Of a stretch of 29,214 nucleotides of DNA, positions 1 through 29,214 are shown in pieces. Under the pieces are notes generated by a model. It was not told where the DNA came from, ran no database searches, and worked only from the letters and a program-made list of their open reading frames with translations. Origin of the DNA: a virus; IMG/VR virus record IMGVR_UViG_3300044612_001808, positions 1 to 29,214 of that record. One strand, written 5' to 3'. Position 1 is the stretch's first letter, and each line of letters begins with the position of its first letter. Position numbers and translations under genes: made by a program.

Positions 1-1
1 C

Positions 2-1459
2 AACTTGCTCGGTGGCAGCGAGCTAGGCCAGATCGCCAGCCAGATCGGGCAAATCTCCGAAAAGACTTCGCAGTTCTCGGAGGTGTCTACCAAAGGCGGA
101 ATGGGTGCTCTGGCGTTCAAGGCGGGCCTGGTCGCGATGGCTGGAGCATTGAGCTATCAAGTAGGCTCTGCGATCGGTAACGCAATTTTCGGAATCGACG
201 AGCTCAACAAAAAGCAGGAGGAGGCTGCTCGCAAAAGCCAAGAACTTGCAGACAAGGCACTCCAAAGCAATCAGCGTGTTTTCTCTGAGCAGATGCAAGA
301 CATCGAGTTGATTCGCGATCCCGAACGAAAACAAGCCGCATATAAAGAGCTTACAAATTCGCTGACGTCTGGGCTCGGAAGCGTCGAGCAGTCAATGGCT
401 AGTCTTCAAAAAGAAATTGAAGGACTTAGCACTTGGCAAGGTTGGCTCAATGACGCTCGGTCAGATGAACTGGAGTATTTAGGAAATCTTGAAAGCGAGC
501 GAGCCGCAGATCTAAAGCAAAAGCAAGAGGAACTGGAAAAAGAAAAAGCTAAGCATGCGTTGCTGATGCAGCAACGTCAAGCCATTGCTGAGCTGACCAA
601 CGAACGAGCACGCGACGTCGAAGAAATCAAGAAGCGTAACTCCGAACTTGACAAGGAAGACAGCTACATTGCTGGTCTCGAAAAGCAACTTGCTCTTATC
701 GAAGCACGAAATAAGAGCCAGGAAGAATTCAACGCCGCAACAGCCGCACAGAACGCCATCACAGACGAGGGACGCGCAAAGGCAGAGGCACTACTTGCTT
801 CGATCGAAAGGCAGAACCAGCTAGCCGAAGAGAAACGAAACGCGGACGCGGAAGCGAAGAAGGCGAAAGACGACGAGATACGCCAGCAAAAAGCACTTGA
901 CGACTTGTTCGACCGCGAACTAGACGCACTCAAAATCCGCCGCGAGGCGTTCGAGAACGGTGCCGAAGCCGCAAAGAAGATGGCTCTCATGTACGAGGGT
1001 TTATCTCCGGATATTGCTGGTCGCATCGCTGCCGAAGAAGCCGCACTCACCGCACTCGAAGAAAAGAAACAACGCGAAGAGGCGTTATCCGAACTCCGCA
1101 AAAAGACACTCGCAGATCTTGAGCAACAAAAGATCCTGATCGAACAAGGAGAAGAAGCTGCCCGTTCGTTTGCGTTGCAGCAGGAGGGATTCGCCAAAGC
1201 CGAAGCCGACCGCATCGCTGCCGAAGAAAAAGCACTCAAGGACAGAGAGAAAGAAAAGGAACTACAGAAGAAACTTGCACAGGGACCAGGCGACCTCAAC
1301 GCCGTCGAGTCGAGATTGCTGGTGCGTGGCGGAGGCACAAACTCCATGCTGCAAATTGCTAAGGAACAACTTGCGACCCAGAAACGTCAGACGGAATTGC
1401 TCGAGCAGCAAAAGAACGATCGACCGCTCCGCATTCGCAGAGTAGGAGCGGGTGTGTAA
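2..1459 (+). CDS. Tape-measure-like tail protein, C-terminal part
   Basis: The reading frame is open to the left edge, so the gene is 5'-truncated. A TTG at 5 is not a convincing start. The visible 485 residues hold a glycine/alanine-rich hydrophobic stretch near residues 33-65, which could cross a membrane. Long charged heptad-like helices then run almost to the end. There is an internal duplication of about 50 residues: the segment around 'FENGAEAAKKMALMYEG' is repeated around 'IEQGEEAARSFALQQEG', each followed by 'RIAAEE.AL'. A hydrophobic patch inside a long coiled coil is typical of phage tape-measure proteins, which set tail length. The start codon of the next gene overlaps the stop by one base. 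The family call is by architecture and context only. Confidence 0.6.
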   Translation, partial: NLLGGSELGQIASQIGQISEKTSQFSEVSTKGGMGALAFKAGLVAMAGALSYQVGSAIGNAIFGIDELNKKQEEAARKSQELADKALQSNQRVFSEQMQDIELIRDPERKQAAYKELTNSLTSGLGSVEQSMASLQKEIEGLSTWQGWLNDARSDELEYLGNLESERAADLKQKQEELEKEKAKHALLMQQRQAIAELTNERARDVEEIKKRNSELDKEDSYIAGLEKQLALIEARNKSQEEFNAATAAQNAITDEGRAKAEALLASIERQNQLAEEKRNADAEAKKAKDDEIRQQKALDDLFDRELDALKIRREAFENGAEAAKKMALMYEGLSPDIAGRIAAEEAALTALEEKKQREEALSELRKKTLADLEQQKILIEQGEEAARSFALQQEGFAKAEADRIAAEEKALKDREKEKELQKKLAQGPGDLNAVESRLLVRGGGTNSMLQIAKEQLATQKRQTELLEQQKNDRPLRIRRVGAGV

Positions 1460-2319
1460 TGACTGTCTACTCTGTCAATCAAATGTGGTCGCGAGCGAAC
1501 AGCAACCTTTCGCTCACGGACAACTTCCGCAAATTCAATGCCTCGTTCACGACCTCGTTCCAAATCCTGCACGATCCAAACGAACCGGACGCGAACATTT
1601 ATTCCGCACAAGGAATCCCGAACGCTGGATCGTCCTATCCGAATTTCCCATTCGTCTACGCAGACGCCGCCACGATCGAGCGTGTCTCACCGACCTACTC
1701 AATCGTCTCGATCAACTACAACGGCGAAATCGGATCGACCGCCAACCAGAACAGCCCCGTCTTTAATTTCCCCCGCATCGATTGGGATGACGTGGAAACC
1801 GAGGAGGACATCGACGAGGACTTCGATGGTAATCCGATCGTCACGGCCAACAACGAACCGATCGTTGGCATCAAACGACCGATCCCCGACCAGGTCGTCA
1901 CGATTCGACGCAACATGCCGTTCTTTTCGCCGTGGGTCCAGGCTGTCTACCGACAGGCCGTCAACTCCGACAACTTCCTCGGCTTCCCTCCTGGCACTGG
2001 GCGACTGACGAAGCTATCAGCCACCAACGTCTTCGATCAAGCGATCGGCTACTACGAGGTTACGGCCGTAGTTCAGTTCCGGTACCCCTATCGCACCACA
2101 CCGGCAAAGGCTTGGTACAAGCGAGTTCGTCACGAAGGCTATTACGTCAAATACGGTTCCAAGATACTGCGAGCCGTCGACGACGCAAACCAACCAGCAT
2201 CGAAGCCAGTCCTGCTTGCCCAAGACGGAACACGGCTACCCAACGGCTCCGATCCCGTTTGGCTTGAATTCAAAATCTTCGACTCACTTCCATTCAATGC
2301 TCTCGGCTTGACCCTATAG
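1459..2319 (+). CDS. Phage virion protein, probably distal tail
   Basis: I do not recognise the family of this 286-residue protein. It is rich in aromatic residues, Asn, Pro and Ser, has no membrane segment and no cysteine-rich motif, and has an acidic run (EEDIDEDFDGN) near residue 117, as in many beta-rich virion proteins. The ATG shares its A with the TAA stop of the tape-measure gene, so translation is probably coupled. Its position directly after the tape measure is where distal tail and baseplate genes normally lie, which is the only ground for a tail role. Confidence 0.55.
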   Translation: MTVYSVNQMWSRANSNLSLTDNFRKFNASFTTSFQILHDPNEPDANIYSAQGIPNAGSSYPNFPFVYADAATIERVSPTYSIVSINYNGEIGSTANQNSPVFNFPRIDWDDVETEEDIDEDFDGNPIVTANNEPIVGIKRPIPDQVVTIRRNMPFFSPWVQAVYRQAVNSDNFLGFPPGTGRLTKLSATNVFDQAIGYYEVTAVVQFRYPYRTTPAKAWYKRVRHEGYYVKYGSKILRAVDDANQPASKPVLLAQDGTRLPNGSDPVWLEFKIFDSLPFNALGLTL

Positions 2320-2328
2320 GAAACCAAA

Positions 2329-2967
2329 ATGAGCCAACTCCAAAACGTCTCTTTGACCATTCCCGCCGCATCGATCAGCGGAAACGCGCTATCCGGCAAC
2401 GCCGAAATCCTCCACTCCCAGATGCGTCAGCGAGTCCTGCAACCGTTCCCCGTCAACTGGGCCAACTTCCGCGTCTGGGACGCGCAGGGCTCGAACCCCG
2501 TCGCTGTCGCGGCCAACGACGACTTGGCACTTCTCCCCGCAGCGTTCACTGCGTCCGGTGCATCGACGCTCATCTCCGCTGGCGACTGCAAGAACCTCGG
2601 AGCGACCACGCGCCGCGTCGCATTCTTCATGGCCGTGCCCGCCGAATACGACGACGGCGAAACGATCCAGATCCGCATCCGAGCGTTCATGGGTACCACA
2701 GTCGCCTCCACGAGCTGCACCGTCGACCTCGAAGCGTTCATCGTCGGCTCGTCTAGCACCGTGGGATCCGACCTCGTAACGACCGCTGCAACCACGATGA
2801 ACTCGCTCACTGCCTCCGATAAAGATTTCACGATCGACGCCGCATCCGTGAACCCTGGCGATCTGCTCCTGTGCAGGCTGACGATCGCCTGCAACGACAC
2901 CGCCACGGCAACCGCCGTCACGCCTACGGTTTCGTCCGTGGTTCTTCTTTGCGATACACGAGGCTAG
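2329..2967 (+). CDS. Phage virion protein, beta-rich
   Basis: The 212-residue product has no recognised family. It is rich in Ala, Ser, Thr and Val, with alternating hydrophobic residues that suggest beta strands, and it lacks a signal peptide or membrane helix. The leader has ATAGGAAACCAA just before the ATG. The same 12 bases precede the virion gene starting at 25969, far to the right. This shared translation-start context suggests that the left and right structural modules belong to one phage. The gene lies in an unbroken same-strand series of tail-region genes. A decoration or tail-tip role is possible but not shown. Confidence 0.5.
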   Translation: MSQLQNVSLTIPAASISGNALSGNAEILHSQMRQRVLQPFPVNWANFRVWDAQGSNPVAVAANDDLALLPAAFTASGASTLISAGDCKNLGATTRRVAFFMAVPAEYDDGETIQIRIRAFMGTTVASTSCTVDLEAFIVGSSSTVGSDLVTTAATTMNSLTASDKDFTIDAASVNPGDLLLCRLTIACNDTATATAVTPTVSSVVLLCDTRG

Positions 2968-2974
2968 TTGATCG

Positions 2975-3685
2975 ATGTCCCTTGAGGAAATCGGAGCGTT
3001 CTCAACCGCTGATGCCCGCCGCGTTTGGCAAGCGACGCTTGCTATGGAGCGGCGTTCGACGGCGGCATCGCCGGGCGACTTCCTGCCGGAAACGGAGCCG
3101 ATCACATTCCGCAACGATTCCGGCGAGACGATTCCCGCCTACGCATGCGTCCAACTGTTTTCGACTGCCGACGAATCCGATCGCAATATCTTTGTCGCAA
3201 AAAAGCCAGTCACCACAACCTCCGCCAACGTCGATCAATTTGTGTTCAATAACGAATTCGAGGTCGCGATCGACGCCTACGGCACCGCACAATCCGGCCC
3301 CGTCTTCCGAGCGATCAAGACCGCATCGCTCGTTTCCGGCGCGAGAGTCGGCCCGGTCAATTCGTCCTGGAAAATCGATCGCGGAGCATTCTGGACAAAT
3401 CTTGGCACCGACTCCGTCGAGACCGATTGCGTGCGCCTGATGTCCAACGATTCGATGCTGCTAGCGGTGGCAACCACCGGAGTACCGGCCCGCAGCGGAA
3501 CCACATTAGGAAAGGCCGCCGTCGCAGTCCGGCACCTGACGGTCTCCGGATCTAATCGCGCCATCGCAGATTCAGGGTACAACGTCGATGCGTTCAACGT
3601 CGCGGCGACCGCTGTCGCCTCCGGCGCGTACGTCATGCTGATGCGACTCTCTGATGTCTTTGTCGTCGTCTGGGAGGAGTGCTAA
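2975..3685 (+). CDS. Phage virion protein, unknown family
   Basis: The 236-residue product begins with a short helical segment (MSLEEIGAFSTADARRVWQA). A beta-rich body of Ala, Ser, Thr and Val residues follows. It contains 'GETIPAYACVQLF', a kind of segment I associate with planctomycete phage structural proteins, but I cannot name the family. It follows the preceding gene by 7 bases and ends one base before the GTG start of the next gene, so it is part of the tail operon. No catalytic motif is visible. Confidence 0.5.
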   Translation: MSLEEIGAFSTADARRVWQATLAMERRSTAASPGDFLPETEPITFRNDSGETIPAYACVQLFSTADESDRNIFVAKKPVTTTSANVDQFVFNNEFEVAIDAYGTAQSGPVFRAIKTASLVSGARVGPVNSSWKIDRGAFWTNLGTDSVETDCVRLMSNDSMLLAVATTGVPARSGTTLGKAAVAVRHLTVSGSNRAIADSGYNVDAFNVAATAVASGAYVMLMRLSDVFVVVWEEC

Positions 3686-3686
3686 C

Positions 3687-6221
3687 GTGGCAGGAAAGAA
3701 CCGGGCGGGATGCACATGCTGCGGCGAGTACGACTGCGACAACCCAGGCCAGTTTGCGGTGTCGATGAATTCCGGCCCTTGCATTGACTCCACCTCAATA
3801 TGCCGCCGCGCTGACGACGGGTTTGATTGCTGTGCGTGCGTTGTCATTTATCCGTTCACGTCCGGATGTCGCGAAATGCTCTGCTCCGGCACCGGCTTTC
3901 CCGACACGTTCGCCGCCCAATTTACTTTTTCCGGAACCGCTCAACACAATTACTACACGGCAGGATATGGTGCCGATGTTGTTCCGACTAGTGCAGCACC
4001 GCCAGCATCTTCCTCGACTTGCTGCTGCAACGGTCCGGAGTTGCAAGCCACGCTTGACTACGAGTTTACCAAGACAATCAATGTCAAGCCGATCATCACT
4101 TCGTTGCCCCTTTACGTCCGCGTTTGCGTTTACTTCACGGACACATTGACAACCGGCGACACTGCACCTGTAAAACGCTGGGTTGTGTATTCGGAGTATT
4201 GGAAGCGGTATTATGTTTCGTACTCAGGATACGGCAGTACAACCTACTCTCGGACTATTCCAGCCGTACCGCTATGTCATGAAAAATGGAACGTGGATTC
4301 CTGCGGATCCAACTGTACTCTTAGCCAGTTGACTTGCAACCCAAACGACCCTGACAATGTAAACTTCTGGATCGGCCAAGCCTACGAAGCCAAAGACATT
4401 CCGACGGCCAGGGTGAAAGTATTCAATACCAAACCTTCGGGCAGCATCGGATTTACCGATGAAGACCTTGGCGAAGACTATCAGATCTTCAATTGCAAAG
4501 CGATCGGTCAGCTGTACGCAGATACGCAGGTTGAGTTCGATATACCTGACGCGCCGTGCCTATGCGATGGAATCAACCCGCGAGATGTTTACAGTCCGAC
4601 TCTACGGAATCGCCCAAGATGCGCTACGGGTGTTCCGAGAGACTGTGAGTGCGGAGTAGTAGAAAACTTTGCTCCAGATTGCCCTCCGTTTGCTGGCGAT
4701 CCAGGCGTTACGCCATGCGATTTTATTAACGACAACCCATGCATACTAGATCCGGTGAATTTTGGCGGAAACGGAACTCTTTGCTGGGAGTTTACTCCGG
4801 TCATTCCAGATGCATTAGATTTTTGCTCTCCAAGATGTTACGGAGTAGGCGGGCCGAATGCGGATTGGTTCACTACCTGCTTAACTCCGAGCGCAAGTTC
4901 AATCGGTCAATACTGCGCAAACCCTTGCACTGGAACGGCTATTGAATTTCCGGATATATCCGCTGATGCGTTCGACATCTCGCAAGGAAATTGTTCTTCC
5001 CGCGATCCGCTAACTGGCGAGAAAGGATGCTGGGGTTATGGTCCGCGAGTTATTGGAACGAATGTTGGCACCTCTCCAATCAATTGCAACGTCATGCCAG
5101 TATGCGGGTTTGATCGGTTGATATTTCCCACCAACTGCTCGTACGTTGTCGGTGAGTGTCCAATAACTTGCTACGATAAATTCGGCGTTCCAACAACGCC
5201 TGATTCCTCATGTTTTAATTTTCTATGGCCTGATGGTGGATGTCCAGAAAGGCCATGTCTTTGCAGAGGGCTTCGTTGTGAAGGCAATTGCTACAAACAC
5301 GGCTACCAAGACTTTGCGCAACCTCCCGATGTGCAATCGTCGCAAAGACCGCTTGCACACCTCCAGATCAACTCCGTTTCCTACTCCGTGACGTGCAGCG
5401 TCGGAGATAAGGTACTAGTCCAAGCACCAAGCCCGACATGGGGAATCAATCTCGATTGGACGCAAGAGCCCGATCCGACAGATTGGACCACCATCGAATA
5501 CGACTGCACACCAAACACTTCGACGATCACCAGCAAGCAAATCACTGGTATTGCTGTCGCTGGCTCAATTCAACTACGCATCAATCCTGGAACCGGATCG
5601 GCTCCTGTCTTGTATTACAAGATTACCGCCACGCAACAAACCGGAACGGTCACTGGACCTCCGGGCGGAACGTGGACGGCAATTACCGCAACCACCACCA
5701 TCACCGTCAACAATAACGATTGGGTCAGCTTTTGCACTTACGACTCGACATTCAGCACCAGCTCACGAACCGCAACCGTTACCGCGAATCCAGGAGCTTG
5801 TGAAAGCGAACTTGATACTTTCACGTATCAATCGACATGCCCCGCGGACGTCACGCCATGCTCTGTCAACTGGACGACTACGACCTACTCCGGCGTGAAC
5901 GACGAAGCAAACATCGTCAGTCAGCAGATCACTTGCATCAACACTCCGATCACGCTGCAAATTCAACCAGGCAGCGGATCCATCCCAACACTCTACTACA
6001 AGATCACATCGACTCAGCAAACTGGCAACGTCACCGGAACACCAGACGGAACGTGGACTGCTGTTACAGCAAACACAAACATATCCGTTTCCAACAATCA
6101 GTGGCTTAGCTTTGTTGCGTTTACCAATCCGTCCAACAACGGAACGCGAACCGCAACAATCGTGAACATCAGCGATTCTAGTACCACACTCGACACGTTC
6201 AGCTATGTCAGCACAATCTAA
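3687..6221 (+). CDS. Large cysteine-rich virion protein with tandem C-terminal repeats
   Basis: The product has 844 residues. I chose the GTG at 3687 because GGGAGGAG lies eight bases upstream and it starts one base after the previous stop; the in-frame ATG at 3654 would overlap that gene. The first two thirds are extraordinarily rich in cysteine, with clusters such as 'CTCCGEYDCDNPG', 'STCCCNGPEL' and 'CPERPCLCRGLRCEGNC', suggesting a disulphide-stabilised extracellular surface protein. The C-terminus holds two tandem beta-sandwich-like repeats of about 117 residues, each with 'LYYKIT.TQQTG.VTG' and 'GTWTA.TA'. No membrane anchor is seen. Position and composition fit a tail-tip or adhesion protein. 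This is inferred, not recognised by family. Confidence 0.55.
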   Translation: MAGKNRAGCTCCGEYDCDNPGQFAVSMNSGPCIDSTSICRRADDGFDCCACVVIYPFTSGCREMLCSGTGFPDTFAAQFTFSGTAQHNYYTAGYGADVVPTSAAPPASSSTCCCNGPELQATLDYEFTKTINVKPIITSLPLYVRVCVYFTDTLTTGDTAPVKRWVVYSEYWKRYYVSYSGYGSTTYSRTIPAVPLCHEKWNVDSCGSNCTLSQLTCNPNDPDNVNFWIGQAYEAKDIPTARVKVFNTKPSGSIGFTDEDLGEDYQIFNCKAIGQLYADTQVEFDIPDAPCLCDGINPRDVYSPTLRNRPRCATGVPRDCECGVVENFAPDCPPFAGDPGVTPCDFINDNPCILDPVNFGGNGTLCWEFTPVIPDALDFCSPRCYGVGGPNADWFTTCLTPSASSIGQYCANPCTGTAIEFPDISADAFDISQGNCSSRDPLTGEKGCWGYGPRVIGTNVGTSPINCNVMPVCGFDRLIFPTNCSYVVGECPITCYDKFGVPTTPDSSCFNFLWPDGGCPERPCLCRGLRCEGNCYKHGYQDFAQPPDVQSSQRPLAHLQINSVSYSVTCSVGDKVLVQAPSPTWGINLDWTQEPDPTDWTTIEYDCTPNTSTITSKQITGIAVAGSIQLRINPGTGSAPVLYYKITATQQTGTVTGPPGGTWTAITATTTITVNNNDWVSFCTYDSTFSTSSRTATVTANPGACESELDTFTYQSTCPADVTPCSVNWTTTTYSGVNDEANIVSQQITCINTPITLQIQPGSGSIPTLYYKITSTQQTGNVTGTPDGTWTAVTANTNISVSNNQWLSFVAFTNPSNNGTRTATIVNISDSSTTLDTFSYVSTI
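5485..6218 (+). repeat. Two tandem domain repeats encoded in the 3' end of the cysteine-rich gene
   Basis: Copy one runs about 5485-5838 and copy two about 5872-6218. Both begin with 'WTT..Y', contain 'LYYKIT(A/S)TQQTG(T/N)VTG', and end with '(T/S)RTAT(V/I)....LDTF(T/S)Y'. The DNA has diverged more than the protein pattern, which points to an old duplication of a beta-sandwich domain. Confidence 0.8.
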
Positions 6222-6714
6222 AGAAATCGGCATCAGAGTAGAGGGTTGGAAAACCACCTCGCACACCTCCGGAGACGCGCCTCGCGTCGTCACCGAACCT
6301 TTGCCGAACGCACCGAACGCACCTCCAGTCCCAGCTCCGCAAGACCCCACGATCGCTGCCGGTCGTCGCGCCTGGAGCCTCCTCCACAACTATCGCGGCT
6401 GCGATCCGCAGTGGGTGGAACTCTGGGAGCACTTCATCCCGAGCGGCGGATGTTCCTGCAAAGAAGGCTACAAGGAGATCCTGAAAGACCATCCATTCGA
6501 CTACTCGTCGCCAGATGCATTCTTCGAGTCGGGCGTCGCACTTCACAACGCGGTAAATCAAAAGCTCATCGACAACGGCGACACGACCAAAAAACTCATC
6601 ACACTCGACGAAGCTCGCCAGATTTGGAACCGAACCGACAGCCAAACACAGGAGTGCTGCAATGGGATGGACTCTGCGAAAACTGGAAAGAAATGTTGTC
6701 GAGATCCGGATTGA
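6205..6714 (+). CDS. Erv1/ALR-like cysteine protein
   Basis: The 169-residue product has a proline-rich N-terminal 50 residues. A helical domain follows with 'AWSLLHNYRGC' (about 56-66), 'IPSGGCSCKEGY' (about 78-89, cysteines 83 and 85) and 'FFESGVALHNAVNQKL' (about 106-121). The order W..LH...C.C....F....LHNAVN is that of the FAD-binding thiol oxidase Erv1/ALR family, where CxxC is the redox pair and the HNxVN helix contacts FAD. Here the pair is CxC and the domain is short, so activity is uncertain. The C-terminus has further CC pairs (ECC, KKCC). The gene overlaps its upstream neighbour by 17 bases and the downstream phosphoesterase by 53 bases. Lying beside the cysteine-rich virion gene, it could serve disulphide formation, which is inference. 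Confidence 0.5.
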   Translation: MSAQSKEIGIRVEGWKTTSHTSGDAPRVVTEPLPNAPNAPPVPAPQDPTIAAGRRAWSLLHNYRGCDPQWVELWEHFIPSGGCSCKEGYKEILKDHPFDYSSPDAFFESGVALHNAVNQKLIDNGDTTKKLITLDEARQIWNRTDSQTQECCNGMDSAKTGKKCCRDPD

Positions 6715-7543
6715 CATGGCCCGCAACTCGGATTGGGAGCAGTGGGTTTTGCTCCGATCCGACGTACACCACGACAATCCAAAATGCGATCAAGCACTGG
6801 AAAAAAAACATCTTGATGAGGCCGTCGAGTTTGACGCGCCGATCATCGACAACGGCGATCTATTTTGCGCCATGCAAGGCAAGTGGGACAAACGAGCCGA
6901 CAAGAATGCATTGCGGCCCGAGCATCAAGGCAGCAACTACTTCGACTTGCTAGTCGACACCGCTGCCGATTTCTACCGACCCTACATGCGGCAATTCGCG
7001 GTAGTGGGTCGAGGCAACCACGAAACCGCGATCACCAAACAACACGAGACCGACCTAACCGACCGCCTCGCTTCTCGCATGCGACAGATGGGCGGCATCG
7101 TTGAGGCCAGCGGTTACGGTGGTTGGGTGATATTCCGATTCTGCGATTCTCAGCAAGCAGGCAAGCAGTCAGCAAACAAAGACACGATCCGGCTCTATCA
7201 CTACCACGGCAGCGGCGGAGGAGGACCAGTAACACGCGGCACGATCCAAACCAACCGCCTGGCCGTCATGACCCCTGACGCTGCGATCGTACTATCCGGC
7301 CACACACATGACGAATGGACAGTCACAATCCCTCGTCAACGCATCAGCGATCGCGGCGTGATCTACCAAGACGAGCAACTACACATCCGTTGCCCAGGCT
7401 ACAAAGACGCCTGGGGTGATGGCTCAGGCGGTTGGGAAGTCGAGCGCATGCTCGGGCCGAAAGCCCTCGGATCCGCCTGGTTGCGTTTCTACTGGCACAA
7501 CTCCTCAGGTCGCGTCCGATACGACACACTGAGGGCCAAATGA
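6662..7543 (+). CDS. Calcineurin-like metallophosphoesterase
   Basis: All metal-binding motifs of the calcineurin-like superfamily are present in order in this 293-residue protein: D34-x-H36 (SDVHHD), G65-D66 (DNGDLF), GNHE (118-121), a histidine near 180-182 (YHYHGSG) and GHTH (213-216). Such enzymes hydrolyse phosphomono- or diesters with two metal ions; the substrate here is unknown. I kept the ATG at 6662 because AGGAG lies seven bases upstream, although it overlaps the preceding gene by 53 bases; the in-frame ATG at 6716 is an alternative. Its place at the end of the tail module is notable. It could act on DNA, nucleotides or envelope phosphoesters during entry. Confidence 0.85.
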   Translation: MGWTLRKLERNVVEIRIDMARNSDWEQWVLLRSDVHHDNPKCDQALEKKHLDEAVEFDAPIIDNGDLFCAMQGKWDKRADKNALRPEHQGSNYFDLLVDTAADFYRPYMRQFAVVGRGNHETAITKQHETDLTDRLASRMRQMGGIVEASGYGGWVIFRFCDSQQAGKQSANKDTIRLYHYHGSGGGGPVTRGTIQTNRLAVMTPDAAIVLSGHTHDEWTVTIPRQRISDRGVIYQDEQLHIRCPGYKDAWGDGSGGWEVERMLGPKALGSAWLRFYWHNSSGRVRYDTLRAK

Positions 7544-7544
7544 C

Positions 7545-7820
7545 ATGCGAGTTCGAATCCGAGGCCGCTATTTTAACTTGAGTTTTGATCGCTTGCCTCC
7601 GACGCATGACGGCATCTGCAACTACGCAGACCGCCAGGTCAAGATCCGCAAGACCCTTCGCGGCGAGCGTCAGCTCGAGGTGATCATCCACGAGCTGCTC
7701 CACGCGGCCCACTGGGATCTCGACGAAACCGCCGTCACCGAAACCGCCGAAGACCTCGCTAGGATCCTTTGGCGACTCGGCTACCGCCGATCCACTGCCG
7801 ATACCCCGCCGAATCCGTAA
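7545..7820 (+). CDS. Small HExxH zinc metallopeptidase-like protein
   Basis: This 91-residue protein has HELLH at residues 49-53 in the setting 'LEVIIHELLHAAHWDLDE', followed by a helix 'TETAEDLARILWRLGYR'. HExxH with a downstream acidic residue (E61) is the zinc site of gluzincin/SprT- or IrrE-like peptidases, and minimal versions are common as small phage proteins. The N-terminal half looks like a short beta sheet. It starts one base after the phosphoesterase stop and is the last rightward gene before the convergent integrase operon. The target is unknown. Confidence 0.7.
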   Translation: MRVRIRGRYFNLSFDRLPPTHDGICNYADRQVKIRKTLRGERQLEVIIHELLHAAHWDLDETAVTETAEDLARILWRLGYRRSTADTPPNP

Positions 7821-7845
7821 TCGCCGTCTCGACCGCTGCGATCGA

Positions 7846-7863
7846 TTTGCCGACGTCGGCAAA
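7846..7863. terminator. Perfect 18-base palindrome between convergent operons
   Basis: The palindrome TTTGCCGACGTCGGCAAA lies between the rightward metallopeptidase gene and the end of the leftward integrase operon. As RNA it would fold into a short hairpin on either strand, so a bidirectional terminator is likely. There is no clear U-tract on either side, so factor-independent termination is uncertain. Confidence 0.35.
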
Positions 7864-7874
7864 ATGGTCAGGGT

Positions 7875-8084
7875 TCAGTCTTTTTTCGCAAACCGTTGAG
7901 CCCCAAAGAAAAACATTGCTGCACCTGTGAGGCAGATCATCACGCCGAAGAAGTTGAGCAGGCCGTAGATCCAATCTTGATTTGGCGTGGATTCCGCCGC
8001 GTTCGCCGACCAAGCGATCGAAAGCCCAATCCACCCGACAACCAGCCCCCCGACCAGCACCCATCCCGCAGTTGTCCTGTCCAT
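7875..8084 (-). CDS. Small two-helix membrane protein
   Basis: This 69-residue protein has two predicted membrane helices, about residues 7-27 (GWVLVGGLVVGWIGLSIAW) and 41-62 (YGLLNFFGVMICLTGAAMFFF), separated by a polar loop, and ends with a basic tail (AKKD). AAGGGA lies upstream of its ATG. It starts 15 bases after the integrase stop on the same strand and is probably co-transcribed with it. The size and topology fit small holin-like or superinfection-exclusion proteins, but nothing identifies the function. Confidence 0.6.
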   Translation of the reverse strand: MDRTTAGWVLVGGLVVGWIGLSIAWSANAAESTPNQDWIYGLLNFFGVMICLTGAAMFFFGAQRFAKKD

Positions 8085-8099
8085 TGTTTTCCCTTCAAA

Positions 8100-9143
8100 T
8101 TACTCAGCACGTTTGATTTTGGCGACCGCATCGCTGAGGTGATCCGATCGCTTTTCCAGATGCCCGTACACCCGCGAAACCATAGTAGGATTGACATGGC
8201 CAAGCAACGCCGCAACGGTCGGCAGCGAGACTCCTGCCTGGAGAGCGTCCGTGGCGTAGGTGTGTCGATACGAGTACGCCGTCACGTCGGTGAGCCCGAC
8301 CGATTCCCGGAGCCTGCGGAATCGAAGCACGATCCCGTCCTTCGGCCAAGGCTTGCGATGCGACGATAGCAGCATCGGGCCCGTCGGCCTAGCGTGCATC
8401 AGGATCCTCGTAAGCGTCTGCAAGCATGGCCCACACCGCACCACCAACGGTTTTCCCGTCTTGTTGCTAGTCTTGTGCCGGCGAAACACCCAGCTATCTC
8501 CGATCACGTTTTGTGCCGTCAACTCTCGGACCTGCGCAGGCCGTGCCCCCGACAGCCTCAATGCAATTAGCACCAATTTGAACGGTCGCGATTTTCGTGC
8601 CTGGCACCCAGCGATTAGACGGCAATGGTCTGCGTAGGAAATCATCCCGTCTCTGGGCTCCGGACTTGGCAACCGCAGCTCCGCGACGTCAGACCACGGC
8701 AGGTACCCGCGTCGGATGGCCCAGTCCAGAGCCCGCTTTACAGCATGCCCGGCGTCCCTCTGGCGAGCTGCCGACCAGACGCCACGACCACCTCGCAAAT
8801 CCCGCTCCGATCGCATCCACCGCGTCACGTCCGTCTTTCCGACCTCGCGAGCCAACCTTGTCGCGCCGAACCAGATTGCAAACTCCTCCAGCAACCAAGT
8901 CAGATCCACAAAACGCACTTTGCTCAGTTCCGTTTCCTGGTGTTTCAGAAACGCCTCAAAGATTGCCTCGAGTGAGGCATCGTGGTGTTTGTAATCCGCG
9001 ATATTCCGCAGCCGCTCCCAAATCGCGAACGCCTTCTTTTCGTCCGGATCCAGACGGATGAAGCGGCCTTGGTCATCCTTGACGAACCAGCACTTCCTTG
9101 CTTTTCGAAAAAATGGTTTACGCATGAGCCTAGATTTTGTCAT
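8100..9143 (-). CDS. int: Tyrosine recombinase, phage integrase
   Basis: This 347-residue protein has an N-terminal SAM-like core-binding region (about 55-150) and a C-terminal catalytic domain. Catalytic residues are visible: R201 in 'LSGARPAQVREL', a lysine near 224 (RRHKTS), R293 in 'YSYRHTYATDAL', H316 in 'ALLGHVNP' and the nucleophile Y326 in 'RVYGHL'. The first histidine of HxxR is a tyrosine (Y290), a known but less common variant. The enzyme would integrate and excise the phage at the tRNA-derived att core located 116 bases upstream. The start is ATG 9143; ATG 9125 is an alternative, and neither has a strong ribosome-binding site. It does not look like the integron integrase IntI: its chromosomal target core lies next door and it resembles ordinary phage integrases. 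Confidence 0.92.
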   Translation of the reverse strand: MTKSRLMRKPFFRKARKCWFVKDDQGRFIRLDPDEKKAFAIWERLRNIADYKHHDASLEAIFEAFLKHQETELSKVRFVDLTWLLEEFAIWFGATRLAREVGKTDVTRWMRSERDLRGGRGVWSAARQRDAGHAVKRALDWAIRRGYLPWSDVAELRLPSPEPRDGMISYADHCRLIAGCQARKSRPFKLVLIALRLSGARPAQVRELTAQNVIGDSWVFRRHKTSNKTGKPLVVRCGPCLQTLTRILMHARPTGPMLLSSHRKPWPKDGIVLRFRRLRESVGLTDVTAYSYRHTYATDALQAGVSLPTVAALLGHVNPTMVSRVYGHLEKRSDHLSDAVAKIKRAE

Positions 9144-9189
9144 GCGTTTGACAAGTTAGGTCAGCGACTCAAACAAATCCGATAATTGC

Positions 9190-9404
9190 TGGTGCCATTC
9201 TTGGTGCCGGGCACCATTATTCGTTCAGTCGCTTTGTTCGTTTTCTCAGTGTTTTCGTTAGTGGGCGGTACAGAACTCGAATCTGTGACCTCAACGATGT
9301 CAACGCAAAAAACATCGTATTTTCCTGCGTTTTCGCTGCTTTTTAATGGTTCCGTTGCTGTGGAAAGCGTGTCAAAATCAATCGCTTGGTGCCGTTTTGG
9401 TGCC
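9190..9404. other. attP-like region: tRNA core flanked by repeated TGGTGCC arm sites
   Basis: The heptamer TGGTGCC occurs at 9190-9196 and 9202-9208, with an inverted copy at 9210-9216. It occurs again at 9387-9393 and 9398-9404. The copies come in pairs 11-12 bases apart, on both sides of the tRNA-derived core at 9259-9303. Paired arm-type repeats on both sides of a core next to int are the architecture of a phage attP; attL or attR of an integrated prophage would keep only one arm. Binding by this integrase is inferred. Confidence 0.55.
9259..9303 (-). other. att core: 3' half of a tRNA-Val(GAC) gene
   Basis: Read on the minus strand, the sequence gives an anticodon loop TTGACAT (anticodon GAC), the 3' anticodon-stem strand CGTTG, variable loop AGGTC, the T arm ACAGA-TTCGAGT-TCTGT with a perfect 5-bp stem, the 3' acceptor strand ACCGCCC, discriminator A and CTA in place of CCA. 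The 5' half of the tRNA is absent: the bases before the loop (TTGCG) cannot pair with CGTTG, and no GGGCGGT occurs upstream. A block that starts exactly in the anticodon loop is typical of tyrosine-integrase att cores. It is not a functional tRNA gene. Confidence 0.75.
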
Positions 9405-9423
9405 ACCGACCCAGCATAAGCCC

Positions 9424-9533
9424 GTCCAACATTATCCACGGCTGACCCGTGGTTTCCCCAACATTCTCCCCGGCTCAGCCGAGGTTTCCCCGGTTTTCTC
9501 CCCGGCTCAGCCGAGGAGAATCTATCGTTCTGT
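9424..9533 (-). other. attC-like site 5, atypical
   Basis: On the minus strand this begins with R''-like ACAGAAC (9533-9527), six bases after the stop triplet of the preceding cassette gene, and ends with GTTGGAC (9430-9424), which fits the integron R' consensus GTTRRRY. ACAGAAC is the exact reverse complement of the GTTCTGT core that opens the same cassette. The outer arms pair imperfectly (ATTCTCC.CGGCTGA against ATTATCC.CGGCTGA). The centre is filled by a 32-base tandem repeat, so this site is longer and less regular than the other four. Confidence 0.55.
9426..9520. repeat. Three tandem 32-base repeats
   Basis: Copies lie at 9426-9457, 9458-9489 and 9490-9520. Each contains a dyad such as CCCGGCTCAGCCGAGG and the frame 'CCAACATT.TCC....TTTCC'. 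Neighbouring copies differ at several positions. The repeat resembles short palindromic repeats I associate with planctomycete genomes. That is from memory and needs a search. Confidence 0.8.
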
Positions 9534-9537
9534 TGAC

Positions 9538-9885
9538 TCAAGAAACCCACTCTGACCCGCAATGGTCGCAGGTCGCAATGAACGACAAGCCACCTTCGTA
9601 CACTCGGAGATTCTGTACCTCATGCTTGCCGCATTTCCCGCAAATCCACGGCAGCATCCTGATTGCAACTGTGTTCTTGGGCGCTTTGTCCGCTTTCTCC
9701 CGCAACCGTTGCAAGACGACTCGCAAGCACTTGTTCCACGCCTCCTTTCCCGTCAATGAATTACCATCCATAAAATATATCTGTGGTTCCTCCTGTTGCA
9801 TTGCTTTGACTACTTCCAATGCGTCTGACCAATAAGCAACAGAACAATCGGATGAACCCAAGTGCTCGTTACTGTCTTCTGCCAT
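9538..9885 (-). CDS. Cassette gene: small zinc-ribbon protein
   Basis: The product has 115 residues, with C-x2-C pairs near residues 82-85 (ICGKCGK) and 105-108 (ATCDHCGSEW), so a C-terminal zinc ribbon is likely. The N-terminal half is helical and acidic. The ATG is preceded by GAGGAGGAG at ideal spacing, and both lie between the two arms of attC-like site 4, so translation begins inside the recombination site. The gene occupies a complete cassette bounded by matching cores (GTTCTGT and ACAGAAC). Zinc-ribbon proteins of this size may bind nucleic acid or protein; no function can be assigned. Confidence 0.6.
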   Translation of the reverse strand: MAEDSNEHLGSSDCSVAYWSDALEVVKAMQQEEPQIYFMDGNSLTGKEAWNKCLRVVLQRLREKADKAPKNTVAIRMLPWICGKCGKHEVQNLRVYEGGLSFIATCDHCGSEWVS

Positions 9886-9927
9886 TGTTAATCTCCTCCT
9901 CGCACTGGGTTATCCTGTGCGTTATCG
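9839..9927 (-). other. attC-like site 4
   Basis: This 89-base site is bounded on the minus strand by CGATAAC (9927-9921) and GTTCTGT (9845-9839). The inner arms are GGATAACCCAGTGC and, after reverse complementing the other arm, GGATGAACCCAAGTGC. They pair perfectly except for one extra G and one extra A, which would be extrahelical. Extrahelical bases at these places are the hallmark of integron attC sites, where they select the strand that recombines. The terminal loop carries the ribosome-binding site and start codon of the next cassette gene. Confidence 0.85.
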
Positions 9928-10278
9928 TTAAATGTTTTTGCGACCCTGCTCGTTTTGACCGCGTTGACCAAAAGCTAAAGGGTAATAATAGAATGCTCCG
10001 TCTCCATCGTCCTCAATGGTTCCCATGACACAATCATTCCAATACACTTCCAACTTCCCTTCCAGCCCCAAGTCGTTATGCTCCGTTTTCTGAGGCCATT
10101 GTCGCAAATACTCCAGCAGTTCACCAACTGCTTTGCATTCAGCGTCGTTGTGCTGAAAACGAACATTAGCGATTGCGTCGTTGAATCGCTCCTCCCATCC
10201 GTCCTGTAGCTTCTTTACGCAATCCAAACACCAGCCCGAATCCAAATGGTCGCAATTCATTAAATGCGGCATTGTCAT
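9928..10278 (-). CDS. Cassette gene: small Cys/His protein
   Basis: The product has 116 residues. It opens with 'MNCDHLDSGWCLDCVKKL', a Cys/His cluster that probably binds zinc. An amphipathic helix follows, and then a beta-rich acidic C-terminus (YWNDCVMGTIEDDGDGAFYYYP). It starts ten bases after the R' core of attC-like site 3 and its stop lies at the R'' core of site 4, so it exactly fills a cassette. GGGTGA upstream is a weak ribosome-binding site; ATG codons at 10272 and 10260 are alternatives. The H..GWCLDCV motif recurs in small phage and integron-cassette proteins in my experience. The function is unknown. Confidence 0.6.
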   Translation of the reverse strand: MTMPHLMNCDHLDSGWCLDCVKKLQDGWEERFNDAIANVRFQHNDAECKAVGELLEYLRQWPQKTEHNDLGLEGKLEVYWNDCVMGTIEDDGDGAFYYYPLAFGQRGQNEQGRKNI

Positions 10279-10286
10279 AAATCACC

Positions 10287-10375
10287 CGATAACAAACCGT
10301 TGCACCCAAGCGGCGATCGGGTGCTCTATCTTGGAAACCATCACCCCGCCGCTGGGTGATGGGTAGGGGTTCAAC
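10287..10375 (-). other. attC-like site 3
   Basis: This 89-base site on the minus strand runs from GTTGAAC (10375-10369) to GTTATCG (10293-10287). Inner arms ATCACCCAGCGGCG and GCACCCAAGCGGCG pair, with the extra A extrahelical as in the other sites. The central part is almost identical to site 1 (the stretch 10302-10366 matches 11042-11106 with only a few differences), so the two share a recent origin. GTTGAAC is the reverse complement of the GTTCAAC that opens the same cassette. Confidence 0.85.
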
Positions 10376-10721
10376 GGACTTGGTGCGTCTCTCGCATACG
10401 GTGAATCCGCTCCACGATCTGGTTGACCGTCGTGTCCGCATCTTCGCTGTTGGTGATGTTCCGCTCAAACGAATCCATCATCTCGTGCAACTCGTCAACC
10501 TGTCGTTGCAATCGCTTTTGCTCGCGAGCCTGACCGTGCAAAAAAAGGATAAACGACGGGTACACGCCATTGACCAATGAATCCGCAATCACTGACGCAC
10601 CCGCCAATTGCGACAACACCCCAGGCTTTGGTTTCTCATTCGCGTTGCGAATTGTGTCCAACAATCCATCCAGTTGTCCCAACTGACCTTCTCTAAACTC
10701 GTCCCACTTGTAATCGCTCAT
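10371..10721 (-). CDS. Cassette gene: coiled-coil protein with a hydrophobic centre
   Basis: The product has 116 residues from ATG 10721, chosen because GGAG lies eight bases upstream; a TTG start at 10748 would lie inside the attC core. The N-terminus is polar and helical. A hydrophobic patch near residues 47-67 (ASVIADSLVNGVYPSFILFLH) may cross a membrane. The C-terminal half is a charged heptad-like coiled coil. A membrane-anchored coiled coil is a plausible shape; the function is unknown. It lies between attC-like sites 2 and 3, which carry the matching cores GTTCAAC and GTTGAAC. Confidence 0.6.
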   Translation of the reverse strand: MSDYKWDEFREGQLGQLDGLLDTIRNANEKPKPGVLSQLAGASVIADSLVNGVYPSFILFLHGQAREQKRLQRQVDELHEMMDSFERNITNSEDADTTVNQIVERIHRMRETHQVR

Positions 10722-10739
10722 GTCAATACTCCAAAATCC

Positions 10740-10829
10740 GTTGAACAAAACAATGCACCGAAGTCGCGAACATGCCGTTTTTGAAATGGTAAATCAACCG
10801 TCGCGACTCGGTGATTGTCAACGTTATGC
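10740..10829 (-). other. attC-like site 2
   Basis: This 90-base site on the minus strand runs from GCATAAC (10829-10823) to GTTCAAC (10746-10740). Arms ACAATCACCGAGTCGCGA and ACAATGCACCGAAGTCGCGA pair completely except for one extra G and one extra A, in the same relative places as in sites 1 and 4. Its stem sequence differs from sites 1 and 3, so it comes from a different cassette source while keeping the same geometry. Confidence 0.88.
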
Positions 10830-10831
10830 CG

Positions 10832-11026
10832 TTACAAAAGCATGTCTATGTTGTCGTTTCGGTCGCGTTCCTCGCGCCATAGTCGCTCGGCTTCTGCTAA
10901 CTGCGCTTCAAAACGTCCAGGGCGTTTTTCGGCCAAAATTCGCAACCGATAGGATTTTCGCCACAGAACTGATTCCCTTGGCTTTCCTACGTTAAACGGT
11001 GGATCGTCCTCACGCCAAATACCCAT
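10832..11026 (-). CDS. Cassette gene: small charged protein
   Basis: The product has 64 residues from ATG 11026; a GTG at 11050 would start inside the attC site and is less likely. It is rich in Arg, Glu and Trp and strongly helical in its second half (LAEAERLWREERDRND), with no membrane segment or metal site. It begins two bases after the GTTATGC core of site 1 and its stop lies two bases before the GCATAAC core of site 2. That is the compact layout of a promoterless integron cassette. The function is unknown. Confidence 0.6.
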   Translation of the reverse strand: MGIWREDDPPFNVGKPRESVLWRKSYRLRILAEKRPGRFEAQLAEAERLWREERDRNDNIDMLL

Positions 11027-11027
11027 T

Positions 11028-11118
11028 GCATAACAATCCCATGCACCCAAGCGGCGATCGGGTGCTCTATCATCGAAACCATCACCCCGCCGCTGGGTGA
11101 TGGGTTGAGGTGTTATCG
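11028..11118 (-). other. attC-like site 1
   Basis: This 91-base site on the minus strand runs from CGATAAC (11118-11112), which contains the TAA stop of the preceding gene, to GTTATGC (11034-11028). Arms CCCATCACCCAGCGGCG and CCCATGCACCCAAGCGGCG pair with an extra G and an extra A left over. The outer ATAACA and TGTTAT also pair. Two small internal hairpins (for example CATCACCC with GGGTGATG) lie in the centre. Confidence 0.88.
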
Positions 11119-11385
11119 TTGGATACCCAAGCAGTCCTTAATAGCAGACTGGCATGAAGAAAAACCGTCTCTGTAAGCTCTGCGGTACACCTGCTCGACT
11201 AGTATTCCAATTTCCATCGCAAAGTGTTCGCCATCTTCAATCGACTTGACATGCACCGGGCAATCCATCTCGCGACCATTGATGACGGTATCCACCCAAA
11301 AATGTTTTTCCTCGCCGCCAATCCGGGTTCTCACCATTGCTTTTTCGCCAGCCATTGCTTCTCTCTCTGGATTTTGTCGGGACAT
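11113..11385 (-). CDS. Small protein upstream of the first attC-like site
   Basis: The product has 90 residues and no recognised family. It is mixed alpha/beta by eye, with 'FWVDTVINGREMDCPVHV' as a likely beta hairpin and a C-terminal helix. AGGGG precedes ATG 11385; ATG 11355 is an alternative start. Its stop is part of the R'' core of site 1, so it ends like a cassette gene. However, no GTTATCG partner core is found upstream (the nearest similar word is GTTCGAC at 11398-11404), so it is unclear whether this is the first cassette or a phage gene into whose 3' end the array was inserted. Confidence 0.5.
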   Translation of the reverse strand: MSRQNPEREAMAGEKAMVRTRIGGEEKHFWVDTVINGREMDCPVHVKSIEDGEHFAMEIGILVEQVYRRAYRDGFSSCQSAIKDCLGIQR

Positions 11386-11408
11386 CTGCCCCTATTTGTC
11401 GAACGAAT

Positions 11409-11431
11409 CGACACGTCGCGAAAACGTGTCG
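11409..11431. terminator. Hairpin downstream of the tRNA-like element
   Basis: CGACACG and CGTGTCG form a perfect 7-bp stem around a 9-base loop (TCGCGAAAA on the plus strand). On the plus strand it is followed by six A; on the minus strand it follows the tRNA-like element by 11 bases and has no U-tract. It may terminate or process the leftward transcript. Confidence 0.35.
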
Positions 11432-11442
11432 AAAAAACTCAA

Positions 11443-11570
11443 TGGATCGGGCAGGATTCGAACCTGCATGTTGCACACCGTTCTGACCTCCAGCGACGTA
11501 CTGAAACGACTTAGGCTGACGGTAGGTAGCATCTTCGTTTGTCAGCGTGTTCCCACCACGCGGCCGATCC
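11443..11570 (-). tRNA. 128-nt tRNA-like element, non-canonical
   Basis: On the minus strand, acceptor strands GGATCGG and CCGATCC pair over 7 bp. The 3' end has a perfect T arm (GCAGG-TTCGAAT-CCTGC) and discriminator A. GCGT-GGTGGGAAC-ACGC forms a D-like arm. No normal anticodon arm fits: a GCTGAC/GTCAGC helix closes a 20-nt loop, followed by 47 further bases before the T arm. A 5-bp arm TTCAG/CTGGA with a 7-nt loop exists there but lacks U33. The length is far above the usual 73-95 nt. It could be a tRNA with an insertion, a decayed gene or a tRNA mimic. CCA is not encoded (TTG). Confidence 0.45.
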
Positions 11571-11587
11571 GTGTCTAGTCATCCTCC

Positions 11588-11839
11588 TTACCCCAATCGC
11601 TTCATGAAACGAGTGGTTGCAATCGGTTCAACGGTGCGACGAGGAAGAGCTGCGGCTGGTTCGCATGGAGCAGCCAAGAACTCCGCCAATGCGGAAGCGG
11701 TGATGCGGTAGTGCTTATGGCCGCCATTTCCGAGATTGACGGCAGCGAGTCGACCACGTGCGATATGCTGACGCACGGTAGAAACAGAACAGCGAAGTCG
11801 ATCGGCGACTTCCTGCATCGTCAGAATGTCTTCTTGCAT
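11588..11839 (-). CDS. xis: Excisionase-like helix-turn-helix protein
   Basis: This 83-residue protein has a winged-helix HTH of the excisionase/MerR-like (HTH_17) type at residues 6-55: 'MQEVADRLRCSVSTVRQHIARG' is followed by the wing 'NLGNGGHKHYRITASALAEFL'. A basic, proline-containing tail follows. GAGGGGAG precedes the ATG at good spacing. Such proteins bind DNA cooperatively and direct excision or act as small repressors. It lies on the same strand as the integrase, with the cassette array and attP between them, so Xis is a reasonable role. The symbol is by family and context only. Confidence 0.65.
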   Translation of the reverse strand: MQEDILTMQEVADRLRCSVSTVRQHIARGRLAAVNLGNGGHKHYRITASALAEFLAAPCEPAAALPRRTVEPIATTRFMKRLG

Positions 11840-11860
11840 CTTTCTCCCCTCGGTCGAAAA

Positions 11861-11876
11861 CCTGGCCGGGCTACCG
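11861..11876. repeat. 16-base direct repeat, first copy
   Basis: CCTGGCCGGGCTACCG here is identical to 13009-13024. This copy lies in the leader of the HTH gene (minus strand); the other lies in the leader of the csrA-like gene (plus strand). Each is followed on the plus strand by a dyad. A shared regulatory element is possible. Confidence 0.6.
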
Positions 11877-11902
11877 GAGGAGCGTCTCCAAAGTATGCGA
11901 GA

Positions 11903-12016
11903 TCACTTGGCAGAAGTCAAGCGGTCGAGCGACCAGCCAACCAAAACAGCAAGCACGCAAGCAGCGAGCAAGCCGTAGTGATGGCTGTCTAAATACGCAT
12001 GACCAAAGGTGTCCAT
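11903..12016 (-). CDS. 37-residue single-helix membrane protein
   Basis: This short ORF has an ATG at 12016 and a TGA ending at 11903. The product starts with 12-14 polar residues including three histidines, followed by a membrane helix 'YGLLAACVLAVLVGWSL' and a short basic tail (DRLTSAK). AAGG lies about ten bases upstream of the ATG. It sits in the otherwise empty interval between the zinc-protein gene and the HTH gene, on the same strand. Size and layout match the 36-residue membrane protein at 13694. The function is unknown; regulation of the envelope or of superinfection is conceivable. Confidence 0.5.
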   Translation of the reverse strand: MDTFGHAYLDSHHYGLLAACVLAVLVGWSLDRLTSAK

Positions 12017-12127
12017 CAACCGTTTACCTTAACAAAAAAGAAAGGCTGTAGCAGATCGGAGTGATGCGCTATGTGGGATGTCTGGGTTGTGGACTTGGTA
12101 ACGGGTGAAACGTTTCTTGGCTGGTCG

Positions 12128-12502
12128 TCACTTTGTCCGAGGCGTGCGGCGCGGCTTTTTAGGCGGTGGCGTGATCTGGACAGTCGGCTGGTTCTGGTTG
12201 CTGCCGGCAGCGGCTCGAATTTCGGCTAGTCGCTTTTCGTTTGCGGCGATTGCGTTGTCGTCGTCCGCGTCTTGTTTGCGTTGTTTTTCCAGTTGATCGG
12301 CTAACTCAGCAAATGGGTTTGTCGATACGCGGACCGCAACCGGATGGATCAAGCCTGCGGCGACGCTCTGCGCGTCGAATTCTGCGGCGTGCTCTGCGTC
12401 TAGCTTGTGTTTTACGCGGTTGAATTGAGCAAAGTGCGTTTGGCACAAGCCTCGCGAACGTGCTGGTTTATCACAAAAGATGCAACTCGATGTTTTGGTC
12501 AT
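12128..12502 (-). CDS. Zinc-binding protein with a basic tail
   Basis: The product has 124 residues from ATG 12502 (a TTG immediately before it is ignored). The N-terminus 'CIFCDKPARSRGLCQTHFAQF' is a compact C-x2-C...C-x2-H zinc site of the type found in small phage DNA-associated proteins. A charged helix follows, then a Pro/Lys/Arg-rich tail (PPPKKPRRTPRTK) that looks suited to nucleic acid binding. It is transcribed divergently from the gene at 12682, which carries the same kind of zinc site. It heads the leftward gene series towards the HTH gene and the integrase and may be an early regulator. Confidence 0.65.
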   Translation of the reverse strand: MTKTSSCIFCDKPARSRGLCQTHFAQFNRVKHKLDAEHAAEFDAQSVAAGLIHPVAVRVSTNPFAELADQLEKQRKQDADDDNAIAANEKRLAEIRAAAGSNQNQPTVQITPPPKKPRRTPRTK

Positions 12503-12550
12503 CAAAAAAGTTTTCCAGGTTTCTTTGGATTACGCAAGTTGTTTACCGGG

Positions 12551-12588
12551 TTTGCGTTGCGTTTTGTCTGAAACGTCAATAACGCAAA
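12551..12588. promoter_or_regulatory. Inverted repeat in the divergent control region
   Basis: TTTGCGTT (12551-12558) and AACGCAAA (12581-12588) form an 8-bp inverted repeat with a 22-base spacer. Another related GCGTT word lies between them. The site lies between the two divergent zinc-protein genes and upstream of the -35 box at 12607, so it is a candidate operator for a phage repressor. Confidence 0.4.
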
Positions 12589-12606
12589 AAACTTGATGAA
12601 ACTCTG

Positions 12607-12634
12607 TTGACACGTTGTTTGCAGTGGCGATACT
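12607..12634 (+). promoter_or_regulatory. Sigma70-type promoter for the rightward early genes
   Basis: A perfect -35 box TTGACA (12607-12612) is followed after 16 bases by GATACT (12629-12634) as the -10 box. The first gene of the rightward operon starts at 12682 with AGGAGGT just upstream, which leaves a leader of about 40 bases. Confidence 0.6.
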
Positions 12635-12642
12635 GTTTTGCA

Positions 12643-12654
12643 CATCCATGGATG
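12643..12654. promoter_or_regulatory. 12-base palindrome at the expected transcription start
   Basis: CATCCATGGATG is a perfect palindrome about 8 bases downstream of the -10 box at 12629-12634, where a repressor would block transcription initiation. Its use as an operator is inferred from position. Confidence 0.4.
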
Positions 12655-12681
12655 GTTTTGTTCTGTCCTAGGAGGTGAAGC

Positions 12682-12999
12682 ATGAGTCGTATGGCCAAAG
12701 AACTGTTGATCGAGGCGTTGTCGATGGGCAAGAGTCGGATCCCAAAACGAACGAAGGAGCGTGCAGCGAATGGGCTGTGCGTTATTCAGGGGTGCGACTG
12801 CCAGGCGGTTGGACGCGGATTGTGCGTGAAGCACAAGAACGAGTTTTACTACCGACTGGGGCGCATCAAAACGAAGGTCGCTCAATTGGAATTTGAGCAA
12901 GCGGCGATCCGGCGGGGGTTGGTTTTGCCGGTCGGAACGCAATTGGAAATCAAGCGAGACAAGATCTCCGTTTTCGCGATGGATTCGGAGAGTGCATGA
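12682..12999 (+). CDS. Zinc-binding early protein
   Basis: This 105-residue protein has a basic N-terminal region and a zinc site 'GLCVIQGCDCQAVGRGLCVKH' written here as C32-x5-C38 and C50-x2-H53 (approximate numbering), of the same style as its divergent neighbour at 12128-12502. A helical, basic C-terminal half follows. AGGAGGT six bases before the ATG and the good promoter upstream predict strong early expression. It could be a DNA-binding regulator or an HNH-associated-type zinc protein without a nuclease domain. The function is not known. Confidence 0.7.
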   Translation: MSRMAKELLIEALSMGKSRIPKRTKERAANGLCVIQGCDCQAVGRGLCVKHKNEFYYRLGRIKTKVAQLEFEQAAIRRGLVLPVGTQLEIKRDKISVFAMDSESA

Positions 13000-13008
13000 A
13001 CAAGTAGT

Positions 13009-13076
13009 CCTGGCCGGGCTACCGAGCCCGCTGGCAACGTTGCTAGCGGGCTATTTGAAAACGTTGCCATAAGGAG
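13009..13076 (+). promoter_or_regulatory. Multi-hairpin leader of the csrA-like gene
   Basis: Three mutually exclusive helices can form: CGGGCT (13015-13020) with AGCCCG (13025-13030); a 12-bp hairpin from AGCCCGCTGGCA (13025-13036) with TGCTAGCGGGCT (13041-13052), closing an ACGT loop; and GGCAACGTT (13033-13041) with AACGTTGCC (13060-13068). The ribosome-binding site AAGGAG (13071-13076) follows directly and contains an A-N-GGA word, the CsrA recognition core. The first 16 bases are an exact copy of 11861-11876. This looks like an attenuator or translational switch; which helix wins is not known. Confidence 0.5.
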
Positions 13077-13083
13077 TTGGTGC

Positions 13084-13476
13084 ATGTTGGTTGTCAATCG
13101 TGATGTCGATGAGTCGGTAAAGATCGGACCTGATGTGTGCGTCCGGTTGTTGGCGGTGAATGGAAAGAGGGCCAAGCTGGGGATCGAAGCTCCTCGCGAT
13201 GTGTTGGTTCTGCGATCGGAGCTTGAGCAGCCAGCGGCTGCTCTGCAGGTCGATCATGCGAAGTACGCATCGGAGTTGATGTACTGCTTGCGACTGTTGC
13301 TGGGTTGCACGCATGATCCGGGATCTTCGAATTCACGAGTTGATTTGCGAGGGGTTCCGAAAGGGTGGATCTCGCAGGCTTATCTGGTCATCGACAACTA
13401 CGAGTCCGCAATGGGGTTGCCGACGATCGAAGAGGTTCGCCAAGGTATTGCAGATCGCGAAGGAGCATCCACATGA
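13084..13476 (+). CDS. csrA: CsrA-family RNA-binding protein with a C-terminal extension
   Basis: Residues 1-47 are a CsrA/RsmA domain: 'MLVVNRDVDESVKIG', 'VRLLAVNGKRAKLGIEAPRDV' and 'LVLRSE' align with the family, including the GIxAP motif and R44, which contacts RNA. CsrA dimers bind A-N-GGA in mRNA leaders and repress or stabilise messages. The protein has 130 residues, about twice the usual 60-70; residues 48-130 form an extension of unknown family (with 'YCLRLLLGCTHDPG' and 'GVPKGWISQAYLVIDNYESA'). The leader's AAGGAG could allow autoregulation. A phage copy could retune host translation. The stop overlaps the next gene by ATGA. Confidence 0.85.
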   Translation: MLVVNRDVDESVKIGPDVCVRLLAVNGKRAKLGIEAPRDVLVLRSELEQPAAALQVDHAKYASELMYCLRLLLGCTHDPGSSNSRVDLRGVPKGWISQAYLVIDNYESAMGLPTIEEVRQGIADREGAST

Positions 13477-13697
13477 GCGAAGTATCAATCGATGGAGTTG
13501 CGGAATCGATTGTCTGGTACTCGGTCGAGCGATCGCTACCGGATGTAATGACGACGGTAATGGTCGCTTCGAACGATGAGTCATATCCAACGTTTCCGGG
13601 CTACTGGGACGATGATGCGGGATCGTGGTTTTCGATCCACGAACAAAAGCTCGATGGCGTCACGCATTGGGCTGAGATGCCGGCGGGACCGCTATGA
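13473..13697 (+). CDS. DUF551-like phage protein
   Basis: The product has 74 residues from ATG 13473, which overlaps the csrA-like stop and has GAAGGAG nine bases upstream. The pattern 'WYSVERSLPDVMTTVMVAS' ... 'GYWDDDAGSWF' ... 'VTHWAEMPAGP' is that of the small DUF551 family, common in the early regions of phages, with its end motif THW-x-x-x-P. No biochemical role is established to my knowledge. It is translationally coupled on both sides by ATGA overlaps. Confidence 0.75.
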   Translation: MSEVSIDGVAESIVWYSVERSLPDVMTTVMVASNDESYPTFPGYWDDDAGSWFSIHEQKLDGVTHWAEMPAGPL

Positions 13698-13804
13698 ATG
13701 ACGATGAATTTGCAGACATTCCGATCGTCCAGTTTGCTGTGTCAGGATTGATTGTGTGGTGCGTGATCCTGACGTTGGCGACATGGGTCTTCGGTCTGCT
13801 GTAG
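13694..13804 (+). CDS. 36-residue single-helix membrane protein
   Basis: This short ORF has its ATG overlapping the DUF551 stop (ATGA) and ends with TAG just before the tRNA-like gene. An acidic N-terminus (MNDDEFADIP) is followed by a membrane helix 'FAVSGLIVWCVILTLATWV'. Coupling to the upstream gene supports its being translated. It resembles the 37-residue membrane protein on the other arm of the control region (11903-12016) in size and topology, not in sequence. The function is unknown. Confidence 0.55.
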   Translation: MNDDEFADIPIVQFAVSGLIVWCVILTLATWVFGLL

Positions 13805-13809
13805 TGGCT

Positions 13810-13886
13810 ACGAGGGTAGTTTAATCCAGGCAAAACAGCGGTTGCTCCCTATGTCCGCGTTGCAGGTTCAACTCCTGCCCCTCGTT
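13810..13886 (+). tRNA. tRNA-Gly(CCC)-like gene with an abnormal anticodon stem
   Basis: This 77-nt element has acceptor ACGAGGG/CCCTCGT (7 bp), D arm GTTT-AATCCAGGCA-AAAC and T arm GCAGG-TTCAACT-CCTGC. The discriminator is T, as in bacterial tRNA-Gly. The anticodon loop would be CTCCCTA with anticodon CCC and U33. Its stem is 7 bp instead of 5, with one T-T mismatch and two G-T pairs (GCGGTTG/TGTCCGC), and the variable loop is only GTT. CCA is not encoded. It may be a decaying or specialised phage tRNA. Confidence 0.5.
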
Positions 13887-13923
13887 TTGTGTGTGTGCGT
13901 GTGTGTTGTTTTAGGAGTGAGAA

Positions 13924-14772
13924 GTGAAGATCAACAAAGGAAAAGTGCCGCGTGCTAGGCGGGTATTGATTTATGGTGAAAACGGGATTGGAAAAAGCAC
14001 GCTGGCGGCTCAATTCCCTAAGCCGATTTTTTTGAATCTGGAAGATGGCGTTGGCGATCTGGACTGTGATTCGACCGAGGTCATCCGGTCGGTCGGTGAG
14101 TTTTACGGGTGGCTGATGCACTTGGTCGAGACCGACTACGAGACGGTCGTCGTCGATACCGCGGATTGGCTCGAGAAGTTGATTTTTGCGGAGGTCGCAG
14201 CAGAGGCGAACAAGAAGACGATCGATGATATCGGGTACGGTAAAGGCTACCAGTCGGTCGAACTGAAGTGGAAGAGTTTGTTCGACGGGTTCGCGTTTCT
14301 GTGGCAGCAAGGCCGGCATGTGGTTTTTACTTGCCACGAGATGATCGAAAAGTTCGTCAACCCGGAAGGGGACTCGTACAACTATTGGCGACCGTCGCTG
14401 CATGTGAAAGGGTCTGGCTGTGTGACCGAATGGTGCGACGAAGTGCTGTTCCTGCGGTATCGCACGAACACGATCACGAAGGAAGAAGGGTTCGGTGCCA
14501 AGCGAGCGGTTGCTATCGGCGGCAAGGAACGCTTTATGGCCTGCACCAAGTCGGCAGCACACGAGGCGAAGAACCGCCTGGGTATGCCGGACGAGTTGCC
14601 TCCGACGTTTGAGGCGATCGCTCAGTATCTGCCTCCGGTCCAGTTTCGAGGCAGTCGGCCAGCGGCTGCGGAAGTTGTGCAGGCTAAGCCGGCCAAAGGA
14701 AATATCGCTGGAATCGTGCGTGACGGTTCGAGCAAATCGAATGTGATGGTTGAGGTCGAGAATCGTTTCTAG
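13924..14772 (+). CDS. Sak4-like RecA-fold ATPase (AAA_24)
   Basis: This 282-residue protein starts at GTG 13924, with AGGAG upstream. Walker A is GENGIGKST (18-26), followed by 'FPKPIFLNLEDG', and Walker B is VVVDT (75-79). This is the phage nucleotide-binding family that includes the Sak4 single-strand annealing recombinases, short RecA-like ATPases. It is followed 21 bases later by a DUF669 gene, the usual partner in phage recombination or replication modules, which strengthens the call. The last 60 residues are low in complexity and probably flexible. It probably helps in recombination-dependent replication of the phage genome in the cytoplasm. Confidence 0.85.
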   Translation: MKINKGKVPRARRVLIYGENGIGKSTLAAQFPKPIFLNLEDGVGDLDCDSTEVIRSVGEFYGWLMHLVETDYETVVVDTADWLEKLIFAEVAAEANKKTIDDIGYGKGYQSVELKWKSLFDGFAFLWQQGRHVVFTCHEMIEKFVNPEGDSYNYWRPSLHVKGSGCVTEWCDEVLFLRYRTNTITKEEGFGAKRAVAIGGKERFMACTKSAAHEAKNRLGMPDELPPTFEAIAQYLPPVQFRGSRPAAAEVVQAKPAKGNIAGIVRDGSSKSNVMVEVENRF

Positions 14773-14793
14773 TTTTTGGGAGAGTTTTGAAAC

Positions 14794-15294
14794 ATGGGAA
14801 ATTTAGCTGGTTTTAACGCGATGGAAGTTGAGCCGAATGTTGGCATGGATGTCATCCCTGCCGGCGAATATGAGGCGTGTATTGTTGCCTCGGAGATGAA
14901 GCCGACGAAGAGCGGGAACGGAAGCTACCTGAATCTGGAGATCCAGATTCTCAGCGGACAGTACCAAAATCGCAGGCTGTTCGAGAAGCTGAACTTGAAC
15001 AACCCGAACGCGACGGCGGTGCAAATTGCAGCTTCTACTTTGAGTTCGATTTGTCGAGCGGTGAACATTTTGACGCCTCAGGATTCGAGCGAACTGCACA
15101 TGAAGCCGCTGCGGATCTCGGTCGGTGTTCGAAAACGAGAAGACACTGGCGAGATGGAGAATCGCATCAAGTCGTTTAAGCCTCGCTCAGCTCAGCCGGT
15201 GCCGCAATCTGTGGCACCAAACAATCGAGCATTGGCGACAGCGGACGTCGTCGCAAGTTACGCCACGGCAGGCAAGGCTCCCTGGCAGAAATAA
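14794..15294 (+). CDS. DUF669 phage protein, SSB-like partner of Sak4
   Basis: This 166-residue protein matches the DUF669 pattern strongly: 'IPAGEYEACIVASEMKPTKSGNGSYLNLEIQIL' cut here to its core 'PAGEYEACIVASEMKP', then 'FEKLNLNNPNATAVQIA', 'LSSICRAV' and 'LHMKPLRISVGVRK'. The family has an OB-like beta barrel and is thought to bind single-stranded DNA beside Sak4-type annealases. The C-terminus is flexible. GGGAGAG lies upstream of the ATG. It is part of the replication and recombination operon, and a tRNA-like fragment follows its stop. Confidence 0.85.
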   Translation: MGNLAGFNAMEVEPNVGMDVIPAGEYEACIVASEMKPTKSGNGSYLNLEIQILSGQYQNRRLFEKLNLNNPNATAVQIAASTLSSICRAVNILTPQDSSELHMKPLRISVGVRKREDTGEMENRIKSFKPRSAQPVPQSVAPNNRALATADVVASYATAGKAPWQK

Positions 15295-15317
15295 GGCGTA
15301 CAGCCTGTTTGGTTGTG

Positions 15318-15366
15318 TCGATCGGCGACAAAGGGCTGTTAGCGGGTTCGAATCCCGCACGATCGA
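15318..15366 (+). other. Truncated tRNA-like hairpin
   Basis: GCGGG-TTCGAAT-CCCGC is a perfect T arm, preceded by GGGCTGTTA and followed by A and CGATCGA. The outer TCGATCG (15318-15324) pairs over 7 bp with CGATCGA (15360-15366). Only 17 bases separate the 5' acceptor-like strand from the T arm, so there is no room for D and anticodon arms. It is either a tRNA minihelix relic or a fragment captured at a recombination junction. No alternative 5' acceptor is found upstream. Confidence 0.5.
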
Positions 15367-15404
15367 TTGGGTGTGGCGGAAGTTTTGCTACAAGGAGGTG
15401 CCGT

Positions 15405-15812
15405 ATGGCACGGATGCCACTTTTGGTTTTTGTATCGGCTTGTTTTCATGGCCTGGAAGCAAATCGAATTGTTGAGCGTGTTGATGTGGACATGCTCGAA
15501 GTCAATACGGTTTACGACCAGGAATGCAAGCCGGCTTTTGTGCAGGTGATTGCCTGGCAATACATGGTCGAGGACGGCGACCGACCGCATAACGTAGGTT
15601 GGCGGATGGTGTCGTCACCTCATGATTATCCCGTGCGTGTTGGGGATTCTTGGTCGTTGACCATTTTTGAGGCTAAGCGAGTGTTGAAGGTTGCAGCACC
15701 GTACTTGCGGCGAACTTGGACGCAGGTCGATCCAGAGCGGGCCGACAGTCGGGATTGGTGGCATGGTAATCCGCCGAACATTTTTCAGGATCAACCCGTG
15801 GGAGTTCGGTAG
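15405..15812 (+). CDS. Hypothetical early protein
   Basis: The product has 135 residues. ATG 15405 was chosen because AGGAGGT lies five bases upstream; a longer frame from 15309 would run through the tRNA-like element. The N-terminus 'MARMPLLVFVSACFHG' is weakly hydrophobic. The rest is mixed alpha/beta with many Trp, Asp and Val residues and no motif I recognise. Its stop directly abuts the ATG of the helicase gene, so it is co-translated with it. The function is unknown. Confidence 0.6.
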   Translation: MARMPLLVFVSACFHGLEANRIVERVDVDMLEVNTVYDQECKPAFVQVIAWQYMVEDGDRPHNVGWRMVSSPHDYPVRVGDSWSLTIFEAKRVLKVAAPYLRRTWTQVDPERADSRDWWHGNPPNIFQDQPVGVR

Positions 15813-17462
15813 ATGGATCTTCGATTGTACCAACGTGAAGCGGTTGACGCTGCCTATGAATTCCTGTGCAACCAGGCCGGCAATCCGGTGATCTGTTTGC
15901 CGACAGGGTCCGGCAAGAGTCTGGTCATTGCGGAACTAGCCAGGCGTGCGGTTAAGGAGTACGAAGGTCGCGTCTTGATTTTGCAGCACCGCAAGGAACT
16001 GATCGAGCAGAACGCGGACAAGGTCCGACGGCTGCTCGATATTCCGGTCGGTGAGTACTCGGCAGGATTGAGGCGGTACGCGACGGACGAAGACGTTGTT
16101 CTGTGCGGGATCCAGTCGGTCTACAACAAGGCGACTCTGTTCGATCGACGGCACTTGATCTTGATCGACGAGTCACATCTGGTGCCGACCGACGACGAGG
16201 GGATGTATCAGACATTCCTGAACGATATGCGGGTAGTCAATCCGCAGGCTCGAGTGATCGGACTGACGGCGACTCCGTTTCGTACGGGTGAGGGTGCGTT
16301 GTGCCGGCCTGACGGAATGTTTCAAAGCATCTGCTACAACGCGGACATTAAGCAACTGATCGAAGAGGGTTTTTTGTGTCGCGTCACGAACAGGCCAAGC
16401 GACACGCAGTTTGATACGTCAGGATTGCATCTTCGGTACGGTGAGTTCATCGCCAAGGAACTGGAAAGTCTTTTCGGTGGCTCGCAGGTGGCCGAGGCAT
16501 GCAAGGAGCTGGTACAAAGTACCTCCGACCGGCATAGCGTGATGGTGTTTTGTACCTCGCTGCGGCATGCAAGCAGTGTGGTTAGTACGCTGGAGAGCTT
16601 GACTGATGAGCGGGTGGCGATGGTCGAGGGTGGAACGCTGCCGCTGGAACGAGCGTCGATCCTCAAAGACTTTCGAGAGGGACGAGTCCGCTGGTTGGTC
16701 AATGTCGATGTGCTGACTACCGGGTTTGATGCTCCCAATGTGGACGCGATCGCAATCTTGCGAGCAACCGCATCGCCTGGCCTGTTTGCTCAGATTGTTG
16801 GCCGCGGTCTTCGAGTCCACGAAAGCAAGCGGGACTGCCTGGTGTTGGACTTCGGAGAAAACTTGAAGCGGCACGGATCGATCGACGCGATCGACTTCGG
16901 CAAGCCGCGTCAGAAGTCAGGCAAGCAGCGGGATCCGTCGGAGATTAGCGACGGTCGCGAGTGTCCGAATTGTGCGGGGATCATTCCCAAGCGAGAGCGG
17001 CAATGCGAGTGCGGGTTCGTGATCCCGCATCGTGAGCCAAACCATCAGCAGGAAGCCGATACGGAGGCCGAGCTGCTCTCAAGCAACGAGCCTGAAACGT
17101 GGATGGTTGATGGCGCGTTGGCGACCAGGCACGAGAAGGAAGGCAAGATCCCAAGTCTGCGGATCACCTACGCCCTCCAGCACGAAGGGAACATGCCCTA
17201 CGGTGTCAGCGAGTGGATCTGCGTTGAGCACACTGGATACGCACGGAGCAAGGCGGAATCGTGGTGGCGGGATCATTGCTCGCTGCCGTGTCCCGATTCG
17301 ATCGACGAAGCGATCGACTTGTTCCAGCGAGGTTGGATTGCGATCCCACGATCGTTGACAACGATGCGAGAAGGTCGCTTCCAAAAGATTGTGGCCAGGG
17401 AGATTGAGGAGCTGCCGGTTGGATTGGAAGAAGGACAGGTTGTTGAGGAGTTGCCATTTTGA
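15813..17462 (+). CDS. SF2 DEAD/DEAH-type DNA helicase
   Basis: This 549-residue protein has helicase motifs in order: a Q-like motif (LRLYQREAV), Walker A PTGSGKS (30-36), motif II DESH (119-122), motif III TATP (152-155), motif V 'VDVLTTGFDAPNVD' (298-311) and motif VI QIVGRGLR (327-334). This is the type I restriction HsdR/UvrB-like SF2 group frequent in phage replication modules. A four-cysteine zinc site follows (C384, C387, C398, C400: CPNC and CECG). The C-terminal 140 residues are of unknown fold. It probably unwinds DNA or remodels replication intermediates together with the Sak4-like ATPase and the primase. Confidence 0.9.
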   Translation: MDLRLYQREAVDAAYEFLCNQAGNPVICLPTGSGKSLVIAELARRAVKEYEGRVLILQHRKELIEQNADKVRRLLDIPVGEYSAGLRRYATDEDVVLCGIQSVYNKATLFDRRHLILIDESHLVPTDDEGMYQTFLNDMRVVNPQARVIGLTATPFRTGEGALCRPDGMFQSICYNADIKQLIEEGFLCRVTNRPSDTQFDTSGLHLRYGEFIAKELESLFGGSQVAEACKELVQSTSDRHSVMVFCTSLRHASSVVSTLESLTDERVAMVEGGTLPLERASILKDFREGRVRWLVNVDVLTTGFDAPNVDAIAILRATASPGLFAQIVGRGLRVHESKRDCLVLDFGENLKRHGSIDAIDFGKPRQKSGKQRDPSEISDGRECPNCAGIIPKRERQCECGFVIPHREPNHQQEADTEAELLSSNEPETWMVDGALATRHEKEGKIPSLRITYALQHEGNMPYGVSEWICVEHTGYARSKAESWWRDHCSLPCPDSIDEAIDLFQRGWIAIPRSLTTMREGRFQKIVAREIEELPVGLEEGQVVEELPF

Positions 17463-18028
17463 TTAGTAAGAATAGAAAGCCAATTAAGACGGAGTATTGC
17501 GGCGTCGTATTTGATTCAAAATCAGAAGCAGTGTTTGCAAGGTGCTTAAACCTTGCGGGTCATGAATGGATTTATCATCCAAGAGAGCACTGCGGACACG
17601 AGTGGGACTTTTTGGTGTTTCCGCGCAATTACATCTTTTACCGGCAAACCGTCAGGGTTGGTGGTGAATACTACCATTCGAAATCAGAAGCAGGGTTTTT
17701 GCTCCTCAAGCCAATGCTTGTTGAGTATAAACCTTCTATGCCAACGAACACCTACGTTGACAACCTAACTGAATCGATGCGACAAGATCCATTTGAGTCT
17801 ATCGTTGTTTGGGGCAATCCTTGGGAAGGAAACGACAAATCAATAGATGGGCCACATGATTGTTGTTATCGAGTTTATCCAATTTTTAGCAGTTGCGCTA
17901 AATATGGATGGGGAAGTTGTAGGAATCTTATTTCAAAAATGCTTCAAATTACACCAGAAATTACAGAAGAAGCTAAATATTACAGATTCGATCTTTGGAG
18001 TGAAATTCCACTAATCCAGAGAAGTTAA
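17459..18028 (+). CDS. PD-(D/E)xK nuclease-like protein, AT-rich gene
   Basis: The product has 189 residues from TTG 17459, which overlaps the helicase stop by four bases, with GAGGAG upstream. The pattern F-x-SKSEA (E23), 'HEWDFLVF' (D50) and 'MLVEYKP' (E89-x-K91) fits the PD-(D/E)xK fold (TnsA/Vsr-like: E...D...ExK). The second half contains six cysteines. The DNA is visibly richer in A and T than its neighbours and uses A/T-ending codons, which suggests recent acquisition. A role as a homing, repair or defence nuclease is possible. The fold call is by motif only and the target is unknown. Confidence 0.55.
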   Translation: MISKNRKPIKTEYCGVVFDSKSEAVFARCLNLAGHEWIYHPREHCGHEWDFLVFPRNYIFYRQTVRVGGEYYHSKSEAGFLLLKPMLVEYKPSMPTNTYVDNLTESMRQDPFESIVVWGNPWEGNDKSIDGPHDCCYRVYPIFSSCAKYGWGSCRNLISKMLQITPEITEEAKYYRFDLWSEIPLIQRS

Positions 18029-18040
18029 CGGAACCGCACG

Positions 18041-18352
18041 ATGGACACGGAAGAACTAGAGATCGATGCACTGACGCAAAAGGAGATTGCGTGGAATTTG
18101 AAATACTGCTCGGAGGATGTTGGTCACGCCATGCATCGATTGTGGTGCCACTGGTGGGGCAAACGACGCAAGTCGAAGTGCTGGCTGGAAAAGGGCGAAC
18201 GATACTGGAAGAGCGTTTGGGACCGGACGGTTCGCCAGATCCAAGGTGAAACGGAGATGCGGGCACGAAATCGATGTCCGCATTGCGGGGTGAAGCTGAC
18301 GGCGAGGCGTTGCCTGGCGTGCCATTTGAGACTGGGTGTGATCAACAAATAA
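18041..18352 (+). CDS. Small helical protein with a C-terminal zinc knuckle
   Basis: This 103-residue protein has a helical, Trp/Lys/Arg-rich body (HRLWCHWWGKRRKSKCW and ERYWKSVWDRTVRQIQ) and a C-terminal C-x2-C...C-x2-C site (CPHC near 79-82 and CLAC near 91-94). Such small zinc proteins in replication modules often bind DNA or a replisome protein. It stands 10 bases before the primase gene and 12 bases after the nuclease gene. GC content returns to that of the surrounding phage genes. The family is not recognised. Confidence 0.6.
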   Translation: MDTEELEIDALTQKEIAWNLKYCSEDVGHAMHRLWCHWWGKRRKSKCWLEKGERYWKSVWDRTVRQIQGETEMRARNRCPHCGVKLTARRCLACHLRLGVINK

Positions 18353-18362
18353 CGAGACTATC

Positions 18363-20528
18363 ATGGATGTACCAGACTCGCTTACTCGACGACCGCAGTG
18401 GATCACTTGGCGAATTGTCGAAGGCCAGAAAAGACCGAACTGCCGATGGCAGGATCGGGGTAACTGGTGTGAATTTCACGAGGTATCGGATTTTGAAAAG
18501 ATCGGGTTTGTGTTCACGGCGGACGATCCGCTGTGCGGTATCGATCTCGACGATTGCATTAACGACGGTGGGGACTGGTCGGACTGGGCGATCGAGATCA
18601 TGGAGCGGTTTGCCGGCGTGGCGTATGCCGAGATTTCGCCGTCTGGGACCGGGGTAAAGCTTTGGACGCTCGGCAAGAAACGGGACGGGTTCAAATGCAC
18701 ATCTGGTAACGGTGTCGAATGCTACGACCGAGATCGTTGGTTTGCGGTCACGGGAAAGCGAGTTTATGGATACGAGACAATCGGGGACGGCCAGGAGCCT
18801 CTGGACTGGCTGTGCGAAAAATACCTCAAGGTGGCGGTCAAGGAGTCCTTTCCGGTTGCTGGTCCGCAAGTGTGCTTTTCATCGACCTCGTTGATGGATA
18901 GGGCGAGGAGGTATGTCTCGAACGCGGAACGGCCAGGCGAGGGTAGCAGAAACAATGCGGCGTTTCGGTTGGCCGGCCATCTGTACGCGATGGTGCAACC
19001 GGACGGGGAGAGACTGACGGAGATGGAGATCTTGGCGTTGGTCAACGGGTGGAACCATTCGCTTCCAAATCCGCTTGGAGATCGGGAGATCGAGGCAGTC
19101 GTCGCGTCCGCCGGTAAGTCTGGGACTCCGCGTCAGGATAAGGAACCGATGTTGCGAATGGACCAGGATCCAGGAGTGGACATCTCCAAGATCATCAACC
19201 AGCAATGGGCAACGAAGCAGCAAGAGTTGGCGGACGAGGATAACGATACGGATGAAGCGTTCTGCGCAGCGATGGTGCCGGAGTCGGGGTTGCTTCGCGA
19301 GGTGTTTGATTTCTATTGCCGAATGGCTTACCGCAAAAGCAACGTGATGGGCTTGGCCGTGGCGGTCTCACTGTGTGAGACGATCTTCGGCCGGCGTATT
19401 TGCAGCCAAACGGACATGCGGACGAACGATTACAACTTGGTCCTAGCGACGACCGGGAGCGGAAAGGAAGCGTGTGAGGCGACGATTACCAAGATCCTGG
19501 ACGCGGCAGATCCTAACGGAACGCATCAACTGCCTCCAGACATTCAGTCGGGGAATGGGTTGATGAAGGCGATCTCGTTGAATCCGTGCGGAATCTGGGT
19601 CTGCGACGAGTTTGGAAAGATCCTGCAAAGCGTGCTGGACAAGAAGGGGAACCAGCACATCAAGAACATTGGCACGCATCTGCTCAAGGTCTACACCAAG
19701 AGCAATGGAATTTATGGGGGTGCCGGCCATTCCGACGGGATCCGGAACCGAGTCAGGGAACCGCACTTGGTTTTGCTGGGTTTGTCGACGGGATCCACGG
19801 TCTTCGCAGCGGTGAGTTCGGATCAGGTCTCGGATGGTTTGCTGGGTCGGATCGCTTTTTGGCCTGTGCAAGATCGACCGGCACCGTCACGCAATTTTGA
19901 AAAGGTGTCTCCGGGCGAAGAGTTGGTTGAGAAGGTCAAGGCGTGGATTGCGTTCGCTCCAGGCGGGAATCTGGGTGCGCAGTTTCCGCGAGCTGAGACG
20001 ATCCGGTTTAGCGATGATGCAGAGAAGCGTTGGGATGTGCATGGCGTCCAGATCGACGATCGGATGCGTGCCGAGTCGGACGCACGAGCCGCGGTGTGGG
20101 CAAGAGTCGCGGCGAGAAGCATGAAGCTTGCACTGGTGCACCGAGCTGCTAGACTGGAAGTGGATCCAGGATCGTGTGCGTTCGAGTTTGTGCAACTCGA
20201 GATGCAGGACGTGAACTGGGGGATCAAGCTTTCGAACTGGCTGGCCAGGATCGCTTGTGACCTGATCCGCGAGAACACGGTTGACCGTGGACTCGATAAA
20301 GCAAAGATGGTGCTGACCGAGGCGACCAAGTATGGGCCGGCTCGGTCGCGAGACTTGCTGCGAGCATGTCGCAGCATTACGGCAGGGGACTTGGCAGCAG
20401 CCGCAGTTGCCCTTGGATACCTGGTCGAGGAGATCCCGACCAAGTCCAAAGGCAATAAAGCCAAGATCTACCGCCGGCCCGACAGTGTCCTTGCTGTCCC
20501 GACCAGTGTCGGCAAGGAATCTCAATGA
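18363..20528 (+). CDS. Primase-polymerase/helicase fusion (DUF3987-type)
   Basis: This 721-residue protein has an N-terminal primase-polymerase domain (about 1-160) with the catalytic motif GIDLDD (59-64), 'PSGTGVKLW' (93-101) and 'DRWFAVTG' (124-131). A primase C-terminal helical linker follows (about 175-250), and then a DUF3987-like helicase domain with Walker A TTGSGKEA (363-370) and Walker B IWVCDEFG (411-418). The C-terminus is a winged helix (about 650-705). Such fusions start phage DNA replication by opening the origin and making primers. The iteron cluster directly downstream is a plausible origin for it. It is the core replication protein of this phage. Confidence 0.9.
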   Translation: MDVPDSLTRRPQWITWRIVEGQKRPNCRWQDRGNWCEFHEVSDFEKIGFVFTADDPLCGIDLDDCINDGGDWSDWAIEIMERFAGVAYAEISPSGTGVKLWTLGKKRDGFKCTSGNGVECYDRDRWFAVTGKRVYGYETIGDGQEPLDWLCEKYLKVAVKESFPVAGPQVCFSSTSLMDRARRYVSNAERPGEGSRNNAAFRLAGHLYAMVQPDGERLTEMEILALVNGWNHSLPNPLGDREIEAVVASAGKSGTPRQDKEPMLRMDQDPGVDISKIINQQWATKQQELADEDNDTDEAFCAAMVPESGLLREVFDFYCRMAYRKSNVMGLAVAVSLCETIFGRRICSQTDMRTNDYNLVLATTGSGKEACEATITKILDAADPNGTHQLPPDIQSGNGLMKAISLNPCGIWVCDEFGKILQSVLDKKGNQHIKNIGTHLLKVYTKSNGIYGGAGHSDGIRNRVREPHLVLLGLSTGSTVFAAVSSDQVSDGLLGRIAFWPVQDRPAPSRNFEKVSPGEELVEKVKAWIAFAPGGNLGAQFPRAETIRFSDDAEKRWDVHGVQIDDRMRAESDARAAVWARVAARSMKLALVHRAARLEVDPGSCAFEFVQLEMQDVNWGIKLSNWLARIACDLIRENTVDRGLDKAKMVLTEATKYGPARSRDLLRACRSITAGDLAAAAVALGYLVEEIPTKSKGNKAKIYRRPDSVLAVPTSVGKESQ

Positions 20529-20536
20529 AAAGACCC

Positions 20537-20729
20537 ACTGTCCGCACTGTCCGCACTGTCCCAGGGGGTAGCCTCCCAGCTTGTTTTGCCCCAGGAGGGT
20601 CTACACCTATCAGGACAATGGGACAGTGGTATTTAGTATGTGTGTTTTATATATGTTTTTACAGGGTTTTTTACTCAAAACCATTGTCCCAAAAAAGATT
20701 GGGACAGTGGTGGACAGTGCAGGACAGAG
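20537..20729. other. Candidate replication origin: iterons and an AT-rich stretch
   Basis: ACTGTCC occurs in three 9-base tandem copies (20537-20561). Reverse-oriented copies or close variants GGACA(A/G)TG lie at 20613-20620, 20621-20628, 20702-20709 and 20712-20719, and a half copy at 20722-20729. CCATTGTCCC (20681-20690) and GGGACAGTGG (20701-20710) form an inverted repeat. Between the groups lies a very AT-rich stretch (about 20629-20680, with TTTTATATATG). Iterons around an AT-rich opening region beside the primase-helicase gene fit a phage origin. A transcription-control role is an alternative. Confidence 0.5.
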
Positions 20730-20736
20730 GTTGAGC

Positions 20737-21105
20737 ATGAGGCGATTTGCGAGAAGGGACAATACACGGTACGGAAAACGGCATGTGCCTGGTCAGATGA
20801 ACCAGACGGAGTCTTCGTTCGCGGAGTCGCTCCTGGTTCGCAAGATGGCCTCAGAGATTATCGATTGGCAGTTTGAGGCGATCACATTCAAGCTTGCTCC
20901 CGACTGCCGCTACACGCCAGATTTCGCGATCTGGATGGCGGACGGAACGATGGAATTTGTCGACGTCAAAGGATCGGGGCCGATGGACGAGAAGTCACGC
21001 GTGAAGGCAAAGGTTGCTGCCGAGCGGTACCCAATGTTTGTTTTTGTGATTGAGCAAAAGAAGGCGAAAAAGGATGGTGGCGGTTGGAAGCGGGAAGTGT
21101 TTTGA
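20737..21105 (+). CDS. DUF1064-type nuclease (Holliday-junction resolvase-like)
   Basis: The product has 122 residues. ATG 20737 has GAGGTTGAG upstream; the longer frame from 20581 runs through the repeats and is rejected. The sequence 'MNQTESSFAESL', 'WQFEAITFKLA', 'YTPDFAIWMADGTMEFVDVKG', shown here in pieces, has the E...PDF...DVK order of the DUF1064/PD-(D/E)xK phage family, close to resolvases. It probably resolves branched intermediates made by the Sak4 and helicase proteins before packaging. Confidence 0.8.
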   Translation: MRRFARRDNTRYGKRHVPGQMNQTESSFAESLLVRKMASEIIDWQFEAITFKLAPDCRYTPDFAIWMADGTMEFVDVKGSGPMDEKSRVKAKVAAERYPMFVFVIEQKKAKKDGGGWKREVF

Positions 21106-21125
21106 AGAACAGGAGGCCGGCGCAC

Positions 21126-21344
21126 ATGGATGGATTGATGAATTTGAAGGAGGTAGCAAGACGAGCCGATGTCTCGTACAGCACCATCCGAGTCTGGTTC
21201 AAGGCTGGAATCTTGCCACCACCAAGCATCGAAAGACCAAACCATAGAAAGTATTGGACAAGCGACCAGATCGAAAAATGGTGGTGTCAGTTGTCGCCAG
21301 TTGTCGCTAGCCAGAGCGATCAAGACGGGAGTTTGAAATCCTAA
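21126..21344 (+). CDS. Helix-turn-helix regulator (MerR/excisionase type)
   Basis: This 72-residue protein begins at ATG 21126, nine bases after AGGAGG. Residues 5-55 form a winged HTH: 'MNLKEVARRADVSYSTIRVWFKAG' in pieces, then the wing 'HRKYWTSDQIEKWW'. The domain class is the same as the leftward HTH gene at 11588, but the sequence is different. At the end of the replication operon, just before the lysis genes, it could switch on or repress late transcription. This role is inferred from position. Confidence 0.7.
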   Translation: MDGLMNLKEVARRADVSYSTIRVWFKAGILPPPSIERPNHRKYWTSDQIEKWWCQLSPVVASQSDQDGSLKS

Positions 21345-21409
21345 GGCGGTAGCATGTGTGGTAATCGCGGGCATGGAGGCCCTCTTCTCGTGTACTCACG
21401 GAGGTTGCC

Positions 21410-21604
21410 ATGCCGTCATTTGTGCAAGATCTGCTCAAGAGCCGTCGATTCTGGGTGAGCGTTGGCGCAATCGCTGCCGTGGTGCTGAAGGACAAGCTTG
21501 GCTTGCCTCTCTCTGAGGAACAGATTACTGACCTGGCCATCTTGGTTGGCTCGTGGGTGGTCGGTGAATCGCTTCGATCTAGCTCGGCAAAGGTCGCGGC
21601 GTAA
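21410..21604 (+). CDS. Holin-like small membrane protein
   Basis: This 64-residue protein opens with 'MPSFVQDLLKSRRFW', a short basic amphipathic helix. A membrane helix follows (about 15-26, VSVGAIAAVVL), then 'GLPLSEEQITDLAILVGSWVVGESL', in which the second half is hydrophobic enough to cross the membrane. This KSRKFW / LPLS.EQI / G.W.VG layout recurs among small phage holin-like proteins. It begins the lysis cluster, with ACGGAGG upstream, and its stop overlaps the next ATG by one base. Confidence 0.6.
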   Translation: MPSFVQDLLKSRRFWVSVGAIAAVVLKDKLGLPLSEEQITDLAILVGSWVVGESLRSSSAKVAA

Positions 21605-21915
21605 TGCGCGGCCTGACTCGCGATGAGGGCCTGGATCGAATGGGCAACGTGCGGCTCCGCATGCGTCTACTGACGCGAGCTGCGGCGCGTATGGCGTGGG
21701 TCAAGTCCGGCGGCAAGGGCGAAGATGCGGCGATCGATTTTCAGAACGATCCTCGACTGTACGGACTTGACCCTGCCTTGGTCGCGTTGCTGGTTCAGAT
21801 CGCGTTGCTGCTGTTCCGCTATTGGCTCGAAAACAAAATCGACGAGCCGAGTGTTGTGCCGTCATCGGATGAACCAGTCGATTACGAAACGGAGGATTCC
21901 GATGGCGACGACTGA
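21604..21915 (+). CDS. Small membrane protein of the lysis cluster
   Basis: This 103-residue protein is very basic in its first 40 residues (many Arg), has one hydrophobic helix near residues 57-72 (DPALVALLVQIALLLFRYW), and ends in an acidic tail (DYETEDSDGDD). One membrane span with charged ends of opposite sign is compatible with an antiholin or an accessory holin. It overlaps the previous gene by one base and the next by 14 bases. The family is not recognised. Confidence 0.55.
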   Translation: MRGLTRDEGLDRMGNVRLRMRLLTRAAARMAWVKSGGKGEDAAIDFQNDPRLYGLDPALVALLVQIALLLFRYWLENKIDEPSVVPSSDEPVDYETEDSDGDD

Positions 21916-22282
21916 AGCAAAGCAAGCAAGCTTGATTCCGTGGGTGCTGGTCGCTGTGTTAGCGTTCATGGTTTGGCAAAGGACGCCTAAAACGGACGTG
22001 GACAACAGCAACCCGGAAGCGGTAGCGAAGAAAATGATTCAGGAGACTTCCTTGGGTTATGCCAGCGAATTTTCAAAGGCAGCGATGCAAGTGCAGGACA
22101 AGGAAATCACAAACGAAGAACAACTTCACAAACAACTCAAGGAGAAACTCGATGAAGTTCGTAGTGCGGCTAGCGTTGATCTCAACAGCCTTCTTGATGA
22201 TCGGATTCCTACCGAATTCGACGACGGCAATCGAGGTGCCGTTACGACGTTTCTCAAATCGGTTGCCAACGGTTTCCAGTAA
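21902..22282 (+). CDS. Membrane-anchored coiled-coil protein (i-spanin-like)
   Basis: The product has 126 residues from ATG 21902, with GGAGGATT upstream. An N-terminal membrane helix at about 11-25 (LIPWVLVAVLAFMVW) is followed by a long, charged, helical region (about 50-100) reaching outward. This is the shape of Rz-type i-spanins. A second gene with a secretion signal begins inside it in another frame (22152), as in Rz/Rz1 pairs. No sequence family is recognised, so the spanin role rests on topology and gene arrangement. Confidence 0.5.
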   Translation: MATTEAKQASLIPWVLVAVLAFMVWQRTPKTDVDNSNPEAVAKKMIQETSLGYASEFSKAAMQVQDKEITNEEQLHKQLKEKLDEVRSAASVDLNSLLDDRIPTEFDDGNRGAVTTFLKSVANGFQ

Positions 22283-22433
22283 TTGCGCAGACGGCAAATG
22301 CAGCGTGCTCGGTCGTAACGAAAACGGAGCAGAGTTTGTTGCGGAATCGGAATCGGTGTCTGGGGAAAGTACGGGGAAAACTGCGGTGAGGAAACCAGTG
22401 CGATCGGCACTGCGGAGGCTGATCGGTCGATGA
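22152..22433 (+). CDS. Secreted small protein overlapping the spanin-like gene
   Basis: The product has 93 residues from ATG 22152, with AAGGAGAA upstream. It starts 131 bases before the end of the previous gene in a different frame. The N-terminus 'MKFVVRLALISTAFLMIGF' is a signal peptide, probably cleaved near 'STTAIE'. There is no clear lipobox, unlike a typical o-spanin. A short Cys pair follows (SSNCADGKCSV), then a Ser/Glu-rich linker and a basic tail. It could be a non-canonical partner of the membrane protein or a periplasmic lysis factor. The stop overlaps the peptidase start. Confidence 0.5.
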   Translation: MKFVVRLALISTAFLMIGFLPNSTTAIEVPLRRFSNRLPTVSSNCADGKCSVLGRNENGAEFVAESESVSGESTGKTAVRKPVRSALRRLIGR

Positions 22434-23299
22434 GCGAGTTAGACCTTTCCGAACCCGATCTGCCGGTTGGCGGGTATCGAATCGAACTCGAAGATCGCGA
22501 AGGCATCGCTTCGTCTTCGACTGATTGCTTGTTCGCGACATTTGGCGATGTGCCGGTAAAGGTCGATCCTCGGAAGAGTCCGCTTGCTGAAAAGGGCTGG
22601 CTGAAGGTCGAGAACCAAGGCCAGATCGGATCGTGCCAAGGCCAGTCCTTGACCGAGTGTGCAGAATTCTGCTGGGCGACAGCAACAGGCGGGAATGTGA
22701 TCCAGTTGTCGCGCATGTACGCCTATCTTCGCTCGCAGCAGTTCGACAACATCAGGGGCGACTCTGGCAGCACTTTGAGCGGCGGAACCAAGACGGCCAA
22801 GGAAGGGATCTGCTTGGAGCAGATCGGGCCGTACACGTCGAGCTATCCGGGTTGGGGCTGGATTACCCCAGCGATGACCGAGAATGCAAAAAACTACAAG
22901 CTCAAGACGCACACAGTAATTCGATCGGCTGACGAGGTGCGGCAGTATATCGGGTCCGGTATCGGAATTGTTCAAATCGGAATCGCGTGGAACTCGACGA
23001 TGACTCCGGATTCGAAAGGCTGTATTCGCCGATGGTCGCCAGGTGGTGGCGGGCATGCTGTCGTTTTCTGTGGCTACCTGCCGGATGCAGAGGTGGGTGC
23101 TCAATCCACCAAGGGTTGGTGGGCGTTGCTTAAGAACTCGTGGGGGTCACGCTGGGGGGTTGGTGGATACGCCTACGTTGACCCGCAAGCGATCAACCAG
23201 ATGCTCTCGCATCAATGGACGGTGATGATTGGACGATCGGACATGGAAGTTCCTGGTCCGAGAAATATCGATTGGACAAAAGAAAGCGTCTTTACATGA
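22430..23299 (+). CDS. Papain-fold (C1) cysteine peptidase
   Basis: This 289-residue protein has the papain triad in order: Q63 and C69 in 'ENQGQIGSCQGQSLT', H209 in 'GGGGHAVVFCGY' and N236 in 'LLKNSWGSRWGVGGYAYV'. There is no signal peptide, and the N-terminal 55 residues could be a short propeptide or a docking segment. Its place in the lysis cluster suggests that it is the endolysin or an envelope-degrading enzyme. This would be unusual, since most phage endolysins cut glycans or peptide cross-links by other folds, but planctomycete envelopes are protein-rich. A host-protein target is the alternative. It starts by an ATGA overlap. Confidence 0.85.
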   Translation: MSELDLSEPDLPVGGYRIELEDREGIASSSTDCLFATFGDVPVKVDPRKSPLAEKGWLKVENQGQIGSCQGQSLTECAEFCWATATGGNVIQLSRMYAYLRSQQFDNIRGDSGSTLSGGTKTAKEGICLEQIGPYTSSYPGWGWITPAMTENAKNYKLKTHTVIRSADEVRQYIGSGIGIVQIGIAWNSTMTPDSKGCIRRWSPGGGGHAVVFCGYLPDAEVGAQSTKGWWALLKNSWGSRWGVGGYAYVDPQAINQMLSHQWTVMIGRSDMEVPGPRNIDWTKESVFT

Positions 23300-23538
23300 G
23301 CCAAGACAGCCTCATTTACATCATCGGCACAGGAGTCTGCGGTTCACTGACGGGCGCGGTGGTTTATTTATTTCACCGATTCGAGCAAGCAAAGCAAACG
23401 CTGGTTGAACATTTCGATAGGCAGCTAACGGTAGTGAATTCGCGACTCCAAGATTGTGAGACTGATCGTGAGGCACTTCGAAAATCGATGTTCGATCTAC
23501 ACCGGGAACTTGTTGAATTGAAGCGGAGGATTGCTTAA
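23296..23538 (+). CDS. Membrane protein with an outer coiled coil
   Basis: The product has 80 residues from ATG 23296 (ATGA overlap with the peptidase stop). A membrane helix at about 5-25 (LIYIIGTGVCGSLTGAVVYLF) is followed by a charged heptad-like helix (residues 28-80) with one cysteine. It has the same topology as the i-spanin-like protein at 21902 and might be a second spanin component or an adaptor between holin and peptidase. The family is not recognised. Confidence 0.6.
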   Translation: MSQDSLIYIIGTGVCGSLTGAVVYLFHRFEQAKQTLVEHFDRQLTVVNSRLQDCETDREALRKSMFDLHRELVELKRRIA

Positions 23539-23544
23539 CGATTT

Positions 23545-25503
23545 ATGGGTGCGACGAGCCTCGATCTTTCGCAAATCAAAACCGATGCGCTGAGTAGTGC
23601 GGCGACGTTTCGTACTTTGATCGGAGCCGGAACAAGCTCATTTAACGGTGCCTATTCGTCGCTGTCTGGAATCCCGTCCACGTTCACGCCGTCGTCTCAT
23701 ACGCATTCCGGAAGCGAGATCACCAGCGGGACTGTTGATCCGGCAAGGCTTGGCTCTGGCACAAGCATTACGACGAAGTTCCTTCGCGGCGACTCGACAT
23801 GGCAGACGATTAGCGGTGGTGGCGACGCTTTGACAACCAGCCCGCTCTCGCAGTTCGCGGCAACAACATCCTCGCAGCTAGCGGGTGTGATTAGCGACGA
23901 GACCGGAAGCGGATCTCTAGTGTTTGCTACGTCACCCACATTGGTGACTCCAGTTCTCGGAACACCGACGAGCGGCACGCTAACGAACTGCACTGGGTAT
24001 GCGTACTCGAATCTGACCGGAACGCCATCGACGTTCACGCCAGCAAGCCATACTCACGGAAATATATCGAATGCGGGAGCGATCGGATCGACTGCTAACT
24101 TGCCGATCATCACTGGCACGAGCGGCGTACTGCAAGCTGGCTCGTTTGGTTCCACCGTGAACACGTTTTGCCAAGGCAACGATTCCCGCCTAACGACAAA
24201 CCTTGGTTACACAGCATCGACGCGGGTTTTGACGAGCAGCACTGGGTCAAGTGCTACTCTGCCATTGTTTAGCTCGTCCGATCCTGGATTGGTAAGCGGT
24301 TCAGGCGGCGGTACGACAAACTTCTTGCGTGCTGACGGGACGTGGGCTGCTCCTCCAGCCGGGGGAAGTGTGGCGTGGGGAAGTATCACTGGCACTTTGT
24401 CCAGCCAAACGGATCTCAATACCGCACTCAACAATCGCCTGCTATTGACAGGCGGAACGATGACGAATGCCATCGTATTTGACTACGGAACGATTACTTC
24501 AAAGAAGCTCGGTGTTGACATTCGCCAAGAATGGAGCGAACCAAGCACGGTTTTTAGTTGTATAGACATTGACGCAGTAGACAATAATTCGGCATCTTCA
24601 TCGCGATTTATCAACTTTACCGACAGCGCAATCCAGCGAGCGTACATTGCCAAACAAGGCACGTTTGTCTCGTCAAATTCTGTGTCGTCTGTTGGGTTCG
24701 CGAACGCCGCGTCTTTTGGCGGTGACACGGGCAGCAACCCGACAATCTTTCGAGGAACTCAGCTGGTTGCAATTTTTGATAACGCGGTTACTGTCGGATC
24801 GACAATGTATCTGGGTATTTCAAGCGGAACACCAGCTGAAGGGAACGCCGATTGTCGTTTGTTTCGTGACGCGGCGGACACGTTCGCATTTCGAAGAACA
24901 ACGAATCCGCAGGCAGTCCGAATCTACAACACGTTTACGGACTCAAGCAATAACGAACGCGGAATACTTCGCTGGTCGTCGAACAACTTCGACGTCGGAA
25001 CGGAGAAGAACGGCACAGGCTCGGCTCGTGCGATTCGATTCTTGACTGACGGCACTTCGAGAATGTCGATCGCGTCCACGGGTGCGGTGACGATCGGAGC
25101 TTTTACGCTGCCGACCGGAGACGGAACCAACGGGCAAGTGCTCCAGACCAACGGCAGCGGCACAGTCACCTGGCAAACGGTTAGCGGTGGCGGCGGCGTT
25201 TCCGATGGCGACAAGGGCGACATCACAGTCAGTGCATCGGGTGCGACGTGGACAGTTGACAACGATGCGATCACCTATGCCAAGATTCAAAACGTCTCGG
25301 CAACCGATCGCTTGCTTGGTCGATCTTCGGCTGGTTCTGGCGACGTGGAAGAGATCACTTGCACAGCAGCGGGACGAGCCTTGCTTGACGATGCAGACGC
25401 GGACGCGCAACGCACCACGTTGTCGGCTCAAAAAACAATCACATCAGGTACGGCTGCTCCAACAGGCGGGGCCGATGGCGATATTTATTTGCAATACACT
25501 TAG
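23545..25503 (+). CDS. Tail fibre-like protein
   Basis: This 652-residue protein is rich in Gly, Ser, Thr and Ala. It has repeated fibre-type segments: 'PSTFTPSSHTHSGSEITSGTV' in two versions (about 50 and 165), 'FATSPTLVTPVLGTPTSGTL', and three copies of a '(N/K)FLR.D.TW' or 'LQTNGSGTVTWQT' strand followed by Gly-rich turns. Near residue 560 it has 'SDGDKGDITVS' followed by 'ITYAKIQNVSATDRLLGRSS', typical of phage and prophage tail fibres. It starts six bases after the lysis cluster and begins the receptor-binding module. Host-range determination is the expected role. Confidence 0.8.
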   Translation: MGATSLDLSQIKTDALSSAATFRTLIGAGTSSFNGAYSSLSGIPSTFTPSSHTHSGSEITSGTVDPARLGSGTSITTKFLRGDSTWQTISGGGDALTTSPLSQFAATTSSQLAGVISDETGSGSLVFATSPTLVTPVLGTPTSGTLTNCTGYAYSNLTGTPSTFTPASHTHGNISNAGAIGSTANLPIITGTSGVLQAGSFGSTVNTFCQGNDSRLTTNLGYTASTRVLTSSTGSSATLPLFSSSDPGLVSGSGGGTTNFLRADGTWAAPPAGGSVAWGSITGTLSSQTDLNTALNNRLLLTGGTMTNAIVFDYGTITSKKLGVDIRQEWSEPSTVFSCIDIDAVDNNSASSSRFINFTDSAIQRAYIAKQGTFVSSNSVSSVGFANAASFGGDTGSNPTIFRGTQLVAIFDNAVTVGSTMYLGISSGTPAEGNADCRLFRDAADTFAFRRTTNPQAVRIYNTFTDSSNNERGILRWSSNNFDVGTEKNGTGSARAIRFLTDGTSRMSIASTGAVTIGAFTLPTGDGTNGQVLQTNGSGTVTWQTVSGGGGVSDGDKGDITVSASGATWTVDNDAITYAKIQNVSATDRLLGRSSAGSGDVEEITCTAAGRALLDDADADAQRTTLSAQKTITSGTAAPTGGADGDIYLQYT

Positions 25504-25512
25504 GACTAAATC

Positions 25513-25959
25513 ATGCCTGACAACGTAGGCTACACGCCAGGAACCGGAGCGACAATCGCCGCCGACGATATTGGCGGCAATCTATTTCAGCGAGTGAAAT
25601 TGATCCACGGTGTGGACGGTGTGAACGATGGCGACGTGTCTGCATTAAACGGATTGCCAGTCCAGGGAGTCGGGGAATTGATGGAAGCGATCGAAGCAAT
25701 GCGAGTCGCTATCCAATCGCTGACGCGAACAATAGGTATGGCACTGCCGTCTGCTGCTGGTTGGCCCATTATGGAAGTTCGGCAACCAACAGCCTCGAAC
25801 CTTCTCGTCAACGCTGGTCAGTCAGGAACGTGGAACGTCGGCACAGTGACCACAGTGACTAACCAATCTCAAGTCGGTGGATTTTCCGCAATCGAACAGA
25901 TTCCTGCGCTGATGAAATTGCAAGCCGACAATCTACGCAACAACATTTCCGTGACATAG
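25513..25959 (+). CDS. Phage virion protein with 'DNVGYTPGTG' start
   Basis: The product has 148 residues. The opening 'MPDNVGYTPGTGATIAADDI' and 'GGNLFQRVKLIHGVDG' pattern occurs in a widespread phage structural family that accompanies tail fibres, usually annotated as hypothetical. A helical stretch follows (MEAIEAMRVAIQSLTRTIG), then a beta-rich end. No enzyme motif is visible. It lies 9 bases after the fibre stop. It is perhaps a connector or fibre accessory. Confidence 0.65.
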   Translation: MPDNVGYTPGTGATIAADDIGGNLFQRVKLIHGVDGVNDGDVSALNGLPVQGVGELMEAIEAMRVAIQSLTRTIGMALPSAAGWPIMEVRQPTASNLLVNAGQSGTWNVGTVTTVTNQSQVGGFSAIEQIPALMKLQADNLRNNISVT

Positions 25960-25968
25960 GAAACCAAT

Positions 25969-27408
25969 ATGCCAACTACAAACGGCAATCGAAGAATTTT
26001 GGACTTGAAGCGGTGGGAGTTCTGCTCGCTTTACCCGCAAACCTCGAGCGCAACCGCACATTTTATCGTGTCGTCGCGTCATTACCGCCAGCAGCAATTG
26101 CTTATCGCAAGTAATACTGCGGCGAACCTGTACAACCCAGCCGAGGACGCATGGCTTTCTTTGCCTTCTCCGGCTCTTGCTGGCACGTTTGGTGCGGGGG
26201 CTTGTGGAGTGGCCGGTTCGTTCTCGACCGGAACTACTGTGGCAGCGTCCAACCTGACGGCCACTGCCGGAACCACGACCAGTATCACGACCAATCAAAC
26301 GCTTGCTCGCGACTTGCGGGGCTACTCGGTTTACTTTGTCGGCGGAACCAATGCGGGCAAGCTCAAGACGATTGCCTCAAACACAATCGGAACGAATGCC
26401 GTCATTACGTTTGAGGGTGCGGAGGCAGTCGCATTCGACAACACGTCGCAATATCGTCTCAAGACTCCAGTGTTTTATGTGGTCGGTGCGGGAACGCTGG
26501 CCTCGGCCAGTTTCCGAAAATACTGCTTCGCTACAAACTCTTGGACAACGCTGAGTCAAACTGGCCTACCAGCGTCAATTGGAACTGATGGAAAGCTCGT
26601 TTCTACTCCAGCTTGGATTGATACCGGCTTCAAGTCCTTTGCCACCGGGACCGCAACATCGGGCGCAGCGGCAACGCTTACCAACACTGGAAAGAACTGG
26701 ACGGTGAATCAGTGGACGAATTCTCAGATTCGAATCACTGCGGGGACCGGAGCAGGGCAGATTCGAACGGTAGCGAGCAATACTTCGACAGTGATTACGG
26801 TTTCAAGCAACTGGACGACGAACCCAGACGCGACATCGCAATATAGCCTCGAAGGAAATGATGATTTCATTTACTTCATAGGCAACGGTGCGGTCACGCT
26901 CTATCGGTATTCGATTGTGGGCAACACTTGGTCAACGCTGACTCCTGTTGCTGCGCGTGCTGCCGCCCCCGGTGCTGGAATGTCAGGACACTGGATTCAT
27001 TCCGTTTCGGCAAGCGACTGGACCAACGAAAACGCAATCCTGAACGGGCGTTATATCTACAGCTTTCGCGGGGCAAACACAGCTGAACTGCACCGCTACG
27101 ACATTGCCGGTAACACTTGGGCCACGATTACTTGGGCCCCCGGTATTGAAGCCATGTCGACAGGGACAAAGTGGTGCTACAACAAGGACCGGCTCTACAT
27201 GCAGCGTGATAATACTGGTCGCTGGTTCTGCTTTGACTTTGCGGAGCATGCAATGCAGCCTTGGAGCACGATGCTATACCCACAAGGCGCAGGTATTGTG
27301 GGCGACACTTGTTTCGATGTGACGTACAAAGACGGATCTACCGAAATCGATTACATTTATATGGTATTGAACACCTCCAACGTCATGCTTCGGCAAATGG
27401 TGATCTAA
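25969..27408 (+). CDS. Beta-propeller/Kelch-like virion protein
   Basis: In this 479-residue protein, repeated units of the form 'Y.(Y/F)....NTW(S/A)T(L/I)' occur at least three times (FATNSWTTLSQ, YSIVGNTWSTL, YDIAGNTWATI), spaced as in Kelch or bulb-like beta propellers. Its leader ATAGGAAACCAA is shared with the gene at 2329. Phage proteins of this type are surface-exposed and probably bind host glycans or proteins. There is no signal peptide. The next gene's ATG overlaps its stop by one base. Confidence 0.65.
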   Translation: MPTTNGNRRILDLKRWEFCSLYPQTSSATAHFIVSSRHYRQQQLLIASNTAANLYNPAEDAWLSLPSPALAGTFGAGACGVAGSFSTGTTVAASNLTATAGTTTSITTNQTLARDLRGYSVYFVGGTNAGKLKTIASNTIGTNAVITFEGAEAVAFDNTSQYRLKTPVFYVVGAGTLASASFRKYCFATNSWTTLSQTGLPASIGTDGKLVSTPAWIDTGFKSFATGTATSGAAATLTNTGKNWTVNQWTNSQIRITAGTGAGQIRTVASNTSTVITVSSNWTTNPDATSQYSLEGNDDFIYFIGNGAVTLYRYSIVGNTWSTLTPVAARAAAPGAGMSGHWIHSVSASDWTNENAILNGRYIYSFRGANTAELHRYDIAGNTWATITWAPGIEAMSTGTKWCYNKDRLYMQRDNTGRWFCFDFAEHAMQPWSTMLYPQGAGIVGDTCFDVTYKDGSTEIDYIYMVLNTSNVMLRQMVI

Positions 27409-27572
27409 TGACTGTTGCTGAGTTGATTGAATTGTGCGAACGAAGATTAGCTTACCTTGGGCAGCTTCGTTCAAGCGCTTATGCGATTGGGGACTTAACA
27501 CAAATTGATTCAATTGATTCCCAGATCGCGAAAACCACGGAAACGAGAAACTTGCTTTTGACTTTGGTGTAA
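27408..27572 (+). CDS. 54-residue helical phage protein
   Basis: The ATG at 27408 overlaps the previous stop by one base. The product is a helical hairpin by eye (MTVAELIELCERRLAYLG, then a turn, then 'QIDSIDSQIAKTTETRNLLL'), with no membrane segment. Tiny helical proteins in this position of tail-fibre operons may be assembly chaperones. That is inference. Confidence 0.6.
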   Translation: MTVAELIELCERRLAYLGQLRSSAYAIGDLTQIDSIDSQIAKTTETRNLLLTLV

Positions 27573-27575
27573 GTC

Positions 27576-27743
27576 ATGTTTTTAACTTTGCTTTCGCCTC
27601 AAGGGTCACCCCCACCTGCGCCTTCCGCCAAGGTTTGGCTTCGGGTAGGTGGCGTGTGGAAAGAAACGACAGTTTACATCCGCATCTCTGGCGTGTGGAA
27701 GCAGGCCGATCCTTTTATTAAAATATCAGGAGTTTGGAAATGA
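27576..27743 (+). CDS. 55-residue protein with three GVWK repeats
   Basis: This short ORF runs from ATG 27576, four bases after the previous stop, to TGA, overlapping the next ATG (ATGA). After a proline-rich start (SPQGSPPPAPSAK) it has three strands: 'VWLRVGGVWKE', 'VYIRISGVWKQ' and 'FIKISGVWK'. This (V/I)(R/K)(V/I)(S/G)GVWK repeat occurs in small phage virion proteins and at the ends of fibre proteins. It probably forms a small beta module on the virion. Coupling on both sides supports translation. Confidence 0.65.
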   Translation: MFLTLLSPQGSPPPAPSAKVWLRVGGVWKETTVYIRISGVWKQADPFIKISGVWK

Positions 27744-28021
27744 TCGACTTGAGCCAATTGACACAAGAGCAACAGTGGGGAGTTCAGTTTGTTTGCCTTG
27801 TCGCCAACGAATCGCTCTCAGACGGCGCGACACCTTTTACGCCGCTTTCGTACCTCGAAAACGTAATCAATGTTGCTTGCAACGGCTATTACGATCAACT
27901 GATCAAGCACAAGAAGTCTGTTGCTCTCGCAATGTTTGACGCCTTGTCTCCCGAAGATCAAGCACAGCTGGTTGCCCAACTTGGAATCCCAGATGTCTTA
28001 CCTAGCGAGCCTGTCGAATGA
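27740..28021 (+). CDS. 93-residue phage protein
   Basis: ATG 27740 has CAGGAG nine bases upstream and overlaps the previous stop; a TTG two codons earlier is ignored. The product is mostly helical, with 'LSQLTQEQQWGVQFVCLVAN' and 'DQLIKHKKSVALAMFDALSPEDQAQLVAQLG' shown in part. There is no membrane segment or metal site. Similar small proteins lie near the tail-fibre genes of other phages. The function is unknown. It overlaps the next gene by ATGA. Confidence 0.6.
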   Translation: MIDLSQLTQEQQWGVQFVCLVANESLSDGATPFTPLSYLENVINVACNGYYDQLIKHKKSVALAMFDALSPEDQAQLVAQLGIPDVLPSEPVE

Positions 28022-28185
28022 AACTTGAAATCACCAAAGAGGAACAACAGCAACTCATGGCTTGCCTTGACATGGCGTTCAAGCTTGCAGGTGGGGTAAT
28101 GGCGGCAGGCGCACTGTTGCCGTTGGCAGCGAAGATCCAAGCATTGAAGGACGAATCGGATGGCAACGCAGACGCTGGAGTTTAG
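28018..28185 (+). CDS. 55-residue small protein with a hydrophobic helix
   Basis: This short ORF is coupled by ATGA to the previous gene. A charged start (MKLEITKEEQQQLMACLD) is followed by an Ala/Gly-rich hydrophobic helix (MAFKLAGGVMAAGALLPLAAKI) and an acidic end. It resembles small phage proteins of the kind 'T.EE...L...LD.A.KAGG', often found in pairs with virion genes. Its last 26 bases overlap the next gene. The role is unknown. Confidence 0.6.
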   Translation: MKLEITKEEQQQLMACLDMAFKLAGGVMAAGALLPLAAKIQALKDESDGNADAGV

Positions 28186-29143
28186 TGCCGGTACTGGCCT
28201 GACCTTGAGTTGCAAACTGTTCGCATTGGGCAGCGATACGGTCGTTGACACGCAGACCGCGACCGAGAAGACCAACGACAAGAACCGCTACAGCGTTGCA
28301 TTTACTAATGCGCCTGCCGGTGCGTATCGGCTAAATGCGTTCGTCGGCACTACGGGCGGATTTGCCAACGAGGTGTACGACCTGACGCTAACTACAGCGA
28401 CGTTCTACCCTCGCGAAGAACTCGCTGCGGCTGGTATACGCGCAAAAACGGATTTGATTCCAAGCGACATTGGCTCAGTCGTGATTGCGGCCAATGTCAA
28501 TCAGCGAACGGTCCAGATCACTGGATCGGGACACATCGCTGCCGACCTACACGAGTTGCAGGCAGGTGTGATCGCGGACGGCGATTTTGCAAGCGGTTCG
28601 GCCTACGCGAAACTGAACACATTGATTGAGGCAGATCCGGTCAGCGGATTCCGATACACTGCTCAAGCTCTGGAACAAGCACCTGCTGGTGGAGGTGGAG
28701 CCGGTGACGCAAGCCAAGCGACGTTGCTTCTGGTCAAGGCGAAGACGGATTTGATCACGGCTACCAATGTCACATACACCTCTCCAGTCAGCCCTACTGG
28801 AGCGATCAGAGCGGCCATCATAATTGGAGACGACTATCTCGCAGCAAACGCAAGAGCGTTCGAGTGGACAATCTCTGCGAGGGCTGGAGTAACTGTTGGC
28901 ACCGCCTCTTGTCGGTTCGGCGGATCGAACGCAGAGCTAGGAAAATCGTGGCTCGTGACAGGCACGGTGAGCGATCTCGGTGCAGGCCAATGGAAGCTGT
29001 CGTTTGATCTCAACAAGACTGTCACAGCAGATTTGCTTGAGGGCTACTACAGATGGTCAGTCGAGCTCGTCAGTGCAGGAGGCAACGAGGTCACTGAGGT
29101 CTACAGCGGTCGTAACGTGGAAGTGAGGGAGAAGCAGACGTGA
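28160..29143 (+). CDS. Virion surface protein, beta-rich
   Basis: The product has 327 residues. It begins inside the previous gene, with AAGGA about eight bases upstream of the ATG. The N-terminal 90 residues form an Ig-like beta domain by eye. The linker 'IRAKTDLIPSDIG' and the later 'VKAKTDLITATNV' share a KTDLI motif, suggesting a repeated oligomerisation segment as in phage tail or fibre-associated proteins. A second beta domain ends the protein. Start and stop overlaps place it in the fibre operon. The function is inferred from context. Confidence 0.6.
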   Translation: MATQTLEFSAGTGLTLSCKLFALGSDTVVDTQTATEKTNDKNRYSVAFTNAPAGAYRLNAFVGTTGGFANEVYDLTLTTATFYPREELAAAGIRAKTDLIPSDIGSVVIAANVNQRTVQITGSGHIAADLHELQAGVIADGDFASGSAYAKLNTLIEADPVSGFRYTAQALEQAPAGGGGAGDASQATLLLVKAKTDLITATNVTYTSPVSPTGAIRAAIIIGDDYLAANARAFEWTISARAGVTVGTASCRFGGSNAELGKSWLVTGTVSDLGAGQWKLSFDLNKTVTADLLEGYYRWSVELVSAGGNEVTEVYSGRNVEVREKQT

Positions 29144-29214
29144 TAAAACAGAGTTGCAAATTGAGACGTCTTGGGTCCTTCTTTGCTATCAAAACGGCTT
29201 GGGAAGGAAATCCG
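29140..29214 (+). CDS. Start of a further gene, truncated by the window edge
   Basis: GTG 29140 overlaps the previous stop (GTGA), and the frame is open to the edge for 25 codons. The visible start is 'MIKQSCKLRRLGSFFAIK', basic and partly hydrophobic. An in-frame start of another gene slightly downstream cannot be excluded. The family cannot be judged. Confidence 0.4.
   Translation, partial: MIKQSCKLRRLGSFFAIKTAWEGNP

Follow-up and report, generated by a model that had tools for sequence, protein, structure and literature searches.

An integron-like cassette array with inverted genes in the lysogeny region of uncultured phages

Integrons have been seen as a bacterial platform and phages as occasional carriers of pieces of them. 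How does an array of integron-type gene cassettes come to be part of a phage lysogeny region, which recombination site belongs to which gene, and what could move the cassettes? We addressed these questions in a 29,214-nt stretch of an uncultured viral genome (hereafter the window; IMG/VR record IMGVR_UViG_3300044612_001808, positions 1 to 29,214), in which an initial annotation had proposed such an array.

The surroundings are those of a temperate tailed phage, with phage replication genes, a tyrosine integrase of 347 amino acids (int; 8100–9143, minus strand; Pfam Phage_integrase, 1.1e-13; phrog_1, 8e-32), a tRNA-type attP and an excisionase gene of the HTH_17 type (xis; 11588–11839, minus strand; HTH_17, 2.5e-12; phrog_2907 excisionase, 8.6e-9). 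The probable attP core (9261–9293, minus strand), recognized by sequence identity, is the 3' end of a tRNA gene and lies at the same distance from int in three related records (L016, L017 and L018), the integrases of which are 88–90% identical to that of the window. The array is located between int/attP and the excisionase-like gene, as first described. In front of it are ORF 0 (90 amino acids; 11113–11385, minus strand), which has no attC before it and no core at its start and is not a recognizable cassette, and a tRNA-like element of about 128 nt (11443–11570, minus strand) with acceptor arms GGATCGG/CCGATCC and a T arm; a version of this element with GGTTCTG/CAGAACC sits inside a cassette in record L045. 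An Rfam scan of the window gave no match at gathering scores. Among INPHARED genomes, the array has no DNA match and the integrases found are only distant (26% identity for the best-covered one). The family of uncultured viruses with this array probably infects planctomycete bacteria, and a search for attB by tRNA end among 294 planctomycete genomes returned no match to the attP core.

Two covariance models recover the same four attC sites, all on the minus strand: those of cassette 1, at the xis-side end of the array (11028–11118), cassette 2 (10740–10829), cassette 3 (10287–10375) and cassette 4 (9839–9927), the last of a start-codon type described below. Model R1, trained on 34 sites that include these four, scores them at 74.5, 83.2, 63.7 and 69.4 bits, respectively; model R2, for which all 85 training sites are chromosomal Planctomycetota attCs, gives, with filters off, 51.9, 77.6, 36.8 and 49.8 bits (E-values from 4.3e-18 to 1.4e-7). 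The best match elsewhere in the window reaches 12 bits. Stem covariation is extensive, with 94.6% of cells paired and 161 cells changed on both sides, compared with at most 42% pairing in each slid control. Folding of the sites shows R and L boxes as well as extrahelical bases, and the extrahelical G and A that had been noted earlier are unpaired on the + strand in folded sites 1–3. Recovery by the host-only R2 upholds the original proposal of an integron-type array inside a phage. With four attCs, where a CALIN requires at least two, and no intI within the element, the array has the make-up of a CALIN.

Five sites had been proposed initially. The fifth (9424–9539) was matched by neither R1 nor R2 and is rejected as an attC; the region contains repeats of 32-nt period with hairpins. 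These belong to an int-side flank in attI position (9403–9526), made up of imperfect direct repeats, which adjoins the insertion point, the last core of the array being at 9533–9527. Flanks of this kind fall into two types, alpha, common to eight contigs, and beta, common to three. The beta flank of the window is 71% identical over 128 nt to that of the G003 array and is similar to that of the G009 array, and a 20-mer of the alpha flank led to two new contigs, each with an array adjoining. Two degenerate attI-like flank patterns, which were too strict, found no match, and only short words are alike between the phage flanks and the attI region of an IntI-associated array in a Planctomycetota metagenome-assembled genome (contig C446 of G013). 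From its position and repeats, we infer that this flank would act as an attI-like acceptor site.

The four genes of the array are on the minus strand: ORF 1 (64 amino acids; 10832–11026), ORF 2 (116 amino acids; 10371–10721), ORF 3 (116 amino acids; 9928–10278) and ORF 4 (115 amino acids; 9538–9885), which has zinc-ribbon-like cysteines and its ATG inside the fourth attC. The reported complementarity of 7-mers was confirmed in all four cassettes (GTTATGC/GCATAAC, GTTCAAC/GTTGAAC, GTTATCG/CGATAAC and GTTCTGT/ACAGAAC), each start core being complementary to the end core, as in a closed circle. The body of cassette 4 (9527–9839, minus strand) ends in ACAGAAC, complementary to its opening GTTCTGT, and no attC lies behind it. 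Because a chain search over a whole contig is too permissive (chains of four arise by chance in 29 kb), we judged significance in the 2-kb region, where none of 500 first-order resamples contained a chain of four, and by permutation across cassettes. In related phages, complementarity is exact in 45 of 56 cassettes (permutation mean 8.8; maximum of 2,000 permutations, 18), and in a second set of phage cassettes in 17 of 18.

Complementarity was rejected as discriminating evidence on the cassette unit, as it is predicted by both orientations: both 7-mers lie in the same gene body under either reading, so they cannot show to which gene an attC belongs. The earlier assignment of each gene to the attC behind it did not survive; the array edges and the relatives place the attC in front. 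Past the last attC, 15 of 18 phage arrays have a gene with a terminal core that is complementary to its own start, and no attC follows it (0.85 expected); the mirror case, before the first attC, occurs in 5 of 27, with three of these five from one near-identical phage group. Bodies common to different phages kept their upstream attC type in five of eight comparisons (base rate 6%; binomial p, 3e-5) and their downstream type in none of four. Of 70 phage cassettes, 59 have their longest ORF on the attC+ strand, compared with 4 of 65 in other Planctomycetota chromosomes and 12 of 52 in G013; host genes thus run in the canonical direction in 61 of 65 and 40 of 52 cases. In the window, no gene is followed at its 3' end by its own attC, as canonical cassettes are. 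Given the array edges, the strand of genes in bacterial integrons and the extrahelical bases, the cassette unit is an attC together with its downstream gene, and with this unit the phage cassette genes are inverted relative to bacterial ones.

A body does not always travel with its upstream attC, however. The body of cassette 3 is 91% identical to that of a cassette in phage L083, the upstream attC of which differs; L083 and L084 have an identical attC core and bodies that are 11% apart; and two host copies have identical bodies (0 of 276 nt differ) with attCs that differ at several positions. The attCs therefore also change by another route.

Some of the attCs are also predicted translation starts. 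AGGAGG stands shortly before the ATG of ORF 4, the frame is open through the core, and the leader encoded within the attC, MAEDSNEHLGSSDCS, continues into the cassette body. The initial annotation recognized this site as an attC and overlooked the start inside it. Such start-codon attCs account for about a third of phage attCs (22 of 69) and are rare in Planctomycetota integrons (5 of 64 in G013 and 1 of 85 in the others). Frames from these start codons in phages and G013 are open for at least 120 nt past the core in 25 of 27 cases, and the remaining two lie at contig ends (null mean 7.2; maximum of 2,000, 16); in a second set, 8 of 8 are open; all 33 complete cases are open. One phage cassette codes for a Lar-type restriction-alleviation protein, in which the Pfam Lar domain starts at residue 15, directly after a 14-residue attC leader. 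Purifying selection on the leader codons was not seen; codon changes are mostly non-synonymous, and a leader peptide under selection was rejected on these grounds. The hairpin loop of a start-codon attC contains a Shine–Dalgarno sequence and an ATG in frame through the core, so that the attC could give a start and a leader of about 12–20 residues to its own gene.

Relatives indicate, from genome comparison, that the position of the array is fixed and its contents differ. All ten close xis relatives that could be checked, the window included, have an attC array behind xis, and these arrays hold different cassettes; the same cassette bodies are found in unrelated phages. Three records confirm that phage DNA continues on either side of the array. 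L005 shows 99.94% identity over 5.2 kb, a stretch that starts in the replication genes and reaches into the array, and in G014 and G016, from two metagenomes and 99.87% identical over 36 kb, such an array is linked to int. Despite this identity, the arrays of G014 and G016 differ upstream of one attC. Arrays adjoin int in the window, L016 and L017; those of G001, G008 and G009 have replication genes or other phage genes around them, and no integrase was seen in their vicinity.

No intI gene, a search for which was suggested at the outset, scored over the cut-off in the window or in 15 related phage records, and the window thus lacks a complete integron; as these records are fragments, an intI may lie elsewhere in these phages. 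The window's own integrase scores 25 bits against the IntI model TIGR02249 (cut-off, 265), over its C-terminal part, which rules it out as an integron integrase. G013, by contrast, encodes two IntI proteins (463 and 401 bits) and has at least 74 attCs of the same type, and the intI of contig C446 points toward its array. Sedentary Planctomycetota integrons share the attC family, the core rule and the unit boundary with the phage array; they have IntI and attI (as seen in G013), and their cassette bodies are longer (median of 510 nt in G013 versus 285 nt in phages). Phage-type, gene-inverted cassettes form a minority of the G013 integrons (about 12 of 52), and the host and phage pools may therefore exchange. 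Host cassettes of this attC family include Mrr, Shedu and CAP12/TIR-type genes. With Lar on the phage side, defence and counter-defence genes may be traded as cassettes. PADLOC gave no match for 57 phage cassette proteins.

We consider it likely that the locus combines an attI-like acceptor with a CALIN in which the cassettes are gene-inverted, are read as part of the lysogeny operon and are shuffled in trans by the IntI of the host. The acceptor beside int would carry four attached cassettes and no integron integrase. A phage cassette would be a normal cassette viewed from the other side, attC and then gene on the gene strand, so that the gene inside is inverted relative to bacterial cassettes. 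The attI-like site and the attCs are probably points at which host chromosomal IntI adds cassettes and takes them out, as with CALINs. In the host, a promoter on the side of attI drives the cassettes; inversion gives the phage genes the same direction as xis and int, and they are probably transcribed from the leftward lysogeny operon, presumably to the benefit of the phage. We also lean, with less assurance, towards a broader reading in which Planctomycetota phages have a cassette economy of their own, with an integrase-less attI-like acceptor, host IntI in trans, a dedicated pool of short gene-inverted cassettes and the attC as translation start.

Alternatively, the array could be an old acquisition that is now frozen, changing by phage mosaicism and by homologous recombination between similar attCs. 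The occasional decoupling of body and attC fits this, as do the long array stretches common to G014 and G016 and to L088 and L091; yet a complementary core is retained at the free end in 15 of 18 arrays, complementarity persists in both cassette sets (45 of 56 and 17 of 18), and the same body stands beside unrelated neighbours in different phages, which makes a frozen array unlikely. An ordinary CALIN captured by the phage, with canonical cassettes in which each gene is followed by its own attC, would account for the four-of-four core complementarity, and CALINs in phages are already known (PMC9892861). We find it improbable, as the fifth attC that it requires is absent under R1 and R2, the array edges match the opposite unit, copies of one body lack a common downstream attC, and host arrays of the same attC carry genes on the other strand. 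We give just as little credence to shuffling by a phage enzyme in place of host IntI, whether the tyrosine integrase of the phage or some other phage recombinase: although the array adjoins int in three records and phage records are without intI, the integrase matches the IntI family weakly (25 bits, C-terminal part), three arrays (G001, G008 and G009) have no integrase seen nearby and the attCs are like the ones in bacterial IntI arrays. Fusion of a chromosomal integron piece to a phage contig in assembly or binning, which metagenomic contigs and host-type attCs might suggest, is hardly credible given G014 and G016, in which the array is at the same place beside int in different metagenomes, the array in 10 of 10 xis relatives, and phage genes that are inverted and shorter than chromosomal ones.

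On the preferred reading, an integron-like array is a lasting component of the lysogeny region in a virus lineage, and the lineage appears to rely on an enzyme that it does not itself encode. With this lineage, it can be tested directly whether phages make use of host IntI in exchanging accessory genes. A recombination site that gives a start codon and leader peptide changes how cassette boundaries are annotated, and gene orientation becomes a marker for phage-type cassettes within bacterial integrons.

Known systems resemble parts of this arrangement. ORF-11 in the attI1 of class 1 integrons (PMC8876359), like a start-codon attC, has a Shine–Dalgarno sequence and an ATG and aids the translation of cassette genes; ORF-11 lies in attI, has its stop codon within the core site and acts through re-initiation, whereas the phage start codon lies in the attC and its frame runs on as a fusion into the gene. 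Treponema-type integrons, with which the intI of Blastopirellula clusters, also have an unusual relative orientation, with intI transcribed toward attI (PMC3607928); there intI is turned relative to the array, and here the cassette genes are turned relative to the attC. The closest precedent is the survey of 10,705 phage genomes by Qi et al. (2023; PMC9892861), which reported 3 integrons, one In0 and 17 CALINs, found in an attI1 assay that IntI1 recombined several of the phage attCs, and described two phage arrays as structured like bacterial ones. The initial annotation knew of no phage family with such an array; phage integrons and CALINs had been published, though not this arrangement. Those CALINs and the window array alike consist of attCs and small genes without intI. 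The published cases are scattered, whereas here one phage lineage keeps its array at one locus, and, unlike the arrays described there, it has inverted genes, attI-like end repeats and start-codon attCs. The gene inversion, the start-codon attCs, the attI-like acceptor and the fixed locus thus appear to be new.

The window, a whole IMG/VR contig of 29,214 bases, carries four attC sites and four small ORFs on its minus strand, flanked by the integrase gene (int; 9143–8100, minus) and the excisionase-like gene (xis; 11839–11588, minus). We trained a covariance model (R1) on 34 sites, drawn from the window, from related phages and from a single planctomycete metagenome-assembled genome (MAG, G013); its stem is backed by compensatory change, with 94.6% of cells paired and 161 changed on both sides, and slid controls paired at 42% or less in all cases. 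Because R1 included the window's own sites, we built a second model (R2) from 85 sites on Planctomycetota chromosomes only, gathered by R1 and free of phage sites. R2 matched the four attCs with E values of 4.3e-18, 1.8e-11, 6.2e-11 and 1.4e-7, and the rest of the window, including the same four sites on the opposite strand, scored below 16 bits. Four attC-like sites of the initial annotation are recovered by both models; a fifth, proposed at 9424–9539, is matched by neither.

The 7-mers at the two ends of each gene body had been described as reverse complements in four of four cassettes, and they are; a chain of four complementary cores arose in 0 of 500 resamplings of the 2-kb region. Exact complementarity recurs in 45 of 56 cassettes of related phages (permutation mean 8.8, maximum 18), 42 of 49 in G013 and 17 of 18 in a second contig set. 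At the level of sequence, this shows that the gene bodies were once circles, and it is silent on whether the attC stood before or after the gene in the circle.

Three lines of evidence, from edges, relatives and extrahelical bases, show the cassette unit to be an attC plus its downstream gene. In 15 of 18 phage arrays (0.85 expected by chance), the gene that follows the last attC terminates in a core complementary to its own start, with no attC behind it. The canonical unit would need a body ahead of the first attC; such a body is present in 5 of 27, and one near-identical phage group accounts for three of the five. Where different phages share a body, the type of the upstream attC agrees in five of eight comparisons (base rate 5.8%, P = 3e-5), and that of the downstream attC in none of four. 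When the attC+ strand is folded, the unpaired G and A lie in the arm that adjoins the start of the downstream gene. In canonical attCs the extra base sits in the L'' arm, by the owner gene and away from the crossover core, and by this rule the owner is the downstream gene. Body and attC are at times decoupled among the cassettes compared, which means that attCs also change in some other way.

With this unit, the bacterial arrays of this attC family are canonical. Counted by the longest ORF per cassette, 61 of 65 cassettes in other Planctomycetota and 40 of 52 in G013 have the gene on the strand opposite attC+ (the gene strand of the window array), whereas 59 of 70 phage cassettes have it on the attC+ strand; the phage genes are therefore inverted. 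Phage bodies have a median length of 285 nt versus 510 nt in G013 (Mann–Whitney P = 1e-11). Inverted phage-type cassettes form a minority in the G013 integron (L064, 1441 and 1841; L059, 3644; L060, 2655; L014, 2088; L066, 9035), with leaders or attC types the same as in phages, and one further G013 body (L065, 1204) shares 67% protein identity with a cassette of phage contig G001.

About a third of the phage attCs also carry a start codon, defined as a stretch of four or more contiguous letters of AGGAGG with an ATG after it in the hairpin loop. Of the distinct phage attCs, 22 of 69 qualify, compared with 5 of 64 from G013 and 1 of 85 from other hosts. Beyond the core, the frame stays open for 120 nt or more in 25 of 27 such attCs of phages and G013, the remaining two being at contig ends, and reaches near the body end wherever the next attC is known; when the same attCs were joined to bodies that follow start-less attCs, the mean over 2,000 trials was 7.2 of 27 and the maximum 16. 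The cases fall into two phase classes: an open frame survived body swaps in 306 of 320 pairs within a class versus 44 of 382 across classes. All eight evaluable start-codon attCs of the second contig set have an open frame. In the window, attC4 has GAGGAGGAG and then an ATG at 9885, and ORF 4, nearest int, extends to 9538. One such cassette has a 14-residue attC leader followed directly, from residue 15, by a Pfam Lar domain, with no start codon between. A homologue of a G003 phage cassette gene lies outside the array in phage contig G015 with its own, longer N terminus, which suggests that the attC leader takes the place of a native start. No purifying selection is visible on the leader codons, so the peptide itself matters less than the start and the frame.

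The position of the array is conserved in close relatives. Three contigs (L016–L018) with integrases 88–90% identical to that of the window have arrays of 5 to 9 cassettes at the same place. An excisionase scan found 11 loci; among close xis relatives (at least 74% identity, with enough sequence behind xis), attCs are there in nine of nine, or ten of ten with the window, leaving out L104 (cut by a contig end) and L105 (a distant match). Five phage contigs (G001, G008, G009, G010 and G012) have the same attC type in arrays elsewhere among phage genes. This sample consists of fragments gathered mostly via one attC sequence or the integrase or excisionase, and other phages may differ. In phage contig G005, a second small cluster (L053, 9433–10736) lies between helicase and primase genes and contains one ORF with an attC-type leader, MSADSNDVFVQSVV, and one attC (10085–10174); cassettes thus enter a second site too in the same phage lineage.

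Sequences just ahead of the first G|TT of the array, on the canonical strand, are conserved within two phage groups and, by their placement, are putatively in the attI position: alpha, with tandem repeats about 27 nt long (G014/G016, G001, G008, L083, L085, L087 and L088), and beta, whose repeats have a 32-nt period (the window, G003 and G009). As a forward test, an IMG/VR scan with a 20-mer of alpha returned two new contigs (L094 and L095), and the array adjoins the motif in both; in L095 the cassette junction falls elsewhere in the repeat. In the host, the attI region of G013:C446 has no similarity to the phage flanks, which we therefore name attI-like only. Beside the second host intI (L058, G013:C400, 4882–5088), short repeats AATATATCCTGG and CACATAACCTAG resemble parts of alpha, and could be the host sequence from which the phage site arose. 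Just ahead of the G010 array (L045, 11300–12145; G010 about 26300–27145), long GGCATGGC/GGCAGGGC-like short-repeat runs flank an ORF.

The neighbourhood has other elements. A tRNA-like element of 96–130 nt, with 7-bp acceptor arms, a T arm and an abnormal middle, lies at 11570–11443 (minus) in the window, where ARAGORN did not find it, at 12403–12533 in L045, inside a cassette flanked by two attCs, at about 6003–6098 in L016, and behind xis in L099 and L100; its acceptor pairs vary on both sides between phages (GGATCGG/CCGATCC versus GGTTCTG/CAGAACC). A tRNA-like gene with an enlarged anticodon region (13810–13886, plus; Rfam tRNA 39.7 bits, gathering threshold 29) was not picked up by ARAGORN or the default whole-window Rfam scan. 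A further tRNA-3'-end-like motif at 15319–15367, GCGGGATTCGAACCCGC, is perhaps an old attachment site. A CsrA/RsmA-type regulator (13084–13476, plus; Pfam CsrA 1.1e-14) has matches in most relatives.

The 57 phage cassette proteins gave very few Pfam matches (two GIY-YIG, one Lar restriction-alleviation, one HTH and two DUFs), 23 PHROG families, each matched once, and no PADLOC matches. Window ORFs 1–3 have no convincing family, and ORF 4 has a weak zinc-ribbon-like match. The 57 host cassette proteins fall in 9 PHROG and 29 Pfam families, including Mrr, Shedu and CAP12/TIR-type genes.

No IntI gene is present in the phage records searched, which are fragments. G013 (L014, accession VGZN) has two, scoring 463 and 401 bits against a cut-off of 265, together with at least 74 attCs, and attCs of the window type occur in 34 of 294 Planctomycetota genomes. 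From the observed sites, boundaries, orientation, frames, position and body exchange we infer an enzyme, a promoter and a selective reason. Most probably, an integron-bearing planctomycete, as lysogen or infected cell, would supply IntI, which would recombine the phage attI-like site with attCs, new cassettes entering next to int. Being inverted, the cassette genes run in the same direction as xis and int, so that transcription from the lysogeny promoter could read them, and at start-codon attCs translation would begin in the hairpin loop. Cassettes facing the wrong way would be silent, which would explain the differing orientation of phage and host pools. Simple int-side entry does not fit G014 and G016, phage contigs from different metagenomes that are 99.87% identical over 36.1 kb: their arrays have the last four cassettes in common and diverge upstream of one attC, on the xis side, so attC × attC exchange or deletion also occurs.

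The initial surprise at such an array in a phage is only partly justified. Integrons and attC clusters lacking intI (CALINs) in phages were published in 2023, in a survey of 10,705 genomes that counted 17 CALINs, three integrons and one In0 and in which several phage attCs were active with IntI1 (PMC9892861). In the open-access papers searched, we found none that describes cassettes with inverted genes as a rule, start codons within attCs, an attI-like site lacking intI or a fixed array kept by a phage lineage. Transcription of the host intI of G013:C446 (L057) runs toward its array, an atypical layout that has been described in Treponema. For translation signals within an integron site, the closest precedent is ORF-11 in attI1; this frame stops in the core and acts by re-initiation (PMC8876359).
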